Below are positions 1-64,000 of a DNA stretch of 64,000 nucleotides, piece by piece. Position numbers and translations under genes: made by a program. Within the stretch, counting starts at the first letter, position 1, and the number at the start of each line of letters is the position of its first letter. Source of the DNA: Tritonibacter multivorans (GTDB lineage Bacteria > Pseudomonadota > Alphaproteobacteria > Rhodobacterales > Rhodobacteraceae); the NCBI RefSeq assembly GCF_001458415.1, contig NZ_CYSD01000021.1, forward strand, positions 1-64,000. The letters are read 5' to 3'. The notes under the pieces are model-generated. The model searched no databases and had not been told where the DNA came from. It saw nothing but the letters and a program-made list of their open reading frames with translations.

Positions 1-538
1 CAGGACCGTAACGCCAACCTCTCAGCGCACCGCCTGCCATACATCAAAGATGTCCCAGTCTCTCCTGAGCGTCTGCAGTCTTTCCTGCCGTCACGATCGT
101 CTTTCCGACCCGTCATCACCGTCTCTCCGATGTGTCCGCCTTGCGGCCAGTGCAGCGTCTCCGCCGCGCCCCGTAGCGCCTCAGCGCCGCCGGTGAAGGG
201 GGTTCTAAGGTTATACCCCGGGGGCCGCAAGCGGTTTTTGCACAAAAACGCAAACTTTCTTCCAAAAACCTATAAAAACAATCAAAAACAAAGACCTACA
301 GCCAAACCCCTTTCGTCAAACGCGCTAAAAACCCACCGTCTTTTCCATCGCAAACAGCGCCAATGCAGACAGACCCCCCACTTACCCACAGGGAGACCCA
401 ACTTACCCACAGGCGGACAGTGGAATCGCACCGGAATCGCCGTTGGTTTCCACCGGAATCGGACGATCCAACCGCGTCGCATCACCTGGCCTCACGCAAA
501 CGCATGAAAGATGCCTGTAGCGCCACCGCCCACCGCCG
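1..538. other. Intergenic stretch without a convincing gene
   Basis: No reading frame here has a recognisable product; the short open frames are Arg/Pro/His-rich, as expected of chance frames in GC-rich DNA. The left part (about 60-200) is C/T-rich with recurring CGTCTC-like words. About 230-330 is clearly A-rich compared with its surroundings. From 380 to 461 come two pairs of short direct repeats (separate entry). The end of this region is the 3' side of the leftward LysR gene. Whatever gene lies left of the window is not visible. Confidence 0.6.
380..461. repeat. Paired direct repeats with DnaA-box-like cores
   Basis: The 13-mer ACTTACCCACAGG occurs at 380-392 and 401-413, a 21-bp period. 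Its core TTACCCACA differs by one base from the DnaA box TTATCCACA. Just downstream CACCGGAATCG occurs at 429-439 and 451-461, a 22-bp period. Both periods are close to two helical turns, and an A-rich tract lies immediately to the left. This is how protein-binding repeats are often arranged. No replication gene is in view, so a role in origin function or transcription control is only a guess. Confidence 0.4.
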
Positions 539-1444
539 CTACGCGCCCTCGCCCCAGAACAGTTGCTTGTTGTCCTGAAACCATCGGCGGAACATGCCCT
601 TGAGCGCTTGAACCTTGGCCGACCCCTGCAGATCAGCATGGTTCAGCATCCAGATGCCGGCTTGCTCCTCACGTGGAATATGGGCCAACTCGACAAGATC
701 CGGGATCTGTGCCCCCAAGAAGATGGGAAGCCTGACGCCGCCCATACCCGCCTGCGCCATGGAGATCAGCGCGCCCACGTCATCGCATCGGCTACGGACT
801 TGCGCATTGGGGTGGCGGCTCAGAACCTCGGCGGGAACAGCGTGGCGATCCGTGTGCAGCAGCCAGTCCAAGGGCGCGGCCGGATCTTTGCGCGCGCGGT
901 CGCATAGATCGGCGCGCGCGTAGCAGGCGCGTCGCAATCTTGCCAATCTGGTGCCAATCAAATGCTCTGGCGGGTTTTCAGATATGCGCAGCGCCAGATC
1001 CGCCTGCCGCCGGGACAAATCCAACAAATCAAAGCCTGCGCGCACCACCAGGTCGACCTTAGGGTGCGCCTCGGTAAAGGCCGACAGCACAGGCAGGAGG
1101 TGATACTGCAACAAAAGCTGTGGCGTTGTGAACGTTAAGCCCCCCGACAATGCCTCGTCCCGCCCCGCAAGCTTGCGAAGGGCAACATGCTCTTCATCGG
1201 CCATCCGTCTTGCCGCTTCTGCCAGGTCCAGCGCGTCAGGTCTGGGGACATAGCCGTCAGGATGGCGCTCAAAGATCAAACGGCCCAGCTGCGTCTCAAC
1301 ACGGGTGATCCGCCGGGCAACAGTTGTGTAATTAATGCCGAGCCGCTCCCCGGCAGCGGTGAGCGTCCCTTCCTCGACCAAGGTCCAGACCGTCCGCAAA
1401 TCGTCCCAGTTTAGCTGCACCTGCCACTCCATGCGTTTGCGCAT
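539..1444 (-). CDS. LysR-family transcriptional regulator
   Basis: A 301-aa protein of normal LysR length. An N-terminal winged helix-turn-helix (about residues 10-70, with the core GTLTAAGERLGINYTTVARR) is followed by a LysR substrate-binding domain. The helix-turn-helix is slightly unusual in having N-Y-T-T-V instead of the common S-Q-P-A-V recognition helix, as in the AaeR/DsdC-like branch. It is divergent from the DUF1330 gene with an 82-bp gap, and a dyad overlaps its start region. LysR proteins usually regulate the divergent gene and themselves, so the DUF1330 gene is the probable target. The inducer is unknown. A second ATG five codons downstream is an equally possible start, and neither has a clear ribosome-binding site. 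Confidence 0.9.
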   Translation of the reverse strand: MRKRMEWQVQLNWDDLRTVWTLVEEGTLTAAGERLGINYTTVARRITRVETQLGRLIFERHPDGYVPRPDALDLAEAARRMADEEHVALRKLAGRDEALSGGLTFTTPQLLLQYHLLPVLSAFTEAHPKVDLVVRAGFDLLDLSRRQADLALRISENPPEHLIGTRLARLRRACYARADLCDRARKDPAAPLDWLLHTDRHAVPAEVLSRHPNAQVRSRCDDVGALISMAQAGMGGVRLPIFLGAQIPDLVELAHIPREEQAGIWMLNHADLQGSAKVQALKGMFRRWFQDNKQLFWGEGA

Positions 1445-1455
1445 ATAAACTATGC
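1441..1455. promoter_or_regulatory. Dyad between LysR gene and DUF1330 gene
   Basis: The sequence GCATA-TAAAC-TATGC is a perfect 5+5+5 inverted repeat placed at the start codon of the leftward LysR gene and about 70 bp upstream of the DUF1330 start. Its size and T-N11-A character suit a LysR operator. The role is inferred from position and symmetry only. Confidence 0.45.
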
Positions 1456-1526
1456 ATATTCAGGTATTTTCGCATAGCCCTATGTTTCGCAGTCTGCGCG
1501 CATCAACCAACGCAAAGGATATCGTT

Positions 1527-1814
1527 ATGGTTTATGCTTACGGAAACATCATTGTCTCTGCTCCGGAACAGCTTGCCGCCTATCGGGAAAAAGCCGCAGA
1601 TGCATTGAACCGCCACCAAGGGCGCGTGGTAAGCGCCAGCCCCAAGCAAACCGTGATTGAAGGGGATTTTGGGGAAACAGGGATTGGCGTATTGCTCGAG
1701 TTTCCAACCGCCCAAGACGCCAAGAACTGGATCACGGACCCGGATTTGCAGTCCACACATGACCTGCGTCGCGCGGCAGGGCAGAGCAACATTGTCATCA
1801 TCGGCGAACTCTGA
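1527..1814 (+). CDS. DUF1330-like small protein
   Basis: A 95-aa protein with the ferredoxin-like alpha/beta character of DUF1330 proteins (dimeric alpha-beta barrel superfamily). It opens MVYAYGNIIV, contains G-x-V-V-x-A-S-P in the middle, and has an F-P-T-A-x-D-A-x-x-W segment near residue 60. That last segment matches the DUF1330 pattern 'EFPS.E.A..WY'. The frame is open further upstream, but ATG 1527 is preceded by AAGGAT at a suitable distance and gives the normal family length. No catalytic function is established for the family. It lies divergent from a LysR regulator that probably controls it. Confidence 0.75.
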   Translation: MVYAYGNIIVSAPEQLAAYREKAADALNRHQGRVVSASPKQTVIEGDFGETGIGVLLEFPTAQDAKNWITDPDLQSTHDLRRAAGQSNIVIIGEL

Positions 1815-1854
1815 TCCAAACAGTGATCGGCGAACAGGCGCGAGCCCTGCCCGT

Positions 1855-2586
1855 TTAATCGCCCGACCGAAGCCGCGTCAGACCTTCGACAAGGGAGTTT
1901 TTAAGCCCCGCCTGCTCCATATGGAAGCGCAGCCGCTGGTTAAACCCGCCCGGTGTGTTCAAAGACTGTACAAGATCCGCACCGGGCGTTTGGGCCAGAC
2001 TGGACGTGACCAGCTGGCGCAGGAAGGTCTCGCCGCGGGCTGCGTCAGCCACGTGGTCCCCCAGCCACTCCGAGGCCTCGGCCAGCAACAGGGCCACAGG
2101 CGACAAAACCGCTTGCGCCGCGAGATAGGCATCCAGCTCTGCCTGCCCGTCCAGTAAGAACAGGTTGTCGCGGGGCTCGAACAATTCAGCGAGCAACGCG
2201 CCCTGCCCCATAGCGAGAATGGGAGAGCCACCTTGGGCGATGGCTGGAAATGGCAGCATGATCGCCTCTGCCGCGGCTGGTGAAACAAGTTCTGCCACCT
2301 GCTCAAGGTTGAGATCCGCAATGAATGAGATCACGCGGTGGTCTGGCCGAAATTTGAGCGGCGCCAGAATCTCGGCCGCAGAGGCACCGATCAAGCCAAG
2401 AAAGACAATGTCGCTTTGGTCCAACACGGATTGATTGGTCGCAACCGTGACCTCGTCGAACGTCTTGGCCAGAGCCGCGGAGACCTGTGTTGACCGCTGG
2501 GACACCGTTAGCTGGTGCCCCTGCCCCGCCAGCGCATGTACCACAGCGGACGCAATCGTCCCGCACCCAAGAAATCCCAAACGCAT
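1855..2586 (-). CDS. NAD(P)-binding ProC-like (pyrroline-5-carboxylate reductase family) protein
   Basis: A 243-aa protein that starts with a Rossmann dinucleotide-binding motif (GFLGCGTIASAVVHAL, about residues 4-19, G-x-G-x-x-A). The domain order resembles pyrroline-5-carboxylate reductases: an N-terminal coenzyme F420/NADP-binding domain (residues 1-95) and a helical dimerisation domain. The C-terminal signature of true ProC is weak, ending in a TPGGFNQ-like segment where ProC has the longer 'PGG.T..G...L' signature. It may therefore act on another imino or oxo acid. It is 160 bp downstream of fdsA on the same strand, but a strong terminator separates the two, so it is probably not in the fds operon. 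Confidence 0.75.
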   Translation of the reverse strand: MRLGFLGCGTIASAVVHALAGQGHQLTVSQRSTQVSAALAKTFDEVTVATNQSVLDQSDIVFLGLIGASAAEILAPLKFRPDHRVISFIADLNLEQVAELVSPAAAEAIMLPFPAIAQGGSPILAMGQGALLAELFEPRDNLFLLDGQAELDAYLAAQAVLSPVALLLAEASEWLGDHVADAARGETFLRQLVTSSLAQTPGADLVQSLNTPGGFNQRLRFHMEQAGLKNSLVEGLTRLRSGD

Positions 2587-2683
2587 CGCAGCAGTCCCCT
2601 TCTTTTTGCAAAGGTTAGATCAGATGCAGGCGCAACAATAGCCGCCTGACGACATCCACCCGCATTTGGGCGACGGCAAATAA

Positions 2684-2714
2684 GAAACGGGCGCTCGATC
2701 AGAGCGCCCGTTTC
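2684..2714 (-). terminator. Rho-independent terminator of the fds operon
   Basis: A perfect 13-bp stem: GAAACGGGCGCTC at 2684-2696 pairs with GAGCGCCCGTTTC at 2702-2714 over a 5-base loop. On the minus strand the stem is followed by TTATTTG. It lies about 30 bp after the fdsA stop codon. Confidence 0.85.
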
Positions 2715-2745
2715 CACATATATATATCGACCGTTTTCGGGGCGG

Positions 2746-5520
2746 TTATTCAGCCGCCACTTTGGCCTCGACCGGTTCAACCCGCACGGCGGCGAATTTG
2801 AACTCCGGGATCTTGCCGTAGGGGTCAAGCGCCGGGTTGGTCAGGATATTGGCCGCAGCCTCCACATAGGCGAAGGGCACAAAGACCATGTCTTCGGCAA
2901 TCGCCCGGTCTGCCCGCGCCATGATCTCGATCGAGCCACGGCGGGTCGACAGGCGGATCATCTCCCCGGGCTCCACGCCCATGCGGCGCAGGGTTTTGGG
3001 GTGAAGCGAGCAGTTCGCCTCGGGCTCGACCGCGTCCAGCACCAGCGACCGGCGGGTCATTGACCCCGTGTGCCAATGTTCGAGCTGACGACCGGTGGTC
3101 ATGATCATCGGGTATTCGGCATCGGGGGCCTCATCCGGGGCGATCACACTTGCCGGGGTGAACTTTGCCCGCCCCTCGGGACGTGGGAAGCCATCGCCGA
3201 ACACAATCGCTTGCCCCGGATCGGTCTCAGAAAGGGACGGATAGGTGATCGTCTCGGTCTCCAGGCGGTCCCAGGTGATATTGTTGAGGCTCTTCATATT
3301 GAGCTTCATCTCAGCAAAGACCTCGGAGACATCGGTGTAGTCCCACGGCAGGCCAATGCGCTTGGCCAGATCCACGGTGATGGACCAGTCTTCGCGCGCC
3401 TCTCCCGGAGGGGCCACAGCCGGGCGGACCCGCTGCACCTGACGGTTGGTGTTGCTGACGGTGCCGTTCTTTTCATAAAGCGCCGAGGCCGGGAGGATGA
3501 TGTCCGCATAGTTCGCGGTCTCGGTCAGGAAGATATCCTGCACGATCATCAGCTCCAGCTTGGCAAAGGCTTCGCGGGCATGATCGGCGTCCGGGTCGGA
3601 CATCGCCGGGTTTTCACCCTGAATATACATGCCTTTGACATTGCCGGCGTAAGCCTGACCGACGATTTCGGTCACGGTAAGGCCCTTCTCGTTCGAGAAA
3701 TCCTCGCCACCCCAAACGTCAGTAAAGGACTTGCGAATGCCATCATCCATGACCGACTGGTAGTCCGGCAGGAACATCGGGATCAGACCCGCGTCAGATG
3801 CGCCCTGCACATTGTTCTGGCCGCGCAGCGGATGCAGACCCGCGCCGGGCTTGCCGACATTGCCGGTCATCAGCGCAAGGCTGATCAGGCAGCGCGAATT
3901 GTCGGTGCCGTGGATGTGCTGGCTGACGCCCATGCCCCAGAAGATCATGCCCGCCTTGCCTGCCGCAAACATGCGTGCGACGCGGCGCAGCTGTTCTGCG
4001 CTGATGCCGCAGATTTCGGACATGGCTTCGGGCGTGAACTGACGCAGGTGCTCTTTTTCCGCGTCCCAGTTTTCGGTCCAGCGGTGGATGTACTGGCTGT
4101 CGTAGAGCTCTTCTTCAACGATCACATTCATGATCGCGTTCAGCATGGAGACATCCGCACCGGGGCGGAACTGCAGCATCTCGGTCGCATAACGACGCAT
4201 ACCGACACCGCGCGGATCCATGACGATCAGCTTGCCACCGCGTTTGGTGAACTGCTTGAAGTAGGTCGCCGCGACGGGGTGGTTTTCAATCGGGTTGGAA
4301 CCGATGATGATCGCCACATCGGCGTTCTCGATCTCGTTGAAGGTCGCGGTCACCGCGCCAGAGCCCACGTTTTCAATCAGCGCCGCCACCGACGAGGCGT
4401 GGCACAGACGGGTGCAGTGGTCGACGTTGTTGTGCTTGAAGCCCTGACGAATGAACTTCTGAAACAGATAGGCCTCTTCATTGGTGCACTTGGCAGAGCC
4501 AAAGCCCGCGACCGACCGCGGATCTTGCGCGCGCAGGTCCACCAGTTTGGAGGCCGCCAGGTCCAGCGCCTCTTCCCAGGTCGCTTCGCGGAAGTGGGTG
4601 GACAGGTTGCCCGGATCCACATTCAGCCCCTTGGCCGGGGCGTCGTCCCGACGGATCAGCGGTTTGGTCAGGCGGTGCGGGTGGTGGATATAGTCAAAGC
4701 CAAAGCGCCCCTTTACGCACAGGCGCCCCTCGTTTGCCGGGCCATTGATGCCTTCGACATGTTTGACCTTGCCGTCTTTGACCTTGAGGCTGACCTTACA
4801 GCCCACGCCGCAGAAGGGGCAGACGCTTTCGGTCTCGCTATCATAATCCTTGAGGTCGCCAACCTGCTGGTCGTCCAGCACGGCGGCCGGCATCAGCGCA
4901 CCCGTCGGGCAGGCCTGCACACATTCGCCACACGCCACACAGGACGACGCGCCCATTGGGTCAGCAATGTCAAAGGTCGGGTAGGCATCGTGGCCACGGC
5001 CCGCCATACCGATCACGTCATTGACCTGAACCTCACGGCAGGCGCGCACGCAAAGACCACAAGAGATGCAGGCGTCCAGATTGACGCTCATCGCGACGTG
5101 GCTGTCATCCAGAAGCGGAATGCGCCCCTCTTCCAGCTTTGGGAAGCGGGACTCGGTCACGCCGTTCAGCTCTGCCATGTCCCACAGGTGCGAGGACTTG
5201 TCGTGCGCTTCTTCTTTCTCGGGCTGGTCCGCAACCAGCAGCTCCATCACCATTTTGCGGGCGTTTTCGGCGCGTGCGTTGTTGGTGGTGACAACCATGC
5301 CTTCGCTGGGTTCACGGATACAGGAGGCCGCGAGGGTGCGTTCGCCCTCAATCTCGACCATACAGGCGCGGCAGTTGCCATCGGGGCGATAGCCCGGCTG
5401 CGGCTTGTGGCACAGATGCGGGATCTTCAGGCCGCGCCCATTGGCGACTTCCCAGATGGTCAGACCTGCCTCTGCGGTGACGGTTTCCCCATCGAGGGTA
5501 AAGGTGATTTGCTTAGTCAT
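2746..5520 (-). CDS. fdsA: NAD-dependent formate dehydrogenase, alpha (catalytic) subunit
   Basis: A 924-aa cytosolic molybdenum/tungsten formate dehydrogenase alpha subunit that oxidises formate to CO2 and passes electrons to the FdsB/FdsG NAD-reducing unit. Domains in order: an N-terminal [2Fe-2S] domain (cysteines around 37, 50, 53 and 67), a His-Cys3 type cluster segment near 100-115, two [4Fe-4S] clusters (CISCGLC at 151 and CVACGEC at 194), and a CPFCGVGC cluster at 234-241. The large bis-MGD molybdopterin domain follows. The metal ligand is cysteine (C373 in HCTRLCHASS), not selenocysteine, followed by the conserved His. It is separated by 3 bp from fdsGB upstream. No fdsC/fdhD or fdsD follows; a terminator does. 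Confidence 0.97.
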   Translation of the reverse strand: MTKQITFTLDGETVTAEAGLTIWEVANGRGLKIPHLCHKPQPGYRPDGNCRACMVEIEGERTLAASCIREPSEGMVVTTNNARAENARKMVMELLVADQPEKEEAHDKSSHLWDMAELNGVTESRFPKLEEGRIPLLDDSHVAMSVNLDACISCGLCVRACREVQVNDVIGMAGRGHDAYPTFDIADPMGASSCVACGECVQACPTGALMPAAVLDDQQVGDLKDYDSETESVCPFCGVGCKVSLKVKDGKVKHVEGINGPANEGRLCVKGRFGFDYIHHPHRLTKPLIRRDDAPAKGLNVDPGNLSTHFREATWEEALDLAASKLVDLRAQDPRSVAGFGSAKCTNEEAYLFQKFIRQGFKHNNVDHCTRLCHASSVAALIENVGSGAVTATFNEIENADVAIIIGSNPIENHPVAATYFKQFTKRGGKLIVMDPRGVGMRRYATEMLQFRPGADVSMLNAIMNVIVEEELYDSQYIHRWTENWDAEKEHLRQFTPEAMSEICGISAEQLRRVARMFAAGKAGMIFWGMGVSQHIHGTDNSRCLISLALMTGNVGKPGAGLHPLRGQNNVQGASDAGLIPMFLPDYQSVMDDGIRKSFTDVWGGEDFSNEKGLTVTEIVGQAYAGNVKGMYIQGENPAMSDPDADHAREAFAKLELMIVQDIFLTETANYADIILPASALYEKNGTVSNTNRQVQRVRPAVAPPGEAREDWSITVDLAKRIGLPWDYTDVSEVFAEMKLNMKSLNNITWDRLETETITYPSLSETDPGQAIVFGDGFPRPEGRAKFTPASVIAPDEAPDAEYPMIMTTGRQLEHWHTGSMTRRSLVLDAVEPEANCSLHPKTLRRMGVEPGEMIRLSTRRGSIEIMARADRAIAEDMVFVPFAYVEAAANILTNPALDPYGKIPEFKFAAVRVEPVEAKVAAE

Positions 5521-5523
5521 GGC

Positions 5524-7212
5524 TCAGACCTCCTCGGGGAAGTGTTTCATGGTCAGGCGGATCGGGTTCGGCGCGGCCTGGCCCAAGCCGCAGATGGAGG
5601 TATCCACCATCGCCTGGCTCAGCTCTTCCAGCAGGTCCTGATCCCATTTGTCCGCCTGCATCAGCTTCACAGCCTTCTCGCAGCCGACGCGACAAGGCGT
5701 GCACTGGCCACAGCTTTCGTCCTCAAAGAAGCGCAGCATATTCAGCGCGGCTTCTTTGGCGCTGTCCTGATCCGACAGAACCACCACAGCGGCGGAACCA
5801 ATAAAGGTGCCATGCGGCTGCAGCGTATCAAAATCGAGCGGGATGTCGTTCATATGTGCGGGCAACAGACCGGAGGACGGACCACCCGGCTGATAGGCCT
5901 TGAAGCTATGCCCGTCGAGCATACCGCCCGCCGCGTCGATCACATCCAGAATGGTGGAACCCGCAGGCAGCAGATGCACGCCCGGGTTCTTCACCCGACC
6001 AGAGACCGAATAAGACCGCAGCCCCTTGCGGCCGTTCTTTTCAACCGCGTTCAGACACTCCGGCCCTTCACGGTTGATCTTGGCCACCCAATAGAGGGTT
6101 TCAACGTTGTGGACGAGGGTCGGGCGACCAAAAATACCCACCTGCGCCACAAAGGGCGGACGGTGACGGGGCTCGCCGCGCTTGCCTTCGATGGATTCAA
6201 TCATCGCGCTTTCTTCACCACAGATATAGGCCCCTGCCCCACGGCGCAGGTCGATATAGCCGGGCTCTACGATGCCTGCGGCTTCCAGCGCCGCGATTTC
6301 CGTGGCGAGGATTTCCAGCACCGCCGGGTACTCATCCCGCATATAGATAAAGGCTTTTTCCGCCTCGACCGCCCAGGCGGCGATCAGCATGCCTTCCAGG
6401 AACAGATGCGGCGTGCGCTCCAGATAGTAGCGGTCTTTGAACGTACCGGGTTCGCCCTCATCGCCATTGACGGCGAGATAGCGGGTGCCTTCATTGGCGC
6501 GAACAAAGCCCCATTTGGTGCCTGACGGGAAACCCGCCCCACCAAGGCCACGAAGGCCTGCTTCTTTGACCTTCTCCTGCACCGCTTCCCAGTTGCCGTT
6601 CGCGCGCAGGTCTTTCAGGACCGCATAGCCCCCCTCGGACATATATGTGTCGAGGGTCTCGTAATCTGGCACATGGGCATGGGTGTCATCGGCAGCAATC
6701 GCGGCCTCGACCTTTTCCACGGTGGCATGGTCAATGTGGTTGTGGCCGATTTCCAGCACCGGCGCGGTGTCGCAGCGGCCCATGCAGGGCGCACGCAGCA
6801 CGCGGACCTGAGAGGGGTCCATGCCGTCCTCAAGCGCCTGTTTCAGCTGTTCCGCCCCAGCAAGTTCACAGGACAGGCTGTCACAGACCCGAATGGTCAG
6901 CGCGGGCGGCGGGGTCTCGCCTTCTTTGACCACATCAAAGTGGGCATAGAAGCTGGCGACCTCAAAAATCTCGGCCTGGCCCACGCGCATCTCTTCCGAC
7001 AGGGCGCGAATATGCGCTGCGGAAATATGACCAAATTTGTCCTGCACCAGATGCAGGAATTCGATCAGCAGATCACGGCTGCGCGGACGCGCCCCCAGCA
7101 GGTCAAGAATTTCGGAATGAGCCTGATCTTCCAGCTGCCGGCCTTTGGGGGTTTTACGACCCTTGCCTTTGCCGGATTTCCAAACGCCAGTTTGCGTATC
7201 TAACGGTGCCAT
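5524..7212 (-). CDS. Formate dehydrogenase FdsG-FdsB fusion (NuoE-NuoF-like) subunit
   Basis: A 562-aa protein combining two subunits that are separate in many fds operons. Residues about 30-165 are a NuoE/FdsG thioredoxin-like [2Fe-2S] domain (cysteines in VCDSLSCE and APCMGRCD). After a linker comes a NuoF/FdsB domain with the FMN/NADH-binding segment (GLRGLGGAGFPSGTKW, then NGDEGEPGTFKDR) and a C-terminal [4Fe-4S] motif ESCGQCTPCRVG. It transfers electrons from FdsA to NAD+. The frame is open for 14 more codons upstream, but ATG 7212 has a perfect GGAGG 8 bases before it. First gene of the fdsGB-fdsA operon, behind a LysR gene on the same strand. Confidence 0.93.
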   Translation of the reverse strand: MAPLDTQTGVWKSGKGKGRKTPKGRQLEDQAHSEILDLLGARPRSRDLLIEFLHLVQDKFGHISAAHIRALSEEMRVGQAEIFEVASFYAHFDVVKEGETPPPALTIRVCDSLSCELAGAEQLKQALEDGMDPSQVRVLRAPCMGRCDTAPVLEIGHNHIDHATVEKVEAAIAADDTHAHVPDYETLDTYMSEGGYAVLKDLRANGNWEAVQEKVKEAGLRGLGGAGFPSGTKWGFVRANEGTRYLAVNGDEGEPGTFKDRYYLERTPHLFLEGMLIAAWAVEAEKAFIYMRDEYPAVLEILATEIAALEAAGIVEPGYIDLRRGAGAYICGEESAMIESIEGKRGEPRHRPPFVAQVGIFGRPTLVHNVETLYWVAKINREGPECLNAVEKNGRKGLRSYSVSGRVKNPGVHLLPAGSTILDVIDAAGGMLDGHSFKAYQPGGPSSGLLPAHMNDIPLDFDTLQPHGTFIGSAAVVVLSDQDSAKEAALNMLRFFEDESCGQCTPCRVGCEKAVKLMQADKWDQDLLEELSQAMVDTSICGLGQAAPNPIRLTMKHFPEEV

Positions 7213-7230
7213 GGGTGCCTCCAAACCTAG

Positions 7231-7259
7231 GTGCCTTGGCGTCACCTTTGGCAAGGCAC
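7231..7259. promoter_or_regulatory. Inverted repeat upstream of the fds operon
   Basis: GTGCCTTG at 7231-7238 and CAAGGCAC at 7252-7259 form a perfect 8-bp inverted repeat with a 13-bp spacer. It ends 19 bp before the fdsGB start codon. Read on the coding strand, the inner part also contains the near direct repeat GCCAAAGG/GCCAAGG. The position suits either an operator for the adjacent LysR protein or a leader hairpin. The function is inferred. Confidence 0.45.
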
Positions 7260-7301
7260 AAATGAACCGTCAAATTCGAAGATCAGATGGCGCGATAAGG
7301 T

Positions 7302-8243
7302 TTACTTATCAATGTCGCAAATCTGCCCCGAAGCGTCGATAATCTCCCGCAGGGCACGCACCGTGGTCAATTCCGGCTGACGCTCAATGGAAGCAAGGCA
7401 AATTGGACGGCCCATCGCTGCCACTGCTGCAGAATCGCTGGGGTCCGCTGGCGCCGCGTCCTGAAGGTCCAGAACCCGCGTGCCGTCCATTTGCCCCAAG
7501 GCCTCGACCAAGGCACGCGGCAAAATGGTCGCGACAGCCCCAGATCGCGCCATAACCATCGCCGACATGAAGCCCGAGCTTTCGGACATGACCGATGGGC
7601 TGAGGCCGCGATCGGCAAAGATCCGGTCCAGAATACGCCGGTTCTGCATCTGCGGTTCCAAAAGGCTCAGCGGCAATTGCGCAGCGTCTTCCCAAGTGAT
7701 CGAGGCCGCCTCTGCCGAAACCATAGCTTCGGGCGCGAAGAGCACGTAAGATTCATCATAAAGTGAGGTTATCGTAACCTGATCCTTGCCCAGACTATCG
7801 CTGTAGGTGATGCCCGCGTCGATCGTACCGTCAAACAAGCGCTGCTGGAGCGTGATGGAGGTGGTCACCTCAATCCGAACCAACAGGTTTGGATGCGCCT
7901 CGTGCAGCCGCCCTGTCAATTGCGCCGCAAAGGCCGTGGCCGTCGGCACCACGCCCAAAACCAGCATGCCCGTCACCTGCCCTTTGGCCGCAGCAATTTC
8001 CTGCTCCAGCGCCTTGGCCCCATCAAGGATGCCGCGCGCATGGCGCAGGATCATTTCGCCTTCTTCCGTCAGCCCCTGAAACCGGTTGCCACGCCGCACC
8101 ACGGTCAGCCCAAGCCGTTCCTCAAGCGCCCGCAGCCGCATCGAAAACGCAGGCTGCGACAGGGCGCATTCCTCTGCGGCCTTGGCAAAGTGGCGATGAC
8201 GGGCAAGCGCGGTCAGCAGCTGGAGTTCTCTGAGTTCGATCAT
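7302..8243 (-). CDS. LysR-family regulator next to formate dehydrogenase (FdsR-like)
   Basis: A 313-aa LysR protein: winged helix at residues 1-60 (LRELQLLTALARHRHFAKAA, then LSQPAFSMR), then a co-inducer-binding domain. The start MIELREL is chosen because LysR proteins usually begin within a few residues of this point; the frame extends six codons upstream to 8261. It sits immediately upstream of fdsGB on the same strand with an 89-bp gap holding an inverted repeat. LysR proteins are typically divergent from their targets, so the tandem order is less common. Control of the formate dehydrogenase operon, as for FdsR of other bacteria, is inferred from position. Confidence 0.88.
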   Translation of the reverse strand: MIELRELQLLTALARHRHFAKAAEECALSQPAFSMRLRALEERLGLTVVRRGNRFQGLTEEGEMILRHARGILDGAKALEQEIAAAKGQVTGMLVLGVVPTATAFAAQLTGRLHEAHPNLLVRIEVTTSITLQQRLFDGTIDAGITYSDSLGKDQVTITSLYDESYVLFAPEAMVSAEAASITWEDAAQLPLSLLEPQMQNRRILDRIFADRGLSPSVMSESSGFMSAMVMARSGAVATILPRALVEALGQMDGTRVLDLQDAAPADPSDSAAVAAMGRPICLASIERQPELTTVRALREIIDASGQICDIDK

Positions 8244-8489
8244 GGGCTTCAGGTTGCACAAACTTCAGGGCAGGTCGATACCCTGCGCCGTTATCGGGGC
8301 CCGCTCTCCGGGCAAGACGACCAAAACAACCGGTGACTGCAATCATTCCCGCCCGTGACGTTAAGCGAGCGGTAAGCAGATTAGTCTAAAGGTTTAGAGG
8401 TCTTTTCGACCTGCGACATGTGCCATGAGCAGAGAACAGCAGTTCCCCCTGTTCACATCCCTGCCCGGCACCCCTTGCAAGAGGCTGCA

Positions 8490-10361
8490 ATGAAATTGAA
8501 ATTTAATGGGCTTAGCCACAAATTAGGGGCATCGATGTACCTTAAAGTCGGCGCGTTGGTTGCTGCGGTGACCATCGGGGTCGCTCTTTTCATTATGGCG
8601 GCGAACCAAATCATCATCAATCGCGCGGTTCAGGACGGCGTCCTCAGCCTTGGTGCGACGTCAACGACGTCAATCGCATCCAACAGTGGAACCGCCATCT
8701 TGTCCGGCGACACAGACCGCCTGAACAATGCGCTTGCCGAGATGCTCGAGCTTTCGCAAGGGCGCGCAATCTTTGGTGTCGTCTTGGATGCCAAAGGCAC
8801 GGTTCTGGCCACGCAGGGCGATAACACCACATGGGGCGCGGGTGACCTGCCCTATCTCGCCAATGTTGCGATGCAGACCTGGGCCACAGAAACCACAGGC
8901 GACGGGCGGCTGATCGCGGCACCGGCCCGATCGGAAAACGGGGACATTGTCGGCGCCGTTGGATTTATCTGGTCTTCTGATCAGGCCTTTGCTGTTTTGT
9001 TCGACCAGCAGATCGTCGTCTACGGCATCGCCACCGCGCTTTTCCTTGTGCTGAGCGTATTGGCCGCCTGGGGGTTGCGTCGCCTTTTGACCCACCCGCT
9101 GCAGACGGTAAGGGACGGGGTTCTGACCCTCACCAACGGCAGCTTTGACGAAGCCCCCATGATGCCCAACCGCCGCGATGAAATCGGGGAAATTGCCCGG
9201 GCCGTCGAAGACCTGAAGCAGCAATTGCACAAAGCCGAAGATCTGGCTCGCACCCGCGAAATGTCGCAGCAAAACCAAGCAGATGTGGTGACCGTCCTCA
9301 ACCGCGCGCTGAAACGGATGTCCGATGGGGATCTGACGTTGACCATCGACGACCCTTTCGCTCCGGAATATGAATCGCTCCGACGGCATTTCAATTCGAC
9401 GCATGCAACCATGGTCAGCATTATTAGCGCCGTCATCGAAAGCTCGGACCGGATCCGCTCCAGCGCGGAAGAGATCGCCCAGTCCTCGGGTGATCTGGCC
9501 CAGCGCACCGAAAGCCAGGCTGCAACCCTACAACAGACCGCCGGCGCGATGGAGATGTTGAACAATGGGGTGCGCTCTGCGGCGGATGCGGCCCATGATG
9601 TCGAGGCGATTATGGGCGATGCCCGCAACACCGCGGAAGGCAGCGGCGAGGTGGTCTCGACCGCGGTAGAGGCCATGTCCAAAATCGAAGAGAGTTCGAA
9701 GAAAATCACCAAAATTCTGGGGCTGATCGACGAAATCGCATTTCAGACCAACCTCCTTGCCCTGAACGCCGGGGTCGAAGCCGCCCGCGCAGGCGAAGCC
9801 GGTCGTGGCTTTGCGGTGGTGGCAGCCGAAGTCCGTGCGCTTGCGCAACGCTCTTCGGATGCGGCACAGGATATCAAACATCTGATCACCGAAAGTAATG
9901 ATCATATTTACGAAGGTGTGCAGCTTGTGGGGCGCACCGGCGAGGAACTGGAAAAGCTGATCGGGCGCGTCGGAACCATTTCAGAACGCGTGACGGAAAT
10001 TGCCGACAGCGCGGAAAACCAATCCACAACACTCAATGAGATCAACACCGGCGTTGGCCAGTTGGATGGCGTCACGCAGCACAATGCGGCCATGGTCGAA
10101 CAGACCACCGCCGCCAGTCAGGTCCTGCGCAATGACGCCGCTCAACTTGCGCGGATTGTTTCGGTTTTCAAGACCGGTGAAACGGTAACGGCCGACACCG
10201 CAGAGGCCCGATCTGAGGGCAAGGCTCCAGCCGAAACGGCATCTGCCGAATTGTTTGAAGATGACATCACCCTCTTCGACGCTCCCGATACTTCCGTAGC
10301 GCCGAAACAGCAGGCCGCGGAACCGGTCCTGCAACCTGCTGCGGGATGGCAGGACTTCTGA
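8490..10361 (+). CDS. Methyl-accepting chemotaxis protein
   Basis: A 623-aa chemoreceptor: first membrane helix at about residues 17-38, a roughly 140-residue periplasmic sensor domain, a second helix at about 178-202, then HAMP (P-L-x-x-V-R-D-G, ending RRDEIGEIARAVEDL). A coiled-coil signalling domain follows with the hairpin tip (IDEIAFQTNLLALNAGVEAA), where receptors contact CheA and CheW. The C-terminus ends GWQDF, similar in type to the CheR/CheB tethering pentapeptide NWETF of enteric receptors. Start ATG 8490 has GAGG 6 bases upstream; earlier in-frame starts lack this. No che genes lie nearby, so it is an orphan receptor. Ligand unknown. Confidence 0.93.
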   Translation: MKLKFNGLSHKLGASMYLKVGALVAAVTIGVALFIMAANQIIINRAVQDGVLSLGATSTTSIASNSGTAILSGDTDRLNNALAEMLELSQGRAIFGVVLDAKGTVLATQGDNTTWGAGDLPYLANVAMQTWATETTGDGRLIAAPARSENGDIVGAVGFIWSSDQAFAVLFDQQIVVYGIATALFLVLSVLAAWGLRRLLTHPLQTVRDGVLTLTNGSFDEAPMMPNRRDEIGEIARAVEDLKQQLHKAEDLARTREMSQQNQADVVTVLNRALKRMSDGDLTLTIDDPFAPEYESLRRHFNSTHATMVSIISAVIESSDRIRSSAEEIAQSSGDLAQRTESQAATLQQTAGAMEMLNNGVRSAADAAHDVEAIMGDARNTAEGSGEVVSTAVEAMSKIEESSKKITKILGLIDEIAFQTNLLALNAGVEAARAGEAGRGFAVVAAEVRALAQRSSDAAQDIKHLITESNDHIYEGVQLVGRTGEELEKLIGRVGTISERVTEIADSAENQSTTLNEINTGVGQLDGVTQHNAAMVEQTTAASQVLRNDAAQLARIVSVFKTGETVTADTAEARSEGKAPAETASAELFEDDITLFDAPDTSVAPKQQAAEPVLQPAAGWQDF

Positions 10362-11522
10362 CCGTTTGAACCAGGGCCAGTACCCACTGCGGCCCTCCGC
10401 CATGATGCTCAGCGGGATGTTTCACATGACACAAAACGCCCAGTCGTGGCCCGCACGCCTTTTGGGGCGGACCGATGCGTTTTCATGCCGACACATTGGT
10501 GAGCGCAAGCCAATCGACGTACGCCAAAAAGCGTGTCCCCATTTCGTGTCGTGACATCTGTTTTGTGAGAGAAAGCGGCGACCCCGCACCAGACCGGAGC
10601 CGCCGCCAGACGTACGAATAGCCTCTGCCCACTCACTCACTTACCCCGAAGGGCCACGGACCATTCCATTCGCAACGCCTTTCCCGTCAAATTCGGGCGA
10701 TGGACGCAAATGCTAAAATCATGCGGTAATATGCGGGAGAAAAATACTTTTGGATAGTTGGACAGCGCCCGTCTTCACTATGCCGTAAAATCGCATCGGT
10801 TTCCATAGCTTTGGCCCCAGGCCTACAAGCTTGAAATAAGATGTGACCCTTTCGCCAAAACCGCCTTTAAGCGCCTGAGTTTCATCCAAAAAACATTATG
10901 GCAGCTTTGAGACCAATGGCCGTTAGGGAGAATTTTAGCGAAAATTTCACACAAAACGAAAGGCGTAAGACTGTTTGTTCTTTTGTGGGATCACCCACTT
11001 TGAGGCCAGTGAGGGCGGCAGAGCGAACGCGTGTCAGCCTTTTCAGTACCTTCGTGCAGCAGGGCCGACATATTCAAGTTTTTCATCCGGTTAAGGCGCT
11101 ACTTCGATTCGAATCGAGGGTCTGCGCCACGCAAGTCCAAACCCGAGAACCCGTTGCGGGTTTTCCAAGGTTACCCCAGGCTGGGCCTTTCACCACGGGC
11201 TGGCGCGCAGGTCTTTGGCGCAAGAATCCACAAATTTGGCGTCAAACACACTAGCCCGCCCTCGTCGGATCGGACTAATTTCGCCGGGAAACTGGTCCCC
11301 GAAAACCTAGTTCGATTTGGCAAGCGAAGGGTTTCCACCTTCGCGCCCCCGCGCATCTCAACGGCCCAAAAGTCCAAAGACCCGGCCTGTTGGGATGTCG
11401 GAGCCAAGACCGCCAAACTATCCCAAAGTTTAGCACAGCATACGGATACGCTTTTGGGTGCGAAACCGTTTCGCGGTATCAAAAGATAACTATTAGCTTC
11501 TTCTTTTGAACGGGTTTTCTAC
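10362..11522. other. 1.16-kb stretch without a convincing gene
   Basis: This is the longest gene-free stretch in the window. Several open frames exist, the longest about 150 codons at 11031-11489, but their translations are Arg/Ser/Pro-rich with no domain-like pattern and no ribosome-binding site. Base composition is lower in GC and more mixed than in the flanking genes. The only clear structure is the palindrome at 11460-11474 just before the FIST gene. It could hold a long 5' leader, an unrecognised small RNA, or the remains of a decayed gene. Confidence 0.6.
11460..11474. promoter_or_regulatory. Palindrome upstream of the FIST-kinase operon
   Basis: GCGAAAC-C-GTTTCGC is a perfect 7+1+7 palindrome lying 48 bp before the FIST gene start, next to the AT-rich stretch 11475-11500. 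Size and place suit a dimeric repressor or activator site. The binding protein is unknown. Confidence 0.4.
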
Positions 11523-12719
11523 ATGCGGATCGAAGTGCTGACCTCTACTGCGCAAACGACTATAGACGCCGCCTCGCAACTGCGGGAGGAACTGGCCAAA
11601 GCATCCACCCGTTCGCCTGATTTTGTCGCCCTACATGCCTCATGTAAAATGGATCTGGCCGCTTTGCGAGACGGGCTTGGTCTGACCGCAGAGACTGCTC
11701 TCCATGGTGCCACCTCCTGCAATGGCATTATCAGCAACGACAACAGCACGTTAGGCCAGGAACACGGTGCGGGCCTCTTTGCGATTTGGGAAGACGAGGG
11801 CGATTTCGGCAGCGCGGCACGCCCCCTTGATGACGACCCGCGCGCACGCGGTCACGAGGCAGCCCTTGCTGCTTTGGAAATGGCGGATCGCCCCGGCGAA
11901 ATCCCCGACCTCGTTTGGCTGTCGGTCACGCCCGGTCAGGAAGAACATGTGCTGCAGGGGATTCGGGACGCCATTGGCGATGAGGTTCCGATTATTGGCG
12001 GCAGCGCCGCCGACAATGACATTTCTGGCGAATGGGCGGTGTTCGACCGCGCGCAGGTGCTCAGCGACGGGGTCGTCGTCAGCATGTTGTTTCTGGAAGG
12101 CTACCAATCCGATGCGTTTCAATCCGGCTACTCGCCCAGCGCCTCCTCGGGCTTCGTGACCCGCGCAGAAGGCCGTCGAATTTACGAGATCGACCACAAA
12201 CCAGCCGCCGCTATGTATCAGCGCTGGACACAAGGCCGCATCCCGGCAGACGTCAGCGGTCCGGACAGCCGAAACATCCTCGCGGACAGCACGCTGACCC
12301 CTTTGGCGCGGCAGGTTCAGCGCCGCGACGGTCAAAACGACTATCTGCTTGTGCACCCGGCCGCCATCAACCCTGATCAAAGCATCGACGTGTTTGCGGA
12401 AGTCCCCGAAGGCGAAGTCTTGACGCTGATGGAAGGGACCCGCTCTGCGCTGGTCGATCGGGCCGGAAAGGTCGCAGCCATGTCGCGCAACAGCCTGCCC
12501 AAAGGGCGCGCAGAGCCCAAGGGTGCGCTGGTGGTGTTCTGCGGCGGGTGCATGATGGCGATGGGCGAGGAAATCGATCAGGTGACGGATCAGATCCGAT
12601 CGAACCTTCCTGACCTGCCCTTTCTTGGTGTTTTCACGTTTGGCGAGCAAGGCCACATACCCAGCGGCGGAAACTGGCATGGAAACTTAATGATTTCCTG
12701 CATAACCTTTGGCGCATGA
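11523..12719 (+). CDS. FIST domain sensory protein
   Basis: A 398-aa protein with FIST_N (about residues 28-220; motifs GATSCNGI near 60 and PIIGGSAADN near 158) and FIST_C (about 225-370; ends G-V-F-T-F-G-E-Q-G). FIST domains are proposed small-ligand sensors, perhaps for amino acids, and usually occur with signalling proteins. The stop codon overlaps the start of the hybrid histidine kinase by 4 bp (ATGA), so the two are translationally coupled and probably form one signalling unit. There are no membrane segments, so it is cytoplasmic. No strong ribosome-binding site is visible before the ATG. Confidence 0.9.
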   Translation: MRIEVLTSTAQTTIDAASQLREELAKASTRSPDFVALHASCKMDLAALRDGLGLTAETALHGATSCNGIISNDNSTLGQEHGAGLFAIWEDEGDFGSAARPLDDDPRARGHEAALAALEMADRPGEIPDLVWLSVTPGQEEHVLQGIRDAIGDEVPIIGGSAADNDISGEWAVFDRAQVLSDGVVVSMLFLEGYQSDAFQSGYSPSASSGFVTRAEGRRIYEIDHKPAAAMYQRWTQGRIPADVSGPDSRNILADSTLTPLARQVQRRDGQNDYLLVHPAAINPDQSIDVFAEVPEGEVLTLMEGTRSALVDRAGKVAAMSRNSLPKGRAEPKGALVVFCGGCMMAMGEEIDQVTDQIRSNLPDLPFLGVFTFGEQGHIPSGGNWHGNLMISCITFGA

Positions 12720-15487
12720 ACCGACCCCAGACCCCGATCCCAATTGACCGGCTTCGGGACCGTATCAGCGAACTGGAACTCCAGCAGAAGGTGGACCAGC
12801 AGGAACTGGCGGTCTCTGATGCGTTGTTGTCAGGCGTTGAACGGATGCAGGCTGCCCGCACCCGGACCGAAGTGCTTGCAGTGGTCTCGCACACGTTGAA
12901 AGAAGCGGTCTGTGCGGAACAGGTTTTTATCATCGGGGATGGAGCAGAGGCTTTTTTTGGCAAGCACAAAATCAGCAATGAGGTGCTGTATCCGCCAGAC
13001 CATGTGACGTCTGGCCCCATCACCGATGACGTCATGAATTGGCTGAAGCGACGGCGCAATATCCGCAGCGTCGCCGATCTGGCCTTGCCTGCGCCCCTGC
13101 CCGGGTTGATCGGCGAAGGTGGCAGCCTGCTTTCGGCGCCATTTCACCGCGAAGGTGGCCAAATCATTGCCCTGGTCTGCGCCCACAGCGACGTGGGTTT
13201 TTTCACGTCTGAACATATGCGGATCCTGCGACGGCTTACGGATCTGGTTGCGCATGCCTTGCGCTCCATTCGGCTGGACGACCGGCATGAAGTTCTGGCT
13301 TCGGTTGTGGAATATACCGATGTCCCTGTCATGCTGATCGAACCGCATCAGGACGGCGGCAAAATCGTCTACGTCAATGGGGCCTTTGAAACCATGACCG
13401 GGTTCAACTGGCAGGACATGGCAGGCCAGCGTTTTCAAGGCAGTCTCCCGACCCCCTCGCCCGAGCGTTTGGCGCTGCGCTACAGCTTTCAGTCCGGCCA
13501 GCCTGGGCGCTTCATGGTCTGGAACAAACGAAAAACCGGGCAAAAGTTCCTAAATGAAATCACGCTCGCCCCTATTCGTCACCGCGACGGCACCCTGCGC
13601 TACATGTTGGCCACCCATGCGGATGTAACCGAACACATTGAACGGCAACGCGAAATTCGGGTGCTAGAGCAGCGACTGGAAACCGCGATGGAGGCCGTGT
13701 CCAACGCCATTCTGGTGATCGATGCGCAGGGGGAAACCACCTATCTCAACTCTGCGATGACCGCATTGTTTGACCGTCTGTCACTCGGTGATCTTGCCCC
13801 ATCCGAAGCCGGGATGACACTGTTCCGGCATTGCGAGACCAGCGCCGATGGGCAGATCGAATGCGACGATGGCGCGGCCTTCCTTCTGCGTGCTTTCAGA
13901 AGCAGTGAGGGCGGCAAAGTTATAACCGCGACTGACGTCACAGAAATGAAAGAGGCAAAGCGGATCCTGAAAGAGCGTGCCGTTGCTATGGACAGCACCG
14001 CCGAGGGCATTGCGATCGCCGATCGCACCGCAACCTTGTCCTATGCCAACCCTGCCTTCGCCAAGCTTTTCGGGGCCAGCGATCCAGCCACAATCATTGG
14101 CCGCAAATGGTGCGCCGCCTTCGCCGAGGAAGATGTCAGCCGTCTGGGCACCGATGTCCGCCCCAAAGTGGAGGCCACCGGCAGCGCCACAATCGAAATG
14201 CGTGCCCCCCTGCCCGACGGGATCCGCAGTTTCGAGGTCTCTGTGACCGCAATTGATGATGAGAAACGCATTATTGTGGCCCATGACATCACCGACCGTC
14301 TGGAATATCAGGCCGCGCGGGCCAACCTTGATCAGAAGCTGCAGCAGTTTGAAAAGAACGAAAGCATTGGCCGTCTTGCTGCTGGTGTGGCCCATGATTT
14401 CAACAATCTGCTGGCCGTAATCAATGGCCATGCGGCCCTGTTGAACAGCCGCACGCCCGCCGAGAAGGTGGAGCTCTACGCCGGCCGCATCAACGAGGCG
14501 TCGTCTCGGGCCGCCAAGATGATCAACCGGTTCCTCGATCTGGGCATGAGCAGCGACACCAAGAACATGATCGATCTGCGGACCTTGATGACCGAAAGCG
14601 AAGATCTGCTGCGGTCGGTCGTCTCTGCCGAGACGACCTTCAGCCTGCATATGGAAGATCGGGAAATGGAAATGCTCTGCTTCCCATCGGAATTGCTGCG
14701 CGTGGCCCTGAACCTGGTCCAGAACGCCCAGGACGCGCTGGACGGTGCGCCGGGGGACATCCGTCAGTCCCTGTGCCACAAGGCTGGCGCGGATCTGGTC
14801 GAACTGGACATGCAGGTTGGCGTCATTGATCCTGACGTCAGCTATGCGCGCTACACGGTCGCCGACAGCGGCAGCGGCATCCCTCCGGACGTCATGTCCC
14901 ACCTGTTCCGGGACCACTATTCGACCAAGGGCCAGCGCGGCAGCGGCATTGGGATGATGGCCATCGCAGAAATTATTGCCGATCACGAGGGCGCCATTCG
15001 GATCGACACCGAGCTGGGCCGCGGCACCACAATCGAGATCTATCTGCCCCTGAGCGACCTGCATATGGCGCAGGTCGGCGACAGCGAAATCGGGTCGGTC
15101 CGGTTGGACAAAAAGCTGATCTTGGTTGTCGACGACGATGCCCCGGTGGGCGAATCCATTGCGGCCTATCTTGAACGTCTGGGGGCTGAGGTCTCTGTCT
15201 GTATTGATCCCAAAGAGGCACTGGAAATCATCAAAGAGGACCCCGGCCTTTGGTCGCTGATTGTGTCAGACTACAATATGCCCGGCCTGAATGGCGGCCA
15301 GCTGGCTAAATCCGCGCGTGAAACAGACCCGGACCTGCCGTTCCTGATCGTGACCGCTCTGGCGCGCAAACTGTCGGATCCGAACCTGAATGATGATGTT
15401 ATTGCCGGTCTTCTGGCAAAACCTGTGGACCTGAACGCGCTGGCGCATCTGATCGAACGGCACGCACGCGAGATGCCCAAGGAATAA
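12716..15487 (+). CDS. Hybrid sensor histidine kinase with PAS domains and receiver
   Basis: A 923-aa cytoplasmic hybrid kinase. A short coiled coil (residues 5-25) and a GAF-like region (about 35-195) precede a series of PAS domains (about 200-310, 315-420 and 425-530). The HisKA domain has phospho-acceptor H560 in GVAHDFNN. The HATPase domain (about 655-785) shows the N box near 'LNLVQNAQDAL' and G boxes DSGSGIPP and GSGIGM. A C-terminal receiver domain carries D852 in SDYNMPG. It starts inside the FIST gene stop codon. The FIST protein is its likely ligand-sensing partner. No separate response regulator is next to it, so output may go through the fused receiver or a distant phosphotransfer protein. 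Confidence 0.93.
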   Translation: MNRPQTPIPIDRLRDRISELELQQKVDQQELAVSDALLSGVERMQAARTRTEVLAVVSHTLKEAVCAEQVFIIGDGAEAFFGKHKISNEVLYPPDHVTSGPITDDVMNWLKRRRNIRSVADLALPAPLPGLIGEGGSLLSAPFHREGGQIIALVCAHSDVGFFTSEHMRILRRLTDLVAHALRSIRLDDRHEVLASVVEYTDVPVMLIEPHQDGGKIVYVNGAFETMTGFNWQDMAGQRFQGSLPTPSPERLALRYSFQSGQPGRFMVWNKRKTGQKFLNEITLAPIRHRDGTLRYMLATHADVTEHIERQREIRVLEQRLETAMEAVSNAILVIDAQGETTYLNSAMTALFDRLSLGDLAPSEAGMTLFRHCETSADGQIECDDGAAFLLRAFRSSEGGKVITATDVTEMKEAKRILKERAVAMDSTAEGIAIADRTATLSYANPAFAKLFGASDPATIIGRKWCAAFAEEDVSRLGTDVRPKVEATGSATIEMRAPLPDGIRSFEVSVTAIDDEKRIIVAHDITDRLEYQAARANLDQKLQQFEKNESIGRLAAGVAHDFNNLLAVINGHAALLNSRTPAEKVELYAGRINEASSRAAKMINRFLDLGMSSDTKNMIDLRTLMTESEDLLRSVVSAETTFSLHMEDREMEMLCFPSELLRVALNLVQNAQDALDGAPGDIRQSLCHKAGADLVELDMQVGVIDPDVSYARYTVADSGSGIPPDVMSHLFRDHYSTKGQRGSGIGMMAIAEIIADHEGAIRIDTELGRGTTIEIYLPLSDLHMAQVGDSEIGSVRLDKKLILVVDDDAPVGESIAAYLERLGAEVSVCIDPKEALEIIKEDPGLWSLIVSDYNMPGLNGGQLAKSARETDPDLPFLIVTALARKLSDPNLNDDVIAGLLAKPVDLNALAHLIERHAREMPKE

Positions 15488-15645
15488 TCGGCGCGCCCGC
15501 TATCCGGCATTTCCCTGCGAAAATCCGCACAATGGCACCGGGCGTGTCTATCTGACGCTACAACCTGCCGCATCCGTGCTTGATCTTGCGCGAGGAACCC
15601 TTAAGACGTCTGGCGACTATTCAACCCACCCCGAGGAACAGATTG

Positions 15646-16185
15646 ATGTTTGCTGGACAAAAACTCCCCGACGTGACCTTCCGCACCCGCGTGCGCGACG
15701 AAAGCATCGAAGGCCCGAACCCCTTCCGCTGGCAGGACATGACCACCGCCGATTACTTCGCCGGTAAGCGCGTCATCCTGTTCTCCCTGCCGGGCGCCTT
15801 CACCCCCACCTGCTCCACCTACCAGTTGCCGGGCTTTGAAAACGGCTTTGAAGACTTCAAAGCCGAAGGCATCGACGACATCTACTGCATGTCCGTCAAC
15901 GACAGCTTCGTGATGAACAAATGGGCCGAAGCGCAGGGCATCTCCAACGTTAAGGTGATCCCGGATGGTTCCGGCGAATTCACCCGCAAAGTTGGCATGC
16001 TGGTCGCCAAAGACAACCTGGGCTTTGGCATGCGCTCCTGGCGTTATGCCGCCATCATCAACGATGGTGTTGTAGAAGCCTTCTTCGAAGAGCCGGGCCT
16101 GGAAGACAACCACGGCGAAGATCCCTATGGCGAATCTTCCCCCGAAAACCTGCTGAAGCACCTGAAGGACAAGGCAGCCGCCTAA
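15646..16185 (+). CDS. Peroxiredoxin (Prx5-like, redoxin domain)
   Basis: A 179-aa thiol peroxidase of the Prx5/AhpE-like redoxin group. It reduces H2O2 and organic hydroperoxides using the peroxidatic cysteine C56 in the motif PGAFTPTCS, and the N-terminal layout (W-x-D-M ... S-L-P-G-A-F-T-P-T-C) is that of type-5 enzymes. Some members use glutathione or glutaredoxin as reductant; nothing here shows which. ATG 15646 has GAGG 11 bases upstream, and longer in-frame starts would add an unrelated 22 residues. It is a single gene, closed by a strong terminator. Confidence 0.92.
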   Translation: MFAGQKLPDVTFRTRVRDESIEGPNPFRWQDMTTADYFAGKRVILFSLPGAFTPTCSTYQLPGFENGFEDFKAEGIDDIYCMSVNDSFVMNKWAEAQGISNVKVIPDGSGEFTRKVGMLVAKDNLGFGMRSWRYAAIINDGVVEAFFEEPGLEDNHGEDPYGESSPENLLKHLKDKAAA

Positions 16186-16213
16186 GATCCTGCTTCGGAT
16201 TTTCAAAATTCTT

Positions 16214-16243
16214 AAAATGGCCCGCCGTCGCGGGCCATTTTTG
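16214..16243 (+). terminator. Rho-independent terminator after the peroxiredoxin gene
   Basis: AAATGGCCCG at 16215-16224 pairs with CGGGCCATTT at 16231-16240, a 10-bp stem extendable by one C-G pair, followed by a T-rich tail TTTTTGTTT. It lies 30 bp after the stop codon. Confidence 0.9.
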
Positions 16244-16415
16244 TTTCCACTGCCGCAACAGCACTGGCAGCCCTGACGGACTGGCCCACATCACGTGCCT
16301 AAAAGACCGCCTCCCTTTGCAAAAATTCGTAATAAAACTGGCATCTTGAGCAAGAAACCGCAGGCAATGTCACATTGCGCTGCGTTAATGAGCTGACTTG
16401 CGTTAGAATGGAGAG

Positions 16416-16453
16416 TGCAGAGAAATTGACACTAAGTTGTCATACTCTCTGCA
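16416..16453. promoter_or_regulatory. Two-part dyad and probable promoter upstream of galU
   Basis: Nested inverted repeats: TGCAGAG (16416-16422) pairs with CTCTGCA (16447-16453), and inside them TGACA (16427-16431) pairs with TGTCA (16438-16442). The gaps between inner and outer arms are exactly 4 bases on each side, so the whole 38-bp block is symmetric. A TTGACA -35-like hexamer (16426-16431) lies inside. A protein bound here would cover the promoter. The start of galU is 50 bp downstream. The terminator and this dyad occupy the 318-bp gap after the peroxiredoxin gene. Confidence 0.5.
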
Positions 16454-16503
16454 TAGTGCACACGCAGATACATTAAATCTGCGCGATATTTTGGAGAGTG
16501 AAT

Positions 16504-17397
16504 ATGCGTAAAAAAGTGACCAAGGCAATTTTCCCTGTTGCTGGCCTCGGCACCCGTTTTCTTCCGGCGACCAAATCCGTGCCGAAAGAAATCATGACAC
16601 TGGTGGACCGCCCACTGGTGCAATATGCCATCGATGAGGCCCGGGCTGCGGGTATTAAGGAATTCATCTTTGTAACATCGCGCGGCAAAGGCGCGCTTGA
16701 GGATTACTTTGACCATTCGCCGGTTCTGGAGCAGGAGCTGCGCAAGAAGGGCAAAGATGCGCTTCTGGAAACGCTCAAGTCCACTAACATGGACTCCGGG
16801 GCCATTGCTTATATTCGCCAACATCAGGCCCTTGGCCTTGGCCATGCGGTTTGGTGCGCACGCCGCCTGATCGCCAACGAACCCTTTGCTGTGATCCTGC
16901 CCGACGATGTGATCGCTGCGGAAAAACCCTGCTTGCAGCAAATGGTCGAAGCCTATGAAGAAACCGGTGGCAATATGGTCGCTGCCATGGAAGTGCCGGA
17001 AGACAAGGCCTCCAGCTACGGTGTTCTGGATCTGAAGGAAGACATGGGCAAGCTGGTGTCGGTGGACGGCATGGTCGAAAAGCCCGCGCCGGGCACCCAG
17101 CCGTCCAACCTTGCTGTCATTGGCCGCTACATCCTGACACCGTCGGTGATGCGGAACCTCAAGCAGATGAAAAAGGGCGCAGGCGGAGAGATCCAACTGA
17201 CCGATGCCATCGCGCAAGAGCTTGAGCAAGACAACCCCGTCTATGGCTACCGGTTTGACGGTCAGCGGTTCGACTGCGGCTCCAAAGCGGGCTTCTTGCA
17301 GGCCACGGTTGCCTTTGCTCTGGCACGTGACGACCTGCGCGACGATCTGCAGGGCTACATCAATCACGTGGCTTTGAACGCAAGCGCAGCAGAGTAA
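16504..17397 (+). CDS. galU: UTP-glucose-1-phosphate uridylyltransferase
   Basis: A 297-aa enzyme making UDP-glucose from glucose-1-phosphate and UTP, the donor for surface polysaccharide and other glucosides. The nucleotidyltransferase signature GLGTRFLPATKSVPKEI sits at residues 14-30, with further conserved blocks VDRPLVQYAIDEA, ALGLGHAVWCA and GGEIQLTDAI. The length is normal for bacterial GalU. ATG 16504 is preferred over GTG 16498 because GGAG (16493-16496) is then correctly spaced. It is a single gene followed by a terminator. The nearby glucosylglycerate genes use a nucleotide-activated glucose, so galU may help supply them. Confidence 0.95.
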   Translation: MRKKVTKAIFPVAGLGTRFLPATKSVPKEIMTLVDRPLVQYAIDEARAAGIKEFIFVTSRGKGALEDYFDHSPVLEQELRKKGKDALLETLKSTNMDSGAIAYIRQHQALGLGHAVWCARRLIANEPFAVILPDDVIAAEKPCLQQMVEAYEETGGNMVAAMEVPEDKASSYGVLDLKEDMGKLVSVDGMVEKPAPGTQPSNLAVIGRYILTPSVMRNLKQMKKGAGGEIQLTDAIAQELEQDNPVYGYRFDGQRFDCGSKAGFLQATVAFALARDDLRDDLQGYINHVALNASAAE

Positions 17398-17419
17398 TCA
17401 CGGCCCACACTTTTTGTTT

Positions 17420-17450
17420 AAAGCCCCTGCAGCCCAGCTGTGGGGGCTTT
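17420..17450 (+). terminator. Terminator after galU
   Basis: AAAGCCCC (17420-17427) pairs with GGGGCTTT (17443-17450). An inner CAGC/GCTG pairing closes most of the loop. The T tail is weak (TTTGCTTAT), so termination may be partial. Confidence 0.65.
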
Positions 17451-17604
17451 GCTTATGGTGCCCGCCCCCCGACACAAACGGACCTCTTGGGCTGAGGCTG
17501 AAAGAGCCCCCCATTCAGGGACCTGTTTTAAACTGCAGCCTTGACCGCATGCGGGGCGATCGCCTCTGTTGGTTAGACAGATCGCAGCGAGGAGGACACA
17601 AGCC

Positions 17605-18057
17605 ATGGAACTGCAAGACGAGGTCACAATCAACGCGCCCCTGACCGAGGTCTATGACGCGCTGAACGATCCCGATGTTCTGCAAGCCTGCATTCCGGGC
17701 TGTGAAGAGCTGGTAAAACACGATGACGGCACGATGGAGGCCAAGGTCGTGCTGAAAGTCGGCCCCGTGAAGGCCAGGTTTTCCGGCAATGTAACGCTCG
17801 ACACCAGCGGCGCGCCCGAGGCGTTTTCACTGTCGGGTCAGGGCAATGGTGGCACAGCAGGCCATGCCAAGGGCGGCGCGGATGTCCGCCTTGAAGCGGT
17901 CGCGCCAGACCAGACCCGACTGACATATGACGCCCGTGCTGAAATCGGTGGCAAGTTGGCGCAGCTGGGCTCGCGGCTGATTCAGAGCACCGCCAAAAAG
18001 CTGGCGGGGAAATTCTTTACCAGTTTTGCCACCCAATTCGCCCCTTCAGAGGGCTGA
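17605..18057 (+). CDS. CoxG-like SRPBCC family protein
   Basis: A 150-aa protein of the CoxG/START-like fold: it begins MELQDEVTINAP, has L-N-D-P-D-V-L-Q-A-C-I-P-G-C near residues 25-38, and ends with the helix region around S-R-L-I-Q-S-T-A-K-K. CoxG helps assemble or anchor carbon monoxide dehydrogenase in some bacteria, but many alphaproteobacteria carry single CoxG-like genes without coxLMS. No cox genes are in this window, so the partner is unknown. Start ATG 17605 has GAGGAGG about 9 bases upstream, which rules out the longer frame. Confidence 0.88.
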   Translation: MELQDEVTINAPLTEVYDALNDPDVLQACIPGCEELVKHDDGTMEAKVVLKVGPVKARFSGNVTLDTSGAPEAFSLSGQGNGGTAGHAKGGADVRLEAVAPDQTRLTYDARAEIGGKLAQLGSRLIQSTAKKLAGKFFTSFATQFAPSEG

Positions 18058-18231
18058 GCGGCCTTCTGTGAGACGACGGCTGCCCCTCACCGACGCAATG
18101 GGCTGCTGCAAATCAGGCAGGTTCCTCTTTGACCTCTGCACGCCTGTCAGCGCAGCCTGTTTTTCCTTGCCCTTGAAACAAAAGACAGTTTTCCTTCACG
18201 CAACACCATCATGCATGAACTGAGAGACCCT

Positions 18232-19509
18232 ATGTTCGACCTTTTGATCCAGGGCGGCACCCTGCCCGACGGCACCCAGCAGGACATTGCCATCACTGGC
18301 GACCGCATCACCGAAATCGCCCCAAAGATCGAAGGCTCTGCGTTCGAAGTCGTGGACGCGACCGGGGATCTGGTCTCCCCTCCCTTTGTGGATCCGCATT
18401 TTCACCTGGATGCCACGCTGTCTTATGGCCAGCCGCGGGTGAATGCCTCTGGCACGTTGCTGGAAGGCATTGACCTATGGGGCGAGCTGCGCGAACAGGC
18501 CACGGTCGAGGACATGGTGGACCGCGCCCTGACCTATTGCGATTGGGCGGCGTCAATGGGGCTTTTGGCCATTCGCACCCATGTCGACACCACACCGGAT
18601 CATCTGCGGGGCGTCACCGCAATGCTCGAGGTGCGCGAGGCGGTGAAGGACTATATCGACCTGCAACTTGTGGCCTTTCCACAAGACGGGCTGTACCGCG
18701 CAGCGAACGGGCGGGAAAACCTGCTGCGGGCGCTGGATATGGGCGTCGATGTGGTGGGCGGCATCCCGCATTTTGAACGCACCATGTCCGATGGCGCGGC
18801 TTCGGTCCGGGATCTCTGTGAAATTGCGGCGGATCGGGGACTGCCGGTTGATGTGCACTGTGACGAGACCGACGACCCGCAGTCGCGCCATGTGGAGACC
18901 CTGGCCGCTGAAACCATCCGCCTTGGCTTGCAGGGGCGTGTTGCGGGCAGCCACCTGACGTCCATGCATTCCATGGACAACTATTATGTCTCGAAACTGC
19001 TGCCTCTGATGGCCGAAGCCGAACTGGCCGCGATCCCCAATCCGCTGATCAATATTGTCCTGCAAGGGCGCCATGACAGCTTCCCCAAACGGCGCGGCCT
19101 GACCCGCGTGAAGGAAATGCAGGCCATGGGCATCAAGGTCGGCTGGGGACAGGACTGCGTTCTGGACCCGTGGTATTCGCTGGGCACCGCCGACATGCTG
19201 GACGTGGCCTTTATGGGCCTGCACGTCGCACAGATGACCCACCCCGAAGAAATGGCACGCTGTTTCACGATGGTCACGCAAACCAATGCAGAGATCATCG
19301 GCCTTCAGGACTATGGGTTGCGCGTGGGCGCGCAGGCGTCACTGGTGGTGCTGGATGCCAATGACCCGGTGGACGCCCTGCGCCAGCGCGCGGCGCGGCG
19401 GGTAGTGGTTGCCAAGGGCAAGGTGATTGCCCGCAGCCCCCGCGCCGAGACGCAGCTGACTTTGGCCGGACGCCCCGGCGGTTTGCGACGCCGCGCCCCC
19501 AAGCTCTGA
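18232..19509 (+). CDS. CodA-family amidohydrolase, probable 5-methylcytosine/cytosine deaminase
   Basis: A 425-aa metal-dependent amidohydrolase aligned along its length with E. coli cytosine deaminase CodA. Metal ligands are visible: HFH in D-P-H-F-H-L-D near residue 60, the His of VHCDETDD, and the Asp of GQDCVLDPWY. The segments HCDETDDPQSRHVET and NPLINIVLQGRHD and the following K-R-R-G-L-T-R-V-K-E-M are CodA-like. In CodA the last motif is G-H-D-D-V-F-D-P-W-Y; here the second Asp (D314 of CodA) is Cys. That position controls acceptance of a 5-methyl group, so the substrate may be 5-methylcytosine. ATG 18232, with GAGAGA before it, is preferred over the ATG seven codons earlier. No permease gene adjoins it. 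Confidence 0.88.
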   Translation: MFDLLIQGGTLPDGTQQDIAITGDRITEIAPKIEGSAFEVVDATGDLVSPPFVDPHFHLDATLSYGQPRVNASGTLLEGIDLWGELREQATVEDMVDRALTYCDWAASMGLLAIRTHVDTTPDHLRGVTAMLEVREAVKDYIDLQLVAFPQDGLYRAANGRENLLRALDMGVDVVGGIPHFERTMSDGAASVRDLCEIAADRGLPVDVHCDETDDPQSRHVETLAAETIRLGLQGRVAGSHLTSMHSMDNYYVSKLLPLMAEAELAAIPNPLINIVLQGRHDSFPKRRGLTRVKEMQAMGIKVGWGQDCVLDPWYSLGTADMLDVAFMGLHVAQMTHPEEMARCFTMVTQTNAEIIGLQDYGLRVGAQASLVVLDANDPVDALRQRAARRVVVAKGKVIARSPRAETQLTLAGRPGGLRRRAPKL

Positions 19510-19659
19510 GTGGCAGCCTGTGCGCCCGCCACTTGCCCCATTAATAAGCATTTGGCGGGATTTGCCCTCTTCTTGCGCAGTTTCGCCCCGGCAACTGTTT
19601 GCGCCCCCCCAACAAGCGCCTAAGCTTTAAGCAAGACGGAACAACCGGAAGGCCTGCAA

Positions 19660-20445
19660 ATGGGTCGCCTAATTGTCTTCAGTGACCTTGATGGGACGCT
19701 GCTGGACCATGATACATACGATTTTTCCCCAGCTCTTCCGGCGATTGCTCGGCTGAAAGAACGCGGTGCTCTGTTGGTTCTGGCAAGCTCCAAAACCGCC
19801 CGCGAGATGTCCCCCCTGTACAAAGCGCTGGATCTGTCTCCTGCTCCGATGATTGTTGAAAACGGCGCATCTTTTGTGCGGGCGGAACAGGTGGCGGGCG
19901 TTTCAGTTGGCGAAATGGACAGCTACCATAAAATCCGCATGGTGCTGGCGCAGCTGCAGGCCCCGTTTCAGGGCTTCGGCGATATGACCGTCGCAGAGGT
20001 GAGCGCGGTGACCGGCCTGCCAACCGAGGCCGCAACACTGGCCAAGGCACGACAGTTTACCGAACCCGGCCTGTGGCAGGGCGCGCCAGACGCGCTGCCT
20101 GCCTTTGAAACAGCTCTGGCCGAACATGGCATTTCAGCCCGGCATGGCGGGCGGTTCCTGACATTGTCCTTTGGCGGCACCAAGGCTGGTCAGATGGCGC
20201 AGGTCCTAAAAGACCACGGCCCGGCAACCACAATTGCACTGGGCGACGCGCCCAATGATGCCGAAATGATCGCGACCGCCGATTATGGTGTCGTGATCCG
20301 CAATGATCACGGCCCCGGCCTGCCTGCTTTTGAAACCGAAGACCGCATCCTACGCACCAGCCTGCCCGGCCCGACCGGTTGGGCCGACGCGGTGATGCGG
20401 CTGCTTGACCAAATCCCCAAAGACGAAGGAGCGCGCCTTGGCTGA
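19660..20445 (+). CDS. HAD-family phosphatase, probable glucosyl-/mannosyl-3-phosphoglycerate phosphatase
   Basis: A 261-aa HAD-IIB phosphatase of the mannosyl-3-phosphoglycerate phosphatase (MPGP/YedP) type. Motif I is FSDLDGTLLD at residues 7-16, motif II is VLASSKTAREM, and motif IV is GDAPNDAEMI. It would remove phosphate from glucosyl-3-phosphoglycerate, made by the overlapping downstream synthase, to give glucosylglycerate, a compatible solute. The two coding regions overlap by 8 bp, a sign of coupled translation. Whether the sugar is glucose or mannose cannot be read from this gene; the neighbouring GH13 phosphorylase favours glucose. Confidence 0.85.
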   Translation: MGRLIVFSDLDGTLLDHDTYDFSPALPAIARLKERGALLVLASSKTAREMSPLYKALDLSPAPMIVENGASFVRAEQVAGVSVGEMDSYHKIRMVLAQLQAPFQGFGDMTVAEVSAVTGLPTEAATLAKARQFTEPGLWQGAPDALPAFETALAEHGISARHGGRFLTLSFGGTKAGQMAQVLKDHGPATTIALGDAPNDAEMIATADYGVVIRNDHGPGLPAFETEDRILRTSLPGPTGWADAVMRLLDQIPKDEGARLG

Positions 20446-21679
20446 CTTTCACCAGAACGGCAATATCGCCCAGTTTCACAACCTCCGCGCCCGACCTCTG
20501 GAAGAGCTGGAGTACGAGCTCACCACGTTTTCGCAGACCCGCAAGATCTCTTTGATCCTGCCCTGCCTTTACTCCGAACTGGAAGGCCCCGCCCTGCGCA
20601 ATATCCTGGATGAGCTGGCGCAGGTTCCGTACCTGAATCACATCGTCATTGGCCTTGACCGCGCAACCGAAGAAGAGTTCCGCCATGCGCGCGAATTTTT
20701 CTCGGTTCTGCCGCAGCCGCACACGGTGGTCTGGAACGACAGCCCACGCATGCAGGCCCTGGGCGAACGGCTGGCAGAACAGGGGCTTGCGCCGCAGGAA
20801 CCCGGCAAAGGCAAAAACGTCTGGTCCTGTATCGGATATTTACTGGCGCGCGCCGACAGTGCGGTGGTGGCGCTGCATGACTGCGACATCACCACCTATT
20901 CCAAAGAGATGCTGGCGCGGCTGGTCTACCCGGTGGCGCACCCCAGCTTTTCCTATCAACTGTCCAAAGGGTATTATGCGCGCATCGGGTCGGGCAAACT
21001 GAACGGCCGCGTCTCGCGGCTGCTGGTCAGCCCGCTGTTGATCGCCCTAAAGCGGACAATCGGGGACCGGGACTACCTCGACTACCTCAGATCCTTCCGC
21101 TACCCGCTGTCTGGGGAAATGGCGATGCGGGCGCCGCTTCTGGCAGATCTGCGCATTCCATCAGATTGGGGACTCGAGGTCGGCGTCCTATCCGAGGCCT
21201 GGCGCAATCTGGGCCGCAAGGCAGTCTGTCAGGTGGAAATCGCCGACAATTACGACCACAAACACCAGACCGTCAGCGAAGAGGACGCCGCCACGGGCCT
21301 GAACCGCATGTCGACGGACATCTGCAAGGCGATCTTCCGCAAGCTTGCCGCAGATGGCACGGTCTTCACGCCCAATGTCTTCCGCACCCTGAAAGCCACC
21401 TATTACCGCTCCGCCCTCGATCTGCTCGAGGCCTACGAGCATGACGCGGTGATGAACGGGCTGAAAATGGACCGCCACGGCGAGGAAAAACTGATCGAGC
21501 TGTTTGCGAATAACATTGTAACAGCGGGTCAGGTGTTTCTGGAGAACCCCCATGAAACCCCGTTCATCCCAAACTGGAACCGCGTCCACGCCGCAGACCC
21601 CAGCCTGTTGGGCGACCTGAAGGCGGCAGCCGCAGCTGATGAGGCAGAGTTCCAGACCATCGCCACCAAGGCCGACTAG
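20438..21679 (+). CDS. Glucosyl-3-phosphoglycerate synthase-like glycosyltransferase
   Basis: A 413-aa GT-A fold glycosyltransferase of the GpgS/MpgS kind, expected to transfer glucose from a nucleotide sugar to 3-phosphoglycerate. The DxD metal/nucleotide-sugar motif is D148-C-D150 in ALHDCDITTY. KNVWSCIGYLLA and the SGEMAMRAPLL-type acceptor segment lie before and after it. The start is TTG 20438 (protein begins MADFHQNGN), with AAGGAG 6 bases upstream; the ATG at 20405 would add 11 residues and a larger overlap. It is paired with the preceding phosphatase and faces the convergent GH13 phosphorylase. Confidence 0.85.
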   Translation: MADFHQNGNIAQFHNLRARPLEELEYELTTFSQTRKISLILPCLYSELEGPALRNILDELAQVPYLNHIVIGLDRATEEEFRHAREFFSVLPQPHTVVWNDSPRMQALGERLAEQGLAPQEPGKGKNVWSCIGYLLARADSAVVALHDCDITTYSKEMLARLVYPVAHPSFSYQLSKGYYARIGSGKLNGRVSRLLVSPLLIALKRTIGDRDYLDYLRSFRYPLSGEMAMRAPLLADLRIPSDWGLEVGVLSEAWRNLGRKAVCQVEIADNYDHKHQTVSEEDAATGLNRMSTDICKAIFRKLAADGTVFTPNVFRTLKATYYRSALDLLEAYEHDAVMNGLKMDRHGEEKLIELFANNIVTAGQVFLENPHETPFIPNWNRVHAADPSLLGDLKAAAAADEAEFQTIATKAD

Positions 21680-21691
21680 AGCGTCCCCCAA

Positions 21692-21725
21692 TAAAAATGG
21701 GTCGCTGCACAAAAGGCTGCGACCC
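21692..21725 (-). terminator. Terminator for the GH13 phosphorylase gene
   Basis: GGGTCGC (21699-21705) pairs with GCGACCC (21719-21725). Read on the minus strand the hairpin is followed by ATTTTTATT. It lies between the convergent synthase and phosphorylase genes and may stop both transcripts. Confidence 0.7.
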
Positions 21726-21730
21726 CGATC

Positions 21731-23476
21731 CTAGTGTTGCGGGGCGTTGGTGATCCAGCGACATTGGTAGGGGCCAAGTGGAATATCCCCGGCACCGATG
21801 CTTTCTCCGTTCAGGAGATCATGCCAGTCTTCCCCTTCAATCAGGTTCAGACTGGACCGAGGCAGCACCACGTCCTGCGCGCTGACATTGTGCAGCGCAA
21901 AGATGGACTGGCTGCGGTCCAAAGATTGCCGCCACAGGCCCAGAACGCGACTGTCCGTCGGCAAGGTAAACTGCGTGCTGTTGGGGTGGAACGCGGGTTG
22001 CTGAGCCCGGATCCGCAGACGTTCGGACAACGCCCCCAGGACCTGTGCCTGATCGGTATCCGGGTCGGCCAGACGCTCTTTCAGATCCGGATAATCCCAG
22101 CGATGCCGGTTGATCGCGCGGTTCATCCCCCGCCGCACCACGGCTTCATGGTCGTTCGGCGTGGCCAACAGCGCATGCACATAAAAGGCCGGAATACCCT
22201 CAAGGCTCATCGGGATGGTCTGAGAGCACAGGAACCGCTCGAACTTTAGGTCTTCCTGACCCGCATAGGTCCGGCTCATGGCGTCAAAGAACGTGCAGTT
22301 CAGCTCATAAGGGGCCTCGCCGCCATCTGGCAGCGACCGCATAGAGACCAGACCGCCGCTGGCCTTCAGCACATCGATCATGCGGTCGATCTCGGCTTTC
22401 TCAAGCAACCCCTCTGCCGGGCGCATGCCAATGCCATCATGGCTGGCGGTAAAGTTCAAATAGGCGCACCCCAGAGGCGCAGGCGGCATCGACCGCGCCC
22501 AAGTCTGCAACGTCTCGGCCGAACCGGACATCATCGCGTGAAGGATCAGAGGCGGCAGCGGGAAATTATAGACAACATGGGCCTCGTCCCGTGTGCCAAA
22601 ATAGCTGAGGTTTTCAGCCCGTGGCACATTGGTTTCAGTCAGCAGGACAACGGTTTCCTGCGCGTAATCCGCCAGCAGCCGCAAAAGCTGAACAATCGCG
22701 TGCGTCTGTGGCAGATGGATCGAATTTGTCCCAACCGTTTTCCAGATGAAGGCCACCGCATCCAGACGAATGATCTGCACGCCCTGATCAATATGCAGCC
22801 GGATGATCCGCAGGATCTCTAACAATACCTCGGGGTTGGCAAAATTCAGATCGACCTGATCGTGGCTGAAGGTGCACCAGACATGTTTCGTGCCCTGTGC
22901 CGTTTCCACCGGCTGCAACAGCGGCGTTGTGCGGGGGCGCACAACGGCCGACAGATCATCCTCGGGCGAGGCCTCGAAGAAAAACTTGTCATAAGGCGCC
23001 TGCCCCTGACGGTAGGCGTTGAACCATGGGCTTTGTGACGACACATGGTTCAAAACCATATCCGACATCAGGTGAAACGCCCCGCCGATGCGGCGAATGT
23101 CGGCCCAATCCCCAAGCTCCGGGTTTACCTTGCGATAATCCGTGACAGCAAACCCATCATCGGATGTGAAGGGAAAGAACGGCAGGATATGCACCCCGTC
23201 GACCACACCATCCATGTGATTGAGCAGGAAATCATGAAGCAAATCCAGCGGCTTATGCGCACCATCCACAAATGAATTGCCATATGTGATCAACAACGAG
23301 TCACGTTCGGACCACAGCGAATTGCCCGGTTCACGTGGAACTTTGCGGCGCGTGTGTCCTTCGGGCCAGAACGCCTCTACCACCTTGCTGCCAAGGATTT
23401 CCGTATCAAGCTCTGGATAAATCCGAGACAAAAGCCGTGCCAGCCGCGCTCCGAATTCTGCAGTGTTTGGCGCCAT
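21731..23476 (-). CDS. GH13 sucrose-phosphorylase-like enzyme, probable glucosylglycerate phosphorylase
   Basis: A 581-aa glycoside hydrolase family 13 protein, sucrose-phosphorylase subgroup. Catalytic residues are in place: nucleophile D239 in IIRLDAVAF, acid/base E281 in LLTETNVP and transition-state D347 in TASHDGIG. The domain has the usual opening YGNSFVDG / HILPFFPFTSDDGF. Members of this subgroup phosphorolyse sucrose or glucosylglycerate to glucose-1-phosphate. The adjacent synthase and phosphatase genes point to glucosylglycerate. The frame is open far upstream, but the family N-terminus begins at ATG 23476. It could recycle the solute when osmotic stress ends. Confidence 0.88.
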   Translation of the reverse strand: MAPNTAEFGARLARLLSRIYPELDTEILGSKVVEAFWPEGHTRRKVPREPGNSLWSERDSLLITYGNSFVDGAHKPLDLLHDFLLNHMDGVVDGVHILPFFPFTSDDGFAVTDYRKVNPELGDWADIRRIGGAFHLMSDMVLNHVSSQSPWFNAYRQGQAPYDKFFFEASPEDDLSAVVRPRTTPLLQPVETAQGTKHVWCTFSHDQVDLNFANPEVLLEILRIIRLHIDQGVQIIRLDAVAFIWKTVGTNSIHLPQTHAIVQLLRLLADYAQETVVLLTETNVPRAENLSYFGTRDEAHVVYNFPLPPLILHAMMSGSAETLQTWARSMPPAPLGCAYLNFTASHDGIGMRPAEGLLEKAEIDRMIDVLKASGGLVSMRSLPDGGEAPYELNCTFFDAMSRTYAGQEDLKFERFLCSQTIPMSLEGIPAFYVHALLATPNDHEAVVRRGMNRAINRHRWDYPDLKERLADPDTDQAQVLGALSERLRIRAQQPAFHPNSTQFTLPTDSRVLGLWRQSLDRSQSIFALHNVSAQDVVLPRSSLNLIEGEDWHDLLNGESIGAGDIPLGPYQCRWITNAPQH

Positions 23477-23714
23477 CGTTCCACGTCCCTCAGTCCGGCC
23501 TCTCACATTGGGCCTCTGATCGATGCTAGGCCCAGGCCCGTTCTCCGGTCCAGCAACGAGCCTATCGAAGGCGCAAAAAACCGCAGTTCGCCCAGAAAAT
23601 AAGCGTTTCATGAAGCGCATCGGAAACCTGCTGGCGTAATCCCTGCATGAAACCCCGCGCAACACCCGAATTACGGCGTATTTGTCCTGCTCTGCGATCT
23701 TGAACTTGGACTTC

Positions 23715-23732
23715 GTTAGCGTTAACGTTAGC
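23715..23732. promoter_or_regulatory. Triple hexamer repeat upstream of gap
   Basis: Three abutting hexamers GTTAGC-GTTAAC-GTTAGC occupy 23715-23732, with a TAACGTTA palindrome inside, 67 bp before the gap start codon. The CG-centred inner palindrome resembles LacI-type operators. It lies in the 322-bp gap between the divergent phosphorylase and gap genes and could serve either. Apart from this, that gap shows nothing distinct. Confidence 0.45.
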
Positions 23733-23798
23733 GCCGAGAGTTTTGGGTGACCGCTGCTCCTCGCGGCACCTTGTAACCGGAAAAACCGGAGAGAACGT

Positions 23799-24800
23799 AT
23801 GACCTTGAAAATCGCCATCAACGGATTCGGCCGCATCGGCCGCAATGTGCTTCGCGCCCTGCTGGAAAACGACGTCACTGACGTCGAAGTGGTAGCCATC
23901 AACGATCTGGCACCGCCCGCCACCCAAGTGCACCTGCTGAAATTCGACAGTGTCCACGGCCGTCTGAACGCCGATGTGTCCGTCGAAGGTGACATCCTGA
24001 AAGTGGGCCGTCACGAAATCCGCCTGACCGCGATCCGCAACCCGGAAGAACTGCCCTGGTCCGACGTCGACATCGCTTATGAATGCACCGGCCTCTTCAC
24101 CAAGCGTGACGCAGCCGCGCGTCACCTTGAAAACGGCTCCAAGCGCGTTCTGATCTCTGCGCCGGGCACCGAAGTTGACCGGACCGTGGTCTTTGGTGTG
24201 AACGACAAAGAGCTGACCGCCGAAGACGTGATCGTGTCCAACGCCTCCTGCACCACCAACTGCCTCGCGCCGGTTGCAAAGGTGCTGGACGATGCCTTTG
24301 GTATCAAAACCGGCTACATGACCACCATCCACGCTTACACTGGTGACCAGCCGACCCACGACACCACCCACAAGGACCTGTATCGTGCCCGCGCTGCAGC
24401 CCTGTCGATGATCCCGACCTCCACCGGTGCCGCCCGCGCGATTTCGCTGGTTCTGCCGCACCTCAAGGGGCGTCTGGAAGGCTCCGCGATCCGCGTGCCA
24501 ACCCCGAATGTTTCCGTTGTGGACCTGACCTTTGTGCCCGAACGCGCCGCAACTGTTGAAGGCATCAACGCCGCCATCGCCGAAGCCGCCGCTGGCCCGC
24601 TGGCAGGCGTTTTGGGCTACGAGGAAGCACCGCTGGTCTCCATCGACTTCAACCACGATGCACGTTCTTCTATCTTTGCCGCACCGCAAACCTCTGTCAC
24701 CTCCGAAGGTCTGGTCCGCGTGGTCAGCTGGTACGACAACGAATGGGGCTTCTCCAACCGCATGATCGACACCGGTCGCGCGATCGGCAAATTCCTCTGA
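23799..24800 (+). CDS. gap: Glyceraldehyde-3-phosphate dehydrogenase
   Basis: A 333-aa type I GAPDH, of normal length. The N-terminal NAD-binding motif is INGFGRIGRNVLRA at residues 7-20. The catalytic cysteine lies in SNASCTTNCLAP near residue 152 and the catalytic His in TTIHAYTGDQ. The C-terminal segment SWYDNEWGFSNRM is typical. It interconverts glyceraldehyde-3-phosphate and 1,3-bisphosphoglycerate in glycolysis and gluconeogenesis. The start is preceded by GGAGAGAAC. Single gene with its own terminator. 3-Phosphoglycerate, one step away, is the acceptor for the nearby glucosylglycerate synthase. Confidence 0.97.
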   Translation: MTLKIAINGFGRIGRNVLRALLENDVTDVEVVAINDLAPPATQVHLLKFDSVHGRLNADVSVEGDILKVGRHEIRLTAIRNPEELPWSDVDIAYECTGLFTKRDAAARHLENGSKRVLISAPGTEVDRTVVFGVNDKELTAEDVIVSNASCTTNCLAPVAKVLDDAFGIKTGYMTTIHAYTGDQPTHDTTHKDLYRARAAALSMIPTSTGAARAISLVLPHLKGRLEGSAIRVPTPNVSVVDLTFVPERAATVEGINAAIAEAAAGPLAGVLGYEEAPLVSIDFNHDARSSIFAAPQTSVTSEGLVRVVSWYDNEWGFSNRMIDTGRAIGKFL

Positions 24801-24824
24801 GCCACTTGGCAATAGAAACCAACG

Positions 24825-24858
24825 AAGGCCGCTCGATCTGAGCGGCCTTTTCTTTTGG
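24825..24858 (+). terminator. Rho-independent terminator after gap
   Basis: AAGGCCGCT (24825-24833) pairs with AGCGGCCTT (24841-24849) over a 7-base loop, followed by TTTCTTTT. It lies 25 bp after the gap stop codon. Confidence 0.9.
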
Positions 24859-24893
24859 CTCTAAATACTCCGGAGCGCGAGGCAGAGCCTCGC
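24851..24893 (+). repeat. Short interspersed hairpin repeat, copy 1
   Basis: A head TTCTTTTGGCTCTAAATACT (ending CCGG) is followed by a hairpin GCGAGGC-AGA-GCCTCGC at 24877-24893. The same head, with two to three differences and a different hairpin, occurs on the minus strand at 57167-57117. Here it abuts the gap terminator and ends at the 3' end of chrR. Confidence 0.65.
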
Positions 24894-24898
24894 AAACC

Positions 24899-25534
24899 TC
24901 AAATCCGGAAAATTGGCTGCAGAAGGCGCGGAACGAGTGACCGAAACCGCAGCGCGGCATCGGTGGCTGCCAGACAGATACAGGCCTCGCCCTCTTCGGC
25001 GATCGGCTCATGCTCCAGATCCCCATCCGCCACCTCGACGTCGCCGACCCCGAAACGGCCGGTTTCATCGCGAAACGCCCCTTGCAACACCAAGGTCAGC
25101 TCCAGACCATTGTGCCCATGATCCGGCACCGCCTGTCCGCCGGGAATATAAAGCAGCCGGGCCGAACCTTCTGCATCATGGTTCAAAATCATCTGCCGCA
25201 CCCCCAGCCCCAATGGCTTCCACCGCGGCGGCAGTCCACCCAGCGCTTCCATCACCGGTTCCGGGAAAATCCCGCTGGCCCGGATCGGCGGGGCTTCTTT
25301 GACCGGCATATCAAGCCTGTCAAACACAGCAGCGCGGGCGCGATCAGACACAGTCTCAGTACCCGCGTTTTCCAGCAAAGCGCCGCCAACCGCCTGATGG
25401 GCGCCAAGCCGCGCACGGCTTTCATCGCACATAGAGACATGCGCAGCCACGACCAGCGAATAAGCCTGACCCAGCGTTCCATTGGCATAAGCGATCAACA
25501 GCTCATCCGGGATATGATGGATGATTGCGTTCAT
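24899..25534 (-). CDS. chrR: ChrR-type anti-sigma factor
   Basis: A 211-aa ChrR homologue, the anti-sigma factor that releases RpoE upon singlet oxygen. The N-terminal zinc anti-sigma domain begins MNAIIHHIPDELLIAYANG and has H32 and C36 in AAHVSMCDES. The C-terminal cupin domain keeps the metal ligands H139, H141, E145 and H175. Oddly, the fourth N-terminal zinc ligand, Cys38 in Rhodobacter sphaeroides ChrR (H-x3-C-x2-C), is Ser39 here; the codon is AGC. The start overlaps the rpoE stop by 4 bp. It is cotranscribed with rpoE from the sigma-E promoter at 26237-26266. Confidence 0.93.
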   Translation of the reverse strand: MNAIIHHIPDELLIAYANGTLGQAYSLVVAAHVSMCDESRARLGAHQAVGGALLENAGTETVSDRARAAVFDRLDMPVKEAPPIRASGIFPEPVMEALGGLPPRWKPLGLGVRQMILNHDAEGSARLLYIPGGQAVPDHGHNGLELTLVLQGAFRDETGRFGVGDVEVADGDLEHEPIAEEGEACICLAATDAALRFRSLVPRLLQPIFRI

Positions 25535-26130
25535 TTCCCCGAGAGTTCCTTTAGTTCGTGGCGCAGCTTTTCCAAGCCAAGCCGAATTCGTGATTTAATG
25601 GTGCCCAGCGGCAGGCCAGTTTTCGCCTGTATCTCCGCATGGGTGAGGTCACCCAGATAGGCCTGCTCCACCACTTCGCGCTGCGAGGGTTTCAGCTGTT
25701 CCAGCGCCTGACGCAGCGCCCGGCTTTCTTGGTCCAACGCGACCATCTGGCTGGCGTCCGGTGTGCTTTCCTCCGGTGCTTTCAGCGCTTCGGGAAGCGG
25801 TCGGTTCACCTTGCGCAGCACGTCGATCTGCCTGTTGCGCGCGATCTGATAGACCCAAGCCGACACCTGCGCCCGTTCCGGGTCAAACTGAGCCGCCTTG
25901 CGCCAGATCGTCAGCATCACGTCCTGAACAATATCTTCCGCCAGCGCATGAGACAGACCGCCCTTGCACAGAACGCCCTTCAGGCGTGGACCAAAGTAAT
26001 CAAACAGCTGACCAAAAGACGCTTTGCACCGCTTGTCGCGCACCGCCAGCATCCAAGCCGTCTGATCGCTCAGCTCGGGCTTGCGCGGCTGCACGTCGGT
26101 CATGTCCTTTAGATCCGCGTCTTTACGCAC
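25531..26130 (-). CDS. rpoE: RpoE-type ECF sigma factor (singlet-oxygen response)
   Basis: A 199-aa ECF sigma factor of the RpoE-ChrR group. Region 2 is about residues 30-100, with AEDIVQDVMLTIWRKA and WVYQIARNRQIDVLRK. Region 4 is about residues 140-190, with QREVVEQAYLGDLTHAEIA-like and GTIKSRIRLGLEKLR sequences. It directs transcription of photo-oxidative stress genes when ChrR is inactivated. The probable start is GTG 26130, because AGGAGG lies 6 bases before it; ATG 26103 would give a 190-aa protein with only AAAGGAC in front. The gene is followed by chrR with a 4-bp overlap and is autoregulated, as shown by a matching promoter upstream. Confidence 0.93.
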   Translation of the reverse strand: MRKDADLKDMTDVQPRKPELSDQTAWMLAVRDKRCKASFGQLFDYFGPRLKGVLCKGGLSHALAEDIVQDVMLTIWRKAAQFDPERAQVSAWVYQIARNRQIDVLRKVNRPLPEALKAPEESTPDASQMVALDQESRALRQALEQLKPSQREVVEQAYLGDLTHAEIQAKTGLPLGTIKSRIRLGLEKLRHELKELSGK

Positions 26131-26236
26131 ATTGTCCTCCTGACGCACGCGGCCGGACTGGCGCGCACGCCGGTCCAGCCTAGCGGCCTGCGAGGGCAAC
26201 TCAAGCCCTGGAAGAAGATCTGAATGCAACATACTC

Positions 26237-26266
26237 CCATTACGCGGCGCGCCACTCCTTGGATCA
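26237..26266 (-). promoter_or_regulatory. Sigma-E (RpoE) promoter of rpoE-chrR
   Basis: On the minus strand TGATCC (26266-26261) is followed by exactly 18 bp and TAATGG (26242-26237). TGATCC is the -35 element known for RpoE-dependent promoters in Rhodobacter sphaeroides. It lies about 107 bp before the GTG start and gives autoregulation. Confidence 0.75.
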
Positions 26267-26333
26267 CAATTTTTGTGACCATCGCCCGGATTGCCGTCAA
26301 AGAGCGCAAACCTCCGCAAAGCAAAAGTTTTTT

Positions 26334-26363
26334 TGATCCGCCGCTGATCTTTGGGCGTAACAT
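26334..26363 (+). promoter_or_regulatory. Sigma-E (RpoE) promoter of the lipid-modification operon
   Basis: TGATCC (26334-26339), exactly 18 bp, then TAACAT (26358-26363). Spacing and hexamers match the divergent rpoE promoter 68 bp away. The first gene of the operon starts 26 bp downstream. Confidence 0.78.
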
Positions 26364-26388
26364 GGGAAATCATTTATTTGGAGGTTCC

Positions 26389-27717
26389 ATGTCTTTTGAT
26401 GCCCTGCCACCTTCTTCTGTCGCGCCACGCCGTCGTGTGGCCATTGTTGGCGGGGGGATCTCCGGACTGGCTGCTGCCTGGCTTTTGTCCGCCCGCTATG
26501 ACGTGAGCCTGTTTGAGGCAGAGCCACGTTTGGGTGGTCATGCACGCACGGTGATGGCAGGTCTGAAGGGCGATCAGGCGGTGGATACGGGCTTTATCGT
26601 GTTCAACCATGTGAACTACCCACATCTGACACGTATGTTCCACGATCTGGATGTGCCCATTGAACGCTCGGATATGTCGTTTGGCGCGACAATCGCGGAT
26701 GGCAAAGTGGAATACGGGCTGCAAACCCTGTCCGCCTTGTTTGGTCAGAAACGCAATCTGACCCGGCCTGCGTTTTTTGGCATGGTCCGCGATATTCTAC
26801 GCTTTAATGCGCGGGCCGAAACCGTGGCCAAATGCGACAGCACAACCATTGGCGAAATGGTCAGCGACCTGAAGCTTGGCGATTGGTTTCAGCGCTACTA
26901 TCTGATGCCGATTTGTGGCGCTATCTGGTCCACCCCGGCCGAGGAAATCCGCAGCTTTCCTGCCCGGTCGCTGGTCCGTTTCTTTCGCAACCACGCGCTT
27001 CTCAGCGCCACAGGTCAGCACCAGTGGTGGACCGTCTCGGGGGGAAGCATTGAATATGTCCGCAGGCTCGAGGCCGCCTTGATTGCGCGTGGCGCGTCTC
27101 TTCACACCGGGACACCGGTTGGCACCATTGACCGCGACCCCGACGGCGTCACCATCCGCCTGCAAGACGGGCGCGCGCCGCGTTTTGACGAAGTTGTCAT
27201 GGCCTGCCACTCTGATGATGCACTGCGCTTGCTGGCCAAACCGGGCCGGGCCGAGGCCGCCGCCCTTGGCGATGTGGCCTATCAGGACAATCAGGTCATT
27301 CTGCACCGTGACACTGCGCAAATGCCGCGCCGTCGGGCCTGCTGGTCGTCTTGGGTTTACAAGGCTGACAGTCACGACACCCGACCCGCGATTGGGGTCA
27401 CCTATTGGATGAACCGGCTGCAGAATATCGACGAGCGTGATCCGATGTTTATCTCGCTCAACCCGGTGCGCGATGTTGCACGTGACACGATCTACGATGA
27501 AAACACCTTCCGGCATCCGGTTTTTGATCGCGCGGCCCTGCGGGCGCAGACCACCATTGCGGGGCTTCAGGGCCAGAACCGCACCTGGTACGCAGGCGCC
27601 TGGCTGCGCCATGGGTTCCACGAGGATGGCTTTGTATCGGCAGTGCGCGTGGCCCGTCAGCTGAACGCGCGCATTGATATGCCGGACGCCACGGTGACAA
27701 CAGGGGCCCCGGCATGA
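26389..27717 (+). CDS. FAD-dependent flavin amine oxidase-like protein
   Basis: A 442-aa flavoprotein with the FAD-binding motif RRVAIVGGGISGLAAAWLL (about residues 14-32) and the second glycine motif region E-A-E-P-R-L-G-G-H-A-R-T. It belongs to the amine oxidase/desaturase-like superfamily. In Rhodobacter sphaeroides the equivalent gene beside rpoE-chrR belongs to the RpoE regulon, and a fatty-acid desaturase (UfaD) from that group acts in furan fatty acid synthesis. The same role here is inferred from context. ATG 26389 follows GGAGG, and the sigma-E promoter is just upstream. It overlaps the DUF1365 gene by 4 bp. Confidence 0.88.
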   Translation: MSFDALPPSSVAPRRRVAIVGGGISGLAAAWLLSARYDVSLFEAEPRLGGHARTVMAGLKGDQAVDTGFIVFNHVNYPHLTRMFHDLDVPIERSDMSFGATIADGKVEYGLQTLSALFGQKRNLTRPAFFGMVRDILRFNARAETVAKCDSTTIGEMVSDLKLGDWFQRYYLMPICGAIWSTPAEEIRSFPARSLVRFFRNHALLSATGQHQWWTVSGGSIEYVRRLEAALIARGASLHTGTPVGTIDRDPDGVTIRLQDGRAPRFDEVVMACHSDDALRLLAKPGRAEAAALGDVAYQDNQVILHRDTAQMPRRRACWSSWVYKADSHDTRPAIGVTYWMNRLQNIDERDPMFISLNPVRDVARDTIYDENTFRHPVFDRAALRAQTTIAGLQGQNRTWYAGAWLRHGFHEDGFVSAVRVARQLNARIDMPDATVTTGAPA

Positions 27718-28481
27718 CGACCCTGCCCCTAAAACGGCCTGAACATCTTGCGGGCTATACCACCCACGCGCGACGCGGCGCTATTCGCAATGCGTTCAAA
27801 TATGGCGTGGACTATGTGCTGATCGACCCAAAGTCTACTGAGGCCCCCAGCCTGTTTTCCCGCAACCGGCGCAATCTGGCTCGTGTGGATGACCGCGACC
27901 ATGGGGGCGCACCACACAAGGGACGCGGGCTGCCCTGGGCCAAAGAGGTGTTTGCGCGTGCGGGGCTGACTGAGGACAAGACGCAGATCCTGCTGCTGAC
28001 CCAGCCAAAGATTCTGGGCTATGTGTTCAACCCGGTGAGCTTCTGGCTCGCTTATGAGGGTGATGCGCTGCGCGCTGTGATCGCCGAGGTGACAAACACC
28101 TTTGGCGACCGCCACAGCTATCTCTGTGCCAATCCCGATTTCGCGCCAATCACTGGCCGCAACCAGATAGAAGCGCGGAAAATCTTCCACGTGTCTCCTT
28201 TTCAGGAGATTGCGGGCTATTATCGGTTTACCTTTGACATCAGGCCGGAGCGGATCGCCATCCGCATCGCCCATGAAAACGGTGCAGAAGGCGTGATTGC
28301 CACGCTTGTCGGTGACCGCAAACCGCTAAGCAACCGTGGCCTACTCCTTGCCCTTATGCGCCGCCCCTTGGGTGCGATGCGCGTGATTGCCCTGATCCAT
28401 TGGCAGGCGCTTTGGTTGAAATTGAAAGGCGCGCCCTACAGAAGGCGCCCGACACCACCCGAACAGGAGGTAAGCGGATGA
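27714..28481 (+). CDS. DUF1365 family protein
   Basis: A 255-aa DUF1365 protein. The conserved block PKILGYVFNPVSFWLAYE lies near residues 99-116 and H-V-S-P-F near 160. DUF1365 genes are widely found between a flavin amine oxidase gene and a cyclopropane-fatty-acid synthase gene, exactly as here, and are thought to act on modified membrane fatty acids. The biochemical role is not settled; an oxygenase step in furan fatty acid formation is one proposal for genes of this cluster. Its stop codon overlaps the next start by 4 bp. Confidence 0.88.
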   Translation: MTTLPLKRPEHLAGYTTHARRGAIRNAFKYGVDYVLIDPKSTEAPSLFSRNRRNLARVDDRDHGGAPHKGRGLPWAKEVFARAGLTEDKTQILLLTQPKILGYVFNPVSFWLAYEGDALRAVIAEVTNTFGDRHSYLCANPDFAPITGRNQIEARKIFHVSPFQEIAGYYRFTFDIRPERIAIRIAHENGAEGVIATLVGDRKPLSNRGLLLALMRRPLGAMRVIALIHWQALWLKLKGAPYRRRPTPPEQEVSG

Positions 28482-29638
28482 ATTTTATTACGACCCGTGT
28501 AAAACGTGATTTTCTCGACAGTCTGGCACGCATTCGCCGCGGCAGCCTGCGGCTGATCACGCCAGAAGGCGAAATCTTTGATTTTGGCCAAGGCCTGCCC
28601 GAAGCTGAAATGCAGATCCACGACTGGTCCGTTGTGACCGCGCTGGCGGCGCGGGGCGATATCGGCTGGGGCGAAACCTATGTCGCAGGTCTTTGGGACA
28701 GCCCGTCGATAGACCATCTGACGCAAGTGGCCTTGATGAACCGAGACGAGCTGACGGCCTTTGCGGACCCAAGCCCCTGGTCGAACTTTAAATTCCGCGC
28801 CGTGGACCGCATTTTGCGGGCCAACTCAAAACGCGGGGCCAAGCGCAATATCAAAGCGCACTATGATGTCGGCAATGAATTCTACCAGCTGTGGCTGGAT
28901 GACAGCATGACCTATTCTTCGGCGCTGTTTGCCCCCGGCGACAATGATCTGCTGCGCGCGCAAGCCCGCAAATACGACCGTATTCTCGAACGCTCCAAGG
29001 ACGCGGAGCGCATTCTCGAGGTCGGCTGTGGCTGGGGCGGCTTTGCCGAACGCGCCGCCGATCAGGGCCGCCATGTGACTGGTATCACCATCTCGCCCAG
29101 CCAGCATGGGTTTGCCGATGCGCGCCTGGATGGCCGCGCCGATATCCAGCTGCGCGACTACCGCGACACCGAAGGCAAGTTTGACGCCATTGTCTCCATC
29201 GAGATGATCGAAGCGGTCGGTGAACGCTACTGGCCGCAGTATTTTCACATGTTGAAATCGCGTCTGCGCGAGGGGGGGCGTGCCATTGTGCAGGCCATCA
29301 CAGTCGAGGACAGCTATTTCGATATCTACCGCCGTGGGTCCGACTACATCCGCCAATACACGTTTCCCGGCGGTATGCTGCTGTCGGATGCGATGATCGC
29401 ACATCATGCCCGCAAAGCAGGTCTTGAGGTCAAGCAGAGCTTTAAGTTCGGTCAGGATTACGGCCGCACTTGTGCCATGTGGTCAGAGCGGCTGCATGAG
29501 GTCAGCGGCCGCGTGCAGAAGCTGGGGTATGACCAGACGTTCCTGCGCAACTGGCAGTTCTATCTGCAATTATGCGCGGGGTCTTTTGTCGCCAAACAGA
29601 CTGATGTTGTGCAGGTTGAACTGGCCCATGCGCATTAA
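28478..29638 (+). CDS. Cyclopropane-fatty-acyl-phospholipid synthase-like methyltransferase
   Basis: A 386-aa SAM-dependent methyltransferase of the CFA synthase family. The N-terminal lipid-binding domain is about residues 1-110. The SAM motif ILEVGCGWGGFAERAA lies near 180, with KAHYDVGNEFYQLWLDDSMTY typical of CFA enzymes before it. It would methylate a double bond of membrane phospholipid acyl chains. In the RpoE regulon of Rhodobacter such a methylase starts furan fatty acid synthesis. ATG 28478 overlaps the preceding stop; the longer frame has no ribosome-binding site advantage. Confidence 0.93.
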   Translation: MNFITTRVKRDFLDSLARIRRGSLRLITPEGEIFDFGQGLPEAEMQIHDWSVVTALAARGDIGWGETYVAGLWDSPSIDHLTQVALMNRDELTAFADPSPWSNFKFRAVDRILRANSKRGAKRNIKAHYDVGNEFYQLWLDDSMTYSSALFAPGDNDLLRAQARKYDRILERSKDAERILEVGCGWGGFAERAADQGRHVTGITISPSQHGFADARLDGRADIQLRDYRDTEGKFDAIVSIEMIEAVGERYWPQYFHMLKSRLREGGRAIVQAITVEDSYFDIYRRGSDYIRQYTFPGGMLLSDAMIAHHARKAGLEVKQSFKFGQDYGRTCAMWSERLHEVSGRVQKLGYDQTFLRNWQFYLQLCAGSFVAKQTDVVQVELAHAH

Positions 29639-30128
29639 GCTGGCCACCCTTCTGCTGGCACTTTGGGTGCCAGCAGCACAGGCCAAAGATACTGGCCTTG
29701 CAGCCCCTGTAAAACTGGGCGAAGCAACGCTTCGGGTGTTGGGAAAAACGCTTTATTCTGCCACCTTGCACACCGAAGGCTCTGCCCAATTCAGCTGGAG
29801 CCAGCCGCTGTCTTTGCGGCTCGACTACGCCTATGGTTTCACGGCGACGCAGCTTGTAAAGGCCACGGGCCGCGAGATTGAACGGATTGAAGGCCAGCGC
29901 CCCGACCAAGCCGCGCTGTTGGCAAAGCTCGCCCCCTGTTTTCGTGATGTGGCCCCCGGAGACAGCTTTGTCGCGCTGTCAAATGCGGCAGACAAAGTTG
30001 CGCTGCGCCTGAACGGACAACAAACTTGCGACGTGACACATCCCCAACTGCGCCAACGGTTCCTGGGCATCTGGCTATCCCCAGACAGCCGCTCCCCGCG
30101 CCTGTCGCGCCAATTGCGGGGCGGCTGA
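29628..30128 (+). CDS. Chalcone isomerase-like periplasmic protein
   Basis: A 166-aa protein with an N-terminal signal peptide (MRIKLATLLLALWVPAAQAK, probable cleavage after AQA) followed by a chalcone-isomerase-like domain (V-K-L-G-E-A-T-L-R-V-L-G-K-T-L-Y-S-A-T-L near residues 28-47, L-D-Y-A-Y near 69). Bacterial members of this fold bind fatty acids and have no known flavonoid activity. It overlaps the CFA synthase gene by 11 bp and is followed after 1 bp by the transporter gene, so it belongs to the sigma-E operon. Confidence 0.8.
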   Translation: MRIKLATLLLALWVPAAQAKDTGLAAPVKLGEATLRVLGKTLYSATLHTEGSAQFSWSQPLSLRLDYAYGFTATQLVKATGREIERIEGQRPDQAALLAKLAPCFRDVAPGDSFVALSNAADKVALRLNGQQTCDVTHPQLRQRFLGIWLSPDSRSPRLSRQLRGG

Positions 30129-30129
30129 G

Positions 30130-31350
30130 ATGCTATCTCAGCTCCCTATCCGTGTCAGCACCTATGCCGCCATGCTGGCGGCCGCTGGCTTGCCCCTGTA
30201 TATTCACCTGCCGCAGTTTGCGACGCAGGAACTGGGGATCGGTCTGGCCACACTGGGTGCCATGCTGGGGCTGCTGCGCGTTTTGGATCTGGTTCAGGAT
30301 CCCGCGCTCGGGTGGCTGGTTGATCGGTTCCCAAATGCCCGCGGCGCCATGGCGGCAGGCGCAGGCGGTGTGATGGCTTTTGGCTTCCTTTTTCTTTTTA
30401 CCTGGCCTGCGACGGACGGATCTTTGCTCCGGCCTGCGCTTGCTTTGGTCCTGATTTTTTCCGGCTTCAGCCTTGGCACCATTCTGTTTTACAGCCAAAG
30501 CGCCGCGCTCGCTGCCGGGGACGAGGCACATATGCTGCGCCTTGCGGGGTTTCGCGAGGGCGGTAGCCTGACCGGTGTGATCCTTGCCGCCAGCGCCCCT
30601 GCGCTATTGCTCGCCCTTGGGCCGGGTTATGGCGGCTTTGGCGTGGCGCTGGCGGTTTTATGCCTCGCCGCCACGGTTGCCTGCCGCCCCCTGTGGCGCG
30701 TGCCTTCAACCCCAGAAGCCCGGTTGACCTTCAGCGCCTTGCGCCACTCTGGCGCGCTGTCGATCCTTGGCCTTGCCTTTCTGAACAGCTTACCCGTTGC
30801 GATGACATCGACCCTGTTTCTGTTCTTTGTCGAAGACCGCCTTGTCCTGCCTGTGCTGGCCGGCCCCTTTCTGATCCTGTTCTTCCTCTCTGCGGCCCTG
30901 TCGGTGCCCTTCTGGACCCGCGCGGCACGCCAGTACGGCCCGCGCCGGGTTCTGCTTCCGGCAATGTCGCTGGCGATTGCCGCCTTTGTCGGTGCGGCCT
31001 TGCTGCCGACGGGCGCGGCATTTGGGTTCGCACTGGTCTGTGCCGGCTCTGGCGCCGCACTTGGCGCGGATATGGTGCTTTTACCGCTGATGTTTTCCCT
31101 GCGCCTGAACCGTGCAGGGTTGAAAGCCGGGCAGGCTTTTGGCCTCTGGAGTGCGGCGGCAAAACTGGCGCTGGCCTCTGCTGCCGTTCTGTTGCTGCCC
31201 GCGCTCGACCTGCTTGGCTACCGCCCCGGCAGCAGCAACGCAGACGGGCTGTTCTGGCTAACGCTGGCCTATGCCGTTCTGCCCTGTCTCGTGAAACTCC
31301 TCGCGATCCTTATGGTCGCCCAACTCCCCCGTGAAGGAGCCCTTGCATGA
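30130..31350 (+). CDS. MFS/GPH-family transporter
   Basis: A 406-aa membrane protein with about 12 predicted hydrophobic segments. The family mark is the loop after helix 2, LDLVQDPALGWLVDRF (residues 53-68), typical of the glycoside-pentoside-hexuronide cation symporter branch of the major facilitator superfamily. In the Rhodobacter RpoE regulon a GPH transporter occupies the same operon position. In this lipid context a phospholipid or fatty-acid derivative is a reasonable guess for its cargo, but the substrate is unknown. Its stop overlaps the next start by 4 bp. Confidence 0.85.
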   Translation: MLSQLPIRVSTYAAMLAAAGLPLYIHLPQFATQELGIGLATLGAMLGLLRVLDLVQDPALGWLVDRFPNARGAMAAGAGGVMAFGFLFLFTWPATDGSLLRPALALVLIFSGFSLGTILFYSQSAALAAGDEAHMLRLAGFREGGSLTGVILAASAPALLLALGPGYGGFGVALAVLCLAATVACRPLWRVPSTPEARLTFSALRHSGALSILGLAFLNSLPVAMTSTLFLFFVEDRLVLPVLAGPFLILFFLSAALSVPFWTRAARQYGPRRVLLPAMSLAIAAFVGAALLPTGAAFGFALVCAGSGAALGADMVLLPLMFSLRLNRAGLKAGQAFGLWSAAAKLALASAAVLLLPALDLLGYRPGSSNADGLFWLTLAYAVLPCLVKLLAILMVAQLPREGALA

Positions 31351-31898
31351 AACTCTTCCTCGCCCTTCTGGTTGTCCTTCTTCTTCTGCTTTTGTGGCGA
31401 CCCGGCCTTGGCTTTCGCGCCCAACGCATTGGCGACTATGCCGGAACCACGCCCGGTTTTGACCTGTCGACCCATCTGAGCGGCAAGATGATCTCTGAGG
31501 GTATGATCTATGGCCCCACCGGCCGCGTTGTGTCCCGCTTTGTGGCCGAAATGAACGGCACATGGGCCGATGGCCGCGGTGTTCTCAGCGAAGATTTCAC
31601 CTATTCCAACGGCGGTGTTCAGCGCCGGGAGTGGCAAATCGAACTGGGCGAAGGCGGCACCTTTACCGCAACAGCCGCCGATATCATCGGCCCCGCGCCC
31701 GGCCAGCAGGCAGGCGCGGCCGCAACGCTCAAATACCGCATCCGTCTCCCCGAAGATGCCGGCGGTCACGTTCTGGATGTCACCGACTGGATGTATCTGA
31801 TGGAGAACGGCACCATTTTGAACCGCTCCGAGATGCGCAAGTTCGGCATCAAAGTGGCAGAGCTGGTCGCCACCATCCGCCCCGCGCCCGAGAACTGA
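31347..31898 (+). CDS. DUF3833 membrane-anchored protein
   Basis: A 183-aa DUF3833 protein: one N-terminal hydrophobic segment (MKLFLALLVVLLLLLLW, acting as anchor or uncleaved signal), then a beta-rich domain with repeated G-rich strands. No lipobox cysteine is present, although many DUF3833 proteins are lipoproteins. Function unknown; the gene travels with the CFA-synthase/DUF1365 cluster. It is translationally coupled at its 5' end and separated by 1 bp from the next gene. Confidence 0.8.
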   Translation: MKLFLALLVVLLLLLLWRPGLGFRAQRIGDYAGTTPGFDLSTHLSGKMISEGMIYGPTGRVVSRFVAEMNGTWADGRGVLSEDFTYSNGGVQRREWQIELGEGGTFTATAADIIGPAPGQQAGAAATLKYRIRLPEDAGGHVLDVTDWMYLMENGTILNRSEMRKFGIKVAELVATIRPAPEN

Positions 31899-31899
31899 G

Positions 31900-32640
31900 A
31901 TGACCTTTGCCGACCGCAGCTGGTGGATTATCGGTGCCAGCGAAGGCTTGGGCCGGGCGCTGGCGCAGGCTCTGGACGCCGAGGGGGCGCGTTTGATCCT
32001 GTCGGCCCGTTCTGTTGACCGCCTCAACACCTTGGCCGAAAGCCTGCACGCCGCCGAAGTCCTGCCGGTGGACCTGCGCGACCCCAGATCAATTGAAACC
32101 GCAGCCAAGGCCGCCGCAGAGGTGGACGGTATCATTTATTGTGCGGGGGCCTACGATCCCATGAGCGCGCAGAACTGGGACATCGAGACCAGCGTTCAGA
32201 TGACCGAGGTGAACTTTACCGCGGCCCTGCGCGTTCTTGGCGGTGTTGTGCCCGGCTTTGCCGCTCGCAACCACGGGCATGTGGTGCTGATCGGTTCGCT
32301 TGCGGGATATGTCGGGTTGCCGGGCGCAATTGGATATGGGTCGTCAAAAGCCGCGCTGATGCATTTGGGCGAATGCTTGCAGGCGGATCTCAAAGGCACC
32401 GGGGTGACCGTGCAGGTGATTAACCCCGGCTTCATCCGCACCCGGCTGACGGAAAAGAACGACTTTGCCATGCCAATGATCTTGGACGCGGATGACGCCG
32501 CTGCGCGCTGTGTTGCGGCCATGCGATCCGGTCATCTGATGTCGAGCTTCCCGGCCCCGTTTTCCTGGCTGTTCCGGCTCGCCGCGCTGCTGCCGCGCAG
32601 AGTGGCCCGCCGTCTGTTTCGTGAGGGGGAAAAACCATGA
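31900..32640 (+). CDS. Short-chain dehydrogenase/reductase (first of two)
   Basis: A 246-aa SDR. The cofactor motif G-A-S-E-G-L-G lies near residues 13-19, the catalytic Ser in LIGSLAGY and the catalytic pair in YGSSKAAL (Y-x3-K). The C-terminal part is hydrophobic around 215-230, possibly giving membrane contact. The substrate is unknown; being in the sigma-E lipid operon, a lipid-derived aldehyde or ketone is plausible. Its stop overlaps the second SDR gene by 4 bp. Confidence 0.9.
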   Translation: MTFADRSWWIIGASEGLGRALAQALDAEGARLILSARSVDRLNTLAESLHAAEVLPVDLRDPRSIETAAKAAAEVDGIIYCAGAYDPMSAQNWDIETSVQMTEVNFTAALRVLGGVVPGFAARNHGHVVLIGSLAGYVGLPGAIGYGSSKAALMHLGECLQADLKGTGVTVQVINPGFIRTRLTEKNDFAMPMILDADDAAARCVAAMRSGHLMSSFPAPFSWLFRLAALLPRRVARRLFREGEKP

Positions 32641-33353
32641 GCACCGCGGTGATTTTTGGCGCCAGTGGCGGTATCGGCGCCGCTTTGGTCGACACGTTTT
32701 CTAAGGATCCGCAATGGAGCGAAGTCCACGCGGTGGCGCGCACCCCCAAAGTGGGTCAGCCCCGCGCGCACAAAGTCGTGGATCATCAGGCGGACATTAC
32801 GCAAGAGGACCAGCTTGCCCAACTGGCCCGCGTTCTGCCTGCGCCTGATCTGGTGCTCATCGCCACGGGGATGCTGTCTGACGGGGCAGATCTCAGACCG
32901 GAAAAAACCCTGAAGCAGCAGCAGATGGACAGTTTCGAACGGCTGTTCCGGATCAACACTTTTGGCCCCGGCCTCGTGGCCAAGCATTTGATACCGCGCA
33001 TGCCGCGTGATCGTCGCACGGTTTTCGCCGCGCTGTCTGCACGGGTTGGCTCGATTGGCGACAATCGACTTGGCGGCTGGCACGCCTATCGGGCCTCTAA
33101 GGCGGCATTGAATATGCTGCTGCGCTGTTATGCCATTGAGATGACACGCTGGAACCCGCAGTCGATTTGTGTCGGGCTGCACCCCGGCACCGTAAAGACG
33201 GATCTCTCTGCGCCGTTCCGGGGCAATGTTACGGCTGACACATTGCAAGAGCCAGCCCAGTCCGCCGCCCATCTGAAATCCGTGATCGACAGTCTGAGCG
33301 AAGACCACACAGGCCAAATGTTTGACTGGGCGGGGAAACCTATTCCCTTCTGA
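32637..33353 (+). CDS. Short-chain dehydrogenase/reductase (second of two)
   Basis: A 238-aa SDR of the C-factor-like type. The cofactor motif G-A-S-G-G-I-G is at residues 8-14 and the catalytic YRASKAAL segment near 145. It is the last gene of the eight-gene operon beginning at 26389. It is only distantly similar to the preceding SDR and not a recent duplicate. The substrate is unknown. Confidence 0.9.
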   Translation: MSTAVIFGASGGIGAALVDTFSKDPQWSEVHAVARTPKVGQPRAHKVVDHQADITQEDQLAQLARVLPAPDLVLIATGMLSDGADLRPEKTLKQQQMDSFERLFRINTFGPGLVAKHLIPRMPRDRRTVFAALSARVGSIGDNRLGGWHAYRASKAALNMLLRCYAIEMTRWNPQSICVGLHPGTVKTDLSAPFRGNVTADTLQEPAQSAAHLKSVIDSLSEDHTGQMFDWAGKPIPF

Positions 33354-33453
33354 ACATGGCCGTCAGACGCCAAGCCCGCGGCCTGCGTGCATCAGACTTG
33401 CCAGCCCAGCCCCTTGGATGTGACACTGAAGGCGATCCCTGAGAGGTACCGCC

Positions 33454-35451
33454 TTGCATTCTGTCCGACTGCGCCTTCTGGCCCTTGCCCTTTTGCCGCT
33501 CAGCGTGCTGATGCCGCTTTTGATGATGCTGGCCATGGCGCGCTGGAACAGCGACTATGACCGCATTCTGATTGCCAATGTGGAAAGCGATCTGCGGATC
33601 GCAGAACAATATCTGGGCCAGCTTCAAAGCAACGCTGCCCAATCGCTTCAGGCTTTGGCGGCTTCGGCTGAACTGAAGGCGCAACTGGGGCAGACCGCAG
33701 CAATCCCATCCGAGGGTTTTGATCGCTGGCTGCAAGAAGAACGCGACCGGCTGGGGCTGGATTTCCTGCAACTTCTAACCGGCACGGACCTGCAAAAGGC
33801 CGAGGCAAAATGGCCTGTTATTGCCGCTGCAGCCAGTGGCCGCATGGGGTCGGCGATAGATATTTTTCAGGCCTCTGACCTGACAAACGTTGCGCCCCCC
33901 CTGCGTGATCGCGCCCGTATTGAGCTGATAGAGACCGAGGCCGCCGCTCCGACTGACCGAACGGTCGAAGATCGGGGCATGGTTGTGCACAGCGCAGCCC
34001 CCTTGTTTCTGGACAGCGACGACGCGGTGCTGGTTGGCGGAATCCTTCTGAACCGCAACCTCGATTTCATCGACACGATCAACGCGCTTGTCTATCTGGA
34101 CGGGCAAGCTGGCACCTCGCGGCAGGGCACGGCGACGCTGTTTCTGGAAGACACGCGCGTCTCCACAAACGTGCGCCTGTTTGAGGACGTCCGCGCCCTT
34201 GGCACCCGGGTCTCTGCCGCCGTGCGACAAGCGGTGCTGGGGGATGGGCAAACCTGGCTGAACCGGGCTTTTGTGGTCAATGACTGGTATATTTCGGGCT
34301 ATTTGCCCCTGACCGACAGTTTTGGCACGCGCGTGGGCATGCTGTACGTTGGCTTTTTGGAGGCCCCCTATGCCGGCGCAAAACGCGCCGCACTTTATAC
34401 GATCCTCGCGGCATTCCTTCTGGTGCTGGCGGTTTCGGCCCCGCTGTTTTTGTGGCTGGCCAAAGGCATCTTTGCCCCGCTCGAACAAATGACCCGCACC
34501 ATGGCCAAGGTGGAGCGCGGCGATCTGGATGCGCGCAATGGCAATACCGGCAGCGGGGATGAAATTGGTCAGGTGGCGGCGCACCTCGACAGTCTTCTGG
34601 ATCAGGTCCAGGAACGCGATCGCAAACTGCGCGACTATGCAGGCGAGCTGAACGACCGCGTGGACCAGCGCACCAGCGAACTCAAAGCCGCCAACCTGAA
34701 ACTGGAAGAGACCTTCCGCCAGCTGGTGATGAGCGAGAAGCTTGCCTCTATCGGGGAGATCACCGCCGGTGTGGCGCATGAAATCAACAACCCCGTCGCG
34801 GTGATCCAGGGCAATGTGGATGTGATCCGGATGACATTGGGCCACGAGGGGGCAGATCCGATCCAGACCGAACTGGATCTGATCGACAACCAGGTCATGC
34901 GGATTGGGGTGATCGTCGGCAAGCTTTTGCAGTTCGCGCGCCCTTCCGAATTTGGCACCTATGCCGAGGCCGTGGATGTCGCGCAGGTGTTGCGCGACTG
35001 TCTGGTGCTGGTGGATCACGTGGTGTCGAAACAGGCCATTCGCGTCCTCACCCAGATCGAACCCGCCCCGCAGGTGCGTATTGATCCCGGTGAACTGCAG
35101 CAGGTGGTGATCAATATTCTGATCAATGCCTCACAGGCCATGGAGGGAAAAGGCACGCTGGCCTTGCAGGTTGCCAGCGAAACCCGCGAAGGGCGCGAGG
35201 GCACGGCGCTGCGCATTGCAGACACCGGCCCCGGCATTGCGCCGAACAAGCTGTCCCATGTGTTTGACCCGTTTTTCACCACCAAACAGGGCGAAGGCAC
35301 CGGATTGGGGCTGTCGATCAGCCAGAACCTGATCCAGCAGGCGGGCGGTATTATCACCGTGCGCAACCGCCGTGCGCGCGGGGCAGAGTTCACCATCTGG
35401 CTGCCCGAAGCCGCCGACGATGACTACGGCACCCTCAAAGCCGGTCAGTAA
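33454..35451 (+). CDS. Membrane sensor histidine kinase (DctB/NtrB-like)
   Basis: A 665-aa kinase with a membrane helix at about residues 4-27, a large periplasmic Cache-like sensor domain (about 30-305), a second helix (about 312-335), HAMP (about 337-390), a coiled coil (395-430), HisKA with H442 in GVAHEINNP, and HATPase (about 540-655) with DTGPGIAP and GTGLGLS. It starts with TTG 33454 behind GAGAGG. It is convergent with the NtrC-like regulator gene (6 bp between stops), and these two are surely partners. The neighbouring formate dehydrogenase genes suggest it senses a signal tied to formate respiration; the ligand is unknown. Confidence 0.92.
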   Translation: MHSVRLRLLALALLPLSVLMPLLMMLAMARWNSDYDRILIANVESDLRIAEQYLGQLQSNAAQSLQALAASAELKAQLGQTAAIPSEGFDRWLQEERDRLGLDFLQLLTGTDLQKAEAKWPVIAAAASGRMGSAIDIFQASDLTNVAPPLRDRARIELIETEAAAPTDRTVEDRGMVVHSAAPLFLDSDDAVLVGGILLNRNLDFIDTINALVYLDGQAGTSRQGTATLFLEDTRVSTNVRLFEDVRALGTRVSAAVRQAVLGDGQTWLNRAFVVNDWYISGYLPLTDSFGTRVGMLYVGFLEAPYAGAKRAALYTILAAFLLVLAVSAPLFLWLAKGIFAPLEQMTRTMAKVERGDLDARNGNTGSGDEIGQVAAHLDSLLDQVQERDRKLRDYAGELNDRVDQRTSELKAANLKLEETFRQLVMSEKLASIGEITAGVAHEINNPVAVIQGNVDVIRMTLGHEGADPIQTELDLIDNQVMRIGVIVGKLLQFARPSEFGTYAEAVDVAQVLRDCLVLVDHVVSKQAIRVLTQIEPAPQVRIDPGELQQVVINILINASQAMEGKGTLALQVASETREGREGTALRIADTGPGIAPNKLSHVFDPFFTTKQGEGTGLGLSISQNLIQQAGGIITVRNRRARGAEFTIWLPEAADDDYGTLKAGQ

Positions 35452-35457
35452 CCGGGA

Positions 35458-36846
35458 TCAGACCCCCCAGCTGCTGCATTTGCGGTCAATGGTTTTACGT
35501 GAAACGCCCAGACGTCGCGCGGCTTCGGCGCGGTTGCCGCCGCTTTCATCCAGCACATGCATGATGTGGCGCTGCATCACCATCTCTAGGTTTTCAACCG
35601 CCGCCGTCCCGGTCACAGTGTCCGAGCCTTTGCCTGCGAACTCCTCCGGGAAAGCCCCAAGGATCACCGAACGCTCGATCAAATTGCGCAGCTCGCGCAC
35701 ATTGCCGGGCCAGTCATAGCGCGAAAACTTCAGCAGGGTTTCCGCGTCCAGTTCCAGCTTTGGCATCCCCAGCGAGGCTGAAAACTGGTCCATAAACAGG
35801 GCGGCCAGTTCCACTATATCTTCGACCCGTTCACGCAGGGTTGGCATCTGAATACGCACCACATTGATCCGGTGATACAAATCCGCGCGGAACCGCCCCT
35901 CGGCCACGGCCGCCTCTAGGTCCGCATTGGTGGCAAACAGAATGCGCAGGTTCAGCGGGATGTCACGTTCCGCACCAATGGGGCGGACACGCTGGTCTTC
36001 GAGCACGCGCAACAACGCAGCCTGCACCTGCTCTGGCATCTGTGCAATCTCATCAAGAAACAGCGTGCCGCCTTCGGCTGCCAGAAACAGACCGTCGCGG
36101 CGACGGTCATGGGTGTCGATCACGCCAAACAGTTCCTGCGCCATGTTCTCCGGCGAAATCGCCGCGCAGTTCACCGCAACAAAGGGTTTGTCGGCGCGTT
36201 CTGACAGGGAATGCAGGGTGCGGGCCGCGATCTCCTTGCCGGTGCCAGAGGCGCCGGTGAACAGCACTGGCGTCGGCAGCGGGGCGAGCCGCTGCAACAT
36301 CTCTCTCGCGCGAACGATCGGTTCGGACTTCCCCAACAGCCGCCCGCGGGCAGAGCCGCCTTCGACCGACAGCTCGTGTTTAAGAAGGTAGTTTTCACGC
36401 CGCAGGTTCTTGCGATCCAGCGCGCGCGCCACGGCATTGAGGATCTGATTGGCCCGAAACGGTTTCAGCACAAAATCAGCAATCCCGATCCGCAGCGCCT
36501 GAATGGCGGTTTCCAGATCGGCATAGGCGGTCACAAGGATGGTGTCGGCAAACAGCCCAACCCGGTGCTGCTCGGCTACCCAATCCAGACCGGTCTTTCC
36601 GGGCATAATATTGTCCAGAACGATCAGATCAAAATGGGCCCGATCCAAAATTTCGGACGCTTCTTGCGCGGATCCTGCCTGTTCTACGCGTTTGCAATGG
36701 GGGTTCAGCACCTTGGTCATAAAGTTGCGCATGCCCGGCTCATCATCGATGACCAATATCGACGCCTGGCTCAGGCTACCTTCCAGCACAGCGCCCAGTT
36801 CATCACGGTTGGCTTGAGGTGCGATCCTCTGGCTTTGTCCCTGCAT
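35458..36846 (-). CDS. NtrC-family response regulator lacking the GAFTGA loop
   Basis: A 462-aa regulator: receiver domain at residues 28-140 (phospho-acceptor D78 in LIVLDNIMPG), AAA+ domain at about 165-395 (Walker A GASGTGKE at 198-205, Walker B TLFLDE at 261-266) and a Fis-type helix-turn-helix at the end (NRAEAARRLGVSRKTI). The loop that normally contacts sigma-54 (ELFGHxxGAFTGA) reads ELFGVIDTHDRRRDG here, about four residues shorter and without GAFTGA. Such proteins, for example Rhodobacter capsulatus NtrC, activate sigma-70 promoters. It is last in the operon of fdoI, the WD40-cytochrome and the small membrane peptide. Confidence 0.92.
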   Translation of the reverse strand: MQGQSQRIAPQANRDELGAVLEGSLSQASILVIDDEPGMRNFMTKVLNPHCKRVEQAGSAQEASEILDRAHFDLIVLDNIMPGKTGLDWVAEQHRVGLFADTILVTAYADLETAIQALRIGIADFVLKPFRANQILNAVARALDRKNLRRENYLLKHELSVEGGSARGRLLGKSEPIVRAREMLQRLAPLPTPVLFTGASGTGKEIAARTLHSLSERADKPFVAVNCAAISPENMAQELFGVIDTHDRRRDGLFLAAEGGTLFLDEIAQMPEQVQAALLRVLEDQRVRPIGAERDIPLNLRILFATNADLEAAVAEGRFRADLYHRINVVRIQMPTLRERVEDIVELAALFMDQFSASLGMPKLELDAETLLKFSRYDWPGNVRELRNLIERSVILGAFPEEFAGKGSDTVTGTAAVENLEMVMQRHIMHVLDESGGNRAEAARRLGVSRKTIDRKCSSWGV

Positions 36847-36848
36847 TG

Positions 36849-36974
36849 TCAGTCCAGCCGCACGTCGTCACCGGCGTGTTTTTCATCGGCTGCAAACCCG
36901 ACCTGGTCCAGCACCAGATCGGCGCAGACCGCAATCACGGCAATCAGGGCGAACCCCGCGAGCATTGCTTTCAT
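36849..36974 (-). CDS. 41-aa single-span membrane peptide
   Basis: An ATG preceded by GGAGGAGGAG opens 41 codons: MKAMLAGFALIAVIAVCADL, then VLDQVGFAADEKHAGDDVRLD. Residues 4-24 are hydrophobic; the rest is acidic and probably periplasmic. The start overlaps the stop of the WD40-cytochrome gene (ATGA) and the stop is 2 bp from the regulator start, so it is embedded in a tightly packed operon. The perfect ribosome-binding site and spacing are strong evidence for translation. It could be a small subunit or assembly factor of the membrane formate dehydrogenase complex. Confidence 0.75.
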   Translation of the reverse strand: MKAMLAGFALIAVIAVCADLVLDQVGFAADEKHAGDDVRLD

Positions 36975-38248
36975 TTCTCCTCCTCCCCTCCTGTGGCCTG
37001 TTTCAAAAAGGCAATCAAATCAGCCCGGTCCTCAGCGCCAGTGATGCGCTGCATCGGCATTTTAGAGCCGGGAATGTAATGGTCAGGTCCCAAATCAAAG
37101 AGGGCATCAATGCTTTCATCATTCCAGATGATCGCGGCCTGATCCAGTGTTTCAGAGTAGCGGTAGTCCTTTAGGCTGCCTGCGGGCCTGCCAAAGATCC
37201 CCGCCAGATGTGGCCCCGCCTTGCGCGTCCCATCGTCGCGGAGCGCATGGCAGATCGAACATTTCCGCAGGAACTGACGTTCCCCATTGCCGACGGTATC
37301 GGGCGCAATCAGGAAGGCGCGGCTGTCGCCGACGGGGTCGAACTCTCCCAACAGGGCCACGGGCCAGCCATAGATCACCGCGTCCAGCCCACCCGCCCAA
37401 AGCCGTGCACCGGGCTGGTCGAAGGCCAGCGCCCAGACGGGGCCTTCGCGCATGGCGCGAAAGTCGCGGGCGATACGCCAATTGCGGGTGTCCACCACCA
37501 TTATATAGCCTTGCCCGTCCCCCACGGCGAGCTGAGCCGTTTCTTTATGGTGCGCCAGCGCCAGAATGGGGCGTCTGTCGAGGGTGAAATCGGCAAGCTG
37601 CGCGCCGGTCTCTGCATCGATGATCCGCGTGGCCCCATCCACCGCGCCATAAGCCAGCCAGCCGTCCTGCACGACCAGCCGATTGATGCCAAACCCCTGC
37701 TCTACCAGAACCCGTGGCATGTCGCCTTCAATTCGCAGAATGCGGCCATCCATGGTGGCCGCAAACACTGTGCCCGTGGCATCAAAGGCAACGTCATTTA
37801 CACCCGCGCCCAAGGTCAACATCTGCGGTGCTTCCCCCATCAGCGACCAAAGCCCGACGGTCCCATCCCAGCTGGCCGCTGCCACTGTCCGCCCATCCGG
37901 CGACACAGACAGGGCGCGGATCTTCCCCTTGTGGCGCCCAAGCTCCACCGGTTTTGCCGCGCCCCAGTGCCAGATGGTGAAATCATCGCCTGCGGTGAAC
38001 AAATCCCCATTTTCAGCAAACGCCAGTGCTGTGACGGCCGCATCGTGCCGTTCCAGCCAGGCAGGCGTGCCCTGGTCCCACAGGGCTGCGGCATTATCGA
38101 AACTGGCAGAGGCCAGCCGTCCCGTGCCATTGGCCTCTACCGCCAGTGCCATTATCGGGCCGCCATGCCCCTTGAGGCTCAGGAACTCGTCTTCAGCAAT
38201 CGCCGCATCAGACAGGGCCATCAACAGCGCCAGAATAGCTACGCGCAT
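36971..38248 (-). CDS. WD40-repeat protein fused to cytochrome c
   Basis: A 425-aa exported protein. It has a signal peptide (MRVAILALLMALSDAAIAE), six or seven WD40-like blades (about residues 25-300, seen in phrases such as GHGGPIMALAV, HDAAVTALAFAENGDLF and GRTVAAASWDGTVGLW), and a C-terminal class I cytochrome c domain with haem motif CSICH at 330-334 and a Met ligand in GSKMPM near 397. The propeller would give a binding platform and the haem an electron-transfer site in the periplasm. It is 4 bp after the formate dehydrogenase gamma gene, so it probably docks with that complex. ATG 38248 begins the signal peptide; the longer frame does not. Confidence 0.88.
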   Translation of the reverse strand: MRVAILALLMALSDAAIAEDEFLSLKGHGGPIMALAVEANGTGRLASASFDNAAALWDQGTPAWLERHDAAVTALAFAENGDLFTAGDDFTIWHWGAAKPVELGRHKGKIRALSVSPDGRTVAAASWDGTVGLWSLMGEAPQMLTLGAGVNDVAFDATGTVFAATMDGRILRIEGDMPRVLVEQGFGINRLVVQDGWLAYGAVDGATRIIDAETGAQLADFTLDRRPILALAHHKETAQLAVGDGQGYIMVVDTRNWRIARDFRAMREGPVWALAFDQPGARLWAGGLDAVIYGWPVALLGEFDPVGDSRAFLIAPDTVGNGERQFLRKCSICHALRDDGTRKAGPHLAGIFGRPAGSLKDYRYSETLDQAAIIWNDESIDALFDLGPDHYIPGSKMPMQRITGAEDRADLIAFLKQATGGEEEK

Positions 38249-38252
38249 CGCC

Positions 38253-39485
38253 CTACTCCGCTGGATGGGCCCCTTTGGCGGATTTGGCCTTTTCCTCTTC
38301 CAGCACATCCTCAAGCCAGATCGAATGGTGCTGATGGGCCCAGGCCTCGTCGACTTCGCCAGACCCCATCGCGTCATAAGCGCCTTCCATGCCAACAGAG
38401 CCGATGTAGATATGGGCAATAATGATCGCCATCAGCACAAAGGCCATGATCGCGTGCCAGGCTTGCGCCAACTGCATTTCTTCTTGCGGCGCAAGCTCAG
38501 TTGGCAACACGCCAAAGCCCAGCGCCTGCGGCAGGCCAAGGTCGTTCAGCACAGTGAATGTTTTCGCGAACAGCGGCAGCTCAAACGGGAACAGCAGCGA
38601 CAGGCCGGAAACAGCGATTGAGCCCCCAAAGAGGATCACCGACCAGAAGATCACCTTCTGGCCCGCGTTAAACTTTTTGGCAGGCGGGTGTCTTTTGCCG
38701 ATGATGCCGCCGAACTGACGGATCCAGACCAGATCTGTGCGGCTGGGCAGATTGTGATGCACCCAGAACAAGAAGACCAAAACCAGCGCCAGCATAAACG
38801 GCCAAGCCACCGAATTGTGGATCCACTTGGAGGCAATGAGCAGCTGCGCGTTCACCTCTTTGCCAAGATAAGGCGCAATGGCGATGCGACCAAACAAACT
38901 CAGCAGACCGGTGAGTCCCAGCAGAATAAAGCTGCCCGCCAGCATCCAATGGGCCATACGTTCCACAAATTGGAAACGGACCACCGTGCGTCCGGTTGGC
39001 TCTGCGTCCAGTCCGATCCGCCCACGCAGCAGGTAAAAGACCACCAACGCCCAGAACATGCCAAACAACAGCCAGCCGCCATATTGGCGCAGCGGCCCTT
39101 CGCGGAAGGTCAGCCATGTCATGCCGCCATCCTGAACCAATGTCGCCGCCTCTGCGCCACCAGCAGAAACACGGATGTCAGCCGAATTGTAGCGCAGCGC
39201 GCGCCACAACTCCGGGTCAGATTGTCCTCCCAAAGTGCCCAGCTGCTGGGCGATGCCTTTGGCGCTATTTGGGTCTCCGGTGGCGTCCCGGCGAAAGCCA
39301 TCATCCAGCTGTTCGCCGCGTTGACGAGCCAAAATATCCTCGAGCGTCTGCGCCCCACCTGTGGCACTGCGGTCTGCTTCAGACATGGTCGCGCCGTCAT
39401 AGGCCGCGTCCTGTGCAAATGCAGCTGGCTGCACCAACAAAAGCGTGCAGACAACGGCCAAACATCCAAACAGCAGATTTTTCAT
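38253..39485 (-). CDS. Formate dehydrogenase gamma subunit (cytochrome b)
   Basis: A 410-aa membrane subunit of the FdnI/FdoI family. After a signal peptide (ending AAFAQ) come a roughly 100-residue periplasmic region and one extra helix (about 138-158). The di-haem cytochrome b core follows, with histidines in ERMAHWMLAG, KWIHNSVAWP, WHAIMAFV and AHIYIGS. It anchors the periplasmic FdhAB dimer and passes electrons to quinone. It is longer than E. coli FdnI (217 aa) because of the N-terminal extension, as in other proteobacterial FdhC proteins. Separated from fdhB by a TPR gene and a terminator. Confidence 0.92.
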   Translation of the reverse strand: MKNLLFGCLAVVCTLLLVQPAAFAQDAAYDGATMSEADRSATGGAQTLEDILARQRGEQLDDGFRRDATGDPNSAKGIAQQLGTLGGQSDPELWRALRYNSADIRVSAGGAEAATLVQDGGMTWLTFREGPLRQYGGWLLFGMFWALVVFYLLRGRIGLDAEPTGRTVVRFQFVERMAHWMLAGSFILLGLTGLLSLFGRIAIAPYLGKEVNAQLLIASKWIHNSVAWPFMLALVLVFLFWVHHNLPSRTDLVWIRQFGGIIGKRHPPAKKFNAGQKVIFWSVILFGGSIAVSGLSLLFPFELPLFAKTFTVLNDLGLPQALGFGVLPTELAPQEEMQLAQAWHAIMAFVLMAIIIAHIYIGSVGMEGAYDAMGSGEVDEAWAHQHHSIWLEDVLEEEKAKSAKGAHPAE

Positions 39486-39546
39486 TTTTTCCTCCCCAAA
39501 CCACTGGCGTGGTGCGCCTGATGCACGCGACCCGCCATTTGTGATC

Positions 39547-40539
39547 TCAGGACAGGCGGGTCTTATTCAAAATTGTCTCAATGCGCGTCTTACGCATGTG
39601 TTCCGATGTCTTGGCCTGCGGGTCAGGCATTTTGTCCAGCACTTGCCGAATGCCGGAAGTCGCTGCCGGATAATTCATATCCCGCGCCACCAAGGCCGCC
39701 CGCTCCAGCCGTGTCAGGCCATGGGCCTCGTCTCCTTCGTTACAGTCGATCTGCCCCAGAAGGCTCAGCAAATGGCATTCCACCCGCTTGTCCTGATCCT
39801 CCAGCGCCAGCTGCAAGCCGTCCTCCAGCACACCGCGGGCCAGCCTGTGCTGTCCTTGCCGGATCAGGGCCGCTCCCAGCAGTTCGTGAAGATAGGGCAG
39901 CACCACTCGATTGTTGCAGGCGCGTGCCAGCACGAGGCCGCTGGCCGCTTGCACGCGGACCTCGCGCAGGTCGCCCCGCACGAGTTGATAGCGGCTCAGG
40001 TTCTGACACAACCGCGCCTGTTCGATCCCTTTGGCAATCTCTTTGGCCTGCGCCAAACACTCGCCCGCCTCGTCGATCTTTCCCAGATTGCTCAGAAGAC
40101 TGGCTTTGGTGGTCAAGAGATCCACGTGGCTGTCGAATGGGCCATTGCCATTCAGCAGCGCAAACGCGCGCGACACGGCCTGATCGGACGCGGCAAAGCG
40201 AAACTGGCTGAGATGCACAATCGCAAGAACCGAATACACGTCCGCCAGCGCATTCCGCGCGCCGGACGCGGCCAATGGTTCTATTGCTTGCTCGCATAAG
40301 ATCCGGGCGTCTTCCATTTCGCCCCGCCATTTGGCCTGCCATGCTAGCGTGCGCAGCGCCAGCCCCAGGTCTTTTTGGGCTTTTGGATCGTCTGCGGTCA
40401 TGTCTTGAACCAAAGCGGCCTGATGTCGACTGAGCGCGCGGTCGCGCCAGCGCTGTGTCCAGGCGATGTGGTTCAAAAACTTCGGTGATCGATGCACCGA
40501 AGGCTGTTGCGGCAAACTTTGAGACTTGAAAAGCGACAT
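39547..40539 (-). CDS. TPR-like repeat protein
   Basis: A roughly 330-aa helical protein made of tetratricopeptide-like repeats, with motifs such as L-A-D-V-Y-S-V-L-A-I-V-H-L, L-L-S-N-L-G-K-I-D-E-A-G-E-C-L and L-G-A-A-L-I-R-Q-G-Q-H-R-L-A-R. It ends in a basic tail. There is no signal peptide or membrane segment, so it is cytoplasmic. The start is unsure: ATG 40539 or ATG 40578 (13 residues more), neither with a clear ribosome-binding site. It lies between the beta and gamma subunit genes on the same strand. A role in assembly or regulation of the complex is only inferred from place. Confidence 0.72.
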   Translation of the reverse strand: MSLFKSQSLPQQPSVHRSPKFLNHIAWTQRWRDRALSRHQAALVQDMTADDPKAQKDLGLALRTLAWQAKWRGEMEDARILCEQAIEPLAASGARNALADVYSVLAIVHLSQFRFAASDQAVSRAFALLNGNGPFDSHVDLLTTKASLLSNLGKIDEAGECLAQAKEIAKGIEQARLCQNLSRYQLVRGDLREVRVQAASGLVLARACNNRVVLPYLHELLGAALIRQGQHRLARGVLEDGLQLALEDQDKRVECHLLSLLGQIDCNEGDEAHGLTRLERAALVARDMNYPAATSGIRQVLDKMPDPQAKTSEHMRKTRIETILNKTRLS

Positions 40540-40741
40540 GAAACGCACCGAAACAATGTTTCCCCGCACAAGCCACATAGTCGCGTCGCGTCACATACGG
40601 AGAAAGAACAGACAGGCCCACTGTATCAACAAATCCGTCTGGGCAAAGCTTCATCCGCCGACCGCGCAAAATGCAGCCGATAAAGACAGCCGAAGAAAAG
40701 TGCGGAAGTGCCATATGTCGCCTGAAGTCCGATGCGCAAGA

Positions 40742-40776
40742 TAAGAACAGCCCGCCCCAAACACAGGGGCGGGCTT
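40742..40776 (-). terminator. Terminator after the formate dehydrogenase beta gene
   Basis: GCCCGCCCC (40750-40758) pairs with GGGGCGGGC (40766-40774) over a 7-base loop. On the minus strand it is followed by TGTTCTTAT. It lies 10 bp after the beta-subunit stop and splits the formate dehydrogenase genes into two transcription units. The rest of the 246-bp gap before the TPR gene shows no other feature. Confidence 0.75.
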
Positions 40777-40785
40777 GGAGACGGC

Positions 40786-41379
40786 TCAGCCGCCTTTCTG
40801 GTCGTAGGCCGTGCCCCAGCCCCAAGCGCCGGAGCCAAAGCCGCGTGCCACAACGCGCTCGCGGTAGACGGCGGACACAACGTCGCCATCACCGGCCAGA
40901 AGCGCCTTGGTGGAACACATCTCGGCGCAGATGGGCAGCTTGCCCTCGGCAATCCGGTTGCGACCGTATTTGGCGAACTCGGCAGTGGAGTGGGTCTCTT
41001 CGGGGCCACCGGCGCAGAAGGTACATTTGTCCATCTTGCCGCGGCTGCCAAAGTTGCCCGCCTGCGGATACTGCGGCGCGCCAAAGGGGCACGCATAGAA
41101 GCAGTAGCCACAGCCAATACAAAGATCTTTGGAGTGCAGAACCACCCCTTCTTCGTTCTGGTAGAAGCAGTCCACCGGGCAGACCGCCATACAGGGCGCA
41201 TCCGAGCAATGCATACAGGCCACCGAGATCGAGCGTTCGCCCGGTTTGCCGTCATTGATCGTCACCACCCTTCGGCGGTTGATGCCCCAGGGCACCTCGT
41301 GCTCGTTCTTACACGCTGTAACACAGGCGTTGCATTCAATGCAGCGCTCGGCATCACAGAGGAATTTAGCTCGTGCCAT
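40786..41379 (-). CDS. Formate dehydrogenase beta subunit (four [4Fe-4S] clusters)
   Basis: A 197-aa ferredoxin-like subunit that wires the catalytic subunit to the membrane cytochrome b. Four cysteine groups are visible: CIECNACVTAC (residues 13-23), CMHCSDAPCMAVCP (about 55-68), CIGCGYCFYACP (about 87-98) and CTFC with the later C-A-E-M-C. It is shorter than E. coli FdnH because it lacks the C-terminal membrane helix; this is usual for the FdhB of Shewanella-type and alphaproteobacterial complexes. It is 12 bp after the catalytic subunit gene. Confidence 0.93.
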   Translation of the reverse strand: MARAKFLCDAERCIECNACVTACKNEHEVPWGINRRRVVTINDGKPGERSISVACMHCSDAPCMAVCPVDCFYQNEEGVVLHSKDLCIGCGYCFYACPFGAPQYPQAGNFGSRGKMDKCTFCAGGPEETHSTAEFAKYGRNRIAEGKLPICAEMCSTKALLAGDGDVVSAVYRERVVARGFGSGAWGWGTAYDQKGG

Positions 41380-41391
41380 ATCGTCTCCTCC

Positions 41392-44286
41392 TTACGCTGG
41401 CATGATTTTACAGAGCGTGGCTTTGGTCTCTTGCATCTGCGTGACAGAGTCATAGCCATAGGTCTGCGCGGTATTGGTGCTTTCGCCCAGGACATAGGGG
41501 TCAGCGCCTTCGGGGTATTTGTCCCGCAGGTCCTTCCCTTGGAAATGGCCGCCGAAGTGGAACGGCATGAAGGCCACGCCTTCGCCGACCCGTTCGGTCA
41601 CCATCGCCATCACCTTGACCTTGCCGCCCTCGGGGCCTTCGACCCAGACCTGAGCCCCATCGCGCACACCAATGTTATTGGCATCCCGCGGATGGATCTC
41701 CACGAACATGTCTTGCTGCAACTCAGCCAGCCAGGGGTTCGAACGGGTCTCGTCACCGCCGCCTTCGTATTCCACCAGACGCCCAGAGGTCAGGATGATC
41801 GGGTAGTCTTTCGACACATCCTTTTTCTGGATCGAGGCATACATGGTCGGCAGGCGATAGAACTTCCGGTCCTCGTAGGTCGGGTAGTCCTCCACCAGAT
41901 CGCGGCGGTTGGTATAGAGCGGCTCGCGGTGTAGCGGCACCGGATCCGGGAAGGTCCAGACAACCGCACGGGCCTTGGCGTTCCCGAAGGGCGCACAGCC
42001 ATGTTTGATCGCCACCCGCTGGATGCCGCCCGACAGGTCGGTCTTCCAGTTGGTTTTCGGACCCGCAACCGCATCAATCGCGGCGCGTTCTTCCGGGGTC
42101 AGATCGCCATCCCAGCCCAGATCCATCAGCATCTGCATGGTGAACTCAGGATAGCCATCCTGAATTTCCGCACCGGGGTTTGACACACCATCTGCCAGCA
42201 GATTGTCGCCGTCGCGTTCCACCCCGAACCGGGCGCGGAAACACAGGCCACCTTCGGCCACCGGAACCGACATGTCATATAGGTTCGGCGTACCAGGATG
42301 CCCCATCTCGGCGGTGCCCCAGCACGGCCAGGGCATACCGTAGTAATCCCCATCCGCAGGCCCACCAATCGCTTGCAACGTGGTGCGGTCAAACGTGTGC
42401 TGGTTTGCCATATGCAGCTTGATCCGCTCCGGGCTCTGGCCGGTATAGCCAATGGTCCAGAGGCCCCCGTTCAGCTCGCGGGTAATGCTTTCGACATTCG
42501 GGGTCTCAGCGTCCTCCATTTCGATATTGCGGAACAGACGATCCCCCCAGCCGAACTTATTGGCGAACTTGGCGATGATCACGTGATCCGGCAGGCTCTC
42601 GAACAGCGGGTCGACCACTTTGTCGCGCCATTGCAGCGACCGGTTCGACGCCGTGACAGACCCACGGGTTTCAAACTGCGTACAGGCGGGCAGCAGATAG
42701 ACCCCGTCCTCGCGATCCTGCAACACCGCAGACACCGTGGGATAGGGGTCAATCACGACCAGCATGTCCAGCTTTTCCATCGCCGTCTTCATTTCCGGCA
42801 TCCGGGTCTGAGAGTTCGGCGCATGGCCCCAAAGCACCATGGCACGCACCGGGTTCGGCTGGTCGGTGTTTTCCGGGTCTTCCAGAACACCATCGATCCA
42901 ACGGGACACAGGGATACCGGTCAGGTTTTGCAGGGATTTTTCCTTGCCATCTGCGCCGGTGACCTTGGCAAACTGCCCCGCAAGCCAGTCTGGGTCTTCG
43001 CCCCAAACCCGCGCCCAATGGCCCCAGGCGCCTGCCGACAGGCCATAGTAGCCCGGCAGGGTGTGGGACAGCACGCCCAGATCGGTTGCGCCCTGAACAT
43101 TGTCATGGCCACGGAAGATGTTCGTCCCACCACCCGAGGTGCCCATATTGCCAAGCGCCAGCTGCAGCACGCAGTAGGCCCGCGTGTTGTTGTTGCCGTT
43201 GGTGTGCTGCGTGCCGCCCATACACCAGATCACGGTGCCGGGACGGTTGTTGGCCATGGTGCGGGCCACACGCTTCAGCTGCGAGCCGGGCGTGCCGGTG
43301 ACGCGCTCCACTTCTTCAGGGGTCCATTTCGCGACTTCCTCGCGGATCTGTTCCATCCCCCAGACACGGGTGCGGATGAACTCTTTGTCCTCCCAGCCGT
43401 TCTCGAAGATGTGCCACAGAATACCCCAAACCAGCGCCACGTCGGTGCCGGGACGGAAGCGGACATATTCATCCGCATGGGCCGCCGTGCGGGTAAAGCG
43501 TGGGTCGCAGACGATCAGTGGCGCATTATTCTGCTCTTTGGCGCGCAGCACATGCAGCAGCGAAACTGGGTGTGCCTCGGCCGGGTTGCCGCCAATGATA
43601 AAGATCGCCTTGGAGTTATGGATGTCATTGTAGCTGTTGGTCATGGCGCCGTAGCCCCATGTATTTGCAACACCTGCAACAGTGGTCGAATGGCAGATCC
43701 GCGCCTGATGATCGACGTTATTGGTGCCCCAATAGGCCGCGAACTTGCGGAACAGATAGGCCTGTTCGTTGTTATGTTTCGCCGAGCCGAGCCAGTAGAC
43801 GCTGTCAGGTCCGCTTTCTTCGCGGATTTTCATCATCCCGTCGCCGACCTCATTGATGGCCTGCTCCCAAGAGATGCGCTTCCACTCTCCGCCCTCTTTT
43901 TTCATCGGGTATTTCAGACGGCGTTCACCGTGGGCGTGTTCACGGACCGAAGCCCCTTTGGCGCAATGCGCGCCAAGGTTAAACGGGCTGTCCCAGCCGG
44001 GCTCCTGCCCCACCCAGACGCCGTTTTGCACCTCTGCGATGACCGTGCAGCCAACCGAACAATGGGTGCAGACGGATTTCACCGCCTCGACCGCACCCGC
44101 AGCGGCGGTTTGTGCGCTGGCTTGGGTGACTGTCCCCCCCGTGGCGCTGATTGCGGCTAGTCCGCCAATGGCCAGACCGGATCCGCGCAGGAACGCGCGG
44201 CGGTCAACCGAGGCCTCACCGGCCTTCGACAGGATACTTGCCGTCCGGGGGCGTCGCGCAACCCCGTTGGTCTTTTTCCTTAGCAT
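41392..44286 (-). CDS. Periplasmic formate dehydrogenase catalytic subunit (Tat-exported)
   Basis: A 964-aa molybdenum/tungsten bis-MGD formate dehydrogenase of the FdnG/FdhA type. The Tat signal has the motif D-R-R-A-F-L-R-G (arginines 29-30) followed by a hydrophobic stretch, so it is exported folded. One [4Fe-4S] cluster motif is CTHCSVGC with a fourth Cys at 108. The metal ligand is Cys198 in ARICHSTTVAG, where E. coli has selenocysteine. GGTQHTNGNNNTRAYC lies in the active-site domain. It oxidises formate in the periplasm, delivering electrons through the beta and gamma subunits. It is preceded by the Tat peptide and TorD-like chaperone genes. Confidence 0.95.
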   Translation of the reverse strand: MLRKKTNGVARRPRTASILSKAGEASVDRRAFLRGSGLAIGGLAAISATGGTVTQASAQTAAAGAVEAVKSVCTHCSVGCTVIAEVQNGVWVGQEPGWDSPFNLGAHCAKGASVREHAHGERRLKYPMKKEGGEWKRISWEQAINEVGDGMMKIREESGPDSVYWLGSAKHNNEQAYLFRKFAAYWGTNNVDHQARICHSTTVAGVANTWGYGAMTNSYNDIHNSKAIFIIGGNPAEAHPVSLLHVLRAKEQNNAPLIVCDPRFTRTAAHADEYVRFRPGTDVALVWGILWHIFENGWEDKEFIRTRVWGMEQIREEVAKWTPEEVERVTGTPGSQLKRVARTMANNRPGTVIWCMGGTQHTNGNNNTRAYCVLQLALGNMGTSGGGTNIFRGHDNVQGATDLGVLSHTLPGYYGLSAGAWGHWARVWGEDPDWLAGQFAKVTGADGKEKSLQNLTGIPVSRWIDGVLEDPENTDQPNPVRAMVLWGHAPNSQTRMPEMKTAMEKLDMLVVIDPYPTVSAVLQDREDGVYLLPACTQFETRGSVTASNRSLQWRDKVVDPLFESLPDHVIIAKFANKFGWGDRLFRNIEMEDAETPNVESITRELNGGLWTIGYTGQSPERIKLHMANQHTFDRTTLQAIGGPADGDYYGMPWPCWGTAEMGHPGTPNLYDMSVPVAEGGLCFRARFGVERDGDNLLADGVSNPGAEIQDGYPEFTMQMLMDLGWDGDLTPEERAAIDAVAGPKTNWKTDLSGGIQRVAIKHGCAPFGNAKARAVVWTFPDPVPLHREPLYTNRRDLVEDYPTYEDRKFYRLPTMYASIQKKDVSKDYPIILTSGRLVEYEGGGDETRSNPWLAELQQDMFVEIHPRDANNIGVRDGAQVWVEGPEGGKVKVMAMVTERVGEGVAFMPFHFGGHFQGKDLRDKYPEGADPYVLGESTNTAQTYGYDSVTQMQETKATLCKIMPA

Positions 44287-44404
44287 TTCAATTCTCCCTT
44301 GCTGGTCCGAGCATCTCGGACTTGGCTAGGTTTCCTCCCTGTTCCCTTGGCTGTTGGGCGTCACGCAACCGGTCGCCACAGGAACGTCTCGGGCGCGCGG
44401 GTCG

Positions 44405-44596
44405 CTAGAACCGCGTGCTGTCGTAGTAGGCGCGGGTGTGGGCGGTATCCTGCATCTTTTCAGATGTCAGATCCGGCTCCTGCGCTTCGGCTGCGGTGGT
44501 GCCGCTCGCCACGGCCACGGCGGCCGCAGGTGCGGTGGTCGCTGCCAATTTCAGGAAATCGCGGCGTGAACTTGTGCCGCTGTCGGTCTTCGTCAT
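44405..44596 (-). CDS. Formate dehydrogenase-region Tat-signal peptide (63 aa)
   Basis: A 63-aa protein that is mostly a Tat signal: S-S-R-R-D-F-L-K-L (arginines 11-12) followed by an Ala-rich hydrophobic stretch, then a short tail ending YYDSTRF. It corresponds to the small 'formate dehydrogenase region TAT target' family (FdhX in Shewanella). It starts at ATG 44596 behind GGAGGAG and lies between the chaperone and the catalytic-subunit gene. Its role is unproven; it may help export or complete the complex. The 118-bp gap to the catalytic gene shows no other feature. Confidence 0.88.
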   Translation of the reverse strand: MTKTDSGTSSRRDFLKLAATTAPAAAVAVASGTTAAEAQEPDLTSEKMQDTAHTRAYYDSTRF

Positions 44597-44642
44597 TGCG
44601 TCTCCTCCCTGTCGCAAAAATTTCGTCTCACCGTCCGAAGGC

Positions 44643-45251
44643 TCAGGCCCCCATCCGGAACCCTTCCGCCTCGATCTCCATGAACGCGCGCCCCACAGAG
44701 GCCACCGCTGCATAAAGAACCGAATTTTTCGCCGCCTCGAGGTCGGCAAAAAAATGACCGGCCCAGGGGCCGACATGGCGGTTGAAAAACATCTTCTGAT
44801 CCTCAAGCGAGGTCGGGTCGCCAAAGCGGCCCACAATCAGCGCGCCCATCATTTCCATGAGCGAGGCGATATTGTCCTCGGGCTCGAACACCGTCTCAGA
44901 CCGCGCAAGGCCCCGCGCCAGCATGTCATTGCGCAACACAGCCAGCGGTTTCTCATTGAGGAAACCTGTCAAATAATAGCTGGCAAACGGCAGCAGTTCA
45001 CCGCGGCCCAGACCAATAAACAGCGCATTGTATTCGCGTTCCACCGCCGCCGGTTTGCTGCGTTTTGCCACCCGCGCGAGTGTATTGATGGCGCGGCCCA
45101 GATCGCTGTCGTCGCCCTGAAGCTCTGCGGTCTGATCCAACAGCATCTGATCCGGCGGACCCGCCAGCATCACCCCGAGGTAGTTGTAAAGATCCGCGCG
45201 AAGGCGGTCTTCTTCACTGACGGTCGTTTTGGCCTCAAGGGCTACTGTCAT
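44643..45251 (-). CDS. TorD-family molybdoenzyme chaperone
   Basis: A 202-aa all-helical chaperone of the TorD/DmsD family. The typical motif E-x-E-x-N-A-L-F-I-G (VEREYNALFIGLGRGELLPFASYYLTG, residues about 78-104) and E-P-E-D-N-I-A-S-L-M-E-M near 133 are present. Such proteins bind the Tat signal of the partner molybdoenzyme until the cofactor is inserted; the catalytic subunit two genes downstream is the natural client. ATG 45251 follows AGGGAGGAG; the longer frame is non-homologous. Confidence 0.92.
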   Translation of the reverse strand: MTVALEAKTTVSEEDRLRADLYNYLGVMLAGPPDQMLLDQTAELQGDDSDLGRAINTLARVAKRSKPAAVEREYNALFIGLGRGELLPFASYYLTGFLNEKPLAVLRNDMLARGLARSETVFEPEDNIASLMEMMGALIVGRFGDPTSLEDQKMFFNRHVGPWAGHFFADLEAAKNSVLYAAVASVGRAFMEIEAEGFRMGA

Positions 45252-45279
45252 GTCGTTCTCCTCCCTAGAACTCATCACG

Positions 45280-45900
45280 TCAAATCGCCTCCACCTCGAC
45301 ATCCGCGTCGAAGGCAAAGCGCATGCGCCGGGGCGGTGCAAAATCCGCCTCGGGCTCTGCTTGCAAAGTCAGATCCTCCTGCGGCGCTGGCGCCTCTGTC
45401 AGGGCCACGACAGGCGTCTCGTCCGGTGTCTCTTCAGGCGTCTCTATTTCTTCGTTGGGCTGATCATCCGGCTCAGGGTTCTCGGCCTCTTGCGCCTCAA
45501 GCTCGGCTTGCCGGGCCAGCTCTTCCACATGCGCTGTCATGCCTTTGCCAACCTGATAGGCGGTTTGGATGTTCTCCACCGCCAGAGCCGCATCGGTGAA
45601 ATCCTCGCCGTAATCCACCAGCCCGTCGATATTGGCGAGCAGCGGATTGGTGCCCCAGAGCCTGCGCAGGGCGCGGGTCTTCAGCCGCGGGGGCACTGCG
45701 TCCTTCAGGAACACGGTGAAATCATCGCCTGCCCCAAGGCTTTCGGGGTCCGGAAGGTCCAACTCTGCCAACAGTTCTTCATCGGTTTTGTCGGCCTGTT
45801 CGGCCTCGCGCGCTGCCACAGTGGCGGCGGCCTCCAGTTGCGCGTCAGTCTCAGCTTCCGCCTCAACGGCGGCACGACGGCGGGACCAGAAATCACTCAT
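45280..45900 (-). CDS. DUF3306 family protein
   Basis: A 206-aa DUF3306 protein: starts MSDFWSRRRAAVEAE. A conserved block follows around residues 35-110 (L-P-D-P-E-S-L-G-x-G-D-D-F, then L-R-R-L-W-G-T-N-P and D-G-L-V-D-Y-G-E-D-F). A low-complexity Glu/Pro tail makes up the last 70 residues. Genes of this family accompany DUF3305 and formate dehydrogenase genes; the Shewanella relative is called FdhT. Role unknown, presumably maturation. It overlaps the DUF3305 gene by 4 bp. Confidence 0.9.
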   Translation of the reverse strand: MSDFWSRRRAAVEAEAETDAQLEAAATVAAREAEQADKTDEELLAELDLPDPESLGAGDDFTVFLKDAVPPRLKTRALRRLWGTNPLLANIDGLVDYGEDFTDAALAVENIQTAYQVGKGMTAHVEELARQAELEAQEAENPEPDDQPNEEIETPEETPDETPVVALTEAPAPQEDLTLQAEPEADFAPPRRMRFAFDADVEVEAI

Positions 45901-46496
45901 TGCAGCCGCCCCTTCTTCCGGGACGCGGGCGACCGGTAGACATCTGCTGTCTGCGCAATGCGCGCATCGCCAATGCCGTCCTCAATAAGATCCGTGTTCG
46001 TGCGATCGCGGCGGCGTTTCTTGAAGGTCTCTTTCCGGAAATGCGCCTTGGTGAAATCGCGCACCCAGGCCACCAGCCCTTCGGGCATCGGCACTTTTTC
46101 CACCTGATCCTCGCCGGTGTCAGCATAGTCCTGCGCCTCAAACGGCGAGGCGGTCACCAGCGTAACTTCGGGGCGGTCGCCACCGTCACGGAGCACCACA
46201 TAGACCGACGGCACAGACGCGGTGAGCCCCTGCATGTACGCCTCAGCATCTGTGCGATAGAGTTCGAGCGGCAGGGTCACAGCGTGGTATTCCTCCGCCT
46301 CCCCTTCCGACCGCAGCAGGGTCCAGTCTGCCTCGGCTGCGCCGGGCAAAACGGCCACCACCTTCCAGACCCACTTCTGCCAAACGGTCACCCCCGCCGT
46401 GCGGCGGATGACAATGCCCAAGGGCAACGTGACGGATTTCAGTTCGGTTTGGTTGGCGGCAAAATTCAAGCGGTTTCGACCCTGACAGCAGTTCAC
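45897..46496 (-). CDS. DUF3305 family protein
   Basis: A roughly 199-aa DUF3305 protein. The conserved N-terminal block is L-P-L-G-I-V-I-R-R followed by W-V-W-K-V-V-A-V-L-P-G, then L-P-L-E-L-Y-R-T-D-A-E-A-Y and V-T-A-S-P-F-E-A-Q-D-Y. First gene of the leftward formate dehydrogenase operon (DUF3305, DUF3306, chaperone, Tat peptide, catalytic, beta). The start is uncertain: GTG 46496 has GGAG nearby, TTG 46469 is also possible, and ATG 46583 would add a non-conserved 29 residues. Confidence 0.8.
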   Translation of the reverse strand: MNCCQGRNRLNFAANQTELKSVTLPLGIVIRRTAGVTVWQKWVWKVVAVLPGAAEADWTLLRSEGEAEEYHAVTLPLELYRTDAEAYMQGLTASVPSVYVVLRDGGDRPEVTLVTASPFEAQDYADTGEDQVEKVPMPEGLVAWVRDFTKAHFRKETFKKRRRDRTNTDLIEDGIGDARIAQTADVYRSPASRKKGRLQ

Positions 46497-46830
46497 TTTT
46501 TCGAACTCCAGTCTGCCTTCCTCGACGTGATGGCCGGAAGTGTACAATCGTCGGCTGACCCTTTTCGCGGGTTTTGGGGTCATTCTGGGCGCCTTCGCCA
46601 GACAAAGACTGGGAGGAGGGACGGAATGTCCATCTCGACAAATTCAATCAGGCTTTCCCAACGTCACCTTCGGGTCTTCCCCAAGAGCGAATCACCTCAG
46701 GGATCGGCAACTTCGCCCGAACATCGCAGCAGCGAAAAACTGTTTACCGAAAAAGGGAATCATGCCTAGGCTAGACACCCAATGGTCGCATTCGCGGCCC
46801 TGATCCGACCGGAACAAAGGCGAGAATTAC

Positions 46831-48795
46831 ATGACCAAACGATTGATTTTGTGCAATTGTTCCGAAAGTCAGCCGCTTGATAGCGCCGCGATTGAACAGG
46901 CCACCGGGTTGCCCTGCTCGGCCGTCGAAACCACCCTCTGCGCCCCGGGAAACGCCACCGCCGCAACAGCGATGAACGACGGGGATGCAATTTTTTGCTG
47001 CACCCAAGAAAGCCGTCATTTCACCGAACTGGCCACGGATCTTGGGGTGGAAGCGCCGCTGTTTCTTGACCTGCGGGACCGGGCCGGATGGTCCGAACAG
47101 GCCAAGGACACCCCGGCAATCCTACCCAAATTGTCCGCCTTAGTGGCCGAAGCCCAGCTGCCCGCCCCAGCGACCAAGACCGTGGATGTGGCATCCGAAG
47201 GGCTGTGCCTGATCCTGTCCCCCGCCGATCCAGAAGTTGCCTTGGCCACAGCAAGCCGCCTGTCAGACATCCTTGGTGTCACAGTTCTTTTGCCCGCCAC
47301 AGCCGACGCGCCGGAAAGCCGCGGGTTCGACGCAATACGCGGGTCGCTGCGCAGCGCGCGCGGGGCCTTTGGTGGCTTCACGGTGACCGTCGACGCGCTG
47401 CAAGCGCTGGACCATACGGGACGGCAATGGTCGTGGACCGCCCCCCGCGACGGCGGCCGCGCGGAATGCGATATTATCATTGATCTGTCCGGCAATGCCC
47501 CTCTGTTCCCCGCCCCCGAAAAACGCGAGGGCTACCTGCGTGCCGATCCAAAATCGCCAACCGCTGTCGCCGATGCCGTGCTGGCTGCCAGCCAGATGGT
47601 TGGCACGTTTGAAAAGACCCTGTTCCTGCGCAACGAACCGCTGCTCTGCGCCCATTCCCGCGCCGAAAAGACCGGCTGTACCCGTTGTCTGGACGCCTGC
47701 CCCACCGGCGCGATCACGTCCAATGGGGATCATGTGAGCATTGATCCCATGATCTGCGCTGGCTGCGGGGCGTGTTCGTCGCTCTGCCCGTCCAGCGCAA
47801 TCACCTATGATGCGCCACCGACAGATCTGCTGATGCGCCGCATTCAGACACTGGCCAAGGCGTTCCTTGATGCGGGGGGCCAGACGCCCCGTTTGCTGGT
47901 GATCGATGCACATGTTGCCGAGATGATCCGCCTTGCCGCGCGCTTTGACCGCGGCCTGCCAGCGGATGTCATCCCTCTGGAAGTTGAGGCCATCGCGACC
48001 TTCGGCCATGCCGAGGCCTTGGCAGCCCGCGCGGCTGGCTTTGTCCAGACCCAGATCCTGCCGGGGCCACGCGCGGATGTGGATGTTCTCCACCACGAAA
48101 TCGCGCTGACAAATGCCATTTCGCCAAACGGTGCCCAACTGATCGAACCGCCAGACCCCACTGCGCTTTGTGATCTCCTCTATGCCGAATGCGACCTCCC
48201 CGCGCCTGTGGAAACGCCGCAGCGTCCCATGGGCAGCCGTCGCCAGATCACCCGGCAAGCTGCTCTGGCTTTGCACTCCGAAGGAGAGGCCTTGCCGCTT
48301 CCCGAAGGCGCTCCTTATGGCGCGGTGCTTGTAGATACTGAATCCTGCACCCTCTGTCTGTCCTGTGTGTCGCTTTGCCCCTCTGGCGCGCTGGGTGACA
48401 ATGAGGACATGCCACAGCTACGGTTTCAGGAGGACGCCTGCCTGCAATGCGGCCTATGTGCCAATGTCTGCCCCGAGGACGCCATAACTTATGAACCGCG
48501 CCTGAACCTGTCGCCCGAGGCCCTGTCGCAGCAGGTGCTCCACGAAGAGGAGCCCTTTGCCTGCGTCGAATGCGGCGCGCTCTTTGGGGTGAAATCCACC
48601 ATTGAACGCATCACCGAACAGCTTGCGGGCAAACACGCCATGTTTGCCAACCCGGCCGCCGCGCGGATGATCCAGATGTGCGACAGCTGCCGGGTCAATG
48701 CGCAGTTCCATCAGGACAGCTCCCCGTTCCAAGGGGCTGATCGCCCGCGTGTACGCACCACCGAAGACTATCTCTCCAAACGACGCGACCACTGA
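46831..48795 (+). CDS. 4Fe-4S polyferredoxin associated with formate dehydrogenase
   Basis: A 654-aa iron-sulfur protein with at least four ferredoxin-type clusters in two pairs. Residues about 273-325 hold C-T-R-C-L-D-A-C-P and CAGCGACSSLCP; residues about 505-550 hold CTLCLSCVSLCP and CLQCGLCANVCP. The C-terminal part adds two C-x2-C pairs (F-A-C-V-E-C-G and M-C-D-S-C-R), possibly a metal site. There is no signal peptide, so it is cytosolic. It diverges from the formate dehydrogenase operon, as do similar genes in Shewanella, and may supply electrons or sulfur during cofactor insertion. The 330-bp region before it holds the divergent promoters, which I cannot resolve. Confidence 0.88.
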   Translation: MTKRLILCNCSESQPLDSAAIEQATGLPCSAVETTLCAPGNATAATAMNDGDAIFCCTQESRHFTELATDLGVEAPLFLDLRDRAGWSEQAKDTPAILPKLSALVAEAQLPAPATKTVDVASEGLCLILSPADPEVALATASRLSDILGVTVLLPATADAPESRGFDAIRGSLRSARGAFGGFTVTVDALQALDHTGRQWSWTAPRDGGRAECDIIIDLSGNAPLFPAPEKREGYLRADPKSPTAVADAVLAASQMVGTFEKTLFLRNEPLLCAHSRAEKTGCTRCLDACPTGAITSNGDHVSIDPMICAGCGACSSLCPSSAITYDAPPTDLLMRRIQTLAKAFLDAGGQTPRLLVIDAHVAEMIRLAARFDRGLPADVIPLEVEAIATFGHAEALAARAAGFVQTQILPGPRADVDVLHHEIALTNAISPNGAQLIEPPDPTALCDLLYAECDLPAPVETPQRPMGSRRQITRQAALALHSEGEALPLPEGAPYGAVLVDTESCTLCLSCVSLCPSGALGDNEDMPQLRFQEDACLQCGLCANVCPEDAITYEPRLNLSPEALSQQVLHEEEPFACVECGALFGVKSTIERITEQLAGKHAMFANPAAARMIQMCDSCRVNAQFHQDSSPFQGADRPRVRTTEDYLSKRRDH

Positions 48796-48805
48796 TCTGA
48801 TGATG

Positions 48806-49558
48806 TCACTTAAGCTGCAAGGGCTGGCCCAGATCTGCCGGAGCCATGGCCGCGACAAAGGCCAGAATGCTTTCCAGATCCTCCAGCGTCATTTCGACCG
48901 GCACAACCGGGCTAGGCCGGTCTTCGGGGAAAGGATCGGTCACGTCTTCGATCTGCGTGAAAGCGGGATGAGGTTTCAGAGCGAAGAAAGCTTGAAATCG
49001 CCCTTCCCAGTCGGGGAAGGTCCGCAGCACCGCAAACGACGGGGTCGAGCCAATGGCGTTCATTCGGTTCGCCTCGGACACCACATGGCACCGGCCGCAG
49101 TGGGTCAGCGCCAGCGCCTGCCCCTCAAGCGTGTTGCCTTCCGCAACGGTGTCATCCTCAATGACTTCGGCAGCAATTGGGGCAGCAAACAGTGCTATGC
49201 CTTCTGGCGCAAAACTGACCACCGTACGTTGGCCCACGTCGGACATCAACCAATCTGCGAATTTCACACTGCCTGCATGGGCCTCCGCCTGAAGGTCAAG
49301 CCGCCAGTTTCCGCCCGCATCCGAGAAAACCGCACTGCCTGCGTTGCGGCCAAGGCGCGCAGTGCTGTCCCCTTCAACAAGATCAACTTTGACCCGATGC
49401 TTCAGCGTGAAGCGCGGCAGGATGAACTTGAACAGACCAGTGTCCGCCAGCGCGGGCGGGGCAGACAGCCGCACAGGCCCGTCCTCGGCGTGTGCGCCCG
49501 CTCCAAACAACGCGAAACAGACCGAAACCCAAACTGATGCACCAAATACCCGTCCCAT
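48806..49558 (-). CDS. Substrate-binding-domain remnant fused to cytochrome c
   Basis: A 250-aa exported protein: signal peptide (residues 1-24), a region at 28-130, then a cytochrome c domain with haem motif CGRCH at 154-158. The region 28-130 resembles the two ends of a tungstate/molybdate-binding protein with the middle removed. D-T-G-L-F-K-F-I-L-P near 39-48 matches N-S-G-L-A-D-V-L-L-P of the window's own TupA. F-A-D-W-L-M-S-D-V-G-Q near 100-110, with G-I-A-L-F, matches L-E-D-W-L-T-S plus E-A-L-F at the TupA end. Convergent with the polyferredoxin gene. ATG 49558 begins the signal peptide. Confidence 0.8.
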   Translation of the reverse strand: MGRVFGASVWVSVCFALFGAGAHAEDGPVRLSAPPALADTGLFKFILPRFTLKHRVKVDLVEGDSTARLGRNAGSAVFSDAGGNWRLDLQAEAHAGSVKFADWLMSDVGQRTVVSFAPEGIALFAAPIAAEVIEDDTVAEGNTLEGQALALTHCGRCHVVSEANRMNAIGSTPSFAVLRTFPDWEGRFQAFFALKPHPAFTQIEDVTDPFPEDRPSPVVPVEMTLEDLESILAFVAAMAPADLGQPLQLK

Positions 49559-49655
49559 ACGACATGCTAGGAAAAGGCGGCCAAAGCCGTCAAGATACCC
49601 AAAAGCTCGCCACAGCCGAGCGAACCAGAACAAAGACCTGAGGAGGAAACCCCGC

Positions 49656-50723
49656 GTGCCCCTGACCCGCGAGACCGTGCTTGATGCGCTGAAGACCCTG
49701 AATGACCCCACCACCGGCACCGATATGGTGGCCGCTGGCCTTGTGCGCGCCCTCTCTGTCGAAGGTGGCAGCGTGCGGTTCGTTATGGAAATTGACGGCG
49801 CAAAAGCAGATACTTACGCAGCTCTGCGTGCCAAAGCCGAAGCGCTGGTCGCCGCGCTGGACGGGGTCGAAAAGGCCAGTGTGATGATGACGGCCCATGC
49901 GCAAAAAGCCCCGCCGCCAGATCTGAAGCCTTCGCGCCCGGCAGAACCCGCAGGCCCGCAGAAAATCCCCGGTGTGGATCGCATTATTGCCGTGGCTTCT
50001 GGCAAAGGCGGGGTGGGAAAATCCACTGTGTCGGCCAATATTGCCTGCGCCCTGGCACAAGCCGGGCGCCGGGTCGGGCTGCTGGACGCCGATGTCTATG
50101 GCCCAAGCCAGCCGCGCATGTTGGGGGTTTCGGGCCGCCCGGCAAGCCCGGACGGCAAAATCATTCTGCCTCTGCGCAACCATGGTGTGACCATGATGTC
50201 CATTGGCCTGATGACCAATGACGATCAGGCTGTTGTCTGGCGTGGGCCAATGCTGATGGGCGCGCTGCAGCAGATGATGATGCAGGTGCAATGGGGCGCG
50301 CTGGACGTACTGATTGTTGACCTGCCACCGGGCACCGGTGACGTACAGATGACGCTGGCGCAGAAGGCGCAGGTGGATGGGGCGGTGGTTGTGTCAACGC
50401 CTCAGGACGTGGCCCTGATCGATGCGCGCAAAGGCATCGATATGTTCCAGAAGCTCAATGTGCCGATCCTTGGCATGGTGGAAAACATGTCGACGCATAT
50501 CTGCTCGAACTGCGGCCATGAAGAGCACATCTTTGGCCATGGCGGCGTGAAAGCCGAGGCCGAGAAGCTGGGCGTGTCCCTGCTGGCCGAGGTGCCGCTG
50601 CATCTGGATGTGCGACTGGCCGCAGATGGCGGGGCGCCCATTACCGTCTCCAAACCCGACAGCCCGCAGGCCAAGGCGTTTCAGGACATTGCCGCCCAGC
50701 TGGTCGAAGGCGGTCACGCATGA
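49656..50723 (+). CDS. mrp: Mrp/ApbC P-loop iron-sulfur carrier protein
   Basis: A 355-aa Mrp protein, an ATPase that carries and inserts [Fe-S] clusters. Residues 1-90 are the MIP18/DUF59 domain (starting PLTRETVLDALKTLNDP). The deviant Walker A motif SGKGGVGKST lies near 116-125. The C-terminal CSNCGHEEHIFG holds the cluster-bridging C-x2-C. It starts with GTG 49656, with AGGAGG 9 bases upstream, and overlaps the following gene by 4 bp. Fe-S-rich formate dehydrogenase subunits next door are possible clients. Confidence 0.95.
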   Translation: MPLTRETVLDALKTLNDPTTGTDMVAAGLVRALSVEGGSVRFVMEIDGAKADTYAALRAKAEALVAALDGVEKASVMMTAHAQKAPPPDLKPSRPAEPAGPQKIPGVDRIIAVASGKGGVGKSTVSANIACALAQAGRRVGLLDADVYGPSQPRMLGVSGRPASPDGKIILPLRNHGVTMMSIGLMTNDDQAVVWRGPMLMGALQQMMMQVQWGALDVLIVDLPPGTGDVQMTLAQKAQVDGAVVVSTPQDVALIDARKGIDMFQKLNVPILGMVENMSTHICSNCGHEEHIFGHGGVKAEAEKLGVSLLAEVPLHLDVRLAADGGAPITVSKPDSPQAKAFQDIAAQLVEGGHA

Positions 50724-51430
50724 GTGACCCCGTCCCCCCTCATTTTCCGCCCCTGATGACGGGGCTTGATGCGCAAGGGGGCGATCCCTTTGTGCTGGCT
50801 TGCCAGAAAGCTGAACTTGGGGTGGAGGCCGGGCTGATTGCTTATGACCTCGGCAGCAGTTCCTTGCGGGCCGCTCTGGTGCTGGCGCCCGAGGTTCCGC
50901 TGGCGCAGGCGATGACCATGCTGCCCCTGTGTGCCGTGGGGCTTCAAAACGCGCTTGGCGCTCTGGCCCCGCCCGAAGTTGCAGTGCATCTGGAATGGAA
51001 CGGCCAAATCCGCATCAATGGCGCAGCCTGTGGGCACCTGACGGTCTGTGCCAGCCACAGCGATCCCGCCACACAGCCGGACTGGCTGGTTATCGGGCTC
51101 GACCTGCCGCTCTGGCCCTCGGGCGAAGGCGGAGAGACCCCGGACAGCACCGCGCTTTATGCCGAGGGCTGCGCCGATGTGGCGGCCCCTGCCCTGCTTG
51201 AAGCCTGGGCGCGTCACTGCCTTCACTGGATCCACCGCTGGGACGAAGGCGAATTGCGCACGCTGCACACCGAATGGCGCGGTTTGGCCCATGGGGTTGG
51301 GGAAGAAACCACGGAACACGGACTGACGGGGACCTACCTCGGTGTTGACGAAGACTTCGGCCTTTTGCTGCGCACTGCAGAAGGGGCGACACAGGTCGTG
51401 CCGCTGACTGAATTACTAGAGGATATCTGA
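50720..51430 (+). CDS. DUF4444 biotin/lipoate ligase-like protein
   Basis: A 236-aa protein with a biotin/lipoate protein ligase-like N-terminal domain (about 1-165; V-E-A-G-L-I-A-Y-D near 34) and a C-terminal DUF4444 domain with W-R-G-L-A-H-G-V-G and GTYLGVDEDFGLLLR. The catalytic lysine motif of true biotin ligases is not evident, so enzyme activity is doubtful. It is coupled to mrp at its 5' end and 4 bp before DUF6505; this three-gene set is common in Rhodobacterales. Confidence 0.82.
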   Translation: MSDPVPPHFPPLMTGLDAQGGDPFVLACQKAELGVEAGLIAYDLGSSSLRAALVLAPEVPLAQAMTMLPLCAVGLQNALGALAPPEVAVHLEWNGQIRINGAACGHLTVCASHSDPATQPDWLVIGLDLPLWPSGEGGETPDSTALYAEGCADVAAPALLEAWARHCLHWIHRWDEGELRTLHTEWRGLAHGVGEETTEHGLTGTYLGVDEDFGLLLRTAEGATQVVPLTELLEDI

Positions 51431-51434
51431 CGTC

Positions 51435-51929
51435 ATGAAACTGGCCCGCGCCATCCATTTCGACGAAAGCGACCAACGTGTCTTTGCCAACCCGGCGCGC
51501 ACCGGGGAATGGTGCATTTCAGGCGGGTTTGAGTTTTCAAACTGGGGTGACGCCGACCTGAGCGGCAAAGCGCGGCAGGCGTTTTCAAACGGCTGGCTGG
51601 GGCTGGAGACCGGCGGTCGGGTGACTTTTGTGGCCGTCACCCAGATCGAAAGCACCGAAGTGGCAGAGCTGATCGAAGCGCTCGCCCAGCATTTTGTCAC
51701 CTTCTACGGTGCACCAAACCTGGCCGCGGCCCGTCCCGTGGCCGAGGCGGAATTGGACCAAATGGCAGAGCTGTGCGAGGATCATGATCCCAATACCCTG
51801 CTGACAGTCGCCCGAGAGCTGACCCCAGCGGGCGTGCATGAAAGCTACCGGGTGATCCAGCCACAGGATGCGGGGCTTGAGCAGTTTGCCATCCACGCCA
51901 CGCCGGACGATGGCAGTGGCAGCGCCTGA
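51435..51929 (+). CDS. DUF6505 family protein
   Basis: A 164-aa protein, MKLARAIHFDESDQRVFANP at the start, resembling the Rhodobacterales family DUF6505. It has W-C-I-S-G-G-F-E-F-S-N-W near residues 27-38 and a long helix-rich middle. No catalytic motif, signal peptide or membrane segment is visible. It is cotranscribed with mrp and DUF4444, so a link to Fe-S or cofactor metabolism is possible but unproven. Confidence 0.8.
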   Translation: MKLARAIHFDESDQRVFANPARTGEWCISGGFEFSNWGDADLSGKARQAFSNGWLGLETGGRVTFVAVTQIESTEVAELIEALAQHFVTFYGAPNLAAARPVAEAELDQMAELCEDHDPNTLLTVARELTPAGVHESYRVIQPQDAGLEQFAIHATPDDGSGSA

Positions 51930-51981
51930 CCGGCAGACGATCGCGCCCCAAGGCACCGCATGGGCTCCCGCCCGTGCCGCT

Positions 51982-52037
51982 TGCATTAATAATGCACGCA
52001 GCCCCGTTGGGCATGGCAGCGCGCCTTCGGCGCGCTG
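51982..52037. terminator. Palindrome and GC hairpin between convergent genes
   Basis: TGCATTA-A-TAATGCA (51982-51996) is a perfect palindrome. CAGCGCGCC (52017-52025) pairs with GGCGCGCTG (52029-52037). They lie between the convergent DUF6505 and tupA genes. The GC hairpin probably stops transcription from either side, though no T tail follows it. Confidence 0.5.
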
Positions 52038-52058
52038 CGGTCACGTCTGGCCGGTACG

Positions 52059-52883
52059 TTATTCTGCGTTGAACACAAACAGAGCCTCGCCGCCGATCTG
52101 ATAGCCGTTGATCAGCTTTGCGGCTTTGGCCGAGGTCAGCCAGTCTTCAAGCGCAGCAGCGTGATCCGTTTTGACATGGTCATGTTTTTCAGGGTTCACC
52201 GGCAGATAGGCGTATTGGTTGAAGAGCACCGGATCGCCCGCAAACAGCAGCGCCAAACCCGCCTTATTGCCAAAATTCAACCAGCTGGCGCGGTCCGACA
52301 TAATGTAGGCACCCATGCCGGAGGCTGTGTTTAGCGCTGCGCCCATGCCCGCTCCGACCGCGCGATACCAGCTCCCGAATCCTTCGGGATCTTGCCCGGC
52401 CGCGCGCCACAGGCTCAGCTCTTTCTTATGGGTGCCGCTGTCATCGCCGCGGCTGACAAAAAGCGCCTCAGCCCTGGCGATCTGGCCCAGCGCATCCGCA
52501 GCCGACCCGGCCTGCGCGATCCCAGCGGCATCATCTGCGGGGCCGATAAAGACAAAGTCATTGTACATGATCTCGCGCCGATGCGTGCCGTGCCCTGCGG
52601 CCAGAAACGCCTCCTCCGCCTTGCGGGAGTGGACCAAAATGGCATCAACATCGCCAGCTTCGCCAAGGCGGATGGCCTGACCGGTCCCAACGACCAAGAG
52701 CTGCACCTCAAGATCCAAATCCTTTTGGATTTCAGGCAGCAGAACATCCGCAAGACCAGAGTTGTGGAAAGAGGTGGTCACGGCCAGTTTCATCTGTTCG
52801 GCCAAAGCAGCGGTGGCACCAAAAGCAGCAAGACCCACGGATAGAACCGAACCTGCAACCATCTGTTTCAAAATACATTTCAT
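52059..52883 (-). CDS. tupA: Tungstate ABC transporter substrate-binding protein
   Basis: A 274-aa periplasmic binding protein. Signal peptide ending ATAALAEQ, then KLAVTTSFHNSGL, the TupA-type oxyanion-binding segment (other TupA proteins read T-T-T-S-T-x-D-S-G-L). V-G-T-G-Q-A near residue 70 and S-R-G-D-D-S-G-T-H-K-K-E near 155 are also family features; the second Ser/Thr cluster binds the anion. It belongs to the tungstate (TupA) rather than the molybdate (ModA) branch by these motifs, but molybdate cannot be excluded. It is the last gene of the tup operon, overlapping tupC by 4 bp. Confidence 0.9.
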   Translation of the reverse strand: MKCILKQMVAGSVLSVGLAAFGATAALAEQMKLAVTTSFHNSGLADVLLPEIQKDLDLEVQLLVVGTGQAIRLGEAGDVDAILVHSRKAEEAFLAAGHGTHRREIMYNDFVFIGPADDAAGIAQAGSAADALGQIARAEALFVSRGDDSGTHKKELSLWRAAGQDPEGFGSWYRAVGAGMGAALNTASGMGAYIMSDRASWLNFGNKAGLALLFAGDPVLFNQYAYLPVNPEKHDHVKTDHAAALEDWLTSAKAAKLINGYQIGGEALFVFNAE

Positions 52884-53593
52884 TCAACAATGTCTCCTCT
52901 TAGAAAGGCCGAAGCCTGCGGTGTCTCCGGCTGGTCGAAAAAGCGATCCGCCGGGGAATACTCATGAACACGCCCGCCCAAGACAAAGATCACCTCATCC
53001 GCCAACCGGCGCGCCTGCCCCATATCATGGGTGGACATGACAAGGCGCGTGCCCGACGTGCTGGCGCCCTGCAAAATGGCCTCGATCTCGCGGGTGGCAC
53101 GCCCATCCAACGCGGCGCAGGGCTCGTCCAGAAACAAGACCTCGGGGCTGCGGATCAGGGCGCGGGCCAGCGCCAGTTTCTGCCGTTCACCGCCAGACAG
53201 GCGCAGCGCATCACGCCGCGCGGCGGGGGCCAGATCGACCCGGTCCAACCACGCCTCTGCCTCGGCCTGCGCAGCCTTGCGGTCCATGCCGCCCAGCCGC
53301 AGCGGATAGGCCAGATTGTCCAGCACAGAGCGGCGCATCATGATCGGGGTCTGAAACACAAAGGCCTGTTTGCGGCGCGCTTCCTCCAGCGGGCAGGACC
53401 AGCGCAGGCTGCCTTCGCGCAGACGCTCCAGCCCATGCATCATCCGCAACAGCGAGGTCTTGCCAGACCCATTGGGGCCGATGACAATAGTGGTGCCCTG
53501 CCCTGCCAATTCCAGATCCACAGGGCCAATCCAGCGCCGCCCGCGACGCCCCAAACAGGCGCCTTCGATTTTCAACGGAAGCAAAGCCATCAC
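52880..53593 (-). CDS. tupC: Tungstate ABC transporter ATP-binding protein
   Basis: A 237-aa ABC ATPase: Walker A IGPNGSGKTSLLR near residues 38-50, signature LSGGERQKLALARAL near 130, Walker B VLFLDEPCAALD near 153. Shorter than ModC because it lacks the C-terminal molybdate-binding regulatory domain, as expected for TupC. The gene overlaps tupB and tupA by 4 bp each. Confidence 0.9.
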   Translation of the reverse strand: MMALLPLKIEGACLGRRGRRWIGPVDLELAGQGTTIVIGPNGSGKTSLLRMMHGLERLREGSLRWSCPLEEARRKQAFVFQTPIMMRRSVLDNLAYPLRLGGMDRKAAQAEAEAWLDRVDLAPAARRDALRLSGGERQKLALARALIRSPEVLFLDEPCAALDGRATREIEAILQGASTSGTRLVMSTHDMGQARRLADEVIFVLGGRVHEYSPADRFFDQPETPQASAFLRGDIVE

Positions 53594-54294
53594 CAGCGCC
53601 CCCCGCGTTCGGTCTGACCCAGCCAGTGGATCGCCAGATTGACCAACAGGGCCAGCGCGATCAGCACAAAGCCCAGCGCCAGAGCCATGGCAAATTCGCC
53701 CTTGCCCGTTTCCAGCGCGATGGCCGTGGTCAGAACGCGGGTGGCATGGTCAATATTGCCGCCCACCACCATAATCGCGCCCACCTCGCCAATGGCGCGG
53801 CCAAACCCGGCAAGGGCTGCGGTCAAAAGCGCCCGGCGCCCGTCCCACAACAGCGTGGCAATGCGCTGGCGCTGGGTGGTATTCATGGAAATCAGCAGAT
53901 CGTGATAGTCGCTCCAGAGTTCACGCAGAGATTGATGCGCGATGGAGGCGATCAACGGCACAATGATGATCACCTGCGCGATCACCATGGCCGTCGGCGT
54001 GAACAGCAGCCCCAGAACGCCCAAGGGACCAGACCGCGACAGGGTAACATAGACAATCAGGCCAACAACCACCGGCGGCAGCCCCATCAGCGCATTGAGC
54101 ACCGCGATCACACTGCGCCGCCAGCGAAACCGCCGCACCGCGAGCAAAGCCGCCAGGGGCAGCGCTAGGGCCGACGCCACGACCAACGCCGTCAGCGTCA
54201 CCTGCAGTGACCGCAGGGTGATTTCGACCAGATCGCCGTTCAGTGTTATCACCAGCCAAACGGCCTGCTGCAATCCCAGCCACAAGTCCGACAT
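53590..54294 (-). CDS. tupB: Tungstate ABC transporter permease
   Basis: A 234-aa permease with five hydrophobic segments and the coupling motif A-A-L-A-G-F-G-R-A-I-G-E-V-G-A (about 158-172) that contacts the ATPase. It belongs to the TupB/ModB group. It is the first gene of the leftward tupB-tupC-tupA operon, with a structured region upstream. The order with the binding protein last is unlike the usual tupABC. Confidence 0.9.
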   Translation of the reverse strand: MSDLWLGLQQAVWLVITLNGDLVEITLRSLQVTLTALVVASALALPLAALLAVRRFRWRRSVIAVLNALMGLPPVVVGLIVYVTLSRSGPLGVLGLLFTPTAMVIAQVIIIVPLIASIAHQSLRELWSDYHDLLISMNTTQRQRIATLLWDGRRALLTAALAGFGRAIGEVGAIMVVGGNIDHATRVLTTAIALETGKGEFAMALALGFVLIALALLVNLAIHWLGQTERGGRW

Positions 54295-54380
54295 GGAACC
54301 GACTGCCCCCCATTATCGACGCGCGCTCCTCCTGCGCGTGTCTCCTCATTGGGGTCAGTGATAACAACAAGTCCCTTTGG

Positions 54381-54446
54381 AAAAACAGGGAAAAGCGACG
54401 CTCCAGGGTCTGGAGGACAAATTGTCCACCCTTTCCAGTTCCCTGT
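54381..54446 (-). promoter_or_regulatory. Three-stem structured sequence upstream of tupB
   Basis: Outer arms ACAGGGAA (54385-54392) and TTCCCTGT (54439-54446) enclose two perfect hairpins: CTCCAG-GGT-CTGGAG (54401-54415) and GGACAA-A-TTGTCC (54415-54427). On the minus strand the outer 3' arm runs into TTTTT. The element lies 87 bp before tupB and 31 bp after the urtE stop. It could be a branched terminator of the urt operon or a regulatory leader of tupBCA; the sequence alone does not decide. Nothing else stands out in the 183-bp gap. Confidence 0.5.
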
Positions 54447-54477
54447 CTTGCCCTGCGGTCATCTGGGCGGATGGCGC

Positions 54478-55173
54478 TTAGACCGACACCCCTTCGAGCA
54501 GCGCGTCACGGCTGACCTCAACCTTTGTGCCCGCCAGCACAACCTCGCCCCGGCGCAGCACGGTAAACCGGTCTGCCAGCCCGTAGGCAAAGTCAAAGTA
54601 CTGTTCCACCAGCACAATCGCCATCTCACCCTGATCGCGCAGCAGTTTAATGACCTCGCCGATCTGGGTGATGATATTGGGCTGAATGCCTTCGGTCGGT
54701 TCATCCAGAACCAAAAGCTTCGGCTTGGTGATCAACGCCCGCGCAATGGCCAGCTGTTGTTGCTGACCGCCAGACAGGTCGCCGCCGCGGCGATTGATCA
54801 TCTCTTTCAGGACCGGGAACAGTTCAAAGATGTGGTCCGGAATGAAATGCTCATCCTTAGGCAGGCACGCAAACCCCGTCTCGAGGTTTTCGCGCACCGT
54901 CAAAAGCGGGAAGATATCGCGCCCCTGCGGGACATAGGCGATCCCCTTCTGCGCCAGCGCGTGCGACGGCAGAACGCCCAGTTCCTCGCCATCCAGCATC
55001 ATCTCCCCGCCAGAACGCGGATGACTGCCGGTGATGGCTTTCATCAGGGACGTCTTGCCGACGCCATTGCAGCCCATCACGCAGGTCACTTCACCCACGG
55101 CCGCCTGCAGAGAAATCCCGCGCAGGATCTGGCTGTGTCCGTAGTGCAAAGTAATATCTTTTAGATCCAGCAT
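54478..55173 (-). CDS. urtE: Urea ABC transporter ATP-binding protein UrtE
   Basis: A 231-aa LivF-type ABC ATPase: Walker A GCNGVGKTSLMKA near residue 34, signature LSGGQQQQLAIARAL near 133, Walker B LLVLDEPTEGIQPNII near 154. The phrase E-G-I-Q-P-N-I-I is typical of UrtE. It is the last gene of the urtABCDE operon, 3 bp after urtD. It powers urea uptake together with UrtD. Confidence 0.94.
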   Translation of the reverse strand: MLDLKDITLHYGHSQILRGISLQAAVGEVTCVMGCNGVGKTSLMKAITGSHPRSGGEMMLDGEELGVLPSHALAQKGIAYVPQGRDIFPLLTVRENLETGFACLPKDEHFIPDHIFELFPVLKEMINRRGGDLSGGQQQQLAIARALITKPKLLVLDEPTEGIQPNIITQIGEVIKLLRDQGEMAIVLVEQYFDFAYGLADRFTVLRRGEVVLAGTKVEVSRDALLEGVSV

Positions 55174-55176
55174 CTT

Positions 55177-55923
55177 TTAGCGCCCCAGATAGACATCAAT
55201 AACCTGCGGGTCGGCAGTCACGTGATCGAGCCCCCCTTCGGCCAGAACTGACCCCTCGTGCAGAACGGTGACCTTGCAGTTCAGACGTCGGACAAACTCC
55301 ATATCATGTTCCACCACCACCACGGCGCGGGTCTTGGCGACCTCGACTAGCAGGTCGGTGGTGTGTTCACGTTCCTCAGGCGTCATGCCGGCCGCAGGTT
55401 CATCGACCAGCAGCAAGCGTGGTTCCTGCGCCAGCAGCATGCCGATCTCGAGCCATTGCTTCTGGCCGTGGCTCAGTTCCCCCGCCAGACGCGGCAGCTG
55501 ATCCAGCAGACCAACCTCCTCGGCCAATTCGGCCACCCGGTCGCGGTTCTCGGCCTTGGGTCGAAACCATAGAACCGACCACCAGCCGCGATCTGCGCTC
55601 AGCGCCATCATCAGGTTTTCAGATACGGTCTGATCTTCAAACACCGTGGGTTTCTGAAACTTGCGCCCAACGCCCGCGCGGGCAATCGCCGCCTCGTTCA
55701 TCGACAGAAGAGAAATGGATTTTTCACCCCAGAGCACGCGGCCCTCATCGGGTTTGGTTTTGCCAGTGACAATATCCATGAAAGTGGTCTTACCCGCCCC
55801 ATTGGGGCCAATCACCGCGCGCAGCTCGGCGGGTGCAATCTGGAACGACAGGTTGTTGATCGCCTTGAACCCATCAAAGCTGACTGAGACGCCCGAAACC
55901 TCGAGCAAAGTGTTCATGCTCAT
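55177..55923 (-). CDS. urtD: Urea ABC transporter ATP-binding protein UrtD
   Basis: A 248-aa LivG-type ABC ATPase: Walker A GPNGAGKTTFMDIVTG near residue 39, signature LSHGQKQWLEIGMLL near 147, and Walker B LLLVDEPAAGMTPEE near 169. The L-S-H-G-Q-K-Q-W-L-E-I-G form of the signature is characteristic of UrtD. It overlaps urtC by 4 bp. Confidence 0.94.
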   Translation of the reverse strand: MSMNTLLEVSGVSVSFDGFKAINNLSFQIAPAELRAVIGPNGAGKTTFMDIVTGKTKPDEGRVLWGEKSISLLSMNEAAIARAGVGRKFQKPTVFEDQTVSENLMMALSADRGWWSVLWFRPKAENRDRVAELAEEVGLLDQLPRLAGELSHGQKQWLEIGMLLAQEPRLLLVDEPAAGMTPEEREHTTDLLVEVAKTRAVVVVEHDMEFVRRLNCKVTVLHEGSVLAEGGLDHVTADPQVIDVYLGR

Positions 55924-57086
55924 GATTTCTCTCCGGTTTTGATCAGGTCAAACAACCCGCCAATGCCTTTGGGCGCGTAAAGCGTGACAAAGACAAAGGA
56001 CAGACCCAGGATCACCTGCCACCAATCCACCCATTGGATGGTGTAGAAGCCCAAATTGATGTCAGGCGCCTGCCCGCCGGTGAACCAAGTGGAGACGAGG
56101 CTCACAAAGGCCGCGCCCAGAACCGCACCATAAAGCCGCCCGCGCCCGCCAATGGCGACCCAGACCGCCAGATAGATCGAGGCAATCGGCGCGATTTCCG
56201 CCGGGTTGATAATGCCCGCCTGCGGATAATAAAGCGCGCCCGCAATCGCGGCGATCATGGCGGTAAGCGTGAACAGCATCAGCTTGAAGCTTTCCACTGG
56301 ATAGCCCAAAAACCGCACGCGGGCCTCATTGTCGCGAATGCCACGAATGACAGAGCCGAACTTGCCCGAGACCACAAAGGCCGCCAACACGTACCCCGCG
56401 CCCAGCGCAAAAGCCGAGGCCCAGAGGAACCAGATCGACACCACGTCCTGAGAGGCGCTGACGCCCGGCAGGTTCTGCAGGCCGGACAGGCCATTGTTGC
56501 CGCGCAGACCGCTGTCGTTTTGAAACAGGTAGAGCGCCAGCGCCAGTGTCATCGCTTGGGTCAGGATCGACAGATAGACCCCGGTGACACGGCTGCGGAA
56601 CGCCAGCCAGCCAAAGATCAGTGCCAAAAGGCCCGGCACCAGCACCACCATCATCAGTTGCAGGATCAGACTGTCAGAAAACGCCCAGATTGACGGAAAT
56701 TCGCTGCTGCCAACGACGCCAAAGATCTGCGTGCCAATGCCGTCAATGACCTCTTGCGACGTCGGCGGGATCGCCCCTTGAGCCAGCGCGCCTTCGACGA
56801 TGATTTCAGTGCGCGCATACATCAGCCACATGCCAACCATATAGCCGCCAAGGCCAAAGAAGGCGAAATGGCCAAGGCTGAGGATCCCGCAGTAGCCCCA
56901 AATCAGATCCATCGCGATGGCGACAAGGCACAGACACAGGGTCTTGCCCAGGGTTTTCACAAAGCTGGTCGACAGCCCGCCAACGCCGAAGCCTTCGGAA
57001 AAGACCGTGACCAGCAGGGTGAACAGGGCAAGGCCTGCAAGGAACACTAGAACAGACGGGTTCTTGGCAATGAAAGAGCGGCTCAT
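55920..57086 (-). CDS. urtC: Urea ABC transporter permease UrtC
   Basis: A 388-aa LivM-type permease with about nine to ten hydrophobic segments. W-G-Y-C-G-I-L-S-L-G-H-F-A-F-F near residue 63 and the EAA-like loop around G-I-R-D-N-E-A-R-V-R-F-L-G near 235 mark the family. Its start codon overlaps the stop of a 36-codon open frame formed by a hairpin repeat inserted between urtB and urtC. Confidence 0.94.
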   Translation of the reverse strand: MSRSFIAKNPSVLVFLAGLALFTLLVTVFSEGFGVGGLSTSFVKTLGKTLCLCLVAIAMDLIWGYCGILSLGHFAFFGLGGYMVGMWLMYARTEIIVEGALAQGAIPPTSQEVIDGIGTQIFGVVGSSEFPSIWAFSDSLILQLMMVVLVPGLLALIFGWLAFRSRVTGVYLSILTQAMTLALALYLFQNDSGLRGNNGLSGLQNLPGVSASQDVVSIWFLWASAFALGAGYVLAAFVVSGKFGSVIRGIRDNEARVRFLGYPVESFKLMLFTLTAMIAAIAGALYYPQAGIINPAEIAPIASIYLAVWVAIGGRGRLYGAVLGAAFVSLVSTWFTGGQAPDINLGFYTIQWVDWWQVILGLSFVFVTLYAPKGIGGLFDLIKTGEKS

Positions 57087-57193
57087 TTAGAACCTCCCGC
57101 CTGTGGCGACGGCGCGCTGGGGGGCCAGCCCCCCAGTCCCCCCGGAGTATTTTCGGCCAAAAGAAGAAACGGAAGCATCAGAACATGGCTCAT
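57083..57193 (-). CDS. Possible 36-aa peptide across the urtB-urtC gap
   Basis: An ATG with AGGAGA 8 bases upstream opens 36 codons (MSHVLMLPFLLLAENTPGGL, then GGWPPSAPSPQAGGSK) and stops inside the urtC start (ATGA). It begins 4 bp after the urtB stop. Most of it is encoded by the hairpin repeat. It may only carry ribosomes across the repeat to keep urtC coupled; a peptide function is unlikely. Confidence 0.3.
   Translation of the reverse strand: MSHVLMLPFLLLAENTPGGLGGWPPSAPSPQAGGSK
57117..57167 (-). repeat. Short interspersed hairpin repeat, copy 2
   Basis: On the minus strand the head TTCTTTTGGCCGAAAATACT (ending CCGG) is followed by a hairpin whose arms CTGGGGGG and CCCCCCAG lie at 57117-57124 and 57129-57136. 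The head matches copy 1 at 24851 in 21 of about 24 positions while the hairpins differ. It is inserted within the urt operon. Confidence 0.65.
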
Positions 57194-57197
57194 GGGA

Positions 57198-59168
57198 TCA
57201 ATCTCCTGCCGCGCGGCCCTTGAGGGCGATAATGCCACGGGGGCGGAACTGGATGAAAATGATGATGAAGATGATCATATAGGTCTGCGCAGCGAGGGTA
57301 TTGGAGGGGTTCAACCACTCGATGCCCTTTTGCAGCGTGCCGATCATGCCAGCACCCAGCAGGGCGCCCCAGATATTGCCGACCCCGCCGACAACCACTG
57401 TCATGAAGCTTTGGACAATGTAATCGCTGCCGAGCTCTGAGGTGACTTTGGCATAAAGGCCGATGGCAACACCTGCGATGCCTGCAATGCCGGAGCCAAG
57501 CCCGAAGGTCAGCATGTTCACACGTTCGGGGTTGATGCCCATCGCAGCGGCCATGCGCGGGTTCTGGGTCACCGCGCGGGTCTCGAGCCCCAGTCGTGAG
57601 CGGTTCATGATGAAGAGGAAAACCGCAAGGAAAATCAGCGCCAACACGAAAATCGCGATGCGGATATAGCTGATCGAGACCACATCATTGATCGCCCATG
57701 CGCCATCCAGCCAGCCCGGAGCCGTCAGCGGGCGCGCCTGTGTGCCAAAGATGTTTTTGGCCAGCTGCTGCAATGCGATGGAGATCCCGAAGGTGGCAAG
57801 CAGCGTTTCAAGCGGGCGGTTATAAAGGTGGCGGATCACCAGCCGTTCCATCGCGACGCCCGCGGCAAAGGTCACGGCAAAGGCCAGCGGGATCGCCACA
57901 ATGATGGATGCGGTGTGATTGGGGATCACCTGCTGGACCACATAGCCCGTATAGGCGCCCATCATGATAAATTCACCATGCGCCATATTGATCACGCCCA
58001 TCAGACCAAAGGTGATCGCCAGACCAATGGCCGCCAGGAAATAGATGGAGGCGAGCGAAATCGCATCCAAGCCAAGATCCAGCGACTGGTTCAGGCCAAC
58101 GCGGGTCGAGATCGACGACAGGGCGGCTTCGGCGGCGGTGGTGACCGCGGCGTTGGGCTCGGCGTAAGTCTCGTAGAACACATGCAGATCAAGTGCAGAC
58201 TGTACCTCTGCGTCATTCACTAGACCGGGTGCTTGGCCGGCCGCCGCCAGTTTGGCATAGGCGCTGAGGCGTGTTTGCAGGTCGGTGAACTGCGCCACCG
58301 GAACGCCTGCAACAAAGCCGCCGTTGATATTGTCGGCCAAGACCGCTTTGATCATCTCGGGCGTGGTGCGCGGTGGCACGCCTTCTGCTGCAACCAGCAG
58401 ATCATAGGCGGCCTCAACCGTCAGGTCCCCCTCACCTGGGATGAGGATGTCGGCAATGTTTTCGCCTTCGGGCAGTTCTGTCGCGACATTCAATTTTCGT
58501 GCAACCAAGGGGTTCAGCGCCGCCCGCACGTCCACACCAAGGTCGCCGGACATTTCCTCAATCGCTGCAACGCGAGCAGCGGTGTCTTCGTCATACCCAA
58601 TGGTCAACAGCCGTTCGATCCGGGTTTTACGCGCCAGCAGAACCGGGTCGGCCTCAGCGGGGATCGAGGCGCGAAGCGGGGCCAGAAGCGCCGCACCAGG
58701 GGCGCGTTCAATTGCCAGCAGAGCTGCCGCGCGGGTTTCGGGGTTCGGATCAGAGAGCTGGAACTGCACCAGCGCCGTGGCAATCAGCCCGCGGACACCG
58801 CTGTTGGGTTTCAGCTGTTTGAGCTCTTTTTTGGCGACCTCAGCCACCACTGCGCCGCTGTCCACATCGGTCAGCGCATAGGTGCGTTTGGCGACCTCTT
58901 CGCCGATGAAAAACAAACCATCCTCTTTGCGCTGCCAGACCGATTTATCGGCCCAGGCGCTGAGGAAGCCCGGCACCGGCTCAAGACCTGAAGCCACAAT
59001 GGCATCGATCACCGGCTGGATTGTCTTGCGCGAGGGTTTCGCCACATCTTTTGCATGGGCTTGCAGAACCGTCTGCAGCGGGCCCGGCGCTTGTGCGGCA
59101 GCGCTTTGGGCAAAGATCATCTGGCACGCGCAAACCAGCGCGAGACAGGTGAGAAGCAATCGTTTCAT
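57198..59168 (-). CDS. urtB: Urea ABC transporter permease UrtB
   Basis: A 656-aa protein. After a signal peptide (ending S-A-A-A-Q-A), a roughly 340-residue soluble region (residues 25-365) with HEAT-like helical pairs precedes a LivH-type permease domain of about 290 residues with G-L-A-I-T-F-G-L-M-G-V-I-N-M-A-H-G-E near 385. This long N-terminal extension is normal for UrtB of proteobacteria and probably lies in the periplasm. It is separated from urtA by 112 bp with a strong hairpin. Confidence 0.93.
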   Translation of the reverse strand: MKRLLLTCLALVCACQMIFAQSAAAQAPGPLQTVLQAHAKDVAKPSRKTIQPVIDAIVASGLEPVPGFLSAWADKSVWQRKEDGLFFIGEEVAKRTYALTDVDSGAVVAEVAKKELKQLKPNSGVRGLIATALVQFQLSDPNPETRAAALLAIERAPGAALLAPLRASIPAEADPVLLARKTRIERLLTIGYDEDTAARVAAIEEMSGDLGVDVRAALNPLVARKLNVATELPEGENIADILIPGEGDLTVEAAYDLLVAAEGVPPRTTPEMIKAVLADNINGGFVAGVPVAQFTDLQTRLSAYAKLAAAGQAPGLVNDAEVQSALDLHVFYETYAEPNAAVTTAAEAALSSISTRVGLNQSLDLGLDAISLASIYFLAAIGLAITFGLMGVINMAHGEFIMMGAYTGYVVQQVIPNHTASIIVAIPLAFAVTFAAGVAMERLVIRHLYNRPLETLLATFGISIALQQLAKNIFGTQARPLTAPGWLDGAWAINDVVSISYIRIAIFVLALIFLAVFLFIMNRSRLGLETRAVTQNPRMAAAMGINPERVNMLTFGLGSGIAGIAGVAIGLYAKVTSELGSDYIVQSFMTVVVGGVGNIWGALLGAGMIGTLQKGIEWLNPSNTLAAQTYMIIFIIIFIQFRPRGIIALKGRAAGD

Positions 59169-59238
59169 GAGCGTCAGTTCCGTCCCTGAGGTCCGTTTAT
59201 GTCCGGCGGGCCTCTGGGCGGGCCCTTTCGGGGAGAGA

Positions 59239-59258
59239 GGCGCGCGGTGCCGCGCGCC
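59239..59258 (-). terminator. GC hairpin between urtA and urtB
   Basis: GGCGCGCGG (59239-59247) pairs with CCGCGCGCC (59250-59258), a perfect stem with a very tight loop. No T tail follows. Placed after the binding-protein gene, it probably stabilises the urtA mRNA 3' end or lowers transcription into urtB, so that UrtA is made in excess. Confidence 0.6.
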
Positions 59259-59280
59259 CCTCGGATCCTATTGGGTCAGC

Positions 59281-60561
59281 TTAGTAGTTGGACTTCAGCT
59301 GCACACAGGTAGAGGTCGAGGTGTTGTACATACCGCAACCCAGATCTTTCCAGTCAGACTTCAGAACCGCAGATTCCGGCAGGAAGTCGGTCCATGCATC
59401 ACCCGGCACCGGGTCGGTGGCAGAGATGATGTCGAACTGGCCGTCCTCGAGAATCTCACCGATCAGAACCGGCTTGGCGAGGTGGTGGTTCGGCAGCATC
59501 TCGGCGGTGCCGCCGGTCAGGTTGGCAAACTTCTGGCCGTACATTTTCTCGCGGACGGCATCGACGTCAGCGGTGCCTGCCTCAGCCACAGCATTGGCCC
59601 ACATGTTGAAGCCGATGTAATGTGCTTCCATCGGGTCATTGGTGACGCGCTCTTCGCCCATCAGGTCTTTCCACTTGGCGATGAACGCTTCGTTCGCCTC
59701 GGTGTCGGCCGACTGGAAGTAGTTCCACGCCGCCAGGTGACCCACGAGGTTCGAGGTATCCAGACCGGACAGCTCTTCTTCACCCACAGAGAAGGCCACA
59801 ACCGGGATATCATCCGCAGAGATACCCGCCGCTGCCAGTTCTTTGTAGAAGCCGATGTTTGCGTCCCCGTTGATGGTGGAGATCACGCCGACCTTTTTGC
59901 CGTCTGCGCCCAGCGCCACAACGTCCGCGACGATCTTGGACCAGTCGGAATGCCCAAACGGCGTGTAGTTCACGAAGATGTCTTCTTCCGCGATACCTTT
60001 GCCTTCGAGATAGGATTCAAGAATGTTGTTGGTTGTGCGCGGGTAGACATAGTCGGTGCCCAGCAGCGCGAATTTCTCAACACCCAGTTCATCGAGGAAG
60101 TAGTCGGTTGCCGGGATCGCCTGTTGGTTCGGCGCCGCACCCGTGTAGAACACGTTCTTGGAGCTTTCTTCGCCCTCGTACTGAACCGGATAGAACAGCA
60201 GGCCGTTCAGTTCCTCGATGACGGGCAGCACGGATTTACGCGAAACCGAGGTCCAGTTGCCGAAGATGACGTCCACGTCATGCACGGTCAGCAGCTCGCG
60301 CGCTTTTTCCGCAAACAGCGGCCAGTCGGAGGCAGGGTCAACGACAACCGCTTCCAGTTCACAGCCCAAAAGGCCGCCTTTTTCGTTCTGATCGGCCACC
60401 AGCATCAGCATGGTGTCTTTCAGGGTGGTTTCCGAGATCGCCATGGTGCCGGACAGCGAGTGCAAAACGCCGACTTTGATTTTGCAGTCGTCAGCAAGCG
60501 ACGCGCCAGCGGTCAGACCCAGCGCAAGGGCGCTTACGGCAGTGGTTTTCAGAAAGTTCAT
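59281..60561 (-). CDS. urtA: Urea ABC transporter substrate-binding protein UrtA
   Basis: A 426-aa periplasmic binding protein: signal peptide (MNFLKTTAVSALALGLTAGA, cleaved near ASLAD), then a type I periplasmic-binding fold starting CKIKVGVLHSLSGTMAISE. F-G-N-W-T-S-V-S-R-K-S-V-L-P near residue 107 and F-Y-P-V-Q-Y-E-G near 130 are UrtA features. It delivers urea or short amides to UrtBC. ATG 60561 follows GGAGGG. First gene of the leftward urt operon, divergent from the urease genes. Confidence 0.95.
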   Translation of the reverse strand: MNFLKTTAVSALALGLTAGASLADDCKIKVGVLHSLSGTMAISETTLKDTMLMLVADQNEKGGLLGCELEAVVVDPASDWPLFAEKARELLTVHDVDVIFGNWTSVSRKSVLPVIEELNGLLFYPVQYEGEESSKNVFYTGAAPNQQAIPATDYFLDELGVEKFALLGTDYVYPRTTNNILESYLEGKGIAEEDIFVNYTPFGHSDWSKIVADVVALGADGKKVGVISTINGDANIGFYKELAAAGISADDIPVVAFSVGEEELSGLDTSNLVGHLAAWNYFQSADTEANEAFIAKWKDLMGEERVTNDPMEAHYIGFNMWANAVAEAGTADVDAVREKMYGQKFANLTGGTAEMLPNHHLAKPVLIGEILEDGQFDIISATDPVPGDAWTDFLPESAVLKSDWKDLGCGMYNTSTSTCVQLKSNY

Positions 60562-60972
60562 AGTATCCCTCCACGCAGGCCGCACAACACCTGACGCTTG
60601 CCCCAGGGGCAGCGGCGGGATAAGGGTGACCTGCAACTGTTGTTGCGCATTTGTGGCGGCCTGACCGAGGTGCAATTCGACGGGTCGCCACTTTTTGACT
60701 TTGTATCGTAGGCGACGTTCTTTGCGTCATCTGCGACTGGCCACAGCCTTTGACAGCGCGCGTCTCAAGGCAAACTTGGTCATATTCGAAAATTTCACAA
60801 AACCGCCGTTGCTCAATAATTGTGCGAAAATTCCCTTCGTTGATGCATTTCAAAGCACCGCACTCCTCACAAGCTGGCTAAATAACAGTCACTCATGGCA
60901 GTTTGGCCTCATCCGTGGGCACAGTGAGCGACAAGGGAGTCGCAAAAGCGACCTAGGGTTAACTCTTTGATC
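60562..60972. other. Divergent promoter region between urtA and ureD
   Basis: A 411-bp gap between two divergent nitrogen-acquisition operons. The segment 60770-60860 is AT-richer and holds TTCGAAAATTTC and GCGAAAATTCCC half-site-like words. I cannot assign a definite promoter or NtrC site. No open frame in it looks coding. Confidence 0.5.
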
Positions 60973-61914
60973 ATGCCAGACTTTGGCCTAGAACGGGTGC
61001 CTTCCGCCCCGATCAGATCGATCAAGAGCGACAGGACTGAACAGACGCAGGAGCGCAGAATTAACACTCTGGCAGACATAATCCCGGCAACAGCCAAACA
61101 GCCCCGCGCCGTGGGCACCGCACGTGTGTCGTCAAAATACGACGACGGGCGCGTCGGCATTGACCAGCTGCACCAATCCGGTGCGATGAAGCTGCTGTTC
61201 CCGCGCGGCCGTGCAGGAGTTGAGGCCGTGATGGTCAACACCGCAGGCGGCATCACCGGCGGCGACCGTTTTGATATTTCCGCAACCGCTGGCATGGACA
61301 GCCTGCTGACGATCACCACCCAAGCCGCCGAACGCGCCTACCGCGCGCAGCCGGGCGAAACGGGTCATGTGGTGACCGATCTGACAGTCGCGGACAACGC
61401 ACGGCTAAATTGGCTGCCTCAGGAAACCATCCTGTTCCAGAACTCTGCCTTCCGCCGCCATCTGAACGTGGACCTCGCGCCGCACGGTCGGTTCCTGATG
61501 GTGGAACCCCTCGTATTCGGGCGCGCCGCCATGGGCGAAGAGGTGACGCAGGCGCGTTTTCAGGACCATGTGGAAATCCGCCGCGACGGCACCCGCATAT
61601 ATAAGGATGCGATCCACCTCACCGGCGACCTGACCACGCAACTGGCCCGCCCCGCTGTGGGCGGTGCGCTGGCGGCGCCCACAGGTGCCATGGCCAGCCT
61701 GATCTTTGCCGCGCCCGAGGCCGAAGGCGCGCTCGACTGGATCCGCAGCCAGTTCGAGGCAACCGATTTTGTGTACGGTGGTGCCTCGCTTCTGGCGCCT
61801 GACCTGCTTATCTGCCGGGTTCTTGCCGAAGAGAGCTTCTCTCTGCGCAAGGCCCTGCTCCCTATTCTTGACCGGCTGACCAACAATGGCCTGCCGCGCT
61901 GCTGGAGACTGTGA
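60973..61914 (+). CDS. ureD: Urease accessory protein UreD
   Basis: A roughly 313-aa UreD, which binds urease apoprotein and, with UreF and UreG, allows nickel insertion. Conserved blocks: G-A-M-K-L-L-F-P-R near residue 70, V-N-T-A-G-G-I-T-G-G-D-R near 87-98, T-Q-A-A-E-R-A-Y-R near 113 and L-P-Q-E-T-I-L-F near 147. The first 45 residues are not conserved, so a later start is possible; ATG 60973 and TTG 60967 both lack a clear ribosome-binding site. First gene of the ure operon. Confidence 0.9.
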   Translation: MPDFGLERVPSAPIRSIKSDRTEQTQERRINTLADIIPATAKQPRAVGTARVSSKYDDGRVGIDQLHQSGAMKLLFPRGRAGVEAVMVNTAGGITGGDRFDISATAGMDSLLTITTQAAERAYRAQPGETGHVVTDLTVADNARLNWLPQETILFQNSAFRRHLNVDLAPHGRFLMVEPLVFGRAAMGEEVTQARFQDHVEIRRDGTRIYKDAIHLTGDLTTQLARPAVGGALAAPTGAMASLIFAAPEAEGALDWIRSQFEATDFVYGGASLLAPDLLICRVLAEESFSLRKALLPILDRLTNNGLPRCWRL

Positions 61915-61917
61915 CAA

Positions 61918-62220
61918 ATGAACCTGACCCCTCGTGAAAAAGACAAACTGCTGGTCGCCATGGCCGCCGAAGTGGCCCGCAAACGCCTTGCGCGCGGTGT
62001 GAAGCTGAACCACCCCGAAGCCATTGCCCTGATCACCGATGCGGTGGTCGAAGGCGCGCGCGATGGCCGGTCTGTGGCCGATATGATGGAGGCCGGCGCG
62101 CAGGTCGTGTCCCGCGCTCAATGTATGGAGGGCGTGCCCGAGATGATCCACGAGGTTCAGGTCGAGGCCACCTTTCCCGATGGCACCAAGCTGGTGACCG
62201 TCCACAACCCCATTCGCTGA
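61918..62220 (+). CDS. ureA: Urease gamma subunit
   Basis: A 100-aa urease gamma subunit of normal length: starts [20 protein letters not shown], with H-P-E-A-I-A-L-I near residue 40 and the ending [13 protein letters not shown]. It forms the (UreABC)3 urease. It starts 3 bp after ureD. Confidence 0.97.
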
Positions 62221-62247
62221 TACATATAGAAAGACAGGACCCAACCG

Positions 62248-62409
62248 ATGAAACACGCAATTGCACTCGCCACCGCAACCCTCGCCGCCTCCCCTGCCTT
62301 TGCCCATGGCGGCGCCCATGTTCACCCGCACGGGTCCGAGATGTGGATCGCGCTGGCCTTTGCCGCCGCGCTGGCCGGTGGTGCACTTTATATGTGGGGG
62401 CGCAAATGA
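62248..62409 (+). CDS. 53-aa histidine-rich membrane peptide in the urease operon
   Basis: ATG 62248 opens 53 codons. The peptide has a signal-like segment ([19 protein letters not shown]), then [12 protein letters not shown] with four histidines in ten residues, then a hydrophobic helix ([18 protein letters not shown]) and a basic end GRK. Its stop codon overlaps the ureB start by 4 bp, so it is translated as part of the operon. The His cluster would face the periplasm and could bind nickel. It might be a relative of the HupE/UreJ N-terminus reduced to one helix; function unproven. Confidence 0.78.
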
Positions 62410-62711
62410 TCCCGGGTGAGGTCTACCCCGCCGAAGGGGAGCTTGTGCTAAACGACGGGGCTGAGGCAATCACCCTGATGGTCGCCAACACCGGCGACCG
62501 CCCCATCCAGGTGGGCAGCCACTACCACTTTGCCGAGACCAATCCGGGCCTCGATTTCGACCGCGCCGCCGCCCATGGCCTGCGTCTGGACATCGCAGCC
62601 GGCACCGCCGTGCGGTTCGAACCCGGCCAGAAACGCGAAGTGCAGCTGATCCCAATCTCCGGCGCGCGCAAGGTCTATGGGTTCAACGCAAAGGTCATGG
62701 GGGACCTCTGA
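62406..62711 (+). CDS. ureB: Urease beta subunit
   Basis: A 101-aa urease beta subunit: starts [16 protein letters not shown], contains [15 protein letters not shown] near residues 28-42 and ends with [13 protein letters not shown] 62406 overlaps the preceding small gene (ATGA), and the TGA stop shares one base with the next ATG. Confidence 0.97.
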
Positions 62712-63115
62712 TGCGGCTCGTCGCGCTCGCCCTTGCCCTGCTTGCTACAGGCCCTGCCCCAAGCGCCCTTCAGGCGCAGGACCTCGATTGCAGCAACCCG
62801 CTGACGCAGGTCGAAATGACCGGCTGTGCGGCGCAGGCCTTTGAGGCCGCCGACGCAGACCTCAATCTCGCCTACAGGATGGCACGGGATATGGCGCGCA
62901 GTCTCGATCAGGGGCTGCCTGCCGATCAGATCCCGGCCGAGATCATCCTGCGTGACGCCCAGCGGGCCTGGATCCCCTATCGCGATCAGGCCTGCGAGGC
63001 GGAAAGCCTGCTGGCGCGCGGCGGCTCGCTTCAGAACCAGCTGTTTTACATGTGCCTTGAACGGCTGACCCGCGCCCGGACCGAAGACCTCAGACTTTTT
63101 GGCGAAGTGAACTGA
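62711..63115 (+). CDS. LprI-like (DUF1311) periplasmic protein
   Basis: A 134-aa secreted protein: signal peptide (cleaved near LQAQD), then a DUF1311/LprI-type domain with cysteines at C-S-N-P, G-C-A-A-Q, A-C-E-A-E and M-C-L-E-R, and [13 protein letters not shown] near residue 80. LprI relatives inhibit lysozyme or have unknown roles. It sits between ureB and ureC with 1-bp overlap on the left and a 31-bp gap on the right, so it is cotranscribed with urease. Confidence 0.85.
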
Positions 63116-63146
63116 CGCTCGCCCCCGACATTCAGGAGATGACACC

Positions 63147-64000
<854 letters not shown>

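Follow-up and report, generated by a model that had tools for sequence, protein, structure and literature searches.

Analysis of the window, the whole 64,000-nucleotide stretch of Tritonibacter multivorans DNA considered here, identified a gene whose predicted product is an exported mono-haem cytochrome c with an N-terminal domain (N-domain) that is a trimmed lobe A of a TupA-type tungstate-binding protein, and co-occurrence of this cytochrome with a formate dehydrogenase (fdh) marker gene was shown in the sampled genomes. The parts of the protein are known, while their combination was not recognised in the open-access literature (most subscription papers lie outside it), including the available text of PMC5517513, PMC4139814, PMC4464133 and PMC13197769. 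Our preferred explanation, to which we give an even chance, is that the protein serves as an accessory periplasmic electron carrier for the W/Mo formate dehydrogenase FdhABC, with a ligand-free TupA lobe kept for docking.

The 250-aa protein runs from a signal-like start through an N-domain of about 100 residues and a linker to a c-type haem domain (Table 1), export being predicted from a signal peptide judged by eye. The sequence marks claimed in the preliminary description were all present, namely TGL (residues 40–42), ILP (46–48), DWLMS (102–106), ALF (122–124) and CGRCH (154–158). Pfam and NCBIfam left the window protein unnamed; Cytochrom_C was matched at E 0.11, under cut-off, and the sole NCBIfam match (E 0.0019, far under cut-off) covered 21 residues round the haem motif. 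A search of the protein's own genome with the cytochrome returned a single match. Orthologues carried on five plasmid records were annotated once as 'c-type cytochrome' and four times as 'hypothetical protein'; plasmid-borne genes were located on NZ_CP081121.1, NZ_CP019316.1, NZ_CP126148.1, NZ_CP021914.1 and NZ_CP155732.1 (Sulfitobacter, Tateyamaria, Sagittula). One further copy (G889:C2:115502-116068) contained an in-frame TGA and a match that stopped early, and is possibly a decaying gene.

Table 1. Features of the cytochrome gene, the fdh cluster and the tup genes in the window.
Feature	Position	Strand	Remarks
TupA-lobe / cytochrome c gene	48806..49558	-	250 aa + stop, one ORF
Putative signal peptide, residues 1-24	49487..49558	-	By eye: hydrophobic stretch, AHA end, then EDG
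N-domain, residues 25-127	49178..49486	-	Single TupA-type lobe A, shortened, without lobe B
Residues 33-36 APPA	49451..49462	-	Site of TTTS tungstate motif in TupA
Residues 48-53 PRFTLK	49400..49417	-	R49 and K53 fixed across cytochrome family
Cytochrome c domain, residues 141-250	48809..49138	-	
Haem motif CGRCH, residues 154-158	49085..49099	-	C, R, C, H invariant 150/150
His197 in PHPAFTQ	48968..48970	-	Predicted second axial haem ligand; H in 150/150
654-aa protein, several 4Fe-4S motifs (Fer4 gene)	46831..48795	+	Convergent neighbour, 10 bases between genes
Mrp/NUBPL-type P-loop ATPase (mrp)	49656..50723	+	Divergent neighbour; start codon chosen by eye
fdhA, formate dehydrogenase alpha (Mo/W type)	41392..44286	-	Fdh-alpha 5.4e-144, 481 bits, under cut-off 666
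fdhB, 4Fe-4S subunit	40786..41379	-	
fdhC, cytochrome b561-type membrane subunit	38253..39485	-	
TorD-like chaperone	44643..45341	-	Nitrate_red_del, over cut-off
DUF3306 protein of fdh cluster	45280..45900	-	
DUF3305 protein, fdh-cluster marker	45897..46583	-	
tupA, full-length two-lobed	52059..52883	-	tung_bind_TupA 6.5e-51, 173 bits, under cut-off 400; PBP_like_2 over cut-off
ABC ATPase, tupC by position	52880..53593	-	PstB-type 4.3e-41 best; none over cut-off among matches listed
Permease tupB	53590..54294	-	ABC_perm1 over cut-off; tung_perm_TupB 6.6e-47, under cut-off

Profile comparison of 40 N-domains with 29 TupA sequences (29 of the 34 TupA rows; profile length 252 positions) by hhalign gave E-values of 1.6e-15 for the N-terminal part and 8.9e-12 for the C-terminal part, in comparison to 0.084 and 0.018 for the best of 10 column-shuffled controls and 0.21 for the reversed profile of the whole N-domain. 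Both TupA ends were matched in order by 40/40 N-domains, the E-values referring to the set of 40, and at the family level these profiles showed a similarity to TupA far beyond chance. The N-domain of the window member matched TupA profile positions 5–38 and 215–246 with 39–214 unmatched, indicating that approximately 176 TupA positions have been replaced by 32 residues in this form. The preliminary description had proposed that the start and end of TupA are retained with the middle third gone, and was correct as to the two ends, but far more than a third is missing. It had also offered the window's own tupA as a direct comparison; that gene does start 2.5 kb away, but BLASTP of the window N-domain against its product reached only E 0.13 and 0.30, even though the two best pieces were the correct ones in the correct order. 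Close kinship with the window's own TupA was rejected, the pairwise score not being significant. This TupA is a divergent form that reads VTTSFHNSGLADVLLPE, as do 9/34 TupA rows with small changes; the other 25/34 mostly read STTSTx[NQ]SGL and are nearer to the N-domain by eye.

The five highest PDB matches to the N-domain profile were 3muq (2.9e-07), 5my5 (1.1e-05), 3cvg (1.2e-04), 3lr1 (2.3e-04) and 3kn3 (0.001), of which 5my5 and 3lr1 are named as tungstate-binding, 3cvg is named 'putative metal binding protein', and 3muq and 3kn3 have been assigned to TupA (PMC5517513). In Pfam searches with single N-domains there was no match for the window member and solute-binding-protein families appeared for a few of the 40; PBP_like_2, the Pfam family of the window's TupA, was absent among the families listed for these 40 domains. 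A first Foldseek search with a low-confidence whole model placed unrelated structures in the top rows and TupA structures at ranks 10, 11 and 36, and TupA headed the other structure-match lists, which also derived from low-confidence models. In agreement with the preliminary description, the fold predicted by these low-confidence models was a type II binding-protein lobe that matched the TupA/ModA lobe, and the N-terminal region was conserved in orthologues. We interpret the N-domain as a trimmed lobe A of a TupA-type binding protein, with which (NF041772; 5my5, 3lr1, 3muq) it has in common the order of lobe A elements and the SGL...LP and WLxS...G...F patterns.

The extent of the deletion can be read against the D. 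alaskensis TupA structure 5my5, where lobe A comprises residues 2–76 and 201–251, lobe B comprises residues 91–200, and the cleft residues are T9–T11, S12 and H59 in lobe A and R118, T124 and D170 in lobe B (PMC5517513). Among the long forms of the fused cytochrome, L039 matched TupA 3–81 and 214–248 (82–213 unmatched) and L037 matched 6–80 and 196–248 (81–195 unmatched), so that the loss in these proteins extends only slightly past lobe B and the hinge. The window form has been cut further, with most of the sequence between the first 38 and last ~40 TupA positions gone. By profile matching to TupA, the N-domain showed neither the two lobes with a hinge that mark TupA nor the lobe B region holding R118, T124 and D170. 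The four residues aligned with the tungstate motif TTTS included at least three Ser/Thr in 0/117 sequences, a count that left out 38 of the 155 rows (22 with an N-end missing the search pattern and 16 lobe-less or weak matches), and these positions were mostly A-P-x-A/E in the cytochrome family. Tungstate binding by the N-domain would not be expected from these residues and is predicted to be absent.

An Arg located eight residues past the Gly of SGL was present in 117/117 cytochromes versus 3/29 TupA sequences and, together with the missing lobe B, the replaced TTTS and the attached haem domain, sets the fused cytochrome apart from TupA. A Lys or Arg four residues past this fixed Arg also occurred in 117/117 cytochromes, yet in 15/29 TupA sequences as well, so this K is no novelty of the cytochromes; the P preceding the fixed Arg was part of the search pattern. 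Across the 14 pairs close enough to pass the filter, pN/pS was 0.25–0.55 for the N-domain versus 0.07–0.32 for the haem domain, figures that are rough since synonymous changes were near saturation in many pairs and pairs shared members. These values showed that the N-domain evolves under constraint.

In the haem-domain alignment, comprising the 150 of 155 sequences that scored above 90 bits, the two Cys, Arg and His of CxRCH as well as G146, P173, F175, P196 and His197 were invariant in 150/150. The CxxCH motif is common to this domain and class I cytochromes c (Cytochrom_C, cytochrome c2), with a weak match at the haem end, but the usual axial Met of class I was unfixed (Met at the class I place, 223, in 45/150; Met166 in 94/150) and an invariant His was found instead. 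This combination predicts a bis-His haem, one probably held by two His ligands, although invariance alone is no proof. PDB matches to the haem domain were weak (best E 0.022). Cytochrome c549 and PsbV matched over the length at E 0.091 and 0.12 but were given no weight, as by position their second His presumably does not line up with His197. At E 1e-8, a haem-domain search of 398 genomes drawn from the phylum matched 12, all of the same class and seven in the same family.

The fdhA product of the window carries a Tat-like signal by eye. TorD/DmsD, DUF3305, DUF3306 and formate_TAT form a gene set common to the window cluster and the fdh cluster of PMC4464133, one difference being that the main text of that paper does not contain the term 'cytochrome c'. 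A TPR-like protein is encoded between fdhB and fdhC (39547-40578, minus strand), for which there was no match above 28 bits among the matches listed in 40 neighbourhoods, some of them short stretches. Beside fdhC, positions 36971-38419 (minus strand) encode a protein with a cytochrome c domain (Cytochrom_C E 3.4e-09) after its WD40 beta-propeller, a second odd fusion whose relatives adjoin fdhC in other fdh clusters (L112, L114).

Gene mapping across 41 loci, which were hand-picked with lobe-less loci excluded, three genomes entered twice (L041/L124, L049/L122, L050/L123) and some stretches short, found DUF3305, DUF3306 and the Fer4 gene in 40/41, fdhA and torD in 39/41, mrp in 36/41, and tupA within the stretch in 14/41. 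The Fer4 gene (654-aa type) lay on the opposite strand to the cytochrome in 40/40 loci holding it. A group of 20 loci (L086–L105), chosen from family-draw matches and biased to high scores and long contigs, had the fdh cluster in all and tupA in 10. The tie to formate dehydrogenase genes suggested in the preliminary description was borne out by these loci and by the marker counts below; it had also proposed a tally of fdh and tup proximity, in which fdh was nearly always present but tup was a weak clue.

Genomes were sampled in draws of 394 from the family, 292 from the order, 385 from the class and 398 from the phylum, each taken from a larger group and mutually overlapping. In the family draw 141/394 genomes matched, of which G059 and G392 held plain TupA, leaving 139 cytochrome genomes. 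The DUF3305 marker was present in 138 of these 139 versus 52/255 genomes without the cytochrome, which amounts to 190/394 genomes with the marker, 138 of them with the cytochrome. The one exception (G008) is an 82% complete genome; its cytochrome gene sits at the end of a contig, where the mrp side of the cluster is in place. DUF3305 was also found in 17/17 genomes with stand-alone, lobe-less or weak cytochrome matches, although the weak matches G624 and G750 among them may not be true orthologues. It is important to note that DUF3305 also occurs fused to MobA and is therefore a marker, not proof, of fdh. TupA-like proteins were present in 79/79 DUF3305-marker genomes tested, of which 42 had the cytochrome and 37 did not (E 1e-20; no score exceeded the curated cut-off; marker-bearing genomes only); being equally present in both, TupA is uninformative on the cytochrome and was rejected as a discriminator.

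Eleven marker genomes without the cytochrome were inspected. Six of them (L218–L223; four from the 52 marker-only genomes and two from another draw) kept the gene order with Fer4 adjoining mrp, and the 54–252 bases between these genes left no room for a cytochrome gene, indicating that FdhABC does not need the cytochrome. L218, L219 and L220 are of the window's own genus and have an fdh cluster with no cytochrome between Fer4 and mrp, and L223 has its Fer4 gene broken across two frames. L225–L228 showed another arrangement, so some of the 52 marker-only genomes may carry another kind of cluster, and L224 ended at a contig end.

The haem-domain tree included 148 of the 150 rows (L059 and L061 dropped) over 107 columns, with 10/145 inner branches strong, and had its root set by seven stand-alone cytochromes from other families (branch SH-aLRT 95) with 141 rows opposite. 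Its rows comprised 100 short forms, 15 long forms, 22 not classed and 11 without a lobe. Long forms made up 7/26 rows outside the derived group versus 8/115 inside (derived-group branch 99), and short forms were also found on deep branches (L053, L105). On this tree at least 11 changes are required for the label 'long' and three for 'no lobe', so that length has changed often, and the order of the forms is supported but weakly resolved. Four lobe-less rows (L042, L043, L044, L063) were nested inside the fused clade. L042, L043 and L044 had no fdh gene within the 12–20 kb fetched and their genomes hold DUF3305 elsewhere, and lobe-less L063 (the L106 locus) is still in an fdh cluster; this may point to an association between lobe and cluster, although four cases prove nothing. 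The surroundings of L042–L044 include a chemotaxis-type kinase, patatin, glutamine synthetase and asparaginase.

Stand-alone cytochromes of 130–160 aa from other alphaproteobacterial families (L064, L065, L066, L069; loci L107, L108, L109, L112) share with the fused protein the haem domain, CxRCH, PSF, PH and fdh neighbours. They are unlike the fused cytochrome in being without the TupA lobe and in forming the outgroup branch. The presence of stand-alone forms within the fdh clusters of those families (L107, L108, L109, L112 and, more weakly, L114) suggests that the cytochrome predates the fusion and acquired its lobe later; the alternative is lobe loss in the other families.

With regard to function, the ancestor would have been a stand-alone cytochrome encoded in the fdh cluster that gained a TupA copy at its N-terminus, and this copy would have lost its second lobe and tungstate site to become a ligand-free single lobe, which most members trimmed further and a few lost altogether. 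FdhABC would oxidise formate in the periplasm with FdhC passing electrons to quinone, while the cytochrome haem may move electrons between FdhABC and a periplasmic partner, as a side path or a way in. The lobe, kept as a docking or positioning module, would hold the cytochrome near its partner, a candidate contact being the fixed Arg of PRFx[LF][KR]. Docking, two-His ligation and electron transfer with FdhABC are what we infer, whereas the homology to TupA, the loss of ligand residues, the constraint on the lobe and the co-occurrence with the fdh marker were shown. Presence of the cytochrome in 138/190 marker genomes fits an optional accessory; against such a carrier, 52 sampled genomes have the marker but no cytochrome, and FdhC should already be passing electrons to quinone. 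Expressed as a single solute-binding-protein lobe, cut free and deprived of its ligand site, that now serves as a protein-docking module bringing a two-His cytochrome c to a periplasmic W/Mo formate dehydrogenase, the proposal is tentative and may well prove incorrect.

Another reading, which we consider unlikely though worth serious attention, is that the lobe is a decaying remnant that does nothing itself, left by an accidental fusion that the working cytochrome behind it tolerates. The four lobe-less rows nested in the fused group, one of them in an fdh cluster, indicate that the lobe is dispensable at least sometimes, and the higher share of long forms outside the large derived clade (7/26 versus 8/115) and a lobe evolving faster than the haem domain may be interpreted in the same way. 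However, pN/pS was below 0.56 in 14/14 pairs, the Arg was retained in 117/117 sequences, and an N-domain match or sequence was found in 136/139 cytochrome genomes, the exceptions being G004, G338 and G054. It is improbable that the protein helps to mature or quality-control the W/Mo enzyme instead of working in its electron chain. Its presence follows a cluster in which TorD, DUF3305/3306 and the Mrp-type ATPase are likely maturation genes, but cofactor insertion into Tat substrates takes place in the cytoplasm, 52 marker genomes are without the cytochrome, and the conserved haem site points to redox work.

Docking of the lobe on the TupB permease, linking redox state to tungstate import, appears very improbable; the lobe is TupA-derived and TupA-like proteins occurred in all 79 marker genomes tested, but TupA was as common in the 37 without the cytochrome, and tupA lay within the stretch in 14/41 loci. 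The preliminary description had offered a redox partner or an oxyanion sensor, and the former is our best reading, whereas a sensor that binds tungstate or molybdate through its TupA-homologous N-domain and signals through the haem is scarcely credible and was rejected on residues, as the TTTS positions are lost (0/117 with at least three Ser/Thr) and lobe B, which would supply R118, T124 and D170, is missing.

In summary, this analysis describes the binding lobe of a transport protein carried into an electron-transfer protein, living intermediates included, and puts forward a likely accessory electron carrier for a formate dehydrogenase system with a marker found in 190/394 sampled genomes of the family. 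If true, half of a binding protein would have been put to a use of a new kind, and every stage would be represented among living organisms: no fusion, whole lobe, trimmed lobe and lobe lost.
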